This document shows, one piece after another, positions 1 to 51,696 of a DNA stretch of 51,696 nucleotides. Both the position numbers and the translations under genes were made by a program. The notes below the pieces were generated by a model, which worked only from the letters and a program-made list of their open reading frames with translations, was not told the DNA's origin and ran no database searches. Each line of letters begins with the position of its first letter. Within the stretch, counting starts at the first letter, position 1. This stretch comes from an uncultured Clostridia bacterium. GTDB taxonomy: Bacteria; Bacillota; Clostridia; TANB77; CAG-465. The stretch is taken from positions 1 through 51,696 of the forward strand of contig CALXJE010000011.1 in NCBI GenBank assembly GCA_944388545.1, in the 5' to 3' direction.

Positions 1-324
1 AAAACTTTAAAATTTTATTTATAAAGATATGACAGAAATGTTATATCTTTTTATTTTTCAAAATTTATCATTTTTTATCAGAAAATATCATAAATTACTA
101 TTACAAATTATCATACAATTTATTCCAATTTGTTCCAAGATATTATACAAAAGACGAAAATATTATATAAAAATGAAAAATATCATTTATATAAAATATT
201 TTACATTTTCGCAAAATATGACAAATTTTGCAAGAAAAACATGATAAAATGTTGTTGGTCAAAGCAAAAGATAAATCCATCAATAGACTAAAGATGTCGA
301 TTTTACAGATTTAGGAGGGATAAG
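1..324. other. AT-rich left edge, no supported gene
   Basis: No convincing gene is seen here. A 71-codon open frame at 29-244 has no ribosome site and a composition expected of random AT-rich DNA. An inverted repeat CAAAAT...ATTTTG lies near 215-230, and a ribosome site appears only at 313-319 for the short leader frame that follows. The stretch probably belongs to the mobile element whose recombinase lies at 2591-4391; its left end is outside the window. Confidence 0.5.
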
Positions 325-381
325 ATGGATTATTTTATTGTATATAAGAAAAGAATTAAAAATACACACAAAACTTTATAA
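325..381 (+). CDS. Putative 18-aa leader peptide
   Basis: A short frame, MDYFIVYKKRIKNTHKTL, follows a strong ribosome site (AGGAGGG at 313-319, five bases before the ATG). Its last codons run through the 5' arm of a 13-bp hairpin (358-370 with 391-403). A translated short peptide overlapping a hairpin arm is the classic layout of ribosome-mediated attenuation, as known for resistance genes in Tn916-type elements. No resistance gene follows; the next gene is the sigma-like protein at 707. That the peptide is made and has a regulatory role is inference. Confidence 0.5.
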   Translation: MDYFIVYKKRIKNTHKTL

Positions 382-403
382 AGGGGTAATTGTGTGTATT
401 TTT
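358..403 (+). promoter_or_regulatory. Attenuator-like hairpin over the leader peptide
   Basis: AAAAATACACACA (358-370) pairs perfectly with TGTGTGTATTTTT (391-403) around a 20-base loop, and pyrimidine/AT-rich sequence follows. The 5' arm is inside the leader frame, so a translating ribosome would prevent the hairpin from forming. Confidence 0.55.
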
Positions 404-420
404 CTTATATATAAACAATT

Positions 421-586
421 CCATTCAAAATACTTAAAAAGTATAAACATACCAAAGTTGAATTTTTTAAACTGAAAAATTTAAGCGTAGATTTGGTTTA
501 TTTATGCTTTTTTTCATATCTACGCAATAGGAAGTGTAGATTTGAGAATTGTTTTAATTGTGATGTTAAAAATAACTAGATATGTA
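421..586 (+). other. Spacer with 8-bp inverted repeat, no gene
   Basis: No gene is seen. GCGTAGAT (485-492) and ATCTACGC (518-525) form a perfect inverted repeat with a T-rich loop, and a partial third copy TGTAGAT lies at 535-541. It lies between the attenuator-like hairpin and a strong terminator, so it is probably part of an untranslated leader. Confidence 0.4.
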
Positions 587-630
587 AAAAAGGACAAACT
601 TATTTTTATGGGTAAGTTTGTCTTTTTTTA
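587..630 (+). terminator. Rho-independent terminator
   Basis: GACAAACTTA (593-602) pairs with TAAGTTTGTC (613-622), followed by seven T residues. This is a strong intrinsic terminator 77 bases before the sigma-like gene. It separates that gene from the leader peptide unit unless antitermination occurs. Confidence 0.8.
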
Positions 631-653
631 CATTTTAATTCAAAGGTGTAGAG

Positions 654-702
654 GACCTCCTCGTACTTAAAAATTCATAAATTTTGAGTATGTAGGAGGG
701 TC
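654..702 (+). promoter_or_regulatory. Hairpin sequestering the ribosome site of the sigma-like gene
   Basis: GACCTCCT (654-661) pairs with AGGAGGGTC (694-702, one bulged G). The inner arms ACTTAAAAATT and AATTTTGAGT extend the stem. The right arm is the ribosome binding site of the gene starting at 707, so the folded mRNA should hide it. The pairing is seen directly; translational control is inferred. Confidence 0.6.
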
Positions 703-706
703 TTTT

Positions 707-1090
707 ATGTTAGATGACGAGTTTAAAAATGATATTGTATTTGCTAGATTTTTAAACTATATGCAAATAGCATTATTACACAGAAAACTTGATTATGGAA
801 AACATCTTGAAGTTATAAAAAAACGAGAAAAAAAATTAGATTATGTAGAATGGAGTAGAATTCCAGATAAAACTAATAATAATCCATTTGAAAATCTTAA
901 AAAAGATTATGAAAAACTAAAAAAAGCAATTGATAAATTAACTCCAGAACAAAAATATGTAATTATAAATTATTATTTTAATAAAAAATCACTTGTTAAA
1001 ATTGCAAGAGGATTAAATTCAAATGTAAATGCAGTAAAACAATTAAAATTAAGAGCTGTTTTAAGCTTGAGAAGATATATGGAGGAATAG
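707..1090 (+). CDS. Sigma-70-family-like regulator of a mobile element (Tn916 ORF7 type)
   Basis: A 127-aa basic protein. The C-terminal half (about residues 75-125) resembles sigma region 4: a LTPEQKYVIINYYF helix, then a helix-turn-helix around KIARGLNSNVNAVKQLKLRA and a closing SLRRYMEE. Size and layout match the small sigma-factor-like proteins encoded near the recombinase end of Tn916-type conjugative transposons, where they help control excision and transfer. The next gene begins four bases after its stop and is an ORF8-like protein, the usual partner. The start is fixed by AGGAGGG, which is itself held in a hairpin. Family membership is likely; the exact target is unknown. Confidence 0.7.
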   Translation: MLDDEFKNDIVFARFLNYMQIALLHRKLDYGKHLEVIKKREKKLDYVEWSRIPDKTNNNPFENLKKDYEKLKKAIDKLTPEQKYVIINYYFNKKSLVKIARGLNSNVNAVKQLKLRAVLSLRRYMEE

Positions 1091-1094
1091 TTAT

Positions 1095-1313
1095 ATGGAA
1101 AAAACAAAATTTTATGAATTATTAGTTAAAGCAAGACATGATGAGGCAACACTTGTATTTGTTATAGATAAAATAATGCCAATGATAAATAAATATTCGC
1201 AAGGTAAAAATAAGGAAATAGATGAGGACTTAAAGAGTATTTTAATTGAATATTCAATTAAAGTTATAAAAAATAAAAAATTCGCTGATAAATTAGCCAA
1301 AGAAAAAAAATAA
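1095..1313 (+). CDS. Helix-turn-helix protein, Tn916 ORF8 type
   Basis: A 72-aa protein starting four bases after the sigma-like gene, with its ribosome site (GGAGG, 1081-1085) inside that gene's 3' end, so the two are translationally coupled. The pattern FYELLVKARHDEA, then MINKYSQGK, then IDEDLKSILIEYSIKVIK matches the small HTH_16 family found beside ORF7 in conjugative transposons, related to a truncated sigma region 2. It probably acts with its neighbour on excision or transfer genes. The Lys-rich tail ends just before the structured region at 1325. Confidence 0.65.
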   Translation: MEKTKFYELLVKARHDEATLVFVIDKIMPMINKYSQGKNKEIDEDLKSILIEYSIKVIKNKKFADKLAKEKK

Positions 1314-1330
1314 AAAAATTTTTTAATTTG

Positions 1331-1640
1331 CCCATAACCTTTTCAATTTTCAGTCGCTGTTAATAGTAGGAAAAAAATTTCTACTTTTGATAGCACATTG
1401 AAAATTGAATATGGGTTCATTAAAAACGTTTTATTATGGGAGCTAGTTTAAATGAAGATGCAGAACTTCATACTAAAATATAAGTTAGCCACTTATAAGG
1501 CGAAGATCATAATAGTTATAATGATACACTTGCATAGCCTTAACTCATCGTATAGGGTGCAACTCGGCTGTTAGCGGAGTGGTGGAATTCCAGTGAATGA
1601 TTTAGCTAGTCATTGTTAATGAAGTTAAAATAGAAAATGC
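1331..1640 (+). ncRNA. Candidate structured non-coding RNA
   Basis: No open frame lies here, yet base composition and pairing differ from the flanks. CCCATA (1331-1336) pairs with TATGGG (1410-1415), and TTCAATTTTCA (1342-1352) pairs perfectly with TGAAAATTGAA (1399-1409); inside is AGTAG...CTACT. Further hairpins follow: TGAAG/CTTCA and ATAAG/CTTAT (both about 1450-1500), ATCAT/ATGAT (about 1507-1526), CTC-GCT-GTT-AGC-GAG (1563-1579) and AATGA/TCATT (about 1594-1612). The 1550-1590 part is the most GC-rich of the element. This looks like a folded RNA of about 300 nt, of unknown class; an Rfam class such as raiA, or another mobile-element RNA, is possible. It precedes a small membrane-protein gene and could also be its leader. 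Confidence 0.55.
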
Positions 1641-1669
1641 AATTAATAGAGATAAATGGAGGTAAATAA

Positions 1670-1864
1670 ATGTTAGATATTATTTCAATGACAACTTTAC
1701 TGATAGTTATGTTAGTATTTGGATTTGTATTATTTTGTACCATTTGTATTTTAATTGGTGGAAATGCAAATAAATCAGAATACGAAAGAAGAATAGAAGA
1801 TGAAGAACAAATGAATTATTTAAGAAATTATAAAAATAAAAAAATTGAAAATAGGCAGAAGTAG
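1670..1864 (+). CDS. Small single-pass membrane protein
   Basis: A 64-aa protein with a hydrophobic segment at about residues 7-30 (TTLLIVMLVFGFVLFCTICI) and a charged cytoplasm-type tail rich in Glu, Arg and Lys. The start follows GGAGGTAAATAA. Its stop codon sits in the loop of an intrinsic terminator (1850-1878), so the unit starting in or before the structured RNA region probably ends here. I recognise no family; small membrane proteins like this are common accessory genes of integrative elements. Confidence 0.55.
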   Translation: MLDIISMTTLLIVMLVFGFVLFCTICILIGGNANKSEYERRIEDEEQMNYLRNYKNKKIENRQK

Positions 1865-1878
1865 TCTGTCTATTTTTT
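1850..1878 (+). terminator. Terminator overlapping the end of the membrane-protein gene
   Basis: AATAGGCAGA (1850-1859) pairs with TCTGTCTATT (1865-1874, one G-T pair), followed by a T run. The stop codon TAG is in the four-base loop region. Confidence 0.7.
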
Positions 1879-1897
1879 ATGGAAGGAATTGATTTAT

Positions 1898-2281
1898 ATG
1901 AATAATAAAAATAGATATTCTCCTAAAGAGAGCTTAGGATTGTTAATTATTGCAAATGAAAATGTAAGTTTTAAAGAAATGGATAATTTGATTCTAGCAT
2001 TAGAGCAAGTTTTAATGCAAAATAAAAGTAAAACTGAAATATTAGAATATATAGATGTTGATTTATTATCTCAAATAGATAACTATTGGGAATTAAGAAA
2101 ATCACAAGTTATTGCTTATGGATATTTAGTATTTAATCATTTTAGGATTTCATGTGAGGAATTAACAACAGAAAATATAACAAAAAATTTTGTATATCAA
2201 ATGAAATTTTATTCTCCAGACAATGCAGTTGAATTTGTAGAAAGAAATTTTAATATAGATTTATATGAGAAGGATTTATAA
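1898..2281 (+). CDS. Hypothetical mobile-element protein
   Basis: A 127-aa protein. The ATG at 1898 is preferred over an upstream TTG at 1889 because GGAAGGA (1881-1887) is ten bases before it. It is acidic to neutral and mostly helical by composition, with no signal peptide or membrane segment and no catalytic motif I can see. It lies within the element between the small membrane protein and the SHOCT-like mini-gene. No family recognised. Confidence 0.55.
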   Translation: MNNKNRYSPKESLGLLIIANENVSFKEMDNLILALEQVLMQNKSKTEILEYIDVDLLSQIDNYWELRKSQVIAYGYLVFNHFRISCEELTTENITKNFVYQMKFYSPDNAVEFVERNFNIDLYEKDL

Positions 2282-2402
2282 TTTTTACAAAAGATTTTTA
2301 AGAATACAAAAGAATTATTTAAAAAAAATAATAATAATAGGCTTGATGCAATCATATAAAGATTGATTTATAATAAATATTTTTTGAAAGGATAATAAAA
2401 AA

Positions 2403-2510
2403 ATGGATAAAATTATAAAAATAAGCACAGAATTGTATTTACTAAATTATTTGTATAGAGAAAAAGTAATTTCAGAACAGGAATATTATGAAATTAAAAA
2501 ATATATATAA
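2403..2510 (+). CDS. 35-aa SHOCT-like mini-protein
   Basis: A short frame preceded by GAAAGGA, encoding a peptide whose second half (LYREKVISEQEYYEIKKYI) fits the short SHOCT-type motif (hydrophobic, then ISEQEY.EIK). Such tiny proteins are often encoded just upstream of large serine recombinases in Firmicute elements. Their role is not established; help in recombination directionality is a guess. It is too short for usual gene finders, but start, ribosome site and motif agree. Confidence 0.5.
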   Translation: MDKIIKISTELYLLNYLYREKVISEQEYYEIKKYI

Positions 2511-2590
2511 ATTTGGTGTGAAACGTTGAAAAAAACGTAATAACGCTATAAAATATATGATGTAGCAAGCACTATATGGAGGTAATACAT

Positions 2591-4391
2591 ATGGTTGCTA
2601 ATGTGAAAATTATAAAGAAAGTTGAAGGTCGAGTAGACCGAAGAAATGGAGGTGTTCTTAATAGATTATTAAGAGTAACAGCCTATGCAAGAGTTAGCAC
2701 AGATGATGAAGACCAAAGAAATAGTTATCAATCTCAATTAATGTACTTTAAGTCAAAAATAAAGGAAAATTCAGAATGGATTTATATAGATATGTATGCT
2801 GATGAAGCTATTACAGGAACGCTAGATTATAAAAGAAGTAATTTTATGAGAATGATAAATGATGCTCTTGTAGGAAAGTTTGATATGATTATTACAAAAT
2901 CAATATCAAGATTTGCTAGAAATACAGTTGATACTTTAAAATATGTTAGATTACTAAAAGAAAGAAATATAGCGGTATTTTTTGTTGAAGAAAATATTAA
3001 TACCTTAGAGATGTCAAGTGAATTTGTTTTGACTATATTAAGTTCAGTAGCACAACAAGAAAGTGAAAATATATCTAATCATGTCAAGTTGGGTTTTAAA
3101 GCAAAAATGGAAAGAGGAGAAATGATTGGATTTAATGGTTGTTTGGGGTATGATTATGATCCAAACACTAAAAGTTTATCTGTAAATGAAGATGAGAAAA
3201 AAATTGTCCAATACATTTATAATAGATATATTCAGGGGTATCGGAGCAACACAAATTGCTAAGGAACTTACAGAGAGTGATTATAGAACAAAACTTGGAA
3301 ATGAGCTTTGGCATGAATCAAGTGTTAGAAAAATTTTAAAAAATGTGAAATATAAGGGTGATGTATTACAAGGAATGACTTATACAGTGGATCCTATATC
3401 ACATAAAAGAAAAACAAATATGGGCGAACAAGATAAGTATTATATGGAATCACATCATGAACCTATAATTTCAGAGGAAATGTGGAATCAAGTACAAGAA
3501 ATAATGAAATCGAGACATGATACATTTTCTGATTTAGGAATTAAAGAAAACTACTATAATACAAAATATACGCTTAGTAATTCAATGGAATGTGCTTTTT
3601 GTGGAAGAGTTGTGTCCAGAAAAAAATGGGGAAAAGGCAAAGTAGGATGGCAATGTATGGATGCTATAAAAAAAGGAAAGAGAGCTTGTAATGATAGCAA
3701 AGTTATTCCACAAGAAGTTATAGAAAAAGCATTTATTGAAGTACACAGAATGTTGCTAGCAGATAATCAAGAAATAGTTAATAATTTTTTTGAAAAAGTT
3801 GAGAAGGCTATAAAAAAGAATAACACATTTGAAACAATACAAAATCTTAAAGAAAAAGAAAAAAGTTTACAAAATCAAATAAGAAAACTATTAGATATGA
3901 GTTTGAATGAAACAATAACAGAAGGGGAATACTTGAACAAAAAATCAGAATTAGATAAAAAACTGACAAATGTTACAAAACAAATTGCTAAATGTGTTGT
4001 AGATTCAAAAGAAGAAGAAAGAATAAAGGATAGAGTATCTAATATTAAAAAGAATTTGAAATGTAAGCAAAATATAATAGAATATTTTGATGAGGATGCT
4101 TTTAAGTGTTTAATAAAGAAAGTAATTATTGGAGAAAATGATGAAAATGAAAAAGATCCGTATGTTTTAAATTTTATATTAAATTCTGATAATATAGATA
4201 ATTCTCAAGATGATTTTGATGATGTAAAAATGCAAATTGCAGAATTTGATTGTAAAGTTAGATATTTTGTATTTAATATTGATGAGAACAATAATCGTTC
4301 TAAAGAAATAAAGGATAGTATAAAAGTAAAACTTTTTTCGGATATAAATACAAATATCAACATACCAACGCACAGCAATATGGAATGCTGA
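2591..4391 (+). pseudogene. Large serine recombinase, frameshifted
   Basis: A site-specific recombinase that would integrate and excise the element. The N-terminal resolvase domain has the catalytic serine in AYARVST, with the usual RFARN and SVAQQESE motifs. Then come the recombinase domain, a zinc ribbon (CAFCG...CMDA...CNDS) and a coiled coil (about residues 420-475). Start: ATG 2591 after TGGAGGT. The frame is broken at 3235-3238: a GGGG run shifts YIQG into a stop at 3262, while the second frame resumes as GIGATQIAKEL. Removing one G restores about 600 aa, the normal length. It may be a true null allele or a homopolymer error. It ends 60 bases before the metK fragment, as expected for an integrase gene at an element's end. 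Confidence 0.85.
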
Positions 4392-4392
4392 T

Positions 4393-4446
4393 AATATATC
4401 AATTCGCACGTGGTTAATCAAAAGAAACGTGGTGTGTTGATATATT
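4393..4446. repeat. Inverted repeat at the element end
   Basis: AATATATCAA (4393-4402) and TTGATATATT (4437-4446) are perfect inverted repeats. Between them ACGTGGT occurs twice as a direct repeat. The position, between the recombinase stop and the metK fragment, suggests it is part of the attachment site or a transcription stop; there is no T run. Confidence 0.55.
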
Positions 4447-4485
4447 GAAAATTGTCCTGCGTCGCAGGAGGAGCAGGAGATCAAG
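4447..4485. other. Probable element/metK junction (att site)
   Basis: The junction lies between the recombinase end and the first recognisable MetK residues (VAGGAGDQG). TCCTGCG-T-CGCAGGA (4455-4469) is a perfect 7-bp-arm palindrome, GC-rich in an AT-rich setting, so it is a good candidate core. An in-frame TGA at 4446-4448 ends the reading frame just before the MetK residues. The exact crossover cannot be fixed without the other end. Confidence 0.5.
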
Positions 4486-5249
4486 GGATAATGTTTGGTT
4501 ATGCTTCTTGTGAATCAGAAAATCTTATGCCTTATGCTATTAATTTAGCTCATAAGTTATCTAAAAAACTTGCTGAAGTAAGAAAAAAAGGAATAATACC
4601 ATATTTGTTATCAGATGGTAAAGTTCAAGTTACAATAGAGTATATAGATGATGTACCAGCAAGAATAGATACTATACTTGTATCCACTCAGCATAAAGAA
4701 GATATTGATATGGAAAATTTAAGAAAAGATATAATTGATGTAGTTATAAATAAAGTAATAGATGTAAGTAAAATAGATAAAAATACAAAAATTATTATTA
4801 ATCCTACGGGTAAATTCGTAACAGGAGGTGCTGTTGCAGATACAGGACTTACTGGAAGAAAAATAATAGTAGATACATATGGAGGATATGCTCATCATGG
4901 TGGAGGTGCGTTTTCAGGCAAAGATCCTACTAAAGTAGATAGAAGTGCAGCATACATGTTAAGACATATTGCTAAATGTGTTGTTGCAAATAAATTAGCT
5001 AAAAAGTGTGAAATACAAATATCGTATGGAATAGGTATAACAAAGCCACTTTCAATATATATTAATTGTTTTGGCACAAATACTATTTCAGAGGATGAAA
5101 TTATAGAAAAAATAAAAAGAACTTTTGATTTAACACCTAATGGCATAATAAATTATCTAAAACTAAATAAACCTATATACGCAAAAACTACTAATTATGG
5201 TCATTTTGGAAGAAAAGGTTTTTCGTGGGAAGAAGTTGTAAAATTATAG
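4452..5249 (+). pseudogene. S-adenosylmethionine synthetase, 3' fragment
   Basis: MetK makes S-adenosylmethionine from ATP and methionine. The fragment begins at [12 protein letters not shown], the conserved motif near residue 120 of the intact protein, and continues through [21 protein letters not shown] and [19 protein letters not shown] to a normal C-terminus (HFGR.GFSWE). About 125 N-terminal residues, including the HPDK ATP-binding motif, are missing, so this piece alone cannot be active. A TTG at 4452 could start a truncated product, but no good ribosome site is seen. The missing part probably lies at the element's other end, outside the window. Confidence 0.85.
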
Positions 5250-5250
5250 A

Positions 5251-5292
5251 ATTAATAAACTCATACAAATAAAATGTATGAGTTTAATTAAT
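5251..5292. terminator. Bidirectional terminator after metK
   Basis: AAACTCATACA (5257-5267) pairs with TGTATGAGTTT (5275-5285), flanked by ATTAAT on both sides. It lies between the convergent metK fragment and the DUF1294 gene and can serve both. Confidence 0.7.
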
Positions 5293-5580
5293 CTAAATAT
5301 TAATATATGATAATAAATTATATTTAAATATATAATATACTGATATTATATTTAAAATAAATAAAACAGGTATCATAACAGTGAAGCTTAAGTGTTTTGT
5401 TTTATGCCTGAATGTGTAAATGCCTGCATATACACCAATGCTTCCTAAGAGCAAAGCTATTATAAAGAAAGTTTTTTCACTTATTCTATATTGTTTTTTA
5501 ATTGCATAGTATTTATCTAGTTTCATAAGTATAAAACCTAATAAATTTATAAATATTACATATAATATAAAATATAACAT
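5293..5580 (-). CDS. DUF1294 membrane protein
   Basis: A 95-aa protein with three hydrophobic segments (about residues 1-18, 38-55 and 68-88). The loop carries the DUF1294 signature: MKLDKYYAIKKQYRISE followed by GSIGVYAGIYTFRHKTKH. Function unknown; members are small integral membrane proteins. The start at 5580 is chosen over a longer upstream frame because the family begins there and GGTGA precedes it. It is a single-gene unit, convergent with the metK fragment and divergent from the large glycosyltransferase. Confidence 0.75.
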   Translation of the reverse strand: MLYFILYVIFINLLGFILMKLDKYYAIKKQYRISEKTFFIIALLLGSIGVYAGIYTFRHKTKHLSFTVMIPVLFILNIISVYYIFKYNLLSYINI

Positions 5581-5678
5581 TAAATCACCATAAATAATTA
5601 TATTATATATATAATTTAAATCAATATATTTAGTTATTTTAAATAAAAAATTTAAACACATATTATGTAATCAATTAG

Positions 5679-5707
5679 TTGAAATATTTTCCAGCATGTT
5701 ATATAAT
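5679..5707 (+). promoter_or_regulatory. Promoter of the glucan synthase operon
   Basis: TTGAAA (5679-5684), 17-base spacer, TATAAT (5702-5707). The start codon is at 5730 with AGGGGGA before it. Confidence 0.75.
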
Positions 5708-5729
5708 TTTTTAAGATTAGGGGGAAGTT

Positions 5730-8700
5730 ATGCAAGATTATATATTACCAATTTACTTGGAAACAAAGAAAAATTATAAAACAATAAAATTAACATATGA
5801 ATTACTTAATTCTATTACAATGTTAAAAATACCAACACATTCTGCTGGGCAATGGATATTAGATAATATGTATATAATAGAACAAGAGTATACAGTAGCA
5901 TTAGAAGACTTAAAAAACATGAAAGAAAATAGTCTTCCATATGTAAAACCAAATGATTCTCAAAAACAACTAAGAGTATATTTCATGGCAAATGAAATAG
6001 TTGAAAAAAATAACGGAATTGTAACAGATGGAATTGTAAGCAATTATGTTAAAGATTTTCAAAAGCATTCTTACATTACTTTTGCAGAATTATCTTTTTT
6101 ACCATTAATGATTAAATGCTCATTAATTAAATTTATAAGAAGGATATGTATTAATATTTTTAATGCGGAAATGCAAAAATTAAAAGTTGAAAAAAGAGTA
6201 AATAAATCAATATCTAATAATGCTAAATTAGTTACAAATAAGATGGACAAGTTAGTTGCTAAAATGAAAATAGATTTAACTCAAACTATGGGAATTAAAA
6301 CTAGCAATACCGCTTATATTGAATATTTGGCTTTTAAACTAAAAGATATGGGAAGACAAGGTGAACAATTTTTTAATGAACTAAAAGAAGAAACTACAAA
6401 AATAGGTTTTACAGTGGATGAAGCTATAGAGAAAGAACATAATGAGGTTACTACAACAACTAGATTAATAGGTAATAGTATTTCATCTCTTAAAACCGTT
6501 TCAAGCACTAACTGGGGAGAAGTAATTGTTGCAATAAATAAAATTGATGAAACATTAAAACGAGATTATACTAAAGAGTATAGTAAGTGTGATTTTAAAA
6601 CTAAAAATAGATATAGAAAAAATATTATTAAATTAGCTAGAAAATATAAATTGTCAGAAATGTATGTGGCAAAAAAAGCTGTAGAATGTTCTGAAGAATA
6701 TAAAAAGCATGTTGGACATTTTTTAATTGGTAATGATAAAAAAGTACTTATTAAAAGTATGGGAAAAAATGCAACAGGAATTATTATTAAAGAAAAGATT
6801 GTTGAACCATTAAAACCTTTTGTTTTTATATTAACTATAAATATAATAGCATTTATACTAGCTTATATAATAGATTTTTATTTTATAGAACATTATGCAG
6901 TGGGATATAGAATAGTTATAGGAATATTATCATTTATATTAGGGCTTGAAATAGCAGATAAAATTATATCATATATAGTAGGTAAGGTAGTTAGACCAAA
7001 GGTGCTTCCTAGATTTAATTTTGCAAAAACTATAGATAAAGAATATAGCACAATAATTGCTATGCCAAGTGTAATTAATTCTATAGAAAAACTTGATAAA
7101 ATGATAGAAAAAATGGAAGTAACATATCTTGCAAATAGATCAGAGAACATGTATTATATGTTACTTGGTGATTGTACAACAAATAAAAAGAATAAGCACA
7201 TAGCACTAGATGATGAAATTGTCAGAATTGGAAAAGAAAAAATTGAACAATTAAATAAAAAATATCCATCAGAACATAAACTATTTAATTTCCTATATAG
7301 AAAGAGAGTATATAGTAAAGGTGAAGAGGCATATATGGGATGGGAGAGAAAACGTGGTGCTCTATCTCATTTAAATAAGCTACTACTTGGTAGATTAACA
7401 GAACAGGAAAAAGAAAAATATATGTATTTAGCTCATAATGATATACCAGATGTTAAATATTTAATAACAGTAGATGAAGATACTAGTTTATCATTAAATT
7501 CTGCTAAAGAATTAGTTGCAATTATATCACATCCATTAAATAAACCTGTTTTATCTAAAGATGGAAGACGTGTTGTTTCAGGATATGGTCTTATACAACC
7601 AGCAGTTGGACTTGATATTGAATCTGCAAACAGAAGTATATTTTCCAAAGTATTTGGTGGATTTGGAGGACTTGATATATATACTAATGCTATTTCAAAT
7701 CTTTACCAAGATGTTTTTAAAGAGGCTATATTTACAGGAAAGGGAATATACAGTATTGAACTTTTTGAACAATTACTTGGAGAAACAATGCCAGAAAACT
7801 TAATTTTAAGCCATGACTTATTAGAAGGAAGCTATATGAGAACAGGACTCGCATCTGATGTAGAAGTTCAGGATGGATTTCCTCATAACTTTATAGCATA
7901 TATGAAAAGAAATCATAGATGGTGTAGAGGAGATATGCAGATAATAAAATGGTTAATTAGTCCTAAGAGTCCTCTTAATTTGCTTTCTAAATGGAAGATA
8001 TTTGATAATTTAAGAAGAGAGTCGTTAGATATCTTTGCTCTTTTACTTATTATTGTTACAATGTTTATACCTGGAACTAGCTTAGTATATACTTGTATAT
8101 TTGTATTTGTAGTTGTAAATTTTGGACATATACTTTCTACTATAGATAATATAATATTAGGTAAAAATGCTGAAAGAAAGCAAAAACAATATATTCCTGT
8201 AATATACGGTATAAGAGCAAATTTACTTAAAATGGTATTTAATTTTATAACTTTACCATATTCTGCTTGGATTACATTAAGTGCACATTTTACATCGTTA
8301 TATAGAATGCTTATATCTAAAAAGCATTTACTTGAATGGACAACAGCAGAGACAATAGAAGCAAGCGCAAAAGAAAAATTATCTTATGTATATAGAAATA
8401 TGTGGGCAAATACAGTATTTGGACTAATTTTAATAGCATATTCATTATTTAATGATTTTATATTTGTTAAAGAAAAATCCACTTTTATATTTGGAATATT
8501 CTTTTTAATAGCTCCTCTTGCAGGATATATAATGAGTAAAAAAACATTATTTAAAGCAGAGAAAGAGCTTACAGATAAAGAGGATGAAGAAATTAAAAAC
8601 ATTGCATATGATACTTGGAAGTATTTCGACAACACAATGATACAAATAAATAACTATTTGGCACCAGATAATATTCAAGAAAATAGAAGACCGAAAATAG

Positions 8701-11282
8701 TAAACAGAACCTCTTCTACTAATATAGGATTTTCACTTCTTGCCGTTATAAATGCATACGACTTAAAATTTATTGATATAAAAAGTACTATAGAAAGATT
8801 AAACAATTCATTAAATACTATAGATAAACTTGAAAAGTGGAATGGTCATCTACTTAATTGGTATAATATACGTACGTTGGAACCATTAAAACCTATGTTT
8901 ATTTCAACAGTAGATAGTGGAAATTTTGTTGTTGCTATATATGTTGTAAAAGAATTTTTAGAAGAAATATATAAAAAAGAAAAGCTAGAAAAAGATGTAT
9001 TAAATGTCATAGTTAATTTGATAGATAAATGTACAAATATAATAGATAATACTGATTTTACAAAACTTTATGATGAGTCAAGAAATATATTTTCTATAGG
9101 TTTTGATTTAGATAAAAATGAAAAAGTCAAAAGTTATTATGATATACTTATGTCAGAGTCTAGACTTACAAGTCTTATTGCTATAGCGTCAAGACAGGTA
9201 ACTTCTAAACATTGGTTCTCACTTGCTAGAAATTTAGTAAAAGTAGATAGATATAAAGGGCTTCTTTCATGGAGTGGTACATCATTTGAATATTTTATGC
9301 CTAATTTATTCACAAAATCATATGAACATACTCTTATAGATGAAGCATTATTCTTTTCTATATATAGCCAAATAAAATACGGAAAAATAGCAGGACTTCC
9401 TTGGGGAATTTCAGAGTCTGCATTTGCAATGCAAGATAGTATGTTAAATTATCAATATAAAGCATTTGGAGTACCTTGGCTTGGACTTAAAAGAGGCCTG
9501 AATGATAGTATGGTAGTATCTCCATATTCATCAATTATGTGTATAACATATGCTCCAAGAAAAGTATATAATAACTTAATTGAGTTAAAAAAATATAATG
9601 CTTATTCTACATATGGGTTCTATGAATCTATTGATTTTACTAAAGCACATATTCATAAAGGGAAAAAATATGAGACTATAAGAACATACTTTGCACATCA
9701 TCAAGGGATGATACTTACAGCACTTAATAATTATCTAAATAACAATATAATTCAAAAAAGATTTCATAGTAACCCAGACATAAAAGCTGCAGAAATATTA
9801 CTAAAAGAAAGAGTTCCTATGGGTGTTGCTATAAAAGAAAATATATATAGTAAATATAATAAGTTTACTGAAACGTCTATTGATGAATATACAAGTCATA
9901 TAACATATATTACTAAGGAAATGTTAGAAAGTGGAAATCATAGAAACATTAATATTCAAACTAATGGTAATATGAATGTTATAACTTTAGATACAGGCGA
10001 AAACTTTATGTATTATAATAATTATGCAATAACAAAAAATAGATATACCGATAGAAAAGTATTTAATGGTAATACTGTTGTATTTACAGATAAGAGTACA
10101 GGAAAAGTATGGTCTGGATGCTACGATCCAAATTATATAAAACCAGATAATTATGGAGTATTATTTAATTTAGCAAGTTCAGATTTTTATAGAAAAGATG
10201 GAGATATAGAGACGTTTTGTAGAATTCATGTTGCACCAGAATATAACGCAGAAATAAGAAAATATACTTTAATAAATCATACAAAAGAAAGAAAAGAAAT
10301 AGTAATAAATACAAATATTGATCTTGCAATGTGTGAGCAAGCAGCAAATGTTGTGCATCCAGCATTTAATAATTTGAAAATAGAAGAGTTTTATGATGAT
10401 GATTTAGATATGTTAGTTGCAAAAAGAAGAACCAAAAGTGATAAATCTGGTGAATTATACGTGTATGCTAAATTGGTAGGAATTGATTTAAGTATAGAAG
10501 CAGAAACGGAAAAAACAAAATTAAACAATTTAGAGAGCAATAAAGCATATTCAGGTAAGATATCTAATTATCCTATTGTTCCAGTTATATCATATAGGGC
10601 AAGGATTCTACTTGACCCTAATGAAAGGCAATCATTTTATTATATAGTTGGCGCATCAGAAAATAAATATGGAGTATCACACGCTATTATTAATTTGGAT
10701 GAAACAGGAATAGAAGATTCATATAATTTTGCTATACAAAAAGAAAATGTATCTGCAAGATACTTAAAATTAGAACAAGGTATGGCTAAGGCATATAACA
10801 AAATAATTTATGATGTACTATTTGAAAAAACAAATAAAAATAACTATATAAATAGTTATTGGGATAAAAATCTTAGTCAATCTATGTTGTGGAAATTCTC
10901 TATTTCAGGAGATCTTCCTATAATTCAAGTGCCTATAGGTAAAATAGAAGATACATCTTTATTAAATGAAATTGTTAATTTTATGGATTATACAAAATAT
11001 AGAAAGATTGACCTAGATATTGTTTTAATAGTTGATGAAGATTTATCTACAGGTGAACCTATAAAAAATCATATAAATAAATATTTGGAAAATGTTGTGT
11101 ATATGTCATATACAAGGGGCAACATATATGTTGTAAATATTCAAAATATGACAGAGGATGAAATAGCGTTATTTAACTTTTTATCAAAACGCGTTATAAA
11201 TAGTATTGACGAACTAAAAGCAGATTTATCTGAAGAAGAGATAAATGAAGCTAATGTAAATGAGGTAGATGATTATGAATAA
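5730..11282 (+). CDS. Cyclic beta-glucan synthase-like protein: GT84 plus glycoamylase domain
   Basis: An 1850-aa membrane protein. After an N-terminal region with membrane segments (about 361-425), a GT84 glycosyltransferase domain carries VDEDTSL (near 577), HDLLEG (near 695) and RNHRWCRGD (near 728), the D, DxD, D, RxxRW pattern of processive transferases. Further membrane segments lie near 767-810, 830-856 and 890-936. Residues about 990-1340 are a glycoamylase (PF10091) domain (SGTSFEYFMPN, LPWGISES, HHQGM). Residues 1370-1840 match the first beta-sandwich of GH94/GT36 proteins. NdvB/Cgs proteins share this order and make cyclic beta-1,2-glucan from UDP-glucose, but they go on to a GH94 phosphorylase domain that here is a separate gene. 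The exact linkage is not proven. Confidence 0.85.
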   Translation: MQDYILPIYLETKKNYKTIKLTYELLNSITMLKIPTHSAGQWILDNMYIIEQEYTVALEDLKNMKENSLPYVKPNDSQKQLRVYFMANEIVEKNNGIVTDGIVSNYVKDFQKHSYITFAELSFLPLMIKCSLIKFIRRICINIFNAEMQKLKVEKRVNKSISNNAKLVTNKMDKLVAKMKIDLTQTMGIKTSNTAYIEYLAFKLKDMGRQGEQFFNELKEETTKIGFTVDEAIEKEHNEVTTTTRLIGNSISSLKTVSSTNWGEVIVAINKIDETLKRDYTKEYSKCDFKTKNRYRKNIIKLARKYKLSEMYVAKKAVECSEEYKKHVGHFLIGNDKKVLIKSMGKNATGIIIKEKIVEPLKPFVFILTINIIAFILAYIIDFYFIEHYAVGYRIVIGILSFILGLEIADKIISYIVGKVVRPKVLPRFNFAKTIDKEYSTIIAMPSVINSIEKLDKMIEKMEVTYLANRSENMYYMLLGDCTTNKKNKHIALDDEIVRIGKEKIEQLNKKYPSEHKLFNFLYRKRVYSKGEEAYMGWERKRGALSHLNKLLLGRLTEQEKEKYMYLAHNDIPDVKYLITVDEDTSLSLNSAKELVAIISHPLNKPVLSKDGRRVVSGYGLIQPAVGLDIESANRSIFSKVFGGFGGLDIYTNAISNLYQDVFKEAIFTGKGIYSIELFEQLLGETMPENLILSHDLLEGSYMRTGLASDVEVQDGFPHNFIAYMKRNHRWCRGDMQIIKWLISPKSPLNLLSKWKIFDNLRRESLDIFALLLIIVTMFIPGTSLVYTCIFVFVVVNFGHILSTIDNIILGKNAERKQKQYIPVIYGIRANLLKMVFNFITLPYSAWITLSAHFTSLYRMLISKKHLLEWTTAETIEASAKEKLSYVYRNMWANTVFGLILIAYSLFNDFIFVKEKSTFIFGIFFLIAPLAGYIMSKKTLFKAEKELTDKEDEEIKNIAYDTWKYFDNTMIQINNYLAPDNIQENRRPKIVNRTSSTNIGFSLLAVINAYDLKFIDIKSTIERLNNSLNTIDKLEKWNGHLLNWYNIRTLEPLKPMFISTVDSGNFVVAIYVVKEFLEEIYKKEKLEKDVLNVIVNLIDKCTNIIDNTDFTKLYDESRNIFSIGFDLDKNEKVKSYYDILMSESRLTSLIAIASRQVTSKHWFSLARNLVKVDRYKGLLSWSGTSFEYFMPNLFTKSYEHTLIDEALFFSIYSQIKYGKIAGLPWGISESAFAMQDSMLNYQYKAFGVPWLGLKRGLNDSMVVSPYSSIMCITYAPRKVYNNLIELKKYNAYSTYGFYESIDFTKAHIHKGKKYETIRTYFAHHQGMILTALNNYLNNNIIQKRFHSNPDIKAAEILLKERVPMGVAIKENIYSKYNKFTETSIDEYTSHITYITKEMLESGNHRNINIQTNGNMNVITLDTGENFMYYNNYAITKNRYTDRKVFNGNTVVFTDKSTGKVWSGCYDPNYIKPDNYGVLFNLASSDFYRKDGDIETFCRIHVAPEYNAEIRKYTLINHTKERKEIVINTNIDLAMCEQAANVVHPAFNNLKIEEFYDDDLDMLVAKRRTKSDKSGELYVYAKLVGIDLSIEAETEKTKLNNLESNKAYSGKISNYPIVPVISYRARILLDPNERQSFYYIVGASENKYGVSHAIINLDETGIEDSYNFAIQKENVSARYLKLEQGMAKAYNKIIYDVLFEKTNKNNYINSYWDKNLSQSMLWKFSISGDLPIIQVPIGKIEDTSLLNEIVNFMDYTKYRKIDLDIVLIVDEDLSTGEPIKNHINKYLENVVYMSYTRGNIYVVNIQNMTEDEIALFNFLSKRVINSIDELKADLSEEEINEANVNEVDDYE

Positions 11283-13305
11283 TGAAACTATAGCGTTTAA
11301 TAGTTATGGAGGGTTCAGTAAAGATGGCAAGGAGTATAATATTTATAATATTGATACTCCAGCGCCATGGTGTAATATACTTGCAAATGAAAGATTTGGA
11401 ACCTTAATTTCTAATTATGGAACTGTATATAGTTATTACAAAAATAGTAGTGAATACAAACTTACTAATTGGTGTAATGATTTTGCAAACTTTATACCAG
11501 GTGAGACTTTTACTGGAATTTTTGATGAGGGATATAACGTTACTTATGGATTTGGATATGTAAATATTTCTCAAGAAGATGACGGAATAGAAAAATATAT
11601 GAGTATTTTTGTACCTCTTAACGATGATTTAAAAATTCATAAATTAAAAATTTTGAATAAAGGAGATTTTAAGAAAACTATAGATATTGAATATTCATTA
11701 GATATGGTGCTTGGAGTTGCAAAAGAAATGACAGATTCATTTATATTATGCAGAAAAGAAAATTCAAGGTTAGAGTTTAAAAATCCATACAGTCAATATT
11801 TTTCAAATATTATTTCTTATCTTAAAGTTAATAGTTTAGAAAGCAACATTAATGTAGAATATGATGAAGCTAAGTATAAAGTTAAGATAGAAATAACTTT
11901 AAAACCAAACGAAGAAATAAATTTTGCTATATTATTTGGTAGCACTACTAAATATGAAAATATAGATAAAGTTATAAATAAATATAATAATATAGAATCA
12001 ATAAATTCAGAACAAGAAGCTACTTTAGATTATTGGAAAAAGAAAGTAGTAAAAAATTTTGATACAGGCGACAAATATATAGATATAATGGCAAATGGTT
12101 GGTTATTATATCAAACAATAGCGTCTAGACTTTTTTCAAGAACTGGATTTTATCAAGCAGGAGGAGCATTTGGGTTTAGAGATCAACTCCAAGATTCTAT
12201 GGCACTTATAAGATCATGGCCTGAATTTACAAGAAAACAAATATTAAAACATGCATCTAAGCAATTCCAAAAAGGAGATGTGCTTCATTGGTGGCATGAA
12301 CATAATAATGCTGGTATCAAAACATACTTTAGTGATGACTATTTATGGCTTGCATATGTTACAGCAGAATACGTTAATTTAACTAATGACGCATCGATAT
12401 TAAACGAAAAAGTTCCATTTCTTCAAGATGTAGATATGGGAGATAAACGTGAAATATATGATGTATTTCACGAATCTGACGACATAGGAACAGTATATGA
12501 ACATTGCATTAGAGCTATAAAGTACGGATTATCTCGAAAAGGAAGAAACAATTTACTTGAAATTGGTGATGGGGATTGGAATGATAGTTTTAGCTCTATA
12601 AGAGGTGAATCAGTTTGGCTAACATTTTTTATGATGGATATTCTAGAAAAATTCGCCAAAATATCTGAATTAATGTTAGACGAAGTAGATAAAATGCATT
12701 TTTATAGTGAAAGGCATATGTTAAAACATGCAATATTTAATGTGGCATTTGATGGTAATTATTTTGCAAGAGCTTTTTATGAAAACGGAGAACCTCTTGG
12801 AACTAAGGATAGTAAAGACTGCAAAATAGATTTAATATCACAGGCTTGGGCTGCAATAGCATTAAAAAATTATCCGGATTGTAAAGAAGAAATTAAATCA
12901 GCGCTAAATTATGCTGAAAAATATTTAGTAGATAGAGATAATAAAATAGTTAAGTTATTATATCCTCCATTTGATAATCCAGAAAATAATCCTGGATATA
13001 TAAAAGAATATATTCCAGGTGTCAGGGAAAACGGAGGGCAGTATACACATGGTGCTATTTGGCTTGCAAAAGCATATTTTGAACTTAAAGAAAAAGATAA
13101 AGCAATGGATATATTAAAACTCCTTATGCCTATATATCATTCTGATAATAAGAAAATAGCAGATATTTATAAAGTAGAACCATATGTAATAGCTGCGGAT
13201 GTATATTCAAATATAGATCATTTGGGTAGAGGTGGATGGACTTGGTATACTGGTTCTGCAGCTTGGATGTATAAGGTTATAGAAGATAATTTTGATCAAA
13301 ACTAG
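11275..13305 (+). CDS. GH94 glycoside phosphorylase, detached C-terminal module of the glucan synthase
   Basis: A 676-aa protein. The ATG at 11275 is preferred to one at 11269 because GAGGT (11262-11266) is better spaced; the gene overlaps its upstream partner by eight bases. An N-terminal GH94 beta-sandwich (PWCNILANERFGTLISNYG) leads to the (alpha/alpha)6 catalytic domain with GFRDQLQDSMAL, HWWHEHN, GDGDWNDSF (catalytic acid Asp near residue 435) and GGQYTHGAIWLA (phosphate site). The active site appears complete. In single-chain Cgs enzymes this module trims chains and sets ring size by phosphorolysis; here the tight coupling suggests a two-subunit enzyme. A free 1,2-beta-oligoglucan or cellobiose phosphorylase is the alternative. 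Confidence 0.85.
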   Translation: MNNETIAFNSYGGFSKDGKEYNIYNIDTPAPWCNILANERFGTLISNYGTVYSYYKNSSEYKLTNWCNDFANFIPGETFTGIFDEGYNVTYGFGYVNISQEDDGIEKYMSIFVPLNDDLKIHKLKILNKGDFKKTIDIEYSLDMVLGVAKEMTDSFILCRKENSRLEFKNPYSQYFSNIISYLKVNSLESNINVEYDEAKYKVKIEITLKPNEEINFAILFGSTTKYENIDKVINKYNNIESINSEQEATLDYWKKKVVKNFDTGDKYIDIMANGWLLYQTIASRLFSRTGFYQAGGAFGFRDQLQDSMALIRSWPEFTRKQILKHASKQFQKGDVLHWWHEHNNAGIKTYFSDDYLWLAYVTAEYVNLTNDASILNEKVPFLQDVDMGDKREIYDVFHESDDIGTVYEHCIRAIKYGLSRKGRNNLLEIGDGDWNDSFSSIRGESVWLTFFMMDILEKFAKISELMLDEVDKMHFYSERHMLKHAIFNVAFDGNYFARAFYENGEPLGTKDSKDCKIDLISQAWAAIALKNYPDCKEEIKSALNYAEKYLVDRDNKIVKLLYPPFDNPENNPGYIKEYIPGVRENGGQYTHGAIWLAKAYFELKEKDKAMDILKLLMPIYHSDNKKIADIYKVEPYVIAADVYSNIDHLGRGGWTWYTGSAAWMYKVIEDNFDQN

Positions 13306-13346
13306 TAGGATACATATGTTACTTTCATACATTAATTTTAAATATT

Positions 13347-13370
13347 AGTACTACTATTGTAGTACTTTTT
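13347..13370 (+). terminator. Terminator of the glucan synthase operon
   Basis: AGTACTAC (13347-13354) pairs with GTAGTACT (13359-13366) around a 4-base loop, followed by T residues. Confidence 0.8.
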
Positions 13371-13419
13371 CTTGACCTAATTTTGATATACATAAAAATG
13401 GTAAATATTGCTGTTTTTC

Positions 13420-13447
13420 TTGCAAAATACTGTTTTTGTGATATAAT
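13420..13447 (+). promoter_or_regulatory. Promoter of tig-clpP-clpX
   Basis: TTGCAA (13420-13425), 16-base spacer, TATAAT (13442-13447). The tig start is 42 bases downstream with GGAGGAA. Confidence 0.7.
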
Positions 13448-13488
13448 TAAATAGTTAAATTTTATTATTCAAAATGGAGGAATAAACA

Positions 13489-14772
13489 ATGAGTGTTAAA
13501 GTAGAAAAATTAGAAAATTCAAAAATAACTATGGATTTTAAAGTTGCAAAAGAAGATTTTAATAAAGCATTAGATGAAGCTTTTGCTAAAAATGCCAAAA
13601 ATTTTAAAATACCAGGATTTAGAAATGGTAAAGTACCTAGAAATGTAATTGAAAAAACTTATGGTGAAGGAATACTTTATGATGAAGCTTTTAATATAAT
13701 AGCTGAAAAAGAATACGATGAAGCTATAAAAGCTAATGATTTATTTGTAGTATCAAGGCCAGAAGTAGATATTAAAGAAATAGGAAAAGATAAGGATTTA
13801 GAGTTCACAATAACAGTATATGTTAAACCTGAAGTTGAAATAAAAGATTATAAAGGAATAGAAATAGAAAAAGTATCTGAAGAAGTAACAGATGAAGACT
13901 TAAATAAAGAATTAGAAAATATTCAAGACAAAAATGCAAGAATTATAACTGTTGAAGACGGAGAAGTAAAAAATAAAGATATTGCTGTTATAGATTTTGA
14001 GGGATTTTTAGATGGAAAGCCATTTGATGGTGGAAAGGCTGAAAAATATGAACTTGAAATTGGAAGTGGAAGTTTTATACCAGGATTTGAAGAACAAATA
14101 ATTGGAATGAAAGTAGGAGAAGAAAAAGATATAACTACTAAATTCCCTGATGAATATCATAGTACAGAACTTGCAGGTAAAGAAACTGTTTTTAAAATAA
14201 AATTACATAAAATTAAAAGAAAAGAATTACCAAAATTAGATGATGAATTTGCAAAAGATATATCAGAATTTGATACTTTTGAAGAATATAAAAATAGTGT
14301 TAAAGAGAGATTAATTGAATCTAAAAAGAATATGGCAAAAGCTGAAAGAGAAAGTAAAGTAATAGAAAAATTGGCAGAAAAAGTTGATGTTAATATTCCA
14401 GAATCAATGGTTGAACTTGAAATAGATTCTATGATTAAAAATTTTGAAGGAAATTTAGCATATCAAGGAATATCATTAGAACAATATATGAAAATGATAA
14501 ATACTGATATGAATGGATTGAGAGATCAATTTAAAGATAATGCAATAAAAGATATTAAAATTAAACTTGCTATGGAAAGTGTTGCAAAGCAAGAAAAAGT
14601 TGAAGCTACAGATGAAGAAATAGATAACAAAATTGATGAGCTATCTGCACAATACGGAGATGGTTCTACAGATTCTTTAAAATCAAATGAGAATGCAAGA
14701 CAATATATGGCAGAAAGAATTAAAGAAGAAAAATTATTAGGAATATTAGTTAAAAACGTAATAGAAAAATAA
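13489..14772 (+). CDS. tig: Trigger factor
   Basis: A 427-aa ribosome-associated chaperone and peptidyl-prolyl isomerase that binds nascent chains at the tunnel exit. The N-terminal domain has the ribosome-docking signature [13 protein letters not shown] (about residues 39-51). The central FKBP domain (about 160-245) shows [16 protein letters not shown] and [17 protein letters not shown]. The C-terminal helical domain forms the chaperone arms. Length is normal. It is the first gene of a unit with clpP and clpX, the standard arrangement in which folding and degradation are co-expressed. Confidence 0.95.
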
Positions 14773-14797
14773 TAAATTTATAAGGAGGTTTTTTATA

Positions 14798-15394
14798 ATG
14801 AAAAATAGTTTAGTGCCAATGGTTATAGAACAAACCAGTAAAGGAGAAAGATCTTATGATATCTTTTCTAGACTTTTAAAAGAAAGAATAATATTTTTAG
14901 GAGAAGAAGTTAATGATGCATCTGCATCTCTTGTAGTTGCTCAATTATTATTCCTAGATGCTGAAGATCCAGGTAAAGATATATTTTTATATATAAATAG
15001 TCCTGGTGGAAGTGTTACAGCTGGAATGGCTATATATGATACAATGCAATATATTAAATCAGACGTATCTACTATATGTACAGGAATGGCAGCTAGTATG
15101 GGAGCTTTTCTTCTTGCGGCTGGAAAAAAAGGAAAAAGATTTTCACTTCCTAATGCAACTATAATGATTCACCAGCCTTTAGGTGGTGTTCAAGGGCAAG
15201 CTAGTGATATTAAAATTCATACAGAATATTTATTAAAGATTAAAGAAAAATTAAATAAAATATTAAGTGAAAATACTGGTAAACCTTTAGAACAAGTAGA
15301 AAAAGATACAGATAGAGACAATTTTTTATCAGCAGAAGAAGCAAAGGAATACGGACTTATTGATGAAGTAATGAAAAGTATAAATGAATTATAA
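14798..15394 (+). CDS. clpP: ATP-dependent Clp protease proteolytic subunit
   Basis: A 198-aa serine peptidase forming the double heptamer barrel that degrades substrates fed by ClpX. The catalytic triad is visible: Ser in [10 protein letters not shown] (about 98), His in MIHQPLGG (about 124) and Asp in DTDRDNF (about 173). The start follows AAGGAGG. Only one clpP is seen in the window. It lies 25 bases after tig and 18 bases before clpX, consistent with a shared transcript. Confidence 0.97.
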
Positions 15395-15412
15395 GGAGAA
15401 AGTATAAAGATT

Positions 15413-16684
15413 ATGCCAAAGAAAAAAAATACAGATTATGATGTTTTCTGTTCATTTTGTGGTAGATATAAAGATGAAGTTAGTAAAATAATAGCAGGAC
15501 CTAATGGAATATTTATTTGTGATGAATGCATTGATACTTGTAATCGTATTATATTAGAAGATATCATAGAAAATGATGAAAGACTAAATGATATAGAAGC
15601 AAAAGTAATTGAAAATACTGAAATACCTTCACCAGAACATATTAATAAAATATTAGATGAATATGTTATAGGTCAAAATGAAGCTAAGAAAGTTTTGTCA
15701 GTAGCAGTATACAATCATTATAAAAGAATAAAAAATATGGATAAAATTGATGATGTTGAACTTCAAAAAAGTAACATATTAATGATAGGTCCTACAGGAT
15801 CTGGAAAAACATTAATTGCTCAAACTCTGGCAAAAGTTCTTAGAGTACCTTTTGCAATAACTGATGCTACTACCTTAACGGAAGCTGGATATGTTGGTGA
15901 AGATGTAGAAAATATTTTACTTAGACTTATTCAAGCAGCTGATTATGATGTTTCAAAAGCAGAAAAAGGAATAATATATATAGATGAATTAGATAAAATA
16001 TCTAGAAAATCAGAAAATCCATCTATTACTAGAGATGTTAGTGGTGAAGGAGTTCAACAAGCTCTTCTTAAAATTATAGAAGGAACTGTAGCGAGTGTTC
16101 CTCCTACTGGTGGTAGAAAACATCCACAACAAGAATATATAAAAATAGATACATCTAATATATTATTTATATGTGGTGGTGCCTTTGAAGGATTAGAAAA
16201 AATAATAGAGTCTCGTAGTGGTGAAAAAATTATGGGATTTGGTGCAAAAGTAAAAGAAAAGAAAGAAATTGACTATGGAACAATATTTTCAGATGTTCTA
16301 CCACACGATATAATTAAATTTGGACTTATTCCAGAACTTGTGGGTAGACTTCCTATAATTACGTCATTAGGACAATTAGATAGAGAAGCATTTATTGATA
16401 TTCTTACTAAACCCAAAAATGCAATTATTAAGCAGTATAAAAAAATGTTTAAAATGGATGACGTTGAATTAGAATTTAAAAAGGATGCTATAGATGAGAT
16501 AGTTAATCTTGCAATAGAAAGGAAAACGGGTGCAAGAGGGCTTAGATCAATACTTGAGAAAGTTATGCTTACTGCAATGTATGAAGTACCTTCTAATAAA
16601 AATATCAAAAAATGTATTATAACAAAAGAAGTTGTTTCAAAAAATGCAAGACCAACATATGAAATGAAAAAGTCTACAAAATAG
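15413..16684 (+). CDS. clpX: Clp protease ATP-binding subunit ClpX
   Basis: A 423-aa AAA+ unfoldase that passes substrates to ClpP. An N-terminal C4 zinc finger (CSFCG...CDECIDTC, about residues 12-44) recognises substrates and adaptors. Walker A is GPTGSGKT (about 124-131) and Walker B is [17 protein letters not shown] and the sensor-2 GARGLRS are in place. The MGFGAK segment corresponds to the ClpP-contacting loop (IGF in E. coli, here MGF). Last gene of the tig operon; a strong terminator follows. Confidence 0.97.
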
Positions 16685-16693
16685 TATATTTAG

Positions 16694-16730
16694 ATTTAGC
16701 AAATTATATAATAATTTGCTAAATTTTTTT
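16694..16730 (+). terminator. Terminator of tig-clpP-clpX
   Basis: ATTTAGCAAATTAT (16694-16707) pairs perfectly with ATAATTTGCTAAAT (16711-16724), followed by a T run. Confidence 0.9.
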
Positions 16731-16747
16731 ATATTTTAAAAATATTG

Positions 16748-16798
16748 TTGACAAACGTTTGTTTGCATATTATAATATCACTATAAGAACGCTTGTTC
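16748..16798 (+). promoter_or_regulatory. SOS promoter with two LexA boxes
   Basis: TTGACA (16748-16753), 17-base spacer, TATAAT (16771-16776): a consensus promoter. CAAACGTTTGTTTG (16752-16765) overlaps the -35 and spacer. AGAACGCTTGTTCT (16786-16799) contains the Firmicute LexA core GAAC-N4-GTTC and lies at about the transcription start. The first box is nearly the same as the one in the lexA promoter at 35659-35672, so LexA repression of this gene is well supported. Confidence 0.85.
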
Positions 16799-16816
16799 TT
16801 TTTAGGAGTGATAAAT

Positions 16817-17119
16817 ATGAAAAAAACAAAAGTATATAAAATAAACAGTAAAAAGATTGTTATTAATATTTTATTTTTATTAGTAATTTTTATAATATTT
16901 AATTTATTAACATCATCAATTTTAGGTAAAAAAGAAATTAAAACTACTGATATTGAAATTAAATCAGGAGATACATTATGGGGAATTTCTAAAAGTATAT
17001 GTGAAAAAGATTCTAGTTTAAATATACAAGAAGTTATTTATGATATAAAAGAAATAAATGATCTAGATAATAATAATATTGTAGAAGGAAATGTTTTATA
17101 TATTCCTATATATGAATAG
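16817..17119 (+). CDS. LysM membrane protein, YneA-like SOS division inhibitor
   Basis: A 100-aa protein. ATG 16817 follows AGGAGTG. A short Lys-rich N-terminus leads to one membrane segment (about residues 14-34), then an extracytoplasmic LysM domain (about 48-97) with the signature IKSGDTLWGISKSI and a closing VLYIPIYE. YneA of Bacillus has the same plan and halts cell division during the SOS response. Two LexA boxes in the promoter make the same role likely here. In Bacillus yneA is next to lexA; here the genes are about 18 kb apart. Function is inferred from architecture and regulation. Confidence 0.75.
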   Translation: MKKTKVYKINSKKIVINILFLLVIFIIFNLLTSSILGKKEIKTTDIEIKSGDTLWGISKSICEKDSSLNIQEVIYDIKEINDLDNNNIVEGNVLYIPIYE

Positions 17120-17147
17120 CTTATTATAACTTAATATTAAATTTAAA

Positions 17148-17184
17148 ATATGAAAGAGCATATATAAAGTTCTTTCATATTTTT
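17148..17184. terminator. Bidirectional terminator
   Basis: ATATGAAAGA (17148-17157) pairs with TCTTTCATAT (17171-17180), followed by T residues. It ends the SOS gene, and the stop codon of the convergent recombinase gene (17175-17177) lies inside its right arm. Confidence 0.85.
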
Positions 17185-18140
17185 GTATTATTTAATGGGT
17201 TATTTTCTAAAGCATTTCTTACTTCTTCATTGTCTACATGAGTATAAATCTCCGTTGTAGATATTGATTCATGCCCTAATATTTGTTGTAGTGCTCTTAT
17301 ATCTACATTACCATGTTTATGCATAAGTGTTGCTGCTGTATGTCTTAGTTTATGCGGCGAATACTTATTTGAATCTAATCCAGCTTGAGTAATGTATTTT
17401 TTTACTGTTACTTCTACAGTTCGTCTTCCTATTCTTTTATTTCTGCTACTTAAAAATAAAGCATCTTTATCAATTACACCATCTACAGGTCTATCTTTTA
17501 AATAGTTTGAAATAGCATTTTTACAAGCATTATTTAAATAAATTGAACGTTCTTTGTTTCCTTTACCAATAACTGTTAAAATATCTCCTCTTATATTAGT
17601 AAGATTGATATTTACAAGTTCAGAAAGCCTAAGACCACAATTAAGGAATAATGTAATAATAGCATAGTCTCTAGTTTTATGTTTACCATCAATAGAGTGG
17701 AGTAGGGAACGAGCTTCATCTAAATTAAGATATTTTGGCATTCTTTTACCTAATTTCGGAGTTTCCAAATCTATAGTTGGATTTACAGACAATATTTTTT
17801 CTTTATTGCAAAGATAATTAAAAAATGATTTTATTGTCGCAATTTTTCTGGCTCTAGAAACTGGCTTAGAATTTAAATCATTTGACATATAATATAAATA
17901 ATTATAAAAATCTGTTAATGTTAAATTTTTTAAAAAATTAATATCAATATCTTTAATATCAATTTCTTCTAAATTGTCTGTTTTAATATTATATTTATCC
18001 CTTTTAATATATCTAAAAATATTTCTTAAATCATAATAATATTCTTTAATAGTTGAACTAGATCTATTTTTTATTGTTTGCATGTATATTAGGTAATTTT
18101 TCATGATAGTAGGCATATCATTGTAATCATCAGTATTCAT
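17175..18140 (-). CDS. Tyrosine recombinase, XerC/XerD family
   Basis: A 321-aa tyrosine recombinase. The N-terminal SAM-like DNA-binding domain covers about residues 10-115 and the catalytic domain about 135-310. Catalytic residues are present: Arg171 (CGLRLSEL), Lys in GKGNKE (about 193-196), His263 and Arg266 (HKLRHTAA), His290 (LGHESI) and Tyr299 (TEIYTHV). The length matches chromosome-dimer-resolving XerC/XerD proteins of Firmicutes, so housekeeping use at dif is likely; integrase function is possible because phage-like remnants lie upstream. GGAGGG precedes the start. A long AT-rich region separates it from the next gene. Confidence 0.85.
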   Translation of the reverse strand: MNTDDYNDMPTIMKNYLIYMQTIKNRSSSTIKEYYYDLRNIFRYIKRDKYNIKTDNLEEIDIKDIDINFLKNLTLTDFYNYLYYMSNDLNSKPVSRARKIATIKSFFNYLCNKEKILSVNPTIDLETPKLGKRMPKYLNLDEARSLLHSIDGKHKTRDYAIITLFLNCGLRLSELVNINLTNIRGDILTVIGKGNKERSIYLNNACKNAISNYLKDRPVDGVIDKDALFLSSRNKRIGRRTVEVTVKKYITQAGLDSNKYSPHKLRHTAATLMHKHGNVDIRALQQILGHESISTTEIYTHVDNEEVRNALENNPLNNTKI

Positions 18141-18704
18141 ATAAAAATCCCTCCAAATTATGACGCTCTAAAATCGATTTTAAGACGTTTTTATTAATTA
18201 AGGTATATAGTAGGTATCCTAAAAAACAGCTTAAAAACTTAATTTATTAAAATTAAAAATAATTATGACAAAATGTAGTATAATAAACAAAATTATTAAT
18301 TTTATAAACTAATAAACAATTATTGTATATACTAAACAAAGCAAGCTATATTACAGTATTTATATAATATCAAATTTAAGTGCATTATGCAATAGTTATT
18401 ACCTTTATTTCACAAAATTATTATTTTGCGCAATTATTATAATTTTTTATTTTAGGGCTACAGTTAAAACCCCCTACTTTATTATATATAAAATAAACAA
18501 TCTTTTTATATATTTGAATATACAATATTTTCAGATTTTCTATATCGTTATATTAACACTAAATATTTAATTTGTCAAGAAAATTAATCTATATTAATTT
18601 TAAAAAAAAAATTATTATTATCTATATTATGGAAACATTTATTTACTTTACATCCCAAAATTCTTTGAAAATAATAAATATAAACTTTATCTTTTTCTTT
18701 ATTA
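18141..18704. other. 564-base AT-rich gap with a lone promoter
   Basis: No supported gene. On the minus strand a consensus-like promoter, TTGACA (18573-18578), 17 bases, TAATAT (18550-18555), points toward the Xer gene. Small inverted repeats follow: TAGGG/CCCTA near 18450-18480 and CAAAAT-AATAATTTTG near 18414-18430. The interval could be a long leader for the recombinase, hold an unrecognised small RNA, or be decayed phage DNA. A partial dyad around 18200-18225 (AAGGTATA...GGTATCCT) might be a recombinase site, but this is weak. Confidence 0.4.
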
Positions 18705-18959
18705 CTAAATAACAATAAATTCTTTTATATCTGGAAATTTATAACCAAATGTTAAAAAAGGAATTTTCACAAATGGTATTTTAAAAGTATGTTTTAAATA
18801 ATAAACATAATCCGCTAACTCTCGTATTTGTAAATCAATTCTATTATGACTTTGAGTAATAAAATATATATCTAATTTATAATGTCTACACATAGTAAGA
18901 TAATCTAATAACTCATTACCTACTGAACCGATAATTCGTTGTAAATAAAATAAAGATAG
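18705..18959 (-). pseudogene. Zot-like (inovirus morphogenesis ATPase) remnant
   Basis: An open stretch of about 84 codons encodes LDYLTMCRHYKLDIYFITQ, then SHNRIDLQIRELADYVYYLK. This fits the part of Zot-family proteins just after Walker B, where RHYGLD.I.ITQ...ID..IR.L is typical; filamentous phages use Zot-like proteins for assembly. Walker A and B are absent and no start with a ribosome site is seen; the frame runs back into the terminator at 18959-18982. It is probably a decayed fragment of a filamentous prophage. The match is from memory and rests on about 40 residues. Confidence 0.4.
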
Positions 18960-18982
18960 CCTCTCAGTATAAACTGAGAGGC
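18959..18982 (-). terminator. Terminator of the orphan acidic protein gene
   Basis: GCCTCTCAGT (18959-18968) and ACTGAGAGGC (18973-18982) form a perfect 10-bp stem with a 4-base loop; a T-rich stretch follows on the minus strand. It lies just after the stop of the gene at 18989-19462. Confidence 0.85.
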
Positions 18983-18988
18983 CTCATA

Positions 18989-19462
18989 TTATTCATCTTC
19001 ATCATCTTCAAGAGTGAAAAATATTTCTGTCTTGAATTTTGTATTATTTTCCTCCGATGTAATTCCTTTTTCGGGATATTTTTTACTGCCATTATCCCAA
19101 ATACCGTCTTCATCTCGTTTATGAAATCTTATAGCGATATTTCCATTTTTGTCAGCGACAATGACCATACTACCAATCGATCCCATAAGCTTATTTCTAA
19201 GAGCTGCTTCTACTTGGTAAAAAGTCTCCCCCAGTCTCATCAAGTCTTGCTTGAGAATATCTATTGATGCTTTTTTTACTTCCTCAAATTCACTCTCATT
19301 TTCAGCTTTTTTGCGTAAACGAATAAAACTAAATTGACGATTTAATCCAAGCAACTCTGAATAAGTAATCGTACTAACCTCTGTTTTTTCGTTTTTCTCG
19401 TGTTTCCGATTACTTTGACTACAATCGGATTCATCATTGAAAAGCCATTTTTTGATATTCAT
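18989..19462 (-). CDS. Hypothetical acidic protein, orphan transcription unit
   Basis: A 157-aa protein with no family I recognise. The N-terminus is polar and charged; the middle (about residues 60-95) looks like a helical or coiled segment, then MGSIGSMVIVADKNGNIAIRFHKRDEDG suggests a short beta region; the tail ends EDDEDE. There is no signal peptide or membrane segment. It has a perfect promoter with a dyad over the -10 box, a strong ribosome site (AAGGAGGAC) and its own terminator. Its codons look less AT-biased than its neighbours, and it sits beside a phage-like remnant, suggesting horizontal acquisition. Confidence 0.65.
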   Translation of the reverse strand: MNIKKWLFNDESDCSQSNRKHEKNEKTEVSTITYSELLGLNRQFSFIRLRKKAENESEFEEVKKASIDILKQDLMRLGETFYQVEAALRNKLMGSIGSMVIVADKNGNIAIRFHKRDEDGIWDNGSKKYPEKGITSEENNTKFKTEIFFTLEDDEDE

Positions 19463-19515
19463 TAGTTTGTCCTCCTTATAATTATATTTATAATTAAATT
19501 TATTAAATAACTACA

Positions 19516-19549
19516 TTAACATTATAACATATTATGTTAACTTTGTCAA
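19516..19549 (-). promoter_or_regulatory. Promoter with palindromic operator
   Basis: On the minus strand: TTGACA (19544-19549), 17-base spacer, TATAAT (19521-19526). TTAACAT (19516-19522) and ATGTTAA (19534-19540) form a 7-bp inverted repeat, with an overlapping AACAT-A-ATGTT-like dyad, across the -10 region. This is the position expected for a repressor operator. Confidence 0.75.
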
Positions 19550-19561
19550 TATAAAAATACA

Positions 19562-19581
19562 CCTCTACTTATTTGTAGAGG
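19562..19581 (-). terminator. Terminator of the SNase-like gene
   Basis: CCTCTAC (19562-19568) and GTAGAGG (19575-19581) form the stem, and ATTTTTAT follows on the minus strand. Confidence 0.75.
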
Positions 19582-19645
19582 CGATTATAAGAGGTTGATA
19601 TATGAAAACTAAAGGTTTTTCCTTTATTCGGCATTCAAATTTATT

Positions 19646-20239
19646 TTAAGCTTTCCAAATACCTACGGAAGCTTTTTTTGCTTCATTTTCTGCTTCTAAA
19701 AGAATATCAAGTTTATCAACATTTTTTCTTTCTACTCTTAAAGTTGCATATCCATTTCTAAGTAATTCAGTATTATATAATTCATCTTTTAAATATACAT
19801 AGGCATAAGCTTTATTTTTATCTAATTTAGAATTATCAAATTCAATTACAATTTTTTTATTTAATAAATCGTTTTCTATTTTTTCTTTTAGTGAAATATT
19901 TTCATTAGAATTATCAATTCCAATTAGATTTATTTTAAAATATTCGTTTTTAGAGGTTTCAATAACAATCCCACCATCATTACTAACAGCATGTACTTTA
20001 TATTCTTTAGATTTAGTAAATGCTTTTAGTTTAACTAATTCTTCTGGCATTGAATTTGATATATCAACTGATGTGTTATCATTTGCTAAATTAGCAATTT
20101 GTTCTTTATTAAGATCATTTTCTAGAGATTTAGAAGCTATAAATAATCCTCCCGCTATCAATACTATTGATACTAAAACTGCAATTACAGGTGGACCATA
20201 CTGTCTAATATAAAAACTTCTTTTATTCTCATAATACAT
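19646..20239 (-). CDS. Membrane-anchored SNase-fold protein, probably inactive
   Basis: A 197-aa protein. Start 20239 is chosen because AGGAGGTG lies seven bases before it. A membrane segment at about residues 16-36 would anchor it with the rest outside. Residues about 80-197 match the thermonuclease (SNase) fold: GIVIETSKNEYFKINLIGID, KIVIEFDNSKLDKNKAYAYVYLKD and LLRNGYATLRVER with EAENEAKKASVGIW. The nuclease active site is altered: the Arg of the FRL strand is absent (KINLIGID), the DTPE Glu is gone (DNSN), and the DKYGR Arg is lost (DKNKAYA). A binding or structural role is more likely than catalysis. It has its own promoter and terminator. Confidence 0.7.
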   Translation of the reverse strand: MYYENKRSFYIRQYGPPVIAVLVSIVLIAGGLFIASKSLENDLNKEQIANLANDNTSVDISNSMPEELVKLKAFTKSKEYKVHAVSNDGGIVIETSKNEYFKINLIGIDNSNENISLKEKIENDLLNKKIVIEFDNSKLDKNKAYAYVYLKDELYNTELLRNGYATLRVERKNVDKLDILLEAENEAKKASVGIWKA

Positions 20240-20282
20240 CAGTTGCACCTCCTTTAGTTTTAACAAACATTTTACATGTTTT

Positions 20283-20311
20283 ATTTTAACACAATATTTA
20301 TGTAAAGTCAA
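20283..20311 (-). promoter_or_regulatory. Promoter of the SNase-like gene
   Basis: On the minus strand: TTGACT (20306-20311), 17-base spacer, TAAAAT (20283-20288). Confidence 0.65.
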
Positions 20312-20365
20312 TAGTTATGTCCACTATTTATGCAAAAATAATATAAATATGTACATTTAAATAAA

Positions 20366-20408
20366 AATACACTTATTTTATTATAATAATTTAAAATAAA
20401 GTGTATTT
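20366..20408 (-). terminator. Terminator of yebC
   Basis: AATACACTT...TTTTA and TAAAATAAAGTGTATTT form a long, slightly imperfect stem just after the yebC stop. T-rich sequence follows on the minus strand. Confidence 0.65.
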
Positions 20409-20414
20409 AAATTG

Positions 20415-21137
20415 TTATATATTGGCATTATGCCAAACATTTTGTACGTCATCATTATCATCTAATTTATCTAAAAATTTATTTAGTTTTTCTTCTTCAT
20501 CTTCTGTAAGATCCTTTTTCATATTAGGAACCATTTTTATTTCAGCTTCGATAAAGTCATAATTTTGATTTTCTAAAGCTTCTCTTACTTTTGTAAAGTC
20601 TTGAGGACTTGTTATTATTTCAAAACATTCTTCATCAGATATGAAATCATCAGCACCAGCATCAATAACTTGCATCATTAATTCTTGTTCATCAATTGAT
20701 CCTGTATTTTCAATAACAATAACTCCTTTTTTATCAAACATATAACCTACTGAACCTGTTTGACCTAAATTTCCACCACTTCTATCAAATATACATCTAA
20801 TATCAGATGCGGATCTATTTTTATTATCTGTCATAACTTCAACAATTACTGCAACTCCAGCAGGTCCATATCCTTCATAAGTTATCTCTTCATAACTACT
20901 TGCAGAGGTATCTCCTGCAGCTTTTTGTATACATCTATTAATATTATCATTTGGCATATTATTAGATTTTGCTTTTGCTATTATATCTCTTAGTTTTGAA
21001 TTAGTAGTAGGATCTGGGCCACCTTGTTTTACTATAACAGTAATCTCTTTACCTATTTTAGAATAAATTTTTGCTTTTTTACTATCTACGGCTTCTTTTC
21101 TTCTTTTAATATTAGCCCATTTACTGTGTCCTGACAT
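20415..21137 (-). CDS. yebC: YebC/PmpR family protein
   Basis: A 240-aa protein of the TACO1/YebC family. The N-terminal signature MSGHSKWANIKRRKEAVDSKKAK and ...DNINRCIQKAAG are conserved, as are YEGYGPAGVAVIVE and NKNRSASDIR. Members were described as transcriptional regulators, and YebC-type proteins were also reported to help ribosomes through difficult proline-rich stretches; the role here is not determined. The start follows AAGGAGGAA. Single-gene unit with its own promoter and terminator. Confidence 0.95.
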   Translation of the reverse strand: MSGHSKWANIKRRKEAVDSKKAKIYSKIGKEITVIVKQGGPDPTTNSKLRDIIAKAKSNNMPNDNINRCIQKAAGDTSASSYEEITYEGYGPAGVAVIVEVMTDNKNRSASDIRCIFDRSGGNLGQTGSVGYMFDKKGVIVIENTGSIDEQELMMQVIDAGADDFISDEECFEIITSPQDFTKVREALENQNYDFIEAEIKMVPNMKKDLTEDEEEKLNKFLDKLDDNDDVQNVWHNANI

Positions 21138-21158
21138 GTTAATTCCTCCTTATATTTT

Positions 21159-21186
21159 ATTATATTTAACATATTGCTTTGATCAA
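21159..21186 (-). promoter_or_regulatory. Promoter of yebC
   Basis: On the minus strand: TTGATC (21181-21186), 16-base spacer, TATAAT (21159-21164). Confidence 0.65.
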
Positions 21187-21303
21187 ATTAGTTAATCAAT
21201 TTTTAAATATTTTATCATATTTTTTTAGTTTTGTGTAGTATTTTTAATATATTTTATTTACTATATACTTGTTCTACATCTTATATTTTTTTCGTTTTAA
21301 TTT

Positions 21304-21859
21304 TTAATTATTTTTTATTACTCTACAAGGATTTCCGATAAGCTACACTATTATCTGGTATATCTTTTGTAACTACACTTCCAGCGCCTATTACTACATT
21401 ATCTCCAATAGCAACTCCCGGAAGTACACATACATTTCCACCAATCCAAACATTGTTCCCTATTTTAATAGATTTTGCATATTCTAATCCTTTATTTCTT
21501 GTTTTATAATCTAAAGGATGGGAAGATGTATAAAAGCCACAATTTGGACCTATAAATACATTATCTCCAAATTCTACCTTATTTGCATCTAATATTACTA
21601 GATTATGATTAGCATAAAAATTTTCTCCAAGTGTAATGTTAAATCCATAATCACAATAGAAATTAGGTTCAATAGTAAATTGATTTACTCTTTTTTGTAA
21701 CAATTTTTCTATTATATTTTTTTTGCCTTCTAAATCTTTAACATTTAACTCATTATATAAGTTGCACAATTCTTTAGCTTTTGATCTCTTTTCAATTAAG
21801 TTTTCATCATAATTAGCATCATATATTTCTCCTGCCAACATTTTTTCTTCTTCACCCAT
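21304..21859 (-). pseudogene. maa: Maltose/galactoside O-acetyltransferase, frameshift at 3' end
   Basis: A hexapeptide-repeat acetyltransferase of the Maa/LacA/NodL type, which moves acetyl from acetyl-CoA to a sugar hydroxyl. MLAGEIYDANYDENL is the family N-terminus and GPNCGFYTSSHPLD contains the catalytic His. The left-handed helix repeats continue to VVIGAGSVVTKDIPDNSVA. The frame then ends as YRKSL at 21323; removing one base of the AA at 21340-21341 gives IGNPCRVIKNN and a stop at 21304, the normal ending. Either a recent loss of the last dozen residues or a sequencing error; the catalytic part is intact, so the product may still work. Confidence 0.8.
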
Positions 21860-21909
21860 ATTTCAACCTTCTTTCACGTTTTCTATAAACTATTTTTTGT
21901 TACAGTATA

Positions 21910-22923
21910 CTAAGTTTTATCCATTCTATCTAACCATTCTACAGTATCTTTGATAGTTTCTTTTATATCTCTATTTTTATATCCTAAATCATTTTTAGCT
22001 TTTTCATTAGAAAAATTACTATTAGAATCTAATACATACAATGAATATTTAGTAAATAATGGTGTTTGATTTTTTATGTTATAATAAATTTCACAAATTG
22101 GAGCTACAAGTTTTGCAAACCACATGGGTAAAACTATATCAACTTTTTTTGTATTGCTCGCTTCACTAACTATATCAACTAATTCTTTAATTTTAATATA
22201 TCTATTAGATAAAATATAACATTCTCCTCTATTTTCTTTATTACAAGCACTAATAATAGCATCTGCTACATCTCTAACATCTACAAAATCATAACCACCT
22301 CTTACACAGGCAAAAAGCTTTTGTTTTACAACTTCTTTTATTAATTGAGTTAAGTGACTATTTTTGTAATCATTTGGTCCAATAATTCCTGAAGGATGGA
22401 CGATACATGCATTTAAATTTTGGGTTTTTACCATTTCTAATATATATCCTGCTGTTTCTGACTTTGTCTTTGAATATAGTCCTTTTACTTTATTTGGATC
22501 AAAAACTGATATTTCTTTAATTAACTCACCATTTTCCTTTTCAGGGATAGCATGTACACTACTAACATAAACGAGCTTTAGATTTTTTTCTAATACTTTC
22601 TGGACTACATTTTTTGTACCATTTATATTAACATTAGGTACAGCAGCATTATATTTAGATTTTATATATACTATCGCTGCACAGTGAATTACATAAGCTT
22701 CTATACCTTCAGGTATATTAAATATCTCCTCTAATGAATCGGATTTTGTAACATCTCCTCTATATATTTTACAGTTTATTCCTTCTAATGATTTTACATT
22801 ACCAGTTGGTAAAACTAGTGCGCGTACTTCATTTTCTTTATCTAAAGTTAATTTCCTTACAATATTATTTCCTAGAAAACCGTTTGCACCAGTAACAATA
22901 TATATTTTTTTCAAATTAGTCAT
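21910..22923 (-). CDS. NAD(P)-dependent sugar epimerase/dehydratase family protein
   Basis: A 337-aa extended short-chain dehydrogenase. The Rossmann NAD(P) motif is VTGANGFLGNNIV (about residues 10-22). The active site has LVYVSSVHAIP and the YSKTKSE motif (Tyr and Lys, about 150-156). IVHPSGIIGP and FVDVRDVADAI are typical of dihydroflavonol reductase or 3-beta-HSD-like members. The C-terminal WFAKLVAPICEIYYN is hydrophobic. The substrate cannot be told. It lies 20 bases after the thioesterase gene, so the two are probably co-transcribed. Confidence 0.8.
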   Translation of the reverse strand: MTNLKKIYIVTGANGFLGNNIVRKLTLDKENEVRALVLPTGNVKSLEGINCKIYRGDVTKSDSLEEIFNIPEGIEAYVIHCAAIVYIKSKYNAAVPNVNINGTKNVVQKVLEKNLKLVYVSSVHAIPEKENGELIKEISVFDPNKVKGLYSKTKSETAGYILEMVKTQNLNACIVHPSGIIGPNDYKNSHLTQLIKEVVKQKLFACVRGGYDFVDVRDVADAIISACNKENRGECYILSNRYIKIKELVDIVSEASNTKKVDIVLPMWFAKLVAPICEIYYNIKNQTPLFTKYSLYVLDSNSNFSNEKAKNDLGYKNRDIKETIKDTVEWLDRMDKT

Positions 22924-22943
22924 CTCCTTTAAAATTAATATTA

Positions 22944-23441
22944 TTAATTAAAATTAATTTCTTTAAGCCCGTCTTCTATAAAATAATCCATTTCCTCATG
23001 AACATCTACATTTTGTGCTATTTTGGATACATCAAGTTTCATATATTTAACTTCTGCATTTGCTAGTAAAGTGCCCTTTTTGTCTAGTATTTCTGTATTT
23101 ATTGTTACAAACTTAGAAGATTCGTTTTTGACTATTCCTCTTCCAATTAAATCAGTATCATATGGTACAGGTTTTCTATATTTTACTTCTAAAGATAATG
23201 TAACGCCAAATATGTATTCATTATTTACCCAACAAGCTCTAAGGCCTAATTCATCTAACATTGATGCTATTAGTCCGCCATGTACTCTTTGAGGATAGCT
23301 TTGATGTTCTTCTCTAAACCTAAAAGGAGTCATTACACTTCCATCTTCCATATTGTAAAACTGAGCTTTTAATCCGAAACAATTTTCCATTCCACAAATA
23401 ACACACATTCTACTGTTTTTTTGTTTACTTATAACTTTCAT
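22944..23441 (-). CDS. PaaI-type hotdog thioesterase
   Basis: A 165-aa protein with a single hotdog domain. The key stretch is RVHGGLIASMLDELGLRAC, where HGG and the Asp/Glu of MLDE are the usual active-site positions of acyl-CoA thioesterases. LSLEVKYRKPVPYDTDLIGRG is the following strand pair. The N-terminal CVICGMENCFGL contains three cysteines, as in a metal-binding knuckle seen in several clostridial homologues. The substrate is unknown. First gene of a two-gene unit with the epimerase. Confidence 0.75.
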   Translation of the reverse strand: MKVISKQKNSRMCVICGMENCFGLKAQFYNMEDGSVMTPFRFREEHQSYPQRVHGGLIASMLDELGLRACWVNNEYIFGVTLSLEVKYRKPVPYDTDLIGRGIVKNESSKFVTINTEILDKKGTLLANAEVKYMKLDVSKIAQNVDVHEEMDYFIEDGLKEINFN

Positions 23442-23501
23442 AAAATTATTCCTTTATATACTACGATTTTATATTATCATAAAAATAAAGAATTATCAAT
23501 T

Positions 23502-23538
23502 ATAAAAAAAGAATAGACTTTATAAAAAATCTATTCTT
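23502..23538 (-). terminator. Terminator after the lytic transglycosylase gene
   Basis: AAGAATAGA (23509-23517) pairs with TCTATTCTT (23530-23538), followed on the minus strand by seven T residues. It probably ends the rpmE-to-slt operon. Confidence 0.85.
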
Positions 23539-24115
23539 AATTTTTATATAATTTAACATACTTATCATAATAATTAAGTATATTTATTAAATAGTTTTTG
23601 GTTTCTTCAAATGGTATGTTTGATATATTAACATGTCCGTTTGAATATATATGTTTTGACTCTTTCCATTTATCTACGTTACCAAGTCCAGCATTATATG
23701 CACATATAGCTAAATGAATATTTCCATCATATCTATCAAGTAATGTTTTAAAATATTTTACACCAATACAAATATTAGTTGATGCATCAAATAAATCTAA
23801 ATTATTCTCATCAAGATGTTTTATATCAGTAGCTACTTCTTTTGCTGTAGTATCTAAAATCTGCATAAGACCTTTTGCATCTTTATTTGATAATGCATTT
23901 TTATTGAATTTACTTTCTTGCTTTATTATTGCAAAAATTAGATATGGATCAATATTATTGTCAACAGCAGCTTTTTGTACATATTTACTATATTTAGTAG
24001 GATAAACATATTTTTTATATATAAATCTAAATCCTAATATTACGAGAATAATTAATAGAACTACTATTATTAATATATTTAATAAACTTTTAAAATATTT
24101 TATATTAATATTCAT
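23537..24115 (-). CDS. Lytic transglycosylase, SLT domain
   Basis: A 192-aa secreted or anchored peptidoglycan lyase. A membrane segment (about residues 10-30) leads to an SLT domain with the catalytic Glu in IFAIIKQESKFN (about 67), ALSNKDAKGLMQI and AICAYNAGLGNV. It cuts the MurNAc-GlcNAc bond, forming 1,6-anhydroMurNAc. The start is two bases downstream of the polA stop. The polA-lytic transglycosylase neighbourhood is common in Clostridia, where coaE often lies between them; coaE is absent here. Confidence 0.9.
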   Translation of the reverse strand: MNINIKYFKSLLNILIIVVLLIILVILGFRFIYKKYVYPTKYSKYVQKAAVDNNIDPYLIFAIIKQESKFNKNALSNKDAKGLMQILDTTAKEVATDIKHLDENNLDLFDASTNICIGVKYFKTLLDRYDGNIHLAICAYNAGLGNVDKWKESKHIYSNGHVNISNIPFEETKNYLINILNYYDKYVKLYKN

Positions 24116-24117
24116 TA

Positions 24118-26880
24118 TTATTTTGCTTCACTCCACGTTTTTCCGGTATTTATAGATACTTCTAATGGTACCTTTAATTTTATAACTTTTTGCATGCAAT
24201 TTTTCATTATATCAATTACTATATCTTTTTCTTCTTCAGGTGCTTCTACTAATAACTCATCATGCACTTGCATTATAATTTTAGCTTTTAATTTTTTCTT
24301 TTTTAATTTCACATATAATTCATTCATCGCTTTTTTTATAATATCGGCTGCCGTTCCTTGTATAGGTGTATTCATTGCAATTCTCTCACCAAACATAACA
24401 GTGTTTCTATTACTTGCTTTTAATTCATCAGTATATCTTATCCTTCCAAATAAAGTTGAAACATAACCTTTTTCTTTACCGTTTTTAATACTTTTTTCCA
24501 TGAATTTTTTTACTTTATAATATTTATTTAAATAGTTTTCTATATATTTAGTTGCTTCTGCTCTAGTTGAATTAATGTTTTTTGCAAGTCCAAAACCACT
24601 TATACCATATACTATTCCAAAATTAACAGCTTTTGCTTTAGTCCTAAGCTCGTTATCTACTTCTTCTATTGGTACATCAAAAACCTGAGATGCAGTAATA
24701 GAATGTATGTCTTTGCCTTCTTTAAATGCATTTATCATAATTTCATCATTTGCCATATGAGCAAGTACTCTAAGCTCTATTTGACTATAGTCAGCATCTA
24801 TAATTATATTATTTTTACCTTGAGCCTCAAAGCATTCTCTAATTTTAGCGCCAAGATCTGTTCTTACAGGAATATTTTGAAGATTTGGTTCTATACTACT
24901 AAGTCTACCTGTAGATGTTACTGTTTGCATAAATGTAGTATGTACTCTACCATCTTTTTCTATACAATCTAGTAATGCATCTACATAAGTATTTTTTAAT
25001 TTAGTTAAAGTTCTATATTCTAAAATATGTTGTATTATTTCATGTTTATCTAATAATGATTCTAAAGTTTCCTTATCTGTAGAATAACCATTTTTAGTTT
25101 TTCTGACCACTGGAAGATTTAGATTTTCAAATAATACTTTGCCAAGCTGCGCTGGTGAATTTATGTTAAAAGACTCATTTGCTATAAAATATATCTTTTT
25201 TTCTAAATTTTTTATATCTTGAGATAAGAATTCTCCAAACTTTATTAATCTATCTTTATTTATATACATTCCATTTTTTTCTATATCTGCAAGTGTCTCT
25301 ATAAGTGGCATTTCTATATCATAATATAATTTTGACATATTTAATTCTTCTATTTTATTTAAAAGTATACTGTTTAACTCTTTAATAGATTTAAGCACTG
25401 CATAAATATATTTCTTTTGAATAGCTGATAAAGTTCCTTTAGGTTTTATTTTAGATTGGTTAAATACATTATCAAATAAAGATGTTTGAAACTCTTTTTC
25501 TTCTATTTTCTCTTTTTCATTATTTTCATAAGGCATATTTACACTTAGTAAATTATATGAAATATTTTCTATTTCATAATTGTTTTCTGTAGAATGAAGT
25601 AAATAATATGCAATTTTAATATCAGATGTAAAATTATTAAATTTATCAATGTTGTTTTTAAAACAAATTTTATATATATTTTTTAAATCATACCCCACTT
25701 TAGAGATAGGAGTTTCTGCTACTTTTCTTAAAATATCTTCTTTAATATCACTTTTACTTAATTCAACATAAAACATTTTTTCGTTTACATATATAGCTAA
25801 AATATCATTTAACTGCATATTTTTAGAATTAAGTAAAGTTATATACATATTTTTATCTAAGTCGCTTTCATTTTCATTTAGTATATTTTCAGTATATACA
25901 CTAAATAACGAAAAATCATTTGATAAATCTATTATGTTTTTAGCATCAAATTTTTTAAAAAATTCAATATTGTTATCAGTTTTAGGCATAGTTGTTCCAT
26001 CTATGTGATATCTTTCTAAAAATTTTTTAAATGATAATCTTTCAAAAATACTTGTAAGTTTAGGAACATCTACATCTGTTAATCTTAATAAATTATAGTC
26101 TAAACTTATTGGAACATTTAAATCTATTGTAGCTAATTTATAACTTAAAAAAGCTATATCTTTATTTTCTATAAGTTTTTTCTTAGCAGATGGACTGCAT
26201 TCTATATTCGAAATATTTTTATAAATATTATCTAAACTATGATATTTAGCAATTAGTGCATAAGCTGTTTTCTCTCCTATTCCAGGAACACCTGGTATAT
26301 TATCAGAAGAATCACCCATTAATGATTTTATGTCTATAACTTGTTTAGGAGTTATTCCTTGTTTTTCTTTTAAAAGTTGAGTAGTATATATTGTATACTC
26401 TGTTCTTCCCATCTTTGTCACAGGTATTATTACATTAGTAGTATCTGATATAAGTTGAAGAGAGTCTTTATCACCTGTTAAAACATATGTAAATATATTG
26501 TTTTTTGTATTTTTATTTGCAATTGTTCCTAGTACATCATCTGCTTCGAAACCTTCTATTTCAAATATAGGGACATTCATTGCTCGAAGAACATCTTTTA
26601 TTATTGGCATTTGAACTTTAAGTTCATCTGGCATCATTTTTCTATGTGCTTTATAATCAACAAACATTTCATGTCTAAATGTAGGTGATTTTAAATCAAA
26701 TGCTACTGCGACATAATCTGGCATTAATTTATCTAATATCATATAATATATATTTAAAAATCCATAAACTGCATTTGTATAAAGACCATCTTTTGTAGAT
26801 AATAATTTAATACCATAAAATGCTCTATTCATTATACTATTACCATCAATTATTAAAAACTTTTCTTTATTTTTTTCCAT
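24118..26880 (-). CDS. polA: DNA polymerase I
   Basis: A 920-aa repair and Okazaki-fragment polymerase. The N-terminal 5' nuclease domain (about 1-290) has LIIDGNSIMNRAFYG, FEADDVLGT and GDSSDNIPGVPGIGEKTA. The middle domain (about 320-500) lacks the acidic DxE-type exonuclease residues, so proofreading is probably absent, as in Bacillus-type enzymes. The polymerase domain has motif A DYSQIELRVLAH, motif B RTKAKAVNFGIVYG and motif C QVHDELLVEAP. Length is normal. It is followed directly by the lytic transglycosylase. Confidence 0.97.
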   Translation of the reverse strand: MEKNKEKFLIIDGNSIMNRAFYGIKLLSTKDGLYTNAVYGFLNIYYMILDKLMPDYVAVAFDLKSPTFRHEMFVDYKAHRKMMPDELKVQMPIIKDVLRAMNVPIFEIEGFEADDVLGTIANKNTKNNIFTYVLTGDKDSLQLISDTTNVIIPVTKMGRTEYTIYTTQLLKEKQGITPKQVIDIKSLMGDSSDNIPGVPGIGEKTAYALIAKYHSLDNIYKNISNIECSPSAKKKLIENKDIAFLSYKLATIDLNVPISLDYNLLRLTDVDVPKLTSIFERLSFKKFLERYHIDGTTMPKTDNNIEFFKKFDAKNIIDLSNDFSLFSVYTENILNENESDLDKNMYITLLNSKNMQLNDILAIYVNEKMFYVELSKSDIKEDILRKVAETPISKVGYDLKNIYKICFKNNIDKFNNFTSDIKIAYYLLHSTENNYEIENISYNLLSVNMPYENNEKEKIEEKEFQTSLFDNVFNQSKIKPKGTLSAIQKKYIYAVLKSIKELNSILLNKIEELNMSKLYYDIEMPLIETLADIEKNGMYINKDRLIKFGEFLSQDIKNLEKKIYFIANESFNINSPAQLGKVLFENLNLPVVRKTKNGYSTDKETLESLLDKHEIIQHILEYRTLTKLKNTYVDALLDCIEKDGRVHTTFMQTVTSTGRLSSIEPNLQNIPVRTDLGAKIRECFEAQGKNNIIIDADYSQIELRVLAHMANDEIMINAFKEGKDIHSITASQVFDVPIEEVDNELRTKAKAVNFGIVYGISGFGLAKNINSTRAEATKYIENYLNKYYKVKKFMEKSIKNGKEKGYVSTLFGRIRYTDELKASNRNTVMFGERIAMNTPIQGTAADIIKKAMNELYVKLKKKKLKAKIIMQVHDELLVEAPEEEKDIVIDIMKNCMQKVIKLKVPLEVSINTGKTWSEAK

Positions 26881-26898
26881 AATTCCCTCTCTTTTATC

Positions 26899-28041
26899 TT
26901 AAATAAACTTTTCCCATACTATATTAGCAACATCTCTGCCATAAGTAGTTAAATATAGTCTATCTTCTTTAAACTCAAGTAATTTTTTATTTAAAAGTTC
27001 ATCAATTTCTGTTTTAAACATATCAAATATATCTATTTTAAATTTACTTTTAAATTCCTTTATATCTATTCCTTTAATTAATCTTAATTTGAGAATAATA
27101 TATTCTCTTAATGTATCCAGTTTATCTAATTCCTCAGTTTCTTTTACCACATCTTCAAAATTATTAATTTTATTTATATATTCTTTTATATTACATATAT
27201 TAGAGTATCTTTTACCGTTTATATAACTTGCTGCTGAAACTCCAAATCCAAGATAATATCCTTGATTCCAATAATTAAGGTTATGCTTTGATTCATAACC
27301 TTCCTTAGAATAATTAGATATCTCATACATATTATATCCATTTTTTGCTAAAATACTAGTTGTCATACTATTCATTTCTCTTTCTTCATCTTCTGTTGGT
27401 AAATTAACAAAATTTGCATCAATTAAAGTAGCAAGTTTTGTGTCTTCATGCACTTCTAAGCTATACGTTGATATATGCTTTATACCATCTCCTAATTTAA
27501 TTATAAAGTTTAAGGTTTCTTTAAATGAATCTAATGTATCATTGGCAAGTCCAGTTATAACATCTGTAGATATGTTAGATATATTAGCTTTCATCATATT
27601 ATTGTATGCTGTTACAACATCTTCTTTTGAATGTCTTCTACCTATTATTTTTAAAATATCATTATTGGCAGATTGCATGCCCAAACTATATCTGTTAATA
27701 CCCATTTTGACATACTGCATTAATCTTTCATATGTACAATCTGCAGGGTTAAGTTCAATAGTTATTTCTTCTATAACATCTGATGTAAATAATTTAATAA
27801 CGCTTAATATTTTTTCTATATATTTTGGTTCTATATATGATGGAGTGCCACCGCCAAAATATATAGTTTTTATTTTGTATTCTGAAAGAATCTCTGCATT
27901 ATTTAATATTTCCTTAATTAATGCTTCTATATAATTTGATATTGTTTCCTCATCTTCCCTATCACTTGAACAAAAATCACAATAATAGCATTTTGACTTG
28001 CAAAATGGTATATGTACATATATAGACAATTCATTATTCAT
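26899..28041 (-). CDS. hemW: HemW-type radical SAM protein
   Basis: A 380-aa radical SAM protein. The [4Fe-4S] cluster motif is CKSKCYYCDFCS (about residues 14-25), with the extra Cys characteristic of HemW/HemN-like proteins, then FGGGTPSYI, IELNPADC and a C-terminal HemW domain (GYYLGFGVSAASY). Older annotation calls these oxygen-independent coproporphyrinogen III oxidase; HemW homologues act as heme chaperones. Gap to whiA is 17 bases; part of the rpmE-to-slt block. Confidence 0.88.
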   Translation of the reverse strand: MNNELSIYVHIPFCKSKCYYCDFCSSDREDEETISNYIEALIKEILNNAEILSEYKIKTIYFGGGTPSYIEPKYIEKILSVIKLFTSDVIEEITIELNPADCTYERLMQYVKMGINRYSLGMQSANNDILKIIGRRHSKEDVVTAYNNMMKANISNISTDVITGLANDTLDSFKETLNFIIKLGDGIKHISTYSLEVHEDTKLATLIDANFVNLPTEDEEREMNSMTTSILAKNGYNMYEISNYSKEGYESKHNLNYWNQGYYLGFGVSAASYINGKRYSNICNIKEYINKINNFEDVVKETEELDKLDTLREYIILKLRLIKGIDIKEFKSKFKIDIFDMFKTEIDELLNKKLLEFKEDRLYLTTYGRDVANIVWEKFI

Positions 28042-28058
28042 AAAATATACTATCCTTT

Positions 28059-28772
28059 CTAGTCTAAATTATTTGCTATATCAATAATTTTTTTTAATCT
28101 ATGATTTACACCAGACTTTGTAATTTTATCATTACATAATTTACTTAAATCTTCTAAACTCATATCAGGATGCTTCTTTCTAAGTAAAGCTATATCTTTA
28201 AGTTGAGCAGGAAGTCTTTCTAGTTTTCCTTCTTTTTCAAGTTTTTCAATAGCTTTTATTTGCTTATATGCGGCCGTTATAGTTTTACTCATATTAGCAG
28301 TTTCACAATTTATATTTCTATTAATATTATTTTTTATACTTCTCTCTACTCTTATATTCTCATATGTAAGTAGTGCCTTATTTGCTCCAAGATATGAAAT
28401 AGCCATAGATATTTGATCAGAGTCTTTAATATATATAACATAAAGATTATTGTTTCTCTTTAAAAGTTTTGCTTCAAAACCAATTAAATTATTTAAAATG
28501 TCTAAAAGTGCATTGGCATTTTTCTTTGATTTTGTAGTTATCTCAAAATGATAATCTGTATTAGGATCTACTATGCATCCACTACCTAAAAATATCCCTC
28601 TTAAAAAGGCTTTTTTACAGCAGTTATTTTTCTTTATATATCTTTTTAACTCTTGTATATTAATATCTTCGTTTTCAGTTAAAAGTTCCGCATCTCTTTG
28701 AACTTTACTACAACACTTTCTATTACTTTTAACATTTAATATTTCGTCTTTTATATTTTGTGAAAACGACAT
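28059..28772 (-). CDS. whiA: WhiA, shortened
   Basis: A DNA-binding protein linked to division and sporulation in Gram-positive bacteria. MSFSQNIKDEIL is the normal start and CCKKAFLRGIFLGSGCIVDP with YHFEITTKS marks the second LAGLIDADG half. The C-terminal HTH (LPAQLKDIALLRKKHPDMSLEDLSKLC..KSGVNHRLKKI) is complete. At 237 aa it is about 70 residues shorter than usual: the first LAGLIDADG half, normally between the first CC motif and CCKKAFLRG, is reduced to a linker. No frameshift is visible, so this seems a real compact form. It overlaps prmC by 22 bases. Confidence 0.88.
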   Translation of the reverse strand: MSFSQNIKDEILNVKSNRKCCSKVQRDAELLTENEDINIQELKRYIKKNNCCKKAFLRGIFLGSGCIVDPNTDYHFEITTKSKKNANALLDILNNLIGFEAKLLKRNNNLYVIYIKDSDQISMAISYLGANKALLTYENIRVERSIKNNINRNINCETANMSKTITAAYKQIKAIEKLEKEGKLERLPAQLKDIALLRKKHPDMSLEDLSKLCNDKITKSGVNHRLKKIIDIANNLD

Positions 28773-29617
28773 ATTATCACCCTATCATTCAAATTTAAAT
28801 CCTTTACTTTTTCTAATATTTCATATTCTACATAATTACTAAAAATTTTACTAAGACTTTCCATTTGATTGTATCCAATTTCAAACATCAAATATCCATT
28901 ATCTTTTAAGAAATCTCTTGCTTTATCTATTATTTTTATATAAAAATCAAGACCTGATATACCTCCGTCAAGCGCTAGTCTAGGTTCTCTTTTTACATAT
29001 TCAGAAAGATTATCTATATCATTAGTTGGTATATATGGAGGATTTGAAACTATTATATCGTATTTATATCCTGTTGTCATTAGATTTTCAAATAAATTAG
29101 AATATATAATTTTAGTATCTACTGTTACATCATTTTTAATTATATTTTTATTTATTATTTCTAAAGCGTTTTTTGACACATCTACAAAATGCATACAATT
29201 TATTTTAGAATTATTTGAAATAGATATTCCTATAGCTCCACTTCCGCTGCATAAATCTAACGCATTTTTTAAATTATACCTATTAATATATGCTATAGCT
29301 TTGTCTACTAATATTTCAGTATCTTGTCTAGGAATAAGAACATCTTTTGTTACAATATATTTCTCTTTATAGAAAGGAACTTCACCAATAATATACTGCA
29401 AAGGTATTTTATTGTATATAAGTTCATCTAAATACTTAAACAGAATAGTTACTTCTTCTTTACTTAATATTATTTCATTCATGCTAGTATAAAATTTAGT
29501 CATATTAATTTTTTTAATATGACATATAATTAAATTTATAGCTTGATTTTTAGTACAAATATCTATATTAGAGAAGTCGTATTTATTTGCTTTCTCATAT
29601 ATTTCAGTTATATTCAT
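28751..29617 (-). CDS. prmC: Release factor glutamine methyltransferase
   Basis: A 288-aa SAM-dependent methyltransferase that methylates the Gln of the GGQ motif in peptide release factors. The N-terminal helical domain has PLQYIIGEVPFYK; the catalytic domain has LIPRQDTEILV, ALDLCSGSGAIGI and the NPPY motif in VSNPPYIPT. Length is normal. prmC usually follows prfA; prfA is not in this block. It overlaps whiA downstream and touches the HAD gene upstream by one base, so the three are co-translated. Confidence 0.93.
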   Translation of the reverse strand: MNITEIYEKANKYDFSNIDICTKNQAINLIICHIKKINMTKFYTSMNEIILSKEEVTILFKYLDELIYNKIPLQYIIGEVPFYKEKYIVTKDVLIPRQDTEILVDKAIAYINRYNLKNALDLCSGSGAIGISISNNSKINCMHFVDVSKNALEIINKNIIKNDVTVDTKIIYSNLFENLMTTGYKYDIIVSNPPYIPTNDIDNLSEYVKREPRLALDGGISGLDFYIKIIDKARDFLKDNGYLMFEIGYNQMESLSKIFSNYVEYEILEKVKDLNLNDRVIICRFHKI

Positions 29618-30426
29618 TATTTATTTTCCACCTTTAACGCAATTTCATTTAAGCATTCTTTTATATATTCATTTAATTTTTCTCCATCTCTATAATCAGC
29701 TTCTGCATAATAATTAACTCGTCCGTCATTAAACATTTTTTCTGCAACTTTTTTTCTTTGCATTGAATCATATACTGCAATAGATTTACCCCCAAAGTTT
29801 TTAACAAGTTTCATACAAGGAATATCAGTTTCACCATCTCCTAAATATATCATATTAGAAAATTTAATATTCTTTTCTTCTTCTTTCATATAATCATTTA
29901 CCTTAGCATCATAAACATCTAATACTCCTTTATTTATTCTAAATAAAAACTGCGTTTTGTTAGTGTAATTAACACATAAAGCCGGCCATTTTGCTATATT
30001 GTCTATGTTATACATATAACTGCAGGCATATATTCTGTCAAAATTATTTGCTATTTCTGTTCCCTCAATCATCTCTTTAATTCCTGATGAAATAATATAA
30101 TGATGAATATTAAGACCTAAAGAGGCTCCGTACTCGTTTATACTTTTAAACCAATCAGTTACTCCTTCGTAAAAATAAATATTTTTTCCATATTCAAAAA
30201 AAGACGATTTCTTTATAGAAATATTGGCCATATCTGCTTTTTTAAGCATTAAATACATATATGCTAATACAGAGTCCATATTATTTTTCCTTGCTAAATT
30301 AGATACTTCTTTCCAAAAGGAGTCACTTGTCATATTTAAAGCTGGTATAAAATTATATTCTTGTATATTACCCTTTGCCAATGTACCATCAAAATCGTAC
30401 ATTAGAGCTACATCATTTAATCCCAT
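29617..30426 (-). CDS. HAD-superfamily phosphatase-like protein
   Basis: A 269-aa haloacid dehalogenase-like protein. Motif I is MYDFDGTLAKGN (the two Asp form and position the phospho-Asp), motif II lies in HYIISSGIKEMIEG (Ser), and motif IV in YLGDGETDIPCMK. A helical cap (about residues 20-100) follows motif I. These features indicate hydrolysis of a phosphate ester, of unknown identity. The stop overlaps the prmC start, so it is translationally coupled to it. The relation to prmC is not functional as far as I know. Confidence 0.8.
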   Translation of the reverse strand: MGLNDVALMYDFDGTLAKGNIQEYNFIPALNMTSDSFWKEVSNLARKNNMDSVLAYMYLMLKKADMANISIKKSSFFEYGKNIYFYEGVTDWFKSINEYGASLGLNIHHYIISSGIKEMIEGTEIANNFDRIYACSYMYNIDNIAKWPALCVNYTNKTQFLFRINKGVLDVYDAKVNDYMKEEEKNIKFSNMIYLGDGETDIPCMKLVKNFGGKSIAVYDSMQRKKVAEKMFNDGRVNYYAEADYRDGEKLNEYIKECLNEIALKVENK

Positions 30427-30446
30427 TTTTCCTCCTTTATATATAA

Positions 30447-30476
30447 CAAAAGGGATACTAGATTAAGTAGCATCCC
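30447..30476 (-). terminator. Terminator or attenuator after rpmE
   Basis: GGGATACTA (30452-30460) and TAGCATCCC (30468-30476) form a stem with one mismatch, followed by TTTT on the minus strand. No promoter is seen before the next gene, so partial read-through is likely. Confidence 0.7.
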
Positions 30477-30488
30477 AATATATACATA

Positions 30489-30689
30489 TTATTTGTTTCC
30501 GTATTTTTCCATAAATTTAGCTGCTCTACCTTTTGATGATACTGCTTGTTTTTGACCTGTGAAAAACGGATGACATGCACTACATGTATCTGTTTTCATA
30601 TCAGTTTTAGTTGATTTAGTTTCTATTACATTACCGCAAGCACAAGTTATAGTAGCTTTTTCATACTTTGGTTGAATATCTTTTTTCAT
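30489..30689 (-). CDS. rpmE: Ribosomal protein L31
   Basis: A 66-aa large-subunit protein. The start at 30689 follows AAAGGAGGGAC; an upstream ATG has no ribosome site. It is the zinc-binding form: CACGN and CSACHPF supply the four cysteines. HPFFTGQ is the family signature. First gene of the block running through HAD, prmC, whiA, hemW and polA. In zinc-binding form it can act as a zinc reserve in other Firmicutes. Confidence 0.95.
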   Translation of the reverse strand: MKKDIQPKYEKATITCACGNVIETKSTKTDMKTDTCSACHPFFTGQKQAVSSKGRAAKFMEKYGNK

Positions 30690-30733
30690 TATTTGTCCCT
30701 CCTTTAAGCGATAAATTAACATTTTACTTAAAT

Positions 30734-30762
30734 ATTTTAACACATAGAATAAATAAAAACAA
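30734..30762 (-). promoter_or_regulatory. Promoter of rpmE
   Basis: On the minus strand: TTGTTT (30757-30762), 17-base spacer, TAAAAT (30734-30739). Confidence 0.6.
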
Positions 30763-30804
30763 GATAAAAAGTAAAACTTTTTGTATTTACAATTAATTTA
30801 TAGT

Positions 30805-30838
30805 AAAAAAGAGATAGAGAAATTAATCTCTACCTCAA
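30805..30838 (-). terminator. Terminator of the WG-repeat-like gene
   Basis: GAGATAGAGA (30811-30820) and TCTCTACCTC (30827-30836) pair with one G-T, followed by TCTTTTTT on the minus strand. Confidence 0.75.
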
Positions 30839-30843
30839 AATAC

Positions 30844-31332
30844 TTATAAATCAAGTTGTAATTTGTTTCTATCAATTAAAGTTATTTTACTGAAATTACA
30901 CGGAATAATTAATTTATCTGTCTTATCTCCTAATTTGTATACTCCATATTTTCCACGAATATCAACTAGGAAAAGTTTATCATCAAGAAATGTAATTTTA
31001 TCATATTTACAATCAAGTAAGATATTAAGATTAATGTCTATAAGACCATATTTATTTCCAAATCTTTCATCATATATTGATATAATAGCCACATTGTTTT
31101 TAAAGTCTTCTATTTCATGATAATCATTATCTGTAAATAAATAGGTTTCTTTCCCATTTTCTTTTTTAATAATTTTAGCTAAACCTAATAAATCATTATT
31201 AATTGTTAAGAAAATCTCTTGACTTTTCTTTCCGTCCACTGTTGCTTGCATAATATCATCAAACTCAAATGGAATAACAACTTTACCTTCTCTTTTGACA
31301 CCTTTTTTAGTAATTATACTAACTTTACTCAT
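30844..31332 (-). CDS. WG-repeat-like protein
   Basis: A 162-aa protein without signal peptide or membrane segment. It contains repeated units of the KYGLIDINLNILLDCKYDKI and GKYGVYKLGDKTDKLIIPCNFSKI kind, which fit the WG/beta-propeller-like repeat (here YG in place of WG); VVIPFEFDDI near the N-terminus may be another. Such repeats form beta structures for protein contacts; no function is known. Own consensus promoter and terminators on both sides make it a single-gene unit between rho and rpmE. Confidence 0.65.
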   Translation of the reverse strand: MSKVSIITKKGVKREGKVVIPFEFDDIMQATVDGKKSQEIFLTINNDLLGLAKIIKKENGKETYLFTDNDYHEIEDFKNNVAIISIYDERFGNKYGLIDINLNILLDCKYDKITFLDDKLFLVDIRGKYGVYKLGDKTDKLIIPCNFSKITLIDRNKLQLDL

Positions 31333-31381
31333 ATTACAACACTCCTTTAAATTATTATCAGGATATATTAATTTTTTAACA

Positions 31382-31410
31382 ATTATATCATCAAACCTAG
31401 CTTATGTCAA
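31382..31410 (-). promoter_or_regulatory. Promoter of the WG-repeat-like gene
   Basis: On the minus strand: TTGACA (31405-31410), 17-base spacer, TATAAT (31382-31387): a perfect vegetative promoter, suggesting high expression. Confidence 0.85.
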
Positions 31411-31439
31411 CTTTAATTAATATATATTATATAAAATGA

Positions 31440-31462
31440 AATACCAAGTCAAACTTGGTATT
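31440..31462 (-). terminator. Terminator of rimO-rho
   Basis: ATACCAAGT (31441-31449) and ACTTGGTAT (31453-31461) form the stem; TTTCATTTT follows on the minus strand. Confidence 0.8.
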
Positions 31463-31510
31463 CAAAACAAACATATTTTTACTTACTGATGTGTAATTTT
31501 TTCTCGATAG

Positions 31511-32836
31511 TTAACTTTCTTTCTTTTTTTTAACAACAGATTTATTTAGCATATCTATAAATTCTTTATTGTTTTTAGTTTTAACAAACATATTTAATAT
31601 TTTTTCAGTAGTTTCTAAAGATTGAATACCATTTTTAGAAGATAGCAATCTATGAATTGTACTACTAGCTTCCATTTCGTCAGCTTCAAGCAATAAATCC
31701 TCTCTTCTACTTCCAGACTTATTTATATCTATTGAAGGGAAAATTCTTCTTTCACTTAATTTTCTATCTAAGTGTATTTCCATATTACCTGTTCCCTTAA
31801 ATTCTTCAAATATAATATCATCCATTCTACTACCTGTATCTATTAATGCAGTACCTAAAATAGTTAAGCTTCCTCCCTTTTCTATATTTCTTGCTGCTCC
31901 AAAAAACTTCTTTGGAAAATGTAAACAAGCAGGATCAAGGCCTCCTGATAATGTTCTACCAGATGGTTCTACAGACAAGTTATTTGCTCTAGTAAGACGA
32001 GTTATACTATCTAATAATATAACGACATCTTTATTATGTTCTACAAGTCTTTTTGCTCTTTCAAGCACCATTTTGGCAACTTTTATATGGTGTTCTGGAG
32101 CTTCATCAAATGTAGAAGAAATCACTTCTGCATCTATTGATCTTTCAATATCAGTAACCTCCTCTGGTCTTTCATCTATAAGTAAAACAAGCATTTTAAC
32201 TTCTGGATTATTTTTTGATATACTATTTGCAATTTGTTTTAATATTGTTGTTTTTCCTGCTTTTGGAGGCGCGACAATTAACCCTCTTTGTCCTTTTCCT
32301 ATAGGTGCTAAAATATCAATAATTCGCATAGAAATAGGAGTATTTTCATTTTCTAATTTTAATCTTTCATTCGGATATATAGGTATAAGTGCTTCGAATG
32401 ATTTTCTTTTTAATGCTACCTCTATACTATCACCATTTATTGATTGTATATAAATCATTGATGGAAATTTGTTTTGTGGATCAGTAGTAAATCTAGCAAT
32501 TCCTCTTAAGGTATCTCCGCTAGACAAATTGAATCTTCTTATTTGAACAGCAGATACATATATATCTTTGCTACCTGACAAGTAATTGTCACTTCTTAAA
32601 AATCCATAACCATCAGGAAGAACTTCTAATGTTCCCTCTGTAATATAATCAGTTTCCGTATTTTCTATTTGAATATCATTTTTTACGTCTAATTCCTCTT
32701 TTTCTTCTAACATCTTTACAATTTCTTCTATTAAGTATTCCTTCTTTAATCTTTCATATCCTTCTACTTTTATTTTATCTGCAATTTCTCTTAACTCTGT
32801 TAATGTTGATTTTTTTAAATCTTCTCTACTATACAT
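31511..32836 (-). CDS. rho: Transcription termination factor Rho
   Basis: A 441-aa hexameric RNA helicase that ends transcripts. The N-terminal Rho domain (LKKSTLTELREIADKIKVEG) leads to the cold-shock-like RNA-binding domain (LEVLPDGYGFLRSDNYLSG). The ATPase domain has Walker A APPKAGKTT, Walker B VVILLDSITRLTRA, the Q-loop GGLDP and secondary-site LIDTGSRMD. The length fits lineages with little N-terminal insert. It overlaps the end of rimO by eight bases. Confidence 0.97.
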   Translation of the reverse strand: MYSREDLKKSTLTELREIADKIKVEGYERLKKEYLIEEIVKMLEEKEELDVKNDIQIENTETDYITEGTLEVLPDGYGFLRSDNYLSGSKDIYVSAVQIRRFNLSSGDTLRGIARFTTDPQNKFPSMIYIQSINGDSIEVALKRKSFEALIPIYPNERLKLENENTPISMRIIDILAPIGKGQRGLIVAPPKAGKTTILKQIANSISKNNPEVKMLVLLIDERPEEVTDIERSIDAEVISSTFDEAPEHHIKVAKMVLERAKRLVEHNKDVVILLDSITRLTRANNLSVEPSGRTLSGGLDPACLHFPKKFFGAARNIEKGGSLTILGTALIDTGSRMDDIIFEEFKGTGNMEIHLDRKLSERRIFPSIDINKSGSRREDLLLEADEMEASSTIHRLLSSKNGIQSLETTEKILNMFVKTKNNKEFIDMLNKSVVKKKKES

Positions 32837-34154
32837 TAATATCCTCCTTTAAATCGGCTATAAAATCATAACCTTTTATATCTTTTAATATTACTTTGTA
32901 ATATTCACCCACTATAACGTTTTGAATATTAGGTTTTAGCTTTATAAATATTCTTGGGTCTACATCGGGTGCATCCATATATGACCTGCAAATAAAATAC
33001 TGATTATCCTCTGTTACATCTTCTACAATCACTTCATATTCTTTACCAATTAATTCTTTCATTTTTTTTGCAATTATACTTTGCTGAAGTATCATTATTT
33101 CATCGTACCTTTTTTCTTTTATTTTTTCTTCAATATCTCCTGATATCTTAGTTGCAGGTGTATCTTCTTCCTTAGAAAAAGTAAAAGCACCTAATCTATC
33201 AAATTTTAAATCTATAATACCTTGTTTTAATTCTTCAAAGTCTTCTTCTGATTCTTGTTGGTAACCTACCATAACAGTTGTTCGTATAATTGCATCTGGT
33301 AACTTTTCTCTAATTTTACTTACTAAATCATATATTTCTTCTTTTGTAGTATGTCTATTCATAAGTTTTAACATTTTATCAGAAATATGTTGAATAGGTA
33401 TGTCGAAATATCTACATACTTTATTATTTTCTATAAATTCTTGTAATAGTTCATCATCTACCTTACCAGGATACATATAAAGTACTCTAATCCATTTTAA
33501 TTCTTTTATTTTTGAAATTTCTTGAATAAGTTTACGTAGCTCACATTTACCGTATAAATCAATACCATAAGATGTAGTATCTTGAGAAATTATACATAAC
33601 TCTCTTATTCCTTTTTTTACTAAAAGCTTTGCTTCAAAAACTATATCTTCTATTTTTCTACTCTTTAAATTACCCCTTATAAGTGGAATAGCACAATAAT
33701 TACATCTATTATTACATCCATCCGAAATTCTTAAATAGGCCATTGGAAATACTGAAGATATAGTTCTATTATTAAAATCTAGACAAGAATTTAAATTTTT
33801 TAAATTAAAATATTTTGAAAAAATTGTATCGAAATTATTATATTCATCAACACCTATTACTAAGTCGACTTCTGGTAGTTCTTTATATATTTCTTTTTTA
33901 TACCTTTTTGCCAAACAACCTATAACTATTATATGTTTACAACTACCTTGTAATTTGTAGTCGATTGCATTAAGTATTACGCTTATTGCTTCTTCCTTTG
34001 CTGAATTTATAAATCCACAAGTATTAATAACTATAATATCAGCTATATTTAAATTATCTGTTATTTCTATTCCCTTAGATGAGATATATGAAAGTATCAT
34101 CTCACTGTCGACTTGATTTTTATTACATCCAAGTGTAATCAAACTTGCTCTCAA
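32829..34154 (-). CDS. rimO: Ribosomal protein S12 methylthiotransferase
   Basis: A 441-aa radical SAM enzyme adding a methylthio group to an Asp of ribosomal protein S12. The N-terminal MTTase domain has its three cluster cysteines in LGCNKNQVDSE, INTCGFI and VIGCLAKR. The radical SAM motif is CNNRCNYCAIP. The C-terminal TRAM domain (about 375-441) binds RNA. RimO rather than MiaB is indicated by LGCNKNQVDSE and the RISDGCNN.CNYCAIP form. First gene of a rimO-rho pair. Confidence 0.93.
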   Translation of the reverse strand: MRASLITLGCNKNQVDSEMILSYISSKGIEITDNLNIADIIVINTCGFINSAKEEAISVILNAIDYKLQGSCKHIIVIGCLAKRYKKEIYKELPEVDLVIGVDEYNNFDTIFSKYFNLKNLNSCLDFNNRTISSVFPMAYLRISDGCNNRCNYCAIPLIRGNLKSRKIEDIVFEAKLLVKKGIRELCIISQDTTSYGIDLYGKCELRKLIQEISKIKELKWIRVLYMYPGKVDDELLQEFIENNKVCRYFDIPIQHISDKMLKLMNRHTTKEEIYDLVSKIREKLPDAIIRTTVMVGYQQESEEDFEELKQGIIDLKFDRLGAFTFSKEEDTPATKISGDIEEKIKEKRYDEIMILQQSIIAKKMKELIGKEYEVIVEDVTEDNQYFICRSYMDAPDVDPRIFIKLKPNIQNVIVGEYYKVILKDIKGYDFIADLKEDINV

Positions 34155-34191
34155 ATTACAGTCCTCCTAAGTTATTACAATACATAACTAT

Positions 34192-34219
34192 ATTATATCA
34201 TAAAAAAAGAAAAAAGCAA
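34192..34219 (-). promoter_or_regulatory. Promoter of rimO-rho
   Basis: On the minus strand: TTGCTT (34214-34219), 16-base spacer, TATAAT (34192-34197). Confidence 0.6.
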
Positions 34220-34251
34220 TTATATGATTTTACTGTCATAATATATATAAG

Positions 34252-34283
34252 AATTATTAGAGATTTAATCGTCTCTAATAATT
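34252..34283 (-). terminator. Terminator of dpaB
   Basis: AATTATTAGAGA (34252-34263) pairs perfectly with TCTCTAATAATT (34272-34283) just after the dpaB stop. The T run is weak (CTTATATATA). Confidence 0.7.
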
Positions 34284-34289
34284 CATGTA

Positions 34290-34871
34290 TTACAATAATA
34301 TTGGTTGTATTTGTTTACTATCTAAGGCCTGTAATATAGAGTTAGTTAATAGATTGAAATCATATACTAATGATTTTGGTTTCTTTTCATAATCATCCTG
34401 TTTAAATGGTACAAAATATATGTTTTTAGTATTTAATAATTCGCCTATATTTTTGGCATTAGCTCCTAAAGCATCATTACTTGCTATGCCAAGAAGTACT
34501 GGCTTATTATTTCTTAAATGACTTTTTGCAGCCATAAGTACAGGTGTATCTGTTATAGCATTAGAAAGCTTTGCTATTGTATTACCAGTGCAAGGTGCTA
34601 TAACTAATATATCTATTAAATTTTGTGGCCCTATAGGTTCAGCTTTAGATATAGTATCTACAACTTTATTACTTGTTAATTCTTCCAACTGCTTTATAGT
34701 TTCTTTAGGAGTTCCAAACCTATTTATCTCTTCTTGAATACTATAAGAAATAATAGGAATAATTTTTTCTGCTCCTTCATCTCTTAAGTTTGTTATAACT
34801 GATTTTATATCTTTTAAATTGCAGAAAGAACCTGTAATACCAAGTCCAATTTTAATATTTTTTAATTTCAT
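34290..34871 (-). CDS. dpaB: Dipicolinate synthase subunit B
   Basis: A 193-aa flavoprotein-fold protein, also called SpoVFB. It works with DpaA to make dipicolinic acid, the spore-core calcium chelator, in the mother cell. IGLGITGSFCN is the N-terminal flavin-binding loop and LVIAPCTGNTIAKLSNAITDTPV with AAKSHLRNNKPVLLGIASNDALG matches the family closely. dpaA, which normally sits beside it, is not in the window. The promoter matches the sigma-K pattern. Its presence supports sporulation ability. Confidence 0.93.
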   Translation of the reverse strand: MKLKNIKIGLGITGSFCNLKDIKSVITNLRDEGAEKIIPIISYSIQEEINRFGTPKETIKQLEELTSNKVVDTISKAEPIGPQNLIDILVIAPCTGNTIAKLSNAITDTPVLMAAKSHLRNNKPVLLGIASNDALGANAKNIGELLNTKNIYFVPFKQDDYEKKPKSLVYDFNLLTNSILQALDSKQIQPILL

Positions 34872-34893
34872 AGTAATTACCTCCGGTATACTT

Positions 34894-34921
34894 TATACTA
34901 TGCAAGGTTATTACTATAAGT
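34894..34921 (-). promoter_or_regulatory. Candidate sigma-K promoter of dpaB
   Basis: On the minus strand: AC (34921-34920), 17-base spacer, CATAGTATA (34902-34894). This fits the sigma-K pattern AC-N16/17-CATANNNTA exactly and is correctly placed for the dpaB start at 34871. No vegetative -35 is visible. Confidence 0.65.
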
Positions 34922-34953
34922 GTTAAATATTATCTTTTTTATATATAAAATAA

Positions 34954-34975
34954 TGTATGTTAAAATAAACATACA
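34954..34975 (-). terminator. Terminator of lexA
   Basis: TGTATGTT (34954-34961) and AACATACA (34968-34975) pair; ATTATTTTAT follows on the minus strand. Confidence 0.7.
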
Positions 34976-34987
34976 CTTTTTAATATA

Positions 34988-35605
34988 TTAATATTTCCTA
35001 AATAAACCCACTACTTTACCCAGTATTTGAACATCTTTTACAATTATGGGTTCCATAGTATCATTTTCAGGTTGTAATCTTATATAGCCATCTTCTTTAT
35101 AAAAAGTCTTAACAGTTGCTTCATTATCAATAAGAGCAACAATAATTTCACCATTATTAGCAGTATTTTGTTTCGATATAATTATATAGTCCCCATCATA
35201 TATACCAACATTTATCATACTTTCTCCTTTTACTTTTAACATATAAGTATTAGAAGTTATAGATGATTTAGATAAAAAACTAGATGGAATACTAAAATAT
35301 TCTTCTATATTTTGCTCTGCTAAAATCGGAGCACCGGCAGCAACATTTCCAACTAAAGGTATTGAAATAACATTATTGTCTAACACATTATTACCTTCCT
35401 CTTCTACAACTTTTATTGCTCTAGTCTTTAATCCTTTTTTAGATATATATCCCTTTTCAGCAAGTCTATTTAAATATAAGTGTACAGAGGATGTAGATTT
35501 TAATCCTACGGCTGCACCTATTTCTCTTACTGATGGTGGATAGCCATTTTCTTTTATTTGACTTTTTATAAAATCTAATATTTTTTGTTCATTAGTATTT
35601 AACAT
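34988..35605 (-). CDS. lexA: LexA repressor
   Basis: A 205-aa SOS repressor cut after RecA-DNA filament contact. The winged HTH (about residues 1-65) has GYPPSVREIGAAVGLKSTSSVH. The cleavage site is Ala90-Gly91 in VAAGAP. The peptidase dyad is Ser129 (KGESM) and Lys166 (ATVK). Its own promoter carries a CAAAC-N4-GTTTG box, so it should repress itself, and the yneA-like gene at 16817 carries the same box. The start follows GGAGGTAATC. Single-gene unit. Confidence 0.97.
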   Translation of the reverse strand: MLNTNEQKILDFIKSQIKENGYPPSVREIGAAVGLKSTSSVHLYLNRLAEKGYISKKGLKTRAIKVVEEEGNNVLDNNVISIPLVGNVAAGAPILAEQNIEEYFSIPSSFLSKSSITSNTYMLKVKGESMINVGIYDGDYIIISKQNTANNGEIIVALIDNEATVKTFYKEDGYIRLQPENDTMEPIIVKDVQILGKVVGLFRKY

Positions 35606-35632
35606 ATGATTACCTCCATATTTTATGAGCTA

Positions 35633-35672
35633 ATTATAACATATACATAATACACTGTCAAACATTTGTTTG
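35633..35672 (-). promoter_or_regulatory. lexA promoter with LexA box
   Basis: On the minus strand: TTGACA (35656-35661), 17-base spacer, TATAAT (35633-35638). CAAACATTTGTTTG (plus-strand reading, 35659-35672) overlaps the -35 box. It matches the box at 16752-16765 in all but one base of the N4 spacer. Confidence 0.88.
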
Positions 35673-35683
35673 TAATATATAAA

Positions 35684-35720
35684 AAAATAACTTATATACT
35701 TTTAATATAAGTTATTTTTT
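35684..35720. terminator. Terminator of pfkA
   Basis: AAATAACTTATA (35686-35697) and TATAAGTTATTT (35706-35717) form a long AT stem with runs of A on the left and T on the right; it can act in both directions. Confidence 0.7.
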
Positions 35721-35723
35721 ATA

Positions 35724-36797
35724 TTATATTCCAAAACTAATTCCCATGTTTTTAGCTGTTTTTATTAGTTCATTATTATCAATATCTAATACCCTAGGCA
35801 CTCTTATTTTAGGAAACTGCATTTTACTAAGTTTACCTTCTTTCATTCCAACTATATATCCGGTTTCGTTATTAAGTAATAATTCTAATGCATAATCTGC
35901 TTGCAGTGATGCGCGTATTATATCAGAAAATACAGTTTCTCCACCTCTTTGCATATGACCTAATATAACACTTTTTGATTCAATTCCTGTTCTTTCTTCA
36001 ATTTCCTTTGCTAAATTTACAGATACACCACCATATCTTTTTTGCTCAAAACTATCTTTTACAATTTTAGAAATAGTTTCTTTTTTTCCAATCTCCTTTG
36101 CTGCTTCAGATACAGCCACAATAGCATATCTATTTTTGCCTACAGCTTCCTTTACTTTATTACATACAATATCTAAATCATAATCCTTTTCTGGAAGCAA
36201 AATAACATCTGCACCTGATACAAATCCGCTATATAAAGTTAAATAACCAGATGTTCTTCCCATTATTTCAACAACCATTGCTCTTTTATGAGAATATGCC
36301 GTTGATTTTAATTTTGCTATACATTCAACATTATTACTTACAGCTGTATCAAATCCTATAGTAGGATCGCTTGCTATCATATCATTATCAATTGTTTTAG
36401 GAATTCCAATAGTAGGCATTCCTCTTTCTGAAATAACACGTGCAGAATCAAGTGTTCCATCTCCCCCTATAACAATTAATCCTTCAACATTCATATTTTT
36501 TAATGCTTCTATTCCTTTATCTGTTAAATCTTCATATATATTTTTTTCTTTATCTATTAGATAATAAAAAGGGCATTCTTTACTTGAAGAACCTAAAATA
36601 GTTCCTCCCATATTTTCAATACCAGCAACATCATCAAGAGTAAGTTCTTTGTATCTACCTTCTATAAATCCTTTATATCCATCTAATATTCCTACAACTT
36701 CTATACCTTTGGTTTTAGCTTCACAAACAATTGTCTTTACAGCAGCATTTAAACCACAACAATCGCCTCCAGCTGTCATAATCGCTATTTTTTTCAT
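35724..36797 (-). CDS. pfkA: 6-phosphofructokinase
   Basis: A 357-aa glycolytic enzyme phosphorylating fructose 6-phosphate. Start 36797 (MKKIAIMTAGGDCCGLNAAVK) follows GAGAGG. GGDGTLDSA (111-119) has Gly at the position that is Asp in PPi-dependent enzymes. PKTIDND (133-139) has Lys where classic ATP enzymes have Gly; this Gly/Lys pair is typical of the mixed-substrate PFK subgroup (group III), usually ATP-dependent. The catalytic Asp is Asp137. EIMGRTSGYL and HMQRGG are standard. Single-gene unit with its own promoter. Confidence 0.93.
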   Translation of the reverse strand: MKKIAIMTAGGDCCGLNAAVKTIVCEAKTKGIEVVGILDGYKGFIEGRYKELTLDDVAGIENMGGTILGSSSKECPFYYLIDKEKNIYEDLTDKGIEALKNMNVEGLIVIGGDGTLDSARVISERGMPTIGIPKTIDNDMIASDPTIGFDTAVSNNVECIAKLKSTAYSHKRAMVVEIMGRTSGYLTLYSGFVSGADVILLPEKDYDLDIVCNKVKEAVGKNRYAIVAVSEAAKEIGKKETISKIVKDSFEQKRYGGVSVNLAKEIEERTGIESKSVILGHMQRGGETVFSDIIRASLQADYALELLLNNETGYIVGMKEGKLSKMQFPKIRVPRVLDIDNNELIKTAKNMGISFGI

Positions 36798-36833
36798 CTG
36801 TATACCTCTCTTTTCATAAAATTTTATAATCAT

Positions 36834-36862
36834 ATTATACATATAGGATATATATTTTTCAA
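36834..36862 (-). promoter_or_regulatory. Promoter of pfkA
   Basis: On the minus strand: TTGAAA (36857-36862), 17-base spacer, TATAAT (36834-36839). Confidence 0.7.
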
Positions 36863-36872
36863 GATTAAAATA

Positions 36873-37533
36873 TTAAATTACTGATATAAGTTTTTGAATG
36901 TTTTTACTTGTTTCGTTAAGATTTGATGTAATATAACTTCCAACAACCACATTGTCAGCACCATTTAATAATATCTCATGAATGTTAGTATCATTTATAC
37001 CGCCATCAACTATTATTTTAATTTTTTTTGACATTTCTCTTAATTTTTTTATCTTATCATAACTTTCTTTAATAAATGACTGTCCACCTTTTCCAGGACG
37101 AACAGACATTATCAAAACACTATCTATTTCATCTATAAATGGTTTTAAAAGCGATATATCCGTTCCGAGGAGATACAGACACTCCTATATTTATTTTTAT
37201 CTCTTTTTTTAATTTTATTAATAAATTAAGAAAATATTTAAATTTATCTATTTCATAATGTATTGTTATATTATCTGCTCCTAATTTTACAGCATACTCT
37301 ATTTCTTGCTTTGGATTTTGTACCATTAAATGTACATCTGCAATATACCCGTTATTTTTAACTATTTTTATATCATCTAATTTTTCATGTCTATTTTCTA
37401 CAAATATTCCATCCATTATATCTACATGTATTTCTTGAATATTTGATATTTTTTGTTTATTTAAATTAGTTAAAGTATCTAGAAATGCTTGTACATCATC
37501 AACTCCTAATATAGAAGGTAAAATTTTATCCAT
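36873..37533 (-). pseudogene. rpe: Ribulose-phosphate 3-epimerase, frameshifted
   Basis: The enzyme interconverts ribulose 5-phosphate and xylulose 5-phosphate. The first part (LPSILGVDD, HVDIMDGIFVEN, DVHLMV, ITIHYE) and second part (MSVRPGKGGQSF, IVDGGIN, DNVVVGS) together make a full TIM barrel of about 220 aa. They lie in different frames: near 37165-37166 one extra base turns SPR-TDISLLKPFIDEIDS into a frame ending at a stop at 37129. Removing one C of the plus-strand CC restores the protein. Because rpe is a core gene in an otherwise intact operon, a sequencing error is a real possibility. Confidence 0.85.
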
Positions 37534-37544
37534 ACTCTTTCCCC

Positions 37545-38447
37545 TTATTTATATAATCTTTTTTCTTTTTCATTCAGTTCTTCATATATTTTAACATAGT
37601 GTTCATATCTTAGTTTATCTATATTTCCATCATTAACAGCACTCTTTACTTTACAATATTTATTATTTTCATTTATATGTTTGCAATCATTATAATCACA
37701 TTTGTAATTATTAAATTCCGTGAAATAGTTTTTTAATTCTTTACAAGATATATTAATTACTTCAAAACTAGAAAAACCTGGTGTATCTAGAAAATATATG
37801 GTCTCATTTTCTGTATTTAAAATTTTATATACTGTAACTGACTTAGTAGTATGCCTTCCTCTACCGGTTTTATCAGAAATTGAATTTATTTTTAAAACTT
37901 CTCCATCCTTCTTAATTTTAGATATTATACTAGATTTTCCAACACCAGAATTCCCAGAGAATGCGCACAAACTTCCTTTTTTTATTTGTTTAAATAAATC
38001 CTCATTTAATAAATTATCTTGAACTGTATTTGTAAGAATAACTTTATATCCTAGTTTAGAATAAGTATTTAAGACATACTTTGATATTTCATTAGAGTCT
38101 TTTAAATCTGTCTTATTTACTACAATTATAGGAATAGAATTGTGGTATTTTGCCATAATTAATTGCTTATCAAGTAGCAAGAAATCCGGTTTTGGATTTC
38201 CTGCTGCAATAACTATAAAGATATAATCTATATTTGATACCGGTGGTCTTATATAGTCATTTTTTCTTTCACATATATTAGTTATTATGTATTCATCACT
38301 AACTTTAGAAAGTTCAACTATATCTCCAACTTTAATACGGCCTTTATTTTTAACCTTACCTCTACTTTTAACAAATATATCTTTTTTTTCGTCAAATATA
38401 TTCACTTTATATTTATCTAATAATATTTCCACTACTCTAGCTAACAA
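37545..38447 (-). CDS. rsgA: Ribosome small subunit-dependent GTPase RsgA
   Basis: A 300-aa circularly permuted GTPase for late 30S assembly. An N-terminal OB fold precedes the GTPase motifs in permuted order: G4 VVNKTDL, G1 FSGNSGVGKSS, G3 FLDTPGFS. The C-terminal zinc knuckle is CDYNDCKHINENNKYC. The order kinase-RsgA-Rpe is typical of Firmicutes. Ten bases separate it from rpe and 19 from prkC, so it is part of one transcript. Confidence 0.95.
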   Translation of the reverse strand: MLARVVEILLDKYKVNIFDEKKDIFVKSRGKVKNKGRIKVGDIVELSKVSDEYIITNICERKNDYIRPPVSNIDYIFIVIAAGNPKPDFLLLDKQLIMAKYHNSIPIIVVNKTDLKDSNEISKYVLNTYSKLGYKVILTNTVQDNLLNEDLFKQIKKGSLCAFSGNSGVGKSSIISKIKKDGEVLKINSISDKTGRGRHTTKSVTVYKILNTENETIYFLDTPGFSSFEVINISCKELKNYFTEFNNYKCDYNDCKHINENNKYCKVKSAVNDGNIDKLRYEHYVKIYEELNEKEKRLYK

Positions 38448-38466
38448 TATATAATTCCTCCATGAA

Positions 38467-40491
38467 TTAGAATGTTACATTTTGAGTGTTTTTAAGTACA
38501 CCATCTATATAAATAGATAATGTTGCAGTTGTATAACCATTAACACTTACATCAACACTATTATATGGTGCTGATACTTTTCTCTCATATATCGTGTTTG
38601 AAACACCCTCAACCTTTGCAACTACCTTTAAAGTAACATCTTTTTCTTCACCTTCTGCAACATAACTTGCTACTGGAATTGTAACTACTTTTGATTTCTG
38701 GAGTCTATTTACAGTAAGTTCTATAAGTGTTCCTTCATCTACTTCCTCATTTTGCTTTTTACTTTGAGAAAGAACAATTCCATTTGATTTATTACTATCT
38801 TCAGAATATGTTACACTAACTTTAAGGTTTAAATCTTGAAGTGTTGATTTTGCTTCTGACTCTGTCATAGTTAAAACATTTGGTACTATGACTTTCTTTT
38901 TGCCATTTCCACTACTTACAATTATTTTTACGGTATCTCCTGCCTTTAACTTAGTTCCTGCCTCAACTTCTTGAGATATTATAATATTTTCAGCAACTTT
39001 CGAATCAACTTTAAATTCAAATTCTGGAACTAGCTCTAATGCTTCTAAATCATATTTTACTACTGTATAATCTTTACCTACAACATTTATCATCTCAACT
39101 TCTTTTGCGCCTTTACTTACTACTACGCTAATTCTATTTGATGGTAATGTTTTTCCTTTTTCAATAGATTGTGAAATAATTTGGCCATCCTCATATTCTG
39201 AGCTATATTCGTATTTTTCTAAAGCTATTACAAGTCCTTGCTCTTCATATTCATCTTTAACTTCTTCATACACTTTTCCTATTAAATCAGGTGCTTCAGT
39301 TATCGTTGTTTTCCCATCATCTTTTACTTTAAGTACTAAATTTACTATAAGTCCTATTATTATACCGATACAAACTATACCTATACCTATTAATGTAAAC
39401 ATTAATTTTTTATTTTTCTTTTTATTCTTAGGTTTATCAAAAATATCTTTGTTATCATCTTCTAATTTATCTTCTTTAGTATCAATTTCTTTAATATTTT
39501 CTTCATCAGCGTAATTTGCTCTTCTTGATAATTTCCTAGAAGGAACAGCCGTTTCTGTATTATTTTCTTTTCTTTCTTCAAAGTCTCGCATTCCAACAAT
39601 AGGAATTACTTGAGTTGCAGATGTTGATATATCAGAATTAGATTTTAAAAACTTTTGATCTGGGTTAAGTTTAGCACTTGTTAAATCATCTAATAACTCT
39701 GTTGCTGATTGATATCTATCTGTTGTATTTTTTGCCATTGCTTTTAAAATTATATTATTTAAAGAATTTGGTATCTCTGGATTTAATTCCTGTGGCATTT
39801 TAGGGTTTTCTTGTATTTGTTTAAGTGCGACAGATACTGGAGATTCAGCATTAAACGGAAGTTTTCCTGTTGCCATTTCATACATTACTATTCCTAGAGA
39901 ATATATATCTGATTTTTCATCAGTATATCCTCCCTTAGCATGTTCTGGTGAAAAATAATGTACTGATCCTATTGTGCTTGATCCTAATGTCGTTATGGTC
40001 GCTGTACTACTCATTTTAGCTATTCCAAAGTCTGTTACTTTAGCCTGCGTCATATTTCTTGTTAATACTATATTTTGTGGCTTTATATCTCTATGAACGA
40101 TTTTTGCTTTATGCGCAGCTTCAAGAGCAGATGCTATTTGTATAGATAAATTAATAGTTTCGTCTACAGATAATTTACCTTTTCTTTCTATATAGTCTTT
40201 TAGTGTATCTCCTTCTAAAAGTTCCATAACTATGTAGTTTACACCATTATCTTCACCTACATCATATACAGATACTATGTTAGGATGTGTAAGGCTTGCT
40301 GCCGATTGTGCTTCTATTTTAAATCTTTTTACGAATAACGTATCTTTAGAATATTCGTCTTTTAATACTTTTACTGCTACATATCTATTTAAGAGTCTAC
40401 ACTTAGCTCTATATACTGTAGCCATTCCTCCTTCACCTATTTTTTCTAATATTTCATACCTATTTCCTAATTCTTTACCTACTAAATCCAT
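38467..40491 (-). CDS. prkC: PASTA-domain Ser/Thr protein kinase
   Basis: A 674-aa membrane kinase sensing cell-wall fragments. The cytoplasmic kinase domain has IGEGGMATVYRA, catalytic Lys41 (VAVKVL), HRDIKPQN (133-140), DFGIAK (154-159) and an APE-like SPEHA. An acidic and basic juxtamembrane linker precedes one membrane segment (about 363-387). Three PASTA repeats follow (about 396-600), then a beta-rich C-terminal domain of about 75 residues ending NTQNVTF. It pairs with the phosphatase gene just upstream. It is likely to govern division, wall growth or spore germination, as in relatives. Confidence 0.95.
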   Translation of the reverse strand: MDLVGKELGNRYEILEKIGEGGMATVYRAKCRLLNRYVAVKVLKDEYSKDTLFVKRFKIEAQSAASLTHPNIVSVYDVGEDNGVNYIVMELLEGDTLKDYIERKGKLSVDETINLSIQIASALEAAHKAKIVHRDIKPQNIVLTRNMTQAKVTDFGIAKMSSTATITTLGSSTIGSVHYFSPEHAKGGYTDEKSDIYSLGIVMYEMATGKLPFNAESPVSVALKQIQENPKMPQELNPEIPNSLNNIILKAMAKNTTDRYQSATELLDDLTSAKLNPDQKFLKSNSDISTSATQVIPIVGMRDFEERKENNTETAVPSRKLSRRANYADEENIKEIDTKEDKLEDDNKDIFDKPKNKKKNKKLMFTLIGIGIVCIGIIIGLIVNLVLKVKDDGKTTITEAPDLIGKVYEEVKDEYEEQGLVIALEKYEYSSEYEDGQIISQSIEKGKTLPSNRISVVVSKGAKEVEMINVVGKDYTVVKYDLEALELVPEFEFKVDSKVAENIIISQEVEAGTKLKAGDTVKIIVSSGNGKKKVIVPNVLTMTESEAKSTLQDLNLKVSVTYSEDSNKSNGIVLSQSKKQNEEVDEGTLIELTVNRLQKSKVVTIPVASYVAEGEEKDVTLKVVAKVEGVSNTIYERKVSAPYNSVDVSVNGYTTATLSIYIDGVLKNTQNVTF

Positions 40492-40514
40492 TAAAGTTCC
40501 ACTCCTTTTAATAA

Positions 40515-41231
40515 TTACTCACATTCAACATACATTACTGATATGTTATCTGCTCCGCCTCTTTTGTTTGCCATTAAAATTAAACTTTCACAAATTTTCT
40601 CTTTTTTACTATTATTAATAATCGTAAAAATTTCTTTATCATCAAGCATATTCGTAAGTCCATCTGTACATAATAAAAATTTATCCATTGGTCTTACTTC
40701 CTTTATAAACACAGAGCATTGCAGATTTTTATTTATTCCTATTGCATTAACTAGCATATGTTTCTGAGGATGATTTTTAGCCTCTTCTTTATTTATTATA
40801 TTATCTTTTAATAATGCATTAATATATGTATCATCTTCTGTTATCTGAAACATACCCTCTTTAATACTGTATATTCTACTATCACCAACACTTAAGAAAT
40901 ATGCCGTATTTTTATCAAGTAATAATAAAGATATTGTTGTACCCATTCCTCTATAGTCTCTATTACTATTACTTAAATCATATATTTCTTTGTTTGCATA
41001 TTGAACAGCTTCTTTAATGATATCTTGATTAATATTATTTAAATCTATATTATTTTCTAAGTATTCAAGTACTTTTTGTCCAGTAACTCTACTTGCAACG
41101 TCACCACTATTATTTCCACCAACTCCATCCAAAACGATATATAGATGAATATTATCACTAAAATCATGTTGAACTATATAATCTTCATTTCTTTTTCTTA
41201 CGTTACCTACATTTGTAAGTCCAAAATACAT
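40515..41231 (-). CDS. prpC: PP2C-type Ser/Thr phosphatase
   Basis: A 238-aa metal-dependent phosphatase that reverses PrkC phosphorylation. PPM motifs are present: RKRNEDYIV, VLDGVGGNNSGDVAS, GTTISLLLL, SVGDSRIY, LLCTDGLTNML and GGADNISVMYVE. In the metal site the usual DGMGG is DGVGG. It is directly upstream of prkC with a 23-base gap and follows rlmN, the standard order. Length is normal for the family. Confidence 0.95.
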   Translation of the reverse strand: MYFGLTNVGNVRKRNEDYIVQHDFSDNIHLYIVLDGVGGNNSGDVASRVTGQKVLEYLENNIDLNNINQDIIKEAVQYANKEIYDLSNSNRDYRGMGTTISLLLLDKNTAYFLSVGDSRIYSIKEGMFQITEDDTYINALLKDNIINKEEAKNHPQKHMLVNAIGINKNLQCSVFIKEVRPMDKFLLCTDGLTNMLDDKEIFTIINNSKKEKICESLILMANKRGGADNISVMYVECE

Positions 41232-41254
41232 ATATTGGCACCTCCTATATATTT

Positions 41255-42289
41255 TTACCTATCTATTTTATCTAGATATTTTTGCCTAAGTTGCCCACAT
41301 GCTGCATCTATATCCTTTCCTAGTTCTCTTCTAACTGTAGTAACAACTCCCATACTATTTAAAGTATTCATAAAACTCTCTATATTGCTCTCTAAACTTT
41401 TTTTATAATTACGTTCCTTTATTTCATTTACTGGAATTAAATTAACATGAGAAATCATTCCTCTTAATAATTTCCCAAGAGCAATAGCATCTTCTTTTGT
41501 ATCATTTATTCCGTTTATTAAAGCATATTCAAAGCTTATTCTTCTACCAGTTTTCATTATATAATATCTACAAGAATCTAGCAACTCTTTTATAGAATAT
41601 TTTTTTGCTATAGGCATTATCTCTTTTCTTTTTTCATCAGTTACAGCATGAAGTGAAATAGAAAGAGTTGCTTGTATGTTCTCATCTGCTAGTTTATAAA
41701 TATTAGGTACAATACCAGATGTTGATAAACTGATGTGTCTTGCGCCTATTCCAAGTCCATTAGGATTATTTATTTGTTTTATAGATTTTACGACATTATC
41801 GTAATTATCTAAAGGTTCTCCTATACCCATATATACTATATTAGATATTTTCTCATTCATATATTTTTGTACTATAATTACCTGTCCTTCTATTTCTGAA
41901 GCTAAAAGACTCCTTACAAACCTATCTTTAGTTGATGCGCAAAAAGAACATCCCATTTTGCACCCAACTTGACTAGATACACATAAAGTATTACCATGAT
42001 GATATTTCATAAATACCGTTTCTATTGCATTATTATCATGTAACTTTATTAAAAATTTATGAGTTCCATCTATTGATTTTTGTACTTCTATTATTTCTAA
42101 TTTATCTATATAGCAGTTTATTTTTAATTTTTCTCTTAAACTTTTAGAAATATCTGTCATTTCATCAAAAGACTCTACATTTACTCTATGTAACCATTTA
42201 TATATTTGTTTAGCATGAAATTTTTTTTCACCTAAACTTTCTATATATTCAGATAATTCTTGTTCTGTAAACTCATTTATATTTATCAT
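41255..42289 (-). CDS. rlmN: 23S rRNA/tRNA adenine-C2 methyltransferase
   Basis: A 344-aa radical SAM enzyme that methylates C2 of A2503 in 23S rRNA and A37 in some tRNAs. The cluster motif is CKMGCSFCAST. The catalytic Cys near the C-terminus is in DAACGQLR. YMGIGEPLDNYD and SLHAVTDEKR are family landmarks. First gene of a promoter-led unit rlmN-prpC-prkC-rsgA-rpe. Confidence 0.96.
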   Translation of the reverse strand: MININEFTEQELSEYIESLGEKKFHAKQIYKWLHRVNVESFDEMTDISKSLREKLKINCYIDKLEIIEVQKSIDGTHKFLIKLHDNNAIETVFMKYHHGNTLCVSSQVGCKMGCSFCASTKDRFVRSLLASEIEGQVIIVQKYMNEKISNIVYMGIGEPLDNYDNVVKSIKQINNPNGLGIGARHISLSTSGIVPNIYKLADENIQATLSISLHAVTDEKRKEIMPIAKKYSIKELLDSCRYYIMKTGRRISFEYALINGINDTKEDAIALGKLLRGMISHVNLIPVNEIKERNYKKSLESNIESFMNTLNSMGVVTTVRRELGKDIDAACGQLRQKYLDKIDR

Positions 42290-42315
42290 TGTATCTCCTG
42301 CCTTTATTCTAATAT

Positions 42316-42344
42316 ATTATACTATTTACTGGCTATTTTGGCAA
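42316..42344 (-). promoter_or_regulatory. Promoter of rlmN-prpC-prkC-rsgA-rpe
   Basis: On the minus strand: TTGCCA (42339-42344), 17-base spacer, TATAAT (42316-42321). Confidence 0.65.
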
Positions 42345-42349
42345 GTAAA

Positions 42350-42380
42350 AGAAGCACTACAAATTAATTGTAATGCTTCT
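42350..42380 (-). terminator. Terminator of priA-def-fmt
   Basis: AGAAGCACTACAA (42350-42362) pairs with TTGTAATGCTTCT (42368-42380), followed on the minus strand by TTTAC. Confidence 0.75.
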
Positions 42381-42406
42381 AATATTATTTTATTTAAAAC
42401 CAATAC

Positions 42407-43399
42407 TTATTTAAATATTTCTCCATATTCAATTTTTCTTCCTCTTAAATATTCTCCAACAAGCATTCTTTTTGAGTTTTTTGGTTTAATATCATATAAA
42501 TTAACATATCCGTCTTTACATCTTATAGCAAGAATATTTTTCTTATCATTCATATATACTATCTGTCCTACATCATGATAATTAGTTATATCAACATTAT
42601 CTAATTTTTCTAGTTCCTCTTCGGTTACATATTCTGCGCCATATACTTTATATATTCTATCTTCATCAAGACTACACCAAGCAGTAGGTACAGGACTTAA
42701 TCCTCTTACTAGATCAACAATTTGTTTACCATTTTTTCTAAAATCTATTTTCATAGTATCTTTGTTTATCATTGGAGCTATAGTATATTCTCCTTCTTGC
42801 TTTTCTCTTGGAAGATTTCCATTTAACTCAACTAATTTCACTAAAGTTTTATTAAGTATAACTGAACCTAGTATTGCCATTTTATCATGAAGAGTTTCAT
42901 AATTATCATCATTTTCTATAGGAAGTTCCACTTTATATATCATATCTCCTGTATCCATTCCTTCGTCCATATACATAGTAGTAATACCCGTTTCAGTATC
43001 TCCGTTAATTATCGACCATTGTATAGGTGCCGCTCCTCTATATTTTGGAAGAAGAGATCCATGTACATTAATACACCCATATTTTGGCAAATTTAATATA
43101 CTAGCTGGTAATATCTTACCGTATGCAACTACTATTATTAAATTAGGATTTAAATCATTTAATATAGTTATTACTTCATTATTATTTTTTATTTTCTCAG
43201 GTTGATACACTGGTATATTATTTTCTTCAGCTAAAACTTTAACAGGCGGTTTAGTAAGTTTCATTCCTCTTCCTGCTGGTCTATCAGGCTGACAAAAAAC
43301 CCCAACCACGTTATATTTATTTTCAATTAATTCTTCTAAAGATTTCTTAGCAAATTCTGGTGTACCCATAAATACTATTCTTAAATCTTCTTTTTTCAT
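42407..43399 (-). CDS. fmt: Methionyl-tRNA formyltransferase
   Basis: A 330-aa enzyme that formylates initiator Met-tRNA with 10-formyl-THF. RIVFMGTPEFAKKSLEEL starts the domain; CQPDRPAGRGMKL is the formyl-donor region. INVHGSLLPKYRGAAPIQW with the catalytic Asn/His, then DTGDM, follow. The C-terminal tRNA-binding domain includes GLSPVPTAWC. Eighteen bases after def, the usual pair. Confidence 0.96.
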   Translation of the reverse strand: MKKEDLRIVFMGTPEFAKKSLEELIENKYNVVGVFCQPDRPAGRGMKLTKPPVKVLAEENNIPVYQPEKIKNNNEVITILNDLNPNLIIVVAYGKILPASILNLPKYGCINVHGSLLPKYRGAAPIQWSIINGDTETGITTMYMDEGMDTGDMIYKVELPIENDDNYETLHDKMAILGSVILNKTLVKLVELNGNLPREKQEGEYTIAPMINKDTMKIDFRKNGKQIVDLVRGLSPVPTAWCSLDEDRIYKVYGAEYVTEEELEKLDNVDITNYHDVGQIVYMNDKKNILAIRCKDGYVNLYDIKPKNSKRMLVGEYLRGRKIEYGEIFK

Positions 43400-43416
43400 A
43401 TTCTTCCTCCAAATTA

Positions 43417-43962
43417 TTATTTCGTTTTTCTTTTATTTGTTTTTTTCTTCCTACTATTCTTTGATACTTCTTTTTTACTTTCTTCTTTTGCAGCTGCTAT
43501 CTCTTCAGGTGTTGCAGTATAAAGATTATATGCTTTATCTAAAAATAATACTCCATCTAGATGGTCTGTTTCATGACATATTACAATAGCTTCTAATTCT
43601 TTTGCTTTAACAGATATCTCTTTTCCGTCAATATCAAAAGCTTTTACATGTACTACTGCAGGTCTATCTACAATACCAAAAACATTAGGAGAACTTAGAC
43701 ATCCTTCTTCTTCTGACTGCTTTCCAGAACATTTAGTAATTACAGGATTTATCATGACTTTAGGTCCATCTCCTATATCATAGACTATTATTCTTTTCAA
43801 CATTCCCACTTGTGGAGCAGCAAGTCCCACACCGTCGTTTTTGTACATAGTATCTAGCATATCAAGTACTAATTCTCTTATTTTATTATCAATGCTTTTT
43901 ACTTCTCTAGATTTTTTTCTAAGTATTTCATCAGTATCTTTTCGTATATTTCTAATTGCCAT
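43417..43962 (-). CDS. def: Peptide deformylase
   Basis: A 181-aa metalloenzyme that removes formyl from new proteins. Motif 1 is [10 protein letters not shown] (45-53), motif 2 EEGCLSSP with metal ligand Cys88, and motif 3 HETDH (130-134), the HExxH site where both His bind metal. The C-terminus has a Lys-rich tail of about 20 residues ([19 protein letters not shown]) beyond the usual end. Lies between priA and fmt. Confidence 0.96.
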
Positions 43963-43976
43963 AAAATTAACTCCTC

Positions 43977-46217
43977 CTATCCAATATATGTTGGATTTTT
44001 TGTTATATTTATTGTTACTTTCTTCCTCTTTATTTTATCATATTTTTCCAGATTTTCATATATTAATTGCAATATTTTATTTGAAATATTAAGTTTTAAA
44101 ATAATATGTACTCTATATTTATTGTTAATCTTCTGGATAAATGGTGATTTTGGAGAATATATAGTATATGAATTATTATTGTTATCATTAAATATATTAT
44201 ATAATCTAGTACTTTCCTCTATAACATCAGTTTTAAAAGGACCTGCTATTTCTATTAAAACAATATCACAAAATGGAGGATATTTAAACATCTTTCTATA
44301 TTCTATTTCTTTATTATAGAAATCTATATAACTGTTATTTTTAACACATTCTAAAACGTATGATTCTGTATCATATGCTTGCAAAATTACTCTTCCTTTT
44401 TTACTACCTCTTCCAGCTCGTCCGGATACTTGAAGTAAATTTTGAAAAGCTCTTTGAGAAGCTAAAAAATCATTACCAGCAAAAGTAGAGTCTGCATTTA
44501 ATACTCCAACTAAGGTTACATTTTCTATATCATGTCCTTTACTTATCATTTGAGTTCCTACTAGTATATCTGCTTTTCCTTCTTTAAAATCATCAATAAG
44601 TTTTTCATGCATACCTTTTTTTATTGTAGTATCCATATCCATTCTTAAAACTTTAGCCTCAGGAAAAATTTCCTTTACTTGTTCTTCTATATTTTGCGTC
44701 CCTACACTACCTAGTTTTAAATTATGCCCTAAACATTTTGGGCACTCACTTTTATTATTTTCTACAAACGAACAATAGTGACATAACAAAAGATTAGATT
44801 TTTTATGATAGGTTAAACTAACATCACAATTTCTACACTTTAATATATGTCCACAATCTAAACAAGTAACGTATGATGCAAATCCTCTTCTATTTAAAAA
44901 CAAAAATGTCTGCTCTTTATTAGTTAAATTCTTTTGTATTTCTTCTTTTAATCTATTACTAAATATTTTATTACCTAATAATGTTTCTTCTTTCATATCT
45001 ACTATTTCAACTTCTGGATTTTCAATGGAACCTGGTCTTTTTGTTAGTTTATAAAAATCTATTTGCCTTATAGATGCTCTATACATTGTTCCAACATCAG
45101 GTGTTGCAGAACCAAGTATTAGACATGCGTTATATTCTCTGGCCATATATTCTGCTACTTCACGTGTAATGTATTTAGGTGTTGTAAACGAAGAATAACT
45201 TGAATCATGTTCTTCGTCTATTATTATAAGGCCAATATCAGAAAAAGGAACAAAAAGTGCAGATCGTGGTCCTATTACTATTTTAGCTTTATTTTCTTTT
45301 ATTCTTTTCCATTCTTTTTTTCTTTCAGATATTGTCATTTTACTATGAATAACAGATACTATATCACCAAATCTTGCTTTAAATCTTTGTTTTGTTTGAT
45401 GAGTTAACGCTATTTCTGGAACTAACACTATAGCATTTTTATTAAGACTTAAACATTTATCTATAACTTGAAGATATACTTCTGTCTTGCCACTACCTGT
45501 AACCCCATAAAGTAGTGACTCGTTATATTCATTTTTTTCTAGTTTAATATTTATGTTATCTATAACAAACTGTTGTTCTTTTGTTGCCTTAAGTTTATCA
45601 TCTTTTTTTATATGGTCATTTTCTTTAACAGGTTTTGGCAAGTCATATACTTCTACATATCCATTTTTTTCAGCAGTTTTTATTACTGCTCTAGATATTC
45701 CAAGTCCATTTATTATATCTGATAATGAAGTAAAATCATAATCCATTAGAAATCTTAATAATTTTATCTGTTTGGCGCTTTTAATTTTTTCAAATTCTAT
45801 ATCGTCCAATATTTCTTCATGAGATTTTATAAGTCTTACCATCTTTATCATTTTACCATCTAAATCTTTACTCTTATCTATTCCATTTGTACCTGGTGGC
45901 AACATAAGTTTAAATGCATCATATACATTACAAAAATACATTTTTGCTATCCATTTAGCTAGTCTCAATCTTTTTATATCTAAATAGCTTTCTGTATCTA
46001 AAATCTCATCTATATATTTTAATTTTTTATTATCTAATTCATTCTTATCTTCAAGCTTTACTACAACACCTTCTATTTGTCTTCCTTTTCCGTTACCAAA
46101 ATTTACATTAACCCTCATTCCTACTTGCACTTTTTCTTTCATTTCATCTGGAACAAGATAATCATATACTCTATTTAACTTTTTTATTGTACTATCCACT
46201 AAAACTTTAGCTACCAT
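43977..46217 (-). CDS. priA: Primosomal protein N', helicase PriA
   Basis: A 746-aa restart helicase that reloads the replisome at stalled forks. The N-terminal 3'-end-binding domain is followed by Walker [18 protein letters not shown]-box [10 protein letters not shown], the eight-cysteine zinc region (CLDCG, CRNC, CHYCS, CPKCLG), motif V and QVSGRAGRG. Full length. coaBC, often between rpoZ and priA in Firmicutes, is not here. Confidence 0.96.
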
Positions 46218-46243
46218 TTTTATTTTCCACCCTTATATATAAA

Positions 46244-46272
46244 TTAGGAATTAGCAAAAAGCTAACTCCTAA
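46244..46272 (-). terminator. Terminator of rpoZ-cmk
   Basis: TTAGGAATTAGC (46244-46255) pairs with GCTAACTCCTAA (46261-46272) with one mismatch. The right arm includes the cmk stop codon. Confidence 0.75.
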
Positions 46273-46832
46273 TTTTTTAACCAATCATTATATTGTTCTA
46301 TTATCATATTTGATATGTCATCTGAAGACAGGTTTGTTGAATCTATAACTAAATCATAATTACTATAATCTAGTATATCAATTCCATACTCTTTCTTATA
46401 CCTATCTCTTTCATAACGTTGTCTTTTTATAATAGCATTTTTTGCTTCATCTATTGAATCATATTTATCCTCAACATTTCTGTTTTTAGAATCCTTAGCA
46501 AGTCTTAATGCTGCAACATTTAAATTCACTGTTATAAATACTTTAAAAGCATCCTTCTCAAAAAACCAAGCAAGTCTAGAATCAACTACTAAATTATCAT
46601 TATTATTAAGATAATCAGCCATTGTTTTATCTATTGCTCTGTCTATTTCTGGATTACATTCTATATATTCATTAAATGTTGCAAGATCCATGTTGTAATC
46701 TCTAGAAAGTTTTCTAAAATTTTTACTTGCAAAATAAGTGCCCATACCAAGTCTATTTGCTATTTTTCTAACTACTTTAGATTTTCCACTAGCAATATTT
46801 CCGGTAATTGCAATTATTTTCCTTTTTTTCAT
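46269..46832 (-). CDS. cmk: Cytidylate kinase, archaeal-type
   Basis: A 187-aa P-loop kinase. Walker A is AITGNIASGKSKVVRK. Then GTYFASKNFRKLSRDYNMDLATFNEY, a substrate-binding block with VVDSRLAWFFEKDAFKVF, and the C-terminal RQRYERDRYKKEYGIDILDYSNYDLVIDS, which resembles the short archaeal-type CMP kinases in plan. It would phosphorylate CMP or dCMP. In most Firmicutes gmk occupies this slot before rpoZ; this is a different nucleotide kinase. Three bases separate rpoZ from it. Specificity for CMP is inferred. Confidence 0.75.
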   Translation of the reverse strand: MKKRKIIAITGNIASGKSKVVRKIANRLGMGTYFASKNFRKLSRDYNMDLATFNEYIECNPEIDRAIDKTMADYLNNNDNLVVDSRLAWFFEKDAFKVFITVNLNVAALRLAKDSKNRNVEDKYDSIDEAKNAIIKRQRYERDRYKKEYGIDILDYSNYDLVIDSTNLSSDDISNMIIEQYNDWLKN

Positions 46833-46835
46833 ATG

Positions 46836-47030
46836 TTACTCCTTAACAATTGAAATTTTTCCTTCTTGCAATTCAACAGCCGCTTTATCAACAGCATCTC
46901 TAATGTCAGGATCTCCTTCTTCTAATCTACTTTTAGAAATTTGTCTTGCCCTTTTTGCAACTGCAAGAGCTACTGCATATCTACTATCTGCTTTGTCTAT
47001 TAATTCACTTACATTTGGTTTTGATAACAT
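46836..47030 (-). CDS. rpoZ: RNA polymerase omega subunit
   Basis: A 64-aa subunit that helps assemble the beta' subunit. The core RYAVALAVAKRARQI is the family signature, preceded by ELIDKADS and followed by DAVDKAAVELQEGKI. Starts after AGGAGGAT. First gene of a two-gene unit with the nucleotide kinase. Confidence 0.95.
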   Translation of the reverse strand: MLSKPNVSELIDKADSRYAVALAVAKRARQISKSRLEEGDPDIRDAVDKAAVELQEGKISIVKE

Positions 47031-47062
47031 AAAATCCTCCTAAAATATCAATTATAGTATAT

Positions 47063-47091
47063 ATATTATCATAACATAATTACTTATGCAA
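47063..47091 (-). promoter_or_regulatory. Promoter of rpoZ-cmk
   Basis: On the minus strand: TTGCAT (47086-47091), 17-base spacer, TAATAT (47063-47068). Confidence 0.55.
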
Positions 47092-47113
47092 GAAGTAAAT
47101 TAACAATTTATTT

Positions 47114-47623
47114 TTATCTTTGTCTAAGTTCTGATAAATATCTTAATGGTCCTCCTAAAAAAGCTACATTCCCCCTTATAGGTCTACCACATGCAAGACC
47201 ACTTATAGTCTGATTTACAACTGCTTGAAATATAGATGCTGCTCTATCCTCTTTTGCAGCGCCTTCATTAATTAATGGTTGTATGTCAGTTTTTGCAAAC
47301 ACTCCACAACGTGAAGCTATTGGATATATCTCTTTATATCCTTTGGCCAGTTCATTAAGTCCTGATGTATCTGTATTTAATAAAGAAGCCATTTGATCTA
47401 GAAAAGCACCTGTTCTTCCTGCACATGTTCCGTTCATTCTCTGTTCAATAGATTTATCAAAATATATTATTTTAGCATCTTCTCCACCAAGTTCAATAAC
47501 TACATCAGTATTAGGTATATATTTTTCAACTGACCTTTTACACGCAATAACTTCTTGTATAAAAGGTAAGTCTAAAAATGTAGATATGGAAAGTGCCCCT
47601 GATCCTGTAAGTGCTAAGTCATA
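47114..47623 (-). pseudogene. 2-hydroxyacyl-CoA dehydratase activase (YjiL-type), internal fragment
   Basis: The intact protein is a very large ATPase (BadF/HgdC family) with an iron-sulfur cluster that energises dehydratases. This piece of about 170 codons starts right after an in-frame stop: ALTGSGALSIS, then TDVVIELGGEDAKII, EQRMNGTCAGRTGAFLDQM and IYPIASRCGVFAKTDIQPL to GGPLRYLSELRQR, where a stop follows. Both ends are missing: no ASKHA phosphate-1 start and no C-terminal half. The usual TCAGGTGAF is TCAGRTGAF. It is a remnant left after a larger deletion. Confidence 0.8.
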
Positions 47624-47754
47624 TTATAACTTTTATACATATCTGCTAATTTATATAAGCAGTTACATACTGTTTTTTTTGTATCTGAAAAATGTCTATC
47701 ATAAGATGAGTAAATTATTTCTAATTTTACTGATACATATTTATATTAAATATT

Positions 47755-48645
47755 TTAAATTTCCCACTTTGTTGTTATTCCACAAGGTAAAAACATATCA
47801 TTGTCTTTCATCTTAATTCCAATTTCATCTGATACTACTGTTGATTTTTTTAACAAATCCGGTCTTTTTTCCTTTAATATCATTGTTAAAATATTACTTA
47901 TAATTGTTCCAGACAGTCCACCTGTATATGTATTTATATAAAAAAGTATCGGATTTTTTGAAAGCAAGTTAGAAGAAAGTTCTACTAAATTGTATAAATC
48001 TTTATCAATACTCCAAATCTCGCCATTTGCACCTCTTCCATAGCTAGGAGGATCCATTATAATTATATCGTACTTATTACCACGTCTTATTTCTCTTTTT
48101 ACAAATTTCACTACATCATCTACTATAAATCTAACAGGTCTATCTTGCAAACCTGATGCTAATAGATTTTCTTTTGCCCATAAAACCATACCCTTTGATG
48201 AATCTACATGACAACAACTTGCTCCTGCATAAGCACAAGCGACTGTAGCTCCTCCTGTATAAGCAAAAAGATTTAGTACTTTTATATCATCTTTTCTTTT
48301 TAATTTTTCCATCTTAATTTTATCGATCATATTATCCCAGTTTACTGCATGTTCTGGAAATAAACCTGTATGTTTAAAGCCCATTGGTTTAATATTAAAT
48401 ACTAGTTCTTTATACTTTATCTGCCAGTCTTTATCAAGCCCTTTAAGCATTTCCCAGTGTCCACCACCAGTATTGCTTCTTATATATCTAGCATTTGCAT
48501 TTTTCCATAATTCAGGTCTTGATTTTTTATTCCATATTACTTGGGGATCTGGCCTTATAAGGATAAAATCTCCCCATTTTTCAAGTTTTTCTCCTCCTGC
48601 CATATCAAGAAGTTCGTAATCTTTGAAATCTTTACTATATTGCAT
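47755..48645 (-). CDS. Class I SAM-dependent rRNA methyltransferase, RlmI/RlmK-like
   Basis: A 296-aa methyltransferase. The N-terminal part has LEKWGDFILIRPDPQVIW. The SAM site is VLNLFAYTGGATVACAYAGA, followed by HVDSSKGMVLWAKEN and IMDPPSYGRGANGE (DPPS catalytic loop). This fits the rRNA cytosine-C5 or guanine-N7 methyltransferase group without a PUA domain. The target cannot be told. Its start codon overlaps the candidate ylbJ promoter of the divergent gene. Confidence 0.85.
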   Translation of the reverse strand: MQYSKDFKDYELLDMAGGEKLEKWGDFILIRPDPQVIWNKKSRPELWKNANARYIRSNTGGGHWEMLKGLDKDWQIKYKELVFNIKPMGFKHTGLFPEHAVNWDNMIDKIKMEKLKRKDDIKVLNLFAYTGGATVACAYAGASCCHVDSSKGMVLWAKENLLASGLQDRPVRFIVDDVVKFVKREIRRGNKYDIIIMDPPSYGRGANGEIWSIDKDLYNLVELSSNLLSKNPILFYINTYTGGLSGTIISNILTMILKEKRPDLLKKSTVVSDEIGIKMKDNDMFLPCGITTKWEI

Positions 48646-48670
48646 AAATAATTCTCCTTTTTCATAAAAT
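48642..48670 (+). promoter_or_regulatory. Candidate sporulation-sigma promoter of ylbJ
   Basis: GCATA (48642-48646), 16-base spacer, CATAAAAT (48663-48670), 17 bases before the ylbJ start. The -10 resembles the sigma-E form CATACAnT; the -35 could also suit sigma-F or sigma-G. No vegetative -35 is seen. Confidence 0.55.
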
Positions 48671-48687
48671 CGATATAGGTGTAATAT

Positions 48688-49851
48688 ATGAAAATAGTTT
48701 CTTTATATATAGATAAAAAAAATAAGATAACTCAAAATATTTCTTTAATTTTTATACTATCTATTTTAACATACTTTCTAATATTTTCAAAGTTAAATTT
48801 TAAAATAATGTCGAATGTTGTAAATATATTTTTAGAAATAATAGTACCATCTCTATTTCCTTTTATACTCTTTAGCAACATACTTATATCTTCTGGATAT
48901 TTTAATTTAATTATATCGTCTAAAACAACTAAAATTATACAGTGCTTTTTCAAAGTGTCTGATTATGGAGCTGCAGCTATATTATTTGGATTTTTATTTG
49001 GTTATCCAAATGGCGCTAGATTTGTAAACGAATTATATAAAGAAAAAAAAATTAGTTATAAAGAGGGGGAATATCTTTTACTATTTATAAATAACGGTAG
49101 TCCTGCTTTTATATTGTCAAGTGTTGGTGTCGGAATGTTTTCTAATATAAAAATAGGATTTATGCTTTTACTATCACATATTATATCCTCTATTATAATA
49201 GGGAAAATATATAGTTATAAATATAACTGTAGAAACGACTATAGCCTATGTAATTCAAATAGTCCACTTTATAATCTTAATTTTGATATAATTACTAATT
49301 CTATTTTTAAAACATTAACTACTCTTGGCATAATTTTGGGATTTATGGTTATATTTATCATATCTAATAATTATATTTTAAAAATTGCATCAGAAATTAT
49401 ATATATACCTAGTATGTATAAAGCTATGCTTCTTTGTATAATGGAAATTACCAGTGGTTTAAATTATTTAGCACAACTTACAATTGATTTAAAATTACTA
49501 CTTACATTTATATCCTTCTTTTTAGGCTTTTGTTCTCTTTCCATTATATTTCAAATTTTTTCTTGCGTATATAACAGTAAGTTTAAATTAAAAAAAATAA
49601 TTAAAGGAAAATTATTACATGGTATATTATCAGGAATAATTACATATGTTTTAATAAACATACCTCAAATATATGAATGTGTAAATATAACTAAAAGGGT
49701 AAACCTTAATCTATTTAATTATGAAAATAATAATTTATTTAAAAGTAATTTATTTATCGTTACTGCTATATTTTTAATACATGTTCTAATTTTTTATTTA
49801 ATTATAAAAAAGAAACGATTTAAAAATAATCGTCTCTTTAAAGGGGGATAA
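48688..49851 (+). CDS. ylbJ: Sporulation integral membrane protein YlbJ
   Basis: A 387-aa membrane protein with about eight to ten hydrophobic segments from residue 17 to the C-terminus. EIIVPSLFPFILFSNIL near 50-66 and GFLFGYPNGARFVNELY near 100-116 are the recognised marks of YlbJ, and FINNGSPAFILSSVG follows. In Bacillus it is made in the mother cell and is needed for proper spore cortex. The candidate sigma-E-like promoter fits that. It ends in a basic tail. Confidence 0.85.
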   Translation: MKIVSLYIDKKNKITQNISLIFILSILTYFLIFSKLNFKIMSNVVNIFLEIIVPSLFPFILFSNILISSGYFNLIISSKTTKIIQCFFKVSDYGAAAILFGFLFGYPNGARFVNELYKEKKISYKEGEYLLLFINNGSPAFILSSVGVGMFSNIKIGFMLLLSHIISSIIIGKIYSYKYNCRNDYSLCNSNSPLYNLNFDIITNSIFKTLTTLGIILGFMVIFIISNNYILKIASEIIYIPSMYKAMLLCIMEITSGLNYLAQLTIDLKLLLTFISFFLGFCSLSIIFQIFSCVYNSKFKLKKIIKGKLLHGILSGIITYVLINIPQIYECVNITKRVNLNLFNYENNNLFKSNLFIVTAIFLIHVLIFYLIIKKKRFKNNRLFKGG

Positions 49852-49921
49852 TGTTTTAATATGAGGTTATGTATATATTATGTTTTAAATTAATTTAATT
49901 ATACATTTAGGAGGTGTTTTT

Positions 49922-50143
49922 TTGGAAAATAAACAATTTTTTGATCCATATAATTTTAATAATGTAAATATGCAAACTACTACTCAACCTGCTATAACTA
50001 GTGAAGATGCTACATTTTCACCTATGATGCAAATAAGTCCTACTATGTTTTATGAACAACAATATTGGTATTATAATTATTTGACAAAAATGTTAGAATA
50101 TAAAATAAAATTAAAAGAATATGAAAATTTAAGCAAAAAATAG
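49922..50143 (+). CDS. Small Tyr/Gln/Asn-rich hypothetical protein
   Basis: A 73-aa protein starting with TTG, set by GGAGGTG (49911-49917) four bases before it. The N-terminal half is rich in Asn, Thr, Gln and Phe; then SPTMFYEQQYWYYNYLTKMLEYKIKLKEY. It lies 70 bases after ylbJ on the same strand. Tyrosine- and Gln-rich small proteins next to sporulation genes are often coat-associated, but no family is recognised here. Confidence 0.6.
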   Translation: MENKQFFDPYNFNNVNMQTTTQPAITSEDATFSPMMQISPTMFYEQQYWYYNYLTKMLEYKIKLKEYENLSKK

Positions 50144-50174
50144 GTATGTCTAATTTATTTATATCAAATATAAA

Positions 50175-50222
50175 AAGATGTGAAATAGTAAATTGTTTTT
50201 TAAAAATTTACTTTCACATCTT
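50175..50222. terminator. Convergent terminator
   Basis: AAGATGTGAAATAGTAAAT (50175-50193) pairs with ATTTACTTTCACATCTT (50206-50222) with a two-base bulge. It lies between the plus-strand small gene and the minus-strand gene ending at 50236 and can serve both. Confidence 0.85.
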
Positions 50223-50235
50223 CTAATCATATGTA

Positions 50236-50454
50236 TTATTTAACAATCTCAAGGAAATTATTTAAACTTTCCTCAAAAGCTTCATCAGATGTAAAATCAA
50301 AATTGACTATACCTTTTTCATGAAGCTGTTTTGCTATTCTTTTTTCTTCTTCAAATTTTTCTTTGTCTTCTTTTCCTTTAAGTTTATCAATAATTAATTC
50401 TCCATTTATACTTAATAACTTTTGAACTAAAGTAATATTTTCTTCAATATTCAT
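50236..50454 (-). CDS. Hypothetical small helical protein
   Basis: A 72-aa protein, highly charged and mainly helical (KLKGKEDKEKFEEEKRIAKQLHEKG), with no signal peptide or membrane segment. Start after GGAGGGATAAA. Not recognised. It has its own promoter at 50512-50540 and may be a regulator or an antitoxin-like partner; there is no adjacent toxin candidate I can support. Confidence 0.6.
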   Translation of the reverse strand: MNIEENITLVQKLLSINGELIIDKLKGKEDKEKFEEEKRIAKQLHEKGIVNFDFTSDEAFEESLNNFLEIVK

Positions 50455-50511
50455 TTTATCCCTCCATAATATATATTTATATTATTATACATATATAAAC
50501 TTATCTATAAT

Positions 50512-50540
50512 ATTTTACCACACAAGTTTACATAAGTCAA
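50512..50540 (-). promoter_or_regulatory. Promoter of the 72-aa gene
   Basis: On the minus strand: TTGACT (50535-50540), 17-base spacer, TAAAAT (50512-50517). It overlaps the last codons of the upstream gene. Confidence 0.7.
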
Positions 50541-51178
50541 TATCCTAGTCCATATCCATCAAATTTATCATCATCTTTAAATTTAATATCTCCATCATCA
50601 TCTATAAGTCCTTCTTCTACACCATAATCCCTATCTATTTTTTGAATATTTGAACGTAGCTCATTTATAAAAGAATTTTCTATACCATCTGATTCTATCT
50701 CAGATACATTCATATATTCCTTCATTTTTGTATATGGTGTTCTATTTAAGGTGTCTATAAATTGCAAAAAGAAATCAGTTTCTTTTTTTCTTATATCAAT
50801 ATTTTTATAGTTTTCTATATCATTTGCTTTTAATGTATCTCCATCATAAAACTTAGGAAGTCCATTATTTTCAGCAAAATAATTAAAACCGTTAATAGCA
50901 TTTAATGCAAGCGAGTGTCTTCTTGATCTTTCAGCGTCGTAGTCATATCGTTTTTCTACAATTTCTCTAGAATTATTTCCACTTGTAAGTTTAGAATACC
51001 ACGCTTCCTCTATTCTAATATTTCTATAATTAATAAATGCTCTAACTCTATCTATTGATGCTAACGATAATTAATAGTCTTCTGCATCAACATCAATTCC
51101 ATCTTCTCTATCAAATTCTAACATTAATTCTTTTTCTTTTTTTACATATTGCAAAAACAATTTTATTTTATCTTCCAT
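50537..51178 (-). pseudogene. Hypothetical protein interrupted by an in-frame TAA
   Basis: A single reading frame of 214 codons from ATG 51178 (good ribosome site AAGGAGAG, consensus promoter) is broken only by a TAA at 51073-51071. Before it: MEDKIKLFLQYVKKEKEL... 35 residues. After it the frame continues through RAFINYRNIRIEEAWYSK, RRHSLALNAINGFNYFA, LPKFYDGDTLK to DDKFDGYGLGY. No usable start codon lies just after the stop. The R.H..A..AINGFN...NGLP.FYDGD pattern resembles a conserved clostridial protein of unknown function, possibly DUF3232 (uncertain). It may be a nonsense mutation. Confidence 0.65.
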
Positions 51179-51199
51179 ATATAACTCTCCTTTTTGAGT

Positions 51200-51229
51200 A
51201 TTATATATTAAACAAAATGCAACTGTCAA
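51200..51229 (-). promoter_or_regulatory. Promoter of the interrupted gene
   Basis: On the minus strand: TTGACA (51224-51229), 18-base spacer, TATAAT (51200-51205). Confidence 0.75.
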
Positions 51230-51249
51230 TTACAATTTATAAATATATA

Positions 51250-51282
51250 AAAATAAAACGTCAGTTACGACGTTTTAAATAA
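51250..51282 (-). terminator. Terminator of rpmB
   Basis: AAAACGTC (51255-51262) pairs with GACGTTTT (51269-51276) around AGTTAC; ATTTTTATAT follows on the minus strand. Confidence 0.8.
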
Positions 51283-51285
51283 TAA

Positions 51286-51474
51286 TTACATAGCTCTTTC
51301 TACTTTACCAGATTTCAAACATCTAGTACATACCTTTACATTTTTAACTGTTCCATTATCATTTATTTTTACAGATTGTAAATTTGATTTAACTGTTCTA
51401 GAAGTTTTTCTATTTGAATGGCTGACATTATTTCCAAATGTTAATCCTTTTGAACATACTTCACACTTTGCCAT
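51286..51474 (-). CDS. rpmB: Ribosomal protein L28
   Basis: A 62-aa large-subunit protein. The start at 51474 (MAKCEVCSKGL) follows AAGGAGGTG. CEVC and CTRC give the four zinc ligands; GNNVSHSNRKTSR is the family core. Single-gene unit with its own promoter and terminator. Confidence 0.96.
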   Translation of the reverse strand: MAKCEVCSKGLTFGNNVSHSNRKTSRTVKSNLQSVKINDNGTVKNVKVCTRCLKSGKVERAM

Positions 51475-51523
51475 GCTATATAGCACCTCCTTAAAATCAT
51501 CATAAGTCATTTTTTACCTAAAT

Positions 51524-51552
51524 ATTTTAACATATAAATTAAAAATAATCAA
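51524..51552 (-). promoter_or_regulatory. Promoter of rpmB
   Basis: On the minus strand: TTGATT (51547-51552), 17-base spacer, TAAAAT (51524-51529). Confidence 0.65.
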
Positions 51553-51607
51553 TAGTTAAATCCTAATTATCACGGAAATATCATCGATTGTTACAACTTG
51601 TAATATT

Positions 51608-51635
51608 TGATAAAACCTCAATTAAGGTTTTATCA
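51608..51635. terminator. Hairpin near right edge
   Basis: TGATAAAACCT (51608-51618) pairs perfectly with AGGTTTTATCA (51625-51635). It may end a gene beyond the window; neither direction has a strong T run. Confidence 0.45.
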
Positions 51636-51696
51636 TTTAACAAACTTTTAAACATATTTTTCTTTATATTTGGTCTTTTTGCATTTATATTAGCCA

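Follow-up and report, generated by a model that had tools for sequence, protein, structure and literature searches.

A pemK RNA in a clostridial integrative element is the counterpart of Tn916 canT and a probable antitermination leader

The untranslated region at positions 1314-1670 of the window, the 51,696-nt stretch of Clostridia DNA analysed here, probably encodes a processive antitermination RNA of the canT type that acts as a leader. Judged by sequence and structure homology, the Rfam family found in its 3' half, pemK RNA (RF02913), and the canT antiterminator of Tn916 are the same RNA. The window RNA is real, ancient and a member of a known family, not a new class. The original prediction had read this spacer as a candidate new structured RNA: the structured RNA stands and is probably a long cis-acting regulator, while the claim of novelty falls, as 1518-1596 is already in Rfam. 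All coordinates are on the plus strand of the window unless stated otherwise.

The minimum free energy of 1314-1670 is -88.8 kcal/mol, compared with a mean of -66.1 (sd 4.95) for shuffled sequences (z -4.58, with 0 of 100 shuffles as good), and the minus strand of this 357-nt region folds more weakly (z -2.37 vs shuffles). The long stem described in the original prediction is exact in sequence, with 1342-1352 (TTCAATTTTCA) forming the perfect reverse complement of 1399-1409 (TGAAAATTGAA) and CCCATA at 1331-1336 pairing with TATGGG at 1410-1415 as its cap. Pairing beyond the level of ordinary spacer DNA had also been claimed, and this agrees with the plus-strand folding and with a covarying core; the pairing exceeds chance because homologues keep the core by compensatory change. 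That the spacer holds no gene is likewise consistent with the frames present: ATG, GTG or TTG frames of at least 30 aa within or overlapping the region are limited to one of 40 aa on the plus strand (1452-1574) and one of 45 aa on the minus strand (1606-1743), neither of which is supported as a gene, and no conserved frame was found.

A search with Rfam models gave RF02913 as the sole match in the whole window, at 1518-1596 with 49.7 bits (E 4.8e-6) and thus above the gathering threshold of 34.8 bits, with the window copy spanning all 61 positions of the model (1-61). The 3' half of the region therefore belongs to a known family, to which Rfam 15 gives no type beyond "Cis-reg". The GC-richer segment at 1550-1590 that had been singled out by eye lies inside this covarying core. 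The proposal of a raiA-like or ornate element RNA found no backing, as the raiA, GOLLD, ROOL and other large-RNA models gave no match in the region at E values up to 5. Other Rfam antitermination families did not match the region either, and BLASTN of the region against phages and plasmids returned nothing. Matches to MIR5649/MIR1878, CRISPR-DR and snoRNA models fell far under the cut-off and were discarded as hairpin noise.

The pemK RNA was reportedly first described in a NAR 2017 paper. Model scans and pattern searches placed it at about 140 further places in Bacillota-type genomes, viral contigs and plasmids; it is present in 53 of 290 genomes from the same order as the window and in 26 of 399 genomes sampled across the phylum, and in 0 of 14 control genomes. 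An alignment of 40 diverse homologous cores strongly supports the structure by covariation, with compensatory changes in 16 of the 17 core pairs. Core cells are paired in 95.2% of cases compared with 68.2% after shuffling, the covariation score is 0.801 against 0.264 with all shuffles under the observed value, and pairing falls from 95% to about 46-51% when the partners are shifted by 1-3 columns. Helix P1 (1530-1562, with 1530-1535 and 1538-1539 pairing with 1555-1562) covaries in 8/8 pairs with 96.9% of cells paired, and helix P2 (1563-1579) in 6/6; in helix P3 (1580-1592), which is capped by a near-invariant UGNAAUU loop, two of three pairs covary and the third is invariant. The G-U pairs of the covarying helices fall on the plus strand, which implies that the RNA is transcribed towards the recombinase gene.

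What this core does can be approached through Tn916. There, canT lies between orf8 and xis and is a processive antiterminator, most likely an RNA, that works in cis and in one orientation and lets transcription pass both native and foreign terminators, distant ones included (Wirachman & Grossman 2024, PMC11658703). It is needed in conjugation and not in excision, and both the canT(S3) mutation, an ATA to TGC change at nt 283 counted from the orf8 stop, and the delta162 deletion abolish antitermination and lower conjugation about 100-fold; S3 placed in a 400-bp Tn916 fragment had little effect (PMC11658703). For the comparison, the Tn916-type element on pCF10 (L162) was used, with positions counted from the orf8 stop as in that study. 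RF02913 matches L162 at 3496-3596 with 55 bits and so falls exactly on the mapped canT region. Nucleotides 283-285, the ATA at L162 3496-3498, open the pemK consensus as its first three bases and form the first ATA of ATAATGATAC; their equivalent in the window is 1518-1520. The delta162 deletion (L162 3442-3603) takes out the whole pemK core. A vanB-type element (L163) carries the RNA too, as does a C. difficile element (L168) with a score exactly at the cut-off. The phage records KY065497.1 and OR846592.1 contain the canT region of Tn916 with 100% identity, which suggests that a Tn916-type element resides in a prophage or phage record, or that there is contamination. The words "pemK", "Rfam" and "boxA" are absent from the text of PMC11658703, and literature searches found no paper joining canT to RF02913, the gene-context statements of the pemK discovery paper lying outside this comparison; the link and the boxA described below are apparently unreported so far.

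The window copy holds the same place among its neighbouring genes as canT in Tn916. Upstream lie a sigma-70 region 4 protein at 707-1090 in the position of Orf7 (Pfam Sigma70_r4, 1.9e-7) and a 72-aa Orf8-like small protein at 1095-1313, whose stop codon is where the gap with the RNA begins; the latter has no Pfam match, its cluster (c19) is kept beside the RNA in relatives, and the equivalent protein of other loci has HTH_16. Strong terminator-like hairpins stand upstream of the sigma-like gene, at 584-631 and about 350-405. Directly downstream of the RNA is a small membrane-type protein (1670-1864, cluster c9) without a Pfam or NCBIfam match, and at 1846-1877 a terminator-like hairpin with a T tail (-13.7 kcal/mol) that the consensus scan missed. 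A large serine recombinase follows at 2576-4391 (Pfam Resolvase 1.3e-30, Recombinase 1.3e-20 and Zn_ribbon_recom 2.7e-10) in two overlapping frames, 2576-3262 and 3186-4391; the break near 3186-3262 marks either a pseudogene or a sequence error. The RNA thus sits between the sigma-like/Orf8-like pair and the recombinase on the same strand, the position of canT, and the placement of a structured RNA beside a regulatory pair in an integrative element, as originally described, is borne out.

The element is inserted in metK, the SAM synthetase gene. Its C-terminal part lies at 4452-5249, right after the recombinase, and its N-terminal part at the edge of contig 47 (G000:C47:191-484; L165, L166), which ends at the left end of the element; a search of the genome gave a single MetK N-terminal domain. 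At the left end, where a T1-like terminator for a canT-type RNA to act on would be expected, the contig edge is reached after about 160 bp. A search of the 49-contig genome found no relaxase of the MobA/MobL or Rep_trans type. As the recombinase is frameshifted and these two relaxase families were not found, the window copy may be decayed, or may merely be an integrative element.

Among relatives, context was counted after removal of near-duplicates, in 59 loci with 1.8 kb or more of downstream sequence and in 83 loci for the upstream side. A recombinase on the same strand follows in 49 of the 59 loci (27 serine, 22 tyrosine), and a sigma-70 region 4 gene precedes the RNA in 52 of the 83. PemK/MazF toxin genes, from which the Rfam name presumably derives, are found downstream in only 13/59, so that what stays constant beside the RNA is the integrative element's recombination module and not a toxin. 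The orientation of the RNA is fixed relative to the sigma and recombinase genes (76/77, 78/79 and 57/57 on the plus strand). Directly 3' of the RNA the window yielded no terminator, and predicted terminators between the RNA and the recombinase show no enrichment on the plus strand (9 vs 10 of 73 loci) and are therefore not used as support.

These observations also bear on other readings of the RNA. A local cis-regulator of the gene just downstream, similar to a riboswitch or an attenuator, would fit the Rfam type, the family name and the recurrence of PemK/MazF genes and of excisionase or DUF3173 genes (16 of the 59 loci) behind the RNA. It is nevertheless unlikely, since the adjoining gene varies between a membrane protein, PemK, excisionase, DUF3173 and unknowns while the recombinase module stays constant, and since the Tn916 homologue works on terminators that are far away or foreign, while its mutants are normal in excision (PMC11658703). 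A separate small RNA with targets in trans among host or element genes would account for a discrete, highly structured and untranslated region; such a role is much less probable again, as the Tn916 mutant was not rescued by canT supplied in trans (PMC11658703) and as a terminator directly 3' of the window RNA was looked for and not found.

Least probable of all is an element working at the DNA level, namely a recombination directionality site, an origin or a set of attachment-site hairpins, in which the pairing would occur in single-stranded DNA. In its favour, the recombinase gene and one end of the element are both close to the RNA. Against it stand the plus-strand G-U pairs in the covarying helices, the fixed orientation relative to the sigma and recombinase genes, and the orientation dependence of canT, whose mutants keep excision (PMC11658703). 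The antitermination leader is the preferred reading and is followed below.

The conserved RNA extends well upstream of the Rfam model. A boxA-like element at 1393-1411 (GCACATTGAAAATTGAATA) matches the strict motif G[ACT][AT]C[ACT]TTGA[AC]AA, for which neither strand of the 51.7-kb window has another match, and it lies inside the long stem noted originally. Of 88 copies, 64 have this motif upstream of the core, compared with a shuffled mean of 0.14 and with 0 in reverse complements, and it is present in 14 of 16 loci whose cores are less than 75% alike; a strict boxA is absent from the other 24 of the 88 loci. Just 5' of boxA, in the position of the rRNA boxB, a hairpin is found at 1356-1392 (z -3.1 at the window locus), and hairpins in this place have a mean z of -2.15 over the 64 loci, compared with -0.94 in a control window. 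The 5' arm at 1331-1352 pairs with boxA. This anti-boxA arm was not seen in distant relatives; in close relatives (L014, L117, L026 and L046) it varies yet stays paired through G-U, so that masking of boxA in the window's clade may be real.

A boxA of this type is present in the rRNA leaders of Bacillota. The motif also occurs on the 23S rRNA strand, upstream of 23S rRNA, in rRNA contigs of Tissierella pigra and Pelotomaculum terephthalicicum; the comparison rests on these two genomes because searches of the window's own genome and of 13 relatives found no host rRNA.

Between boxA and the core, a long-range helix, P0, joins the bases just before AUAAUGAUAC, the start of the core, to a segment about 90-190 nt upstream. 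A P0 search across loci found it at p<=0.05 in 48 of 88, against 4.4 expected; in the window its strands are 1431-1439 (TTATTATGG) and 1507-1515 (TCATAATAG), and this AT-rich copy taken alone gives p=0.18. The P0 domain contains a hairpin ATGAAG...CTTCAT at 1452-1471, seen in the sequence and in the minimum free energy fold of 1314-1670, and a hairpin ATAAGT-TAGCC-ACTTAT with a UAGC-type loop at 1480-1496, for which homologous hairpins with different stems are visible by eye in relatives. The 3' hairpin AATGA..TTAGCTA..TCATT at 1596-1614 also keeps its place and loop in relatives, by eye, on other stems. A second architecture is found in seven loci (L025, L029, L092, L134, L141, L148 and L149), where the gene before the RNA is divergent (DUF6076 in the representative that was checked), the 5' part is short, the P0 domain is missing and boxA, where found, stands only 38-59 nt before the core.

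By analogy, the window copy would work as canT does in Tn916. Transcription from at or near the sigma-like and Orf8-like genes would make the leader, which would fold into the boxB-like hairpin, boxA, the P0 domain, the pemK core and the 3' hairpin and act in cis on its own RNA polymerase, so that later terminators would be ignored. In the integrated element, terminators would keep the other genes silent; in the excised circle, the transcript could cross the recombinase gene and the joined ends into these genes. A less certain step, drawn from rRNA operons and lambda nut sites, is the recruitment of NusB and ribosomal protein S10 by boxA. The doubt arises because 24 of the 88 loci lack a strict boxA and because the active 452-nt fragment of Tn916 begins at nt 126, five bases inside its boxA (nt 121-139); boxA was thus never tested whole in the Tn916 reporter and would be either dispensable or only partly needed there. 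The rRNA boxA complex is reported to counter Rho (PMC4807359, PMC5725501), and on that ground boxA and the pemK core are conjectured to serve different kinds of terminator. A wider proposal is that a class of mobile elements found across the Bacillota uses Nus-factor antitermination in the style of rRNA operons, with a boxB-boxA leader matching that of the host fused to a pemK/canT domain, and that in the window's clade the masking arm adds a possible switch; we give this an even chance.

The link unites an Rfam family without a settled function with an experimentally defined antiterminator without a family, and gives the canT function a structure supported by covariation and a model for searches. 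It also provides a testable host-factor hypothesis (boxA, NusB and S10) for integrative elements, including carriers of the tet(M) and vanB types, that switch on their transfer genes only after excision.

Among known systems, pLS20 has antitermination with an RNA part, conAn1/conAn2, at the start of its conjugation operon (PMC8955417), which resembles the function proposed here. It was rejected as a relative, since pLS20 has neither an RF02913 match at the gathering threshold nor a strict boxA; the plasmid does carry a match to RF01412 (BsrG) of 72 bits at L169 3437-3713. The put RNAs of HK022 and the EAR RNAs of Bacillus are likewise named as cis antitermination RNAs (PMC11658703), and the window RNA stands apart from such families in Rfam, matching RF02913 alone. 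With rRNA leaders it shares a hairpin followed by a boxA of the motif seen on the rRNA strand in the two Bacillota contigs, whereas no rRNA follows, a large additional RNA domain takes its place, and binding of NusB and S10 is presumed by analogy. The RF02913 model covers only the 3' part, leaving the boxB-like hairpin, boxA, the P0 domain and the 3' hairpin outside. The window copy differs from canT of Tn916 in its AT-rich sequence, its shorter P1 insert, the serine recombinase downstream and the pairing of its boxA with an upstream arm, and its activity is assumed from homology. Both RNAs nevertheless follow Orf8 and precede the recombination genes (xis/int in Tn916), both have boxA, the P0 design and the pemK core, and the bases changed in the S3 mutant are the first bases of the core that they share.
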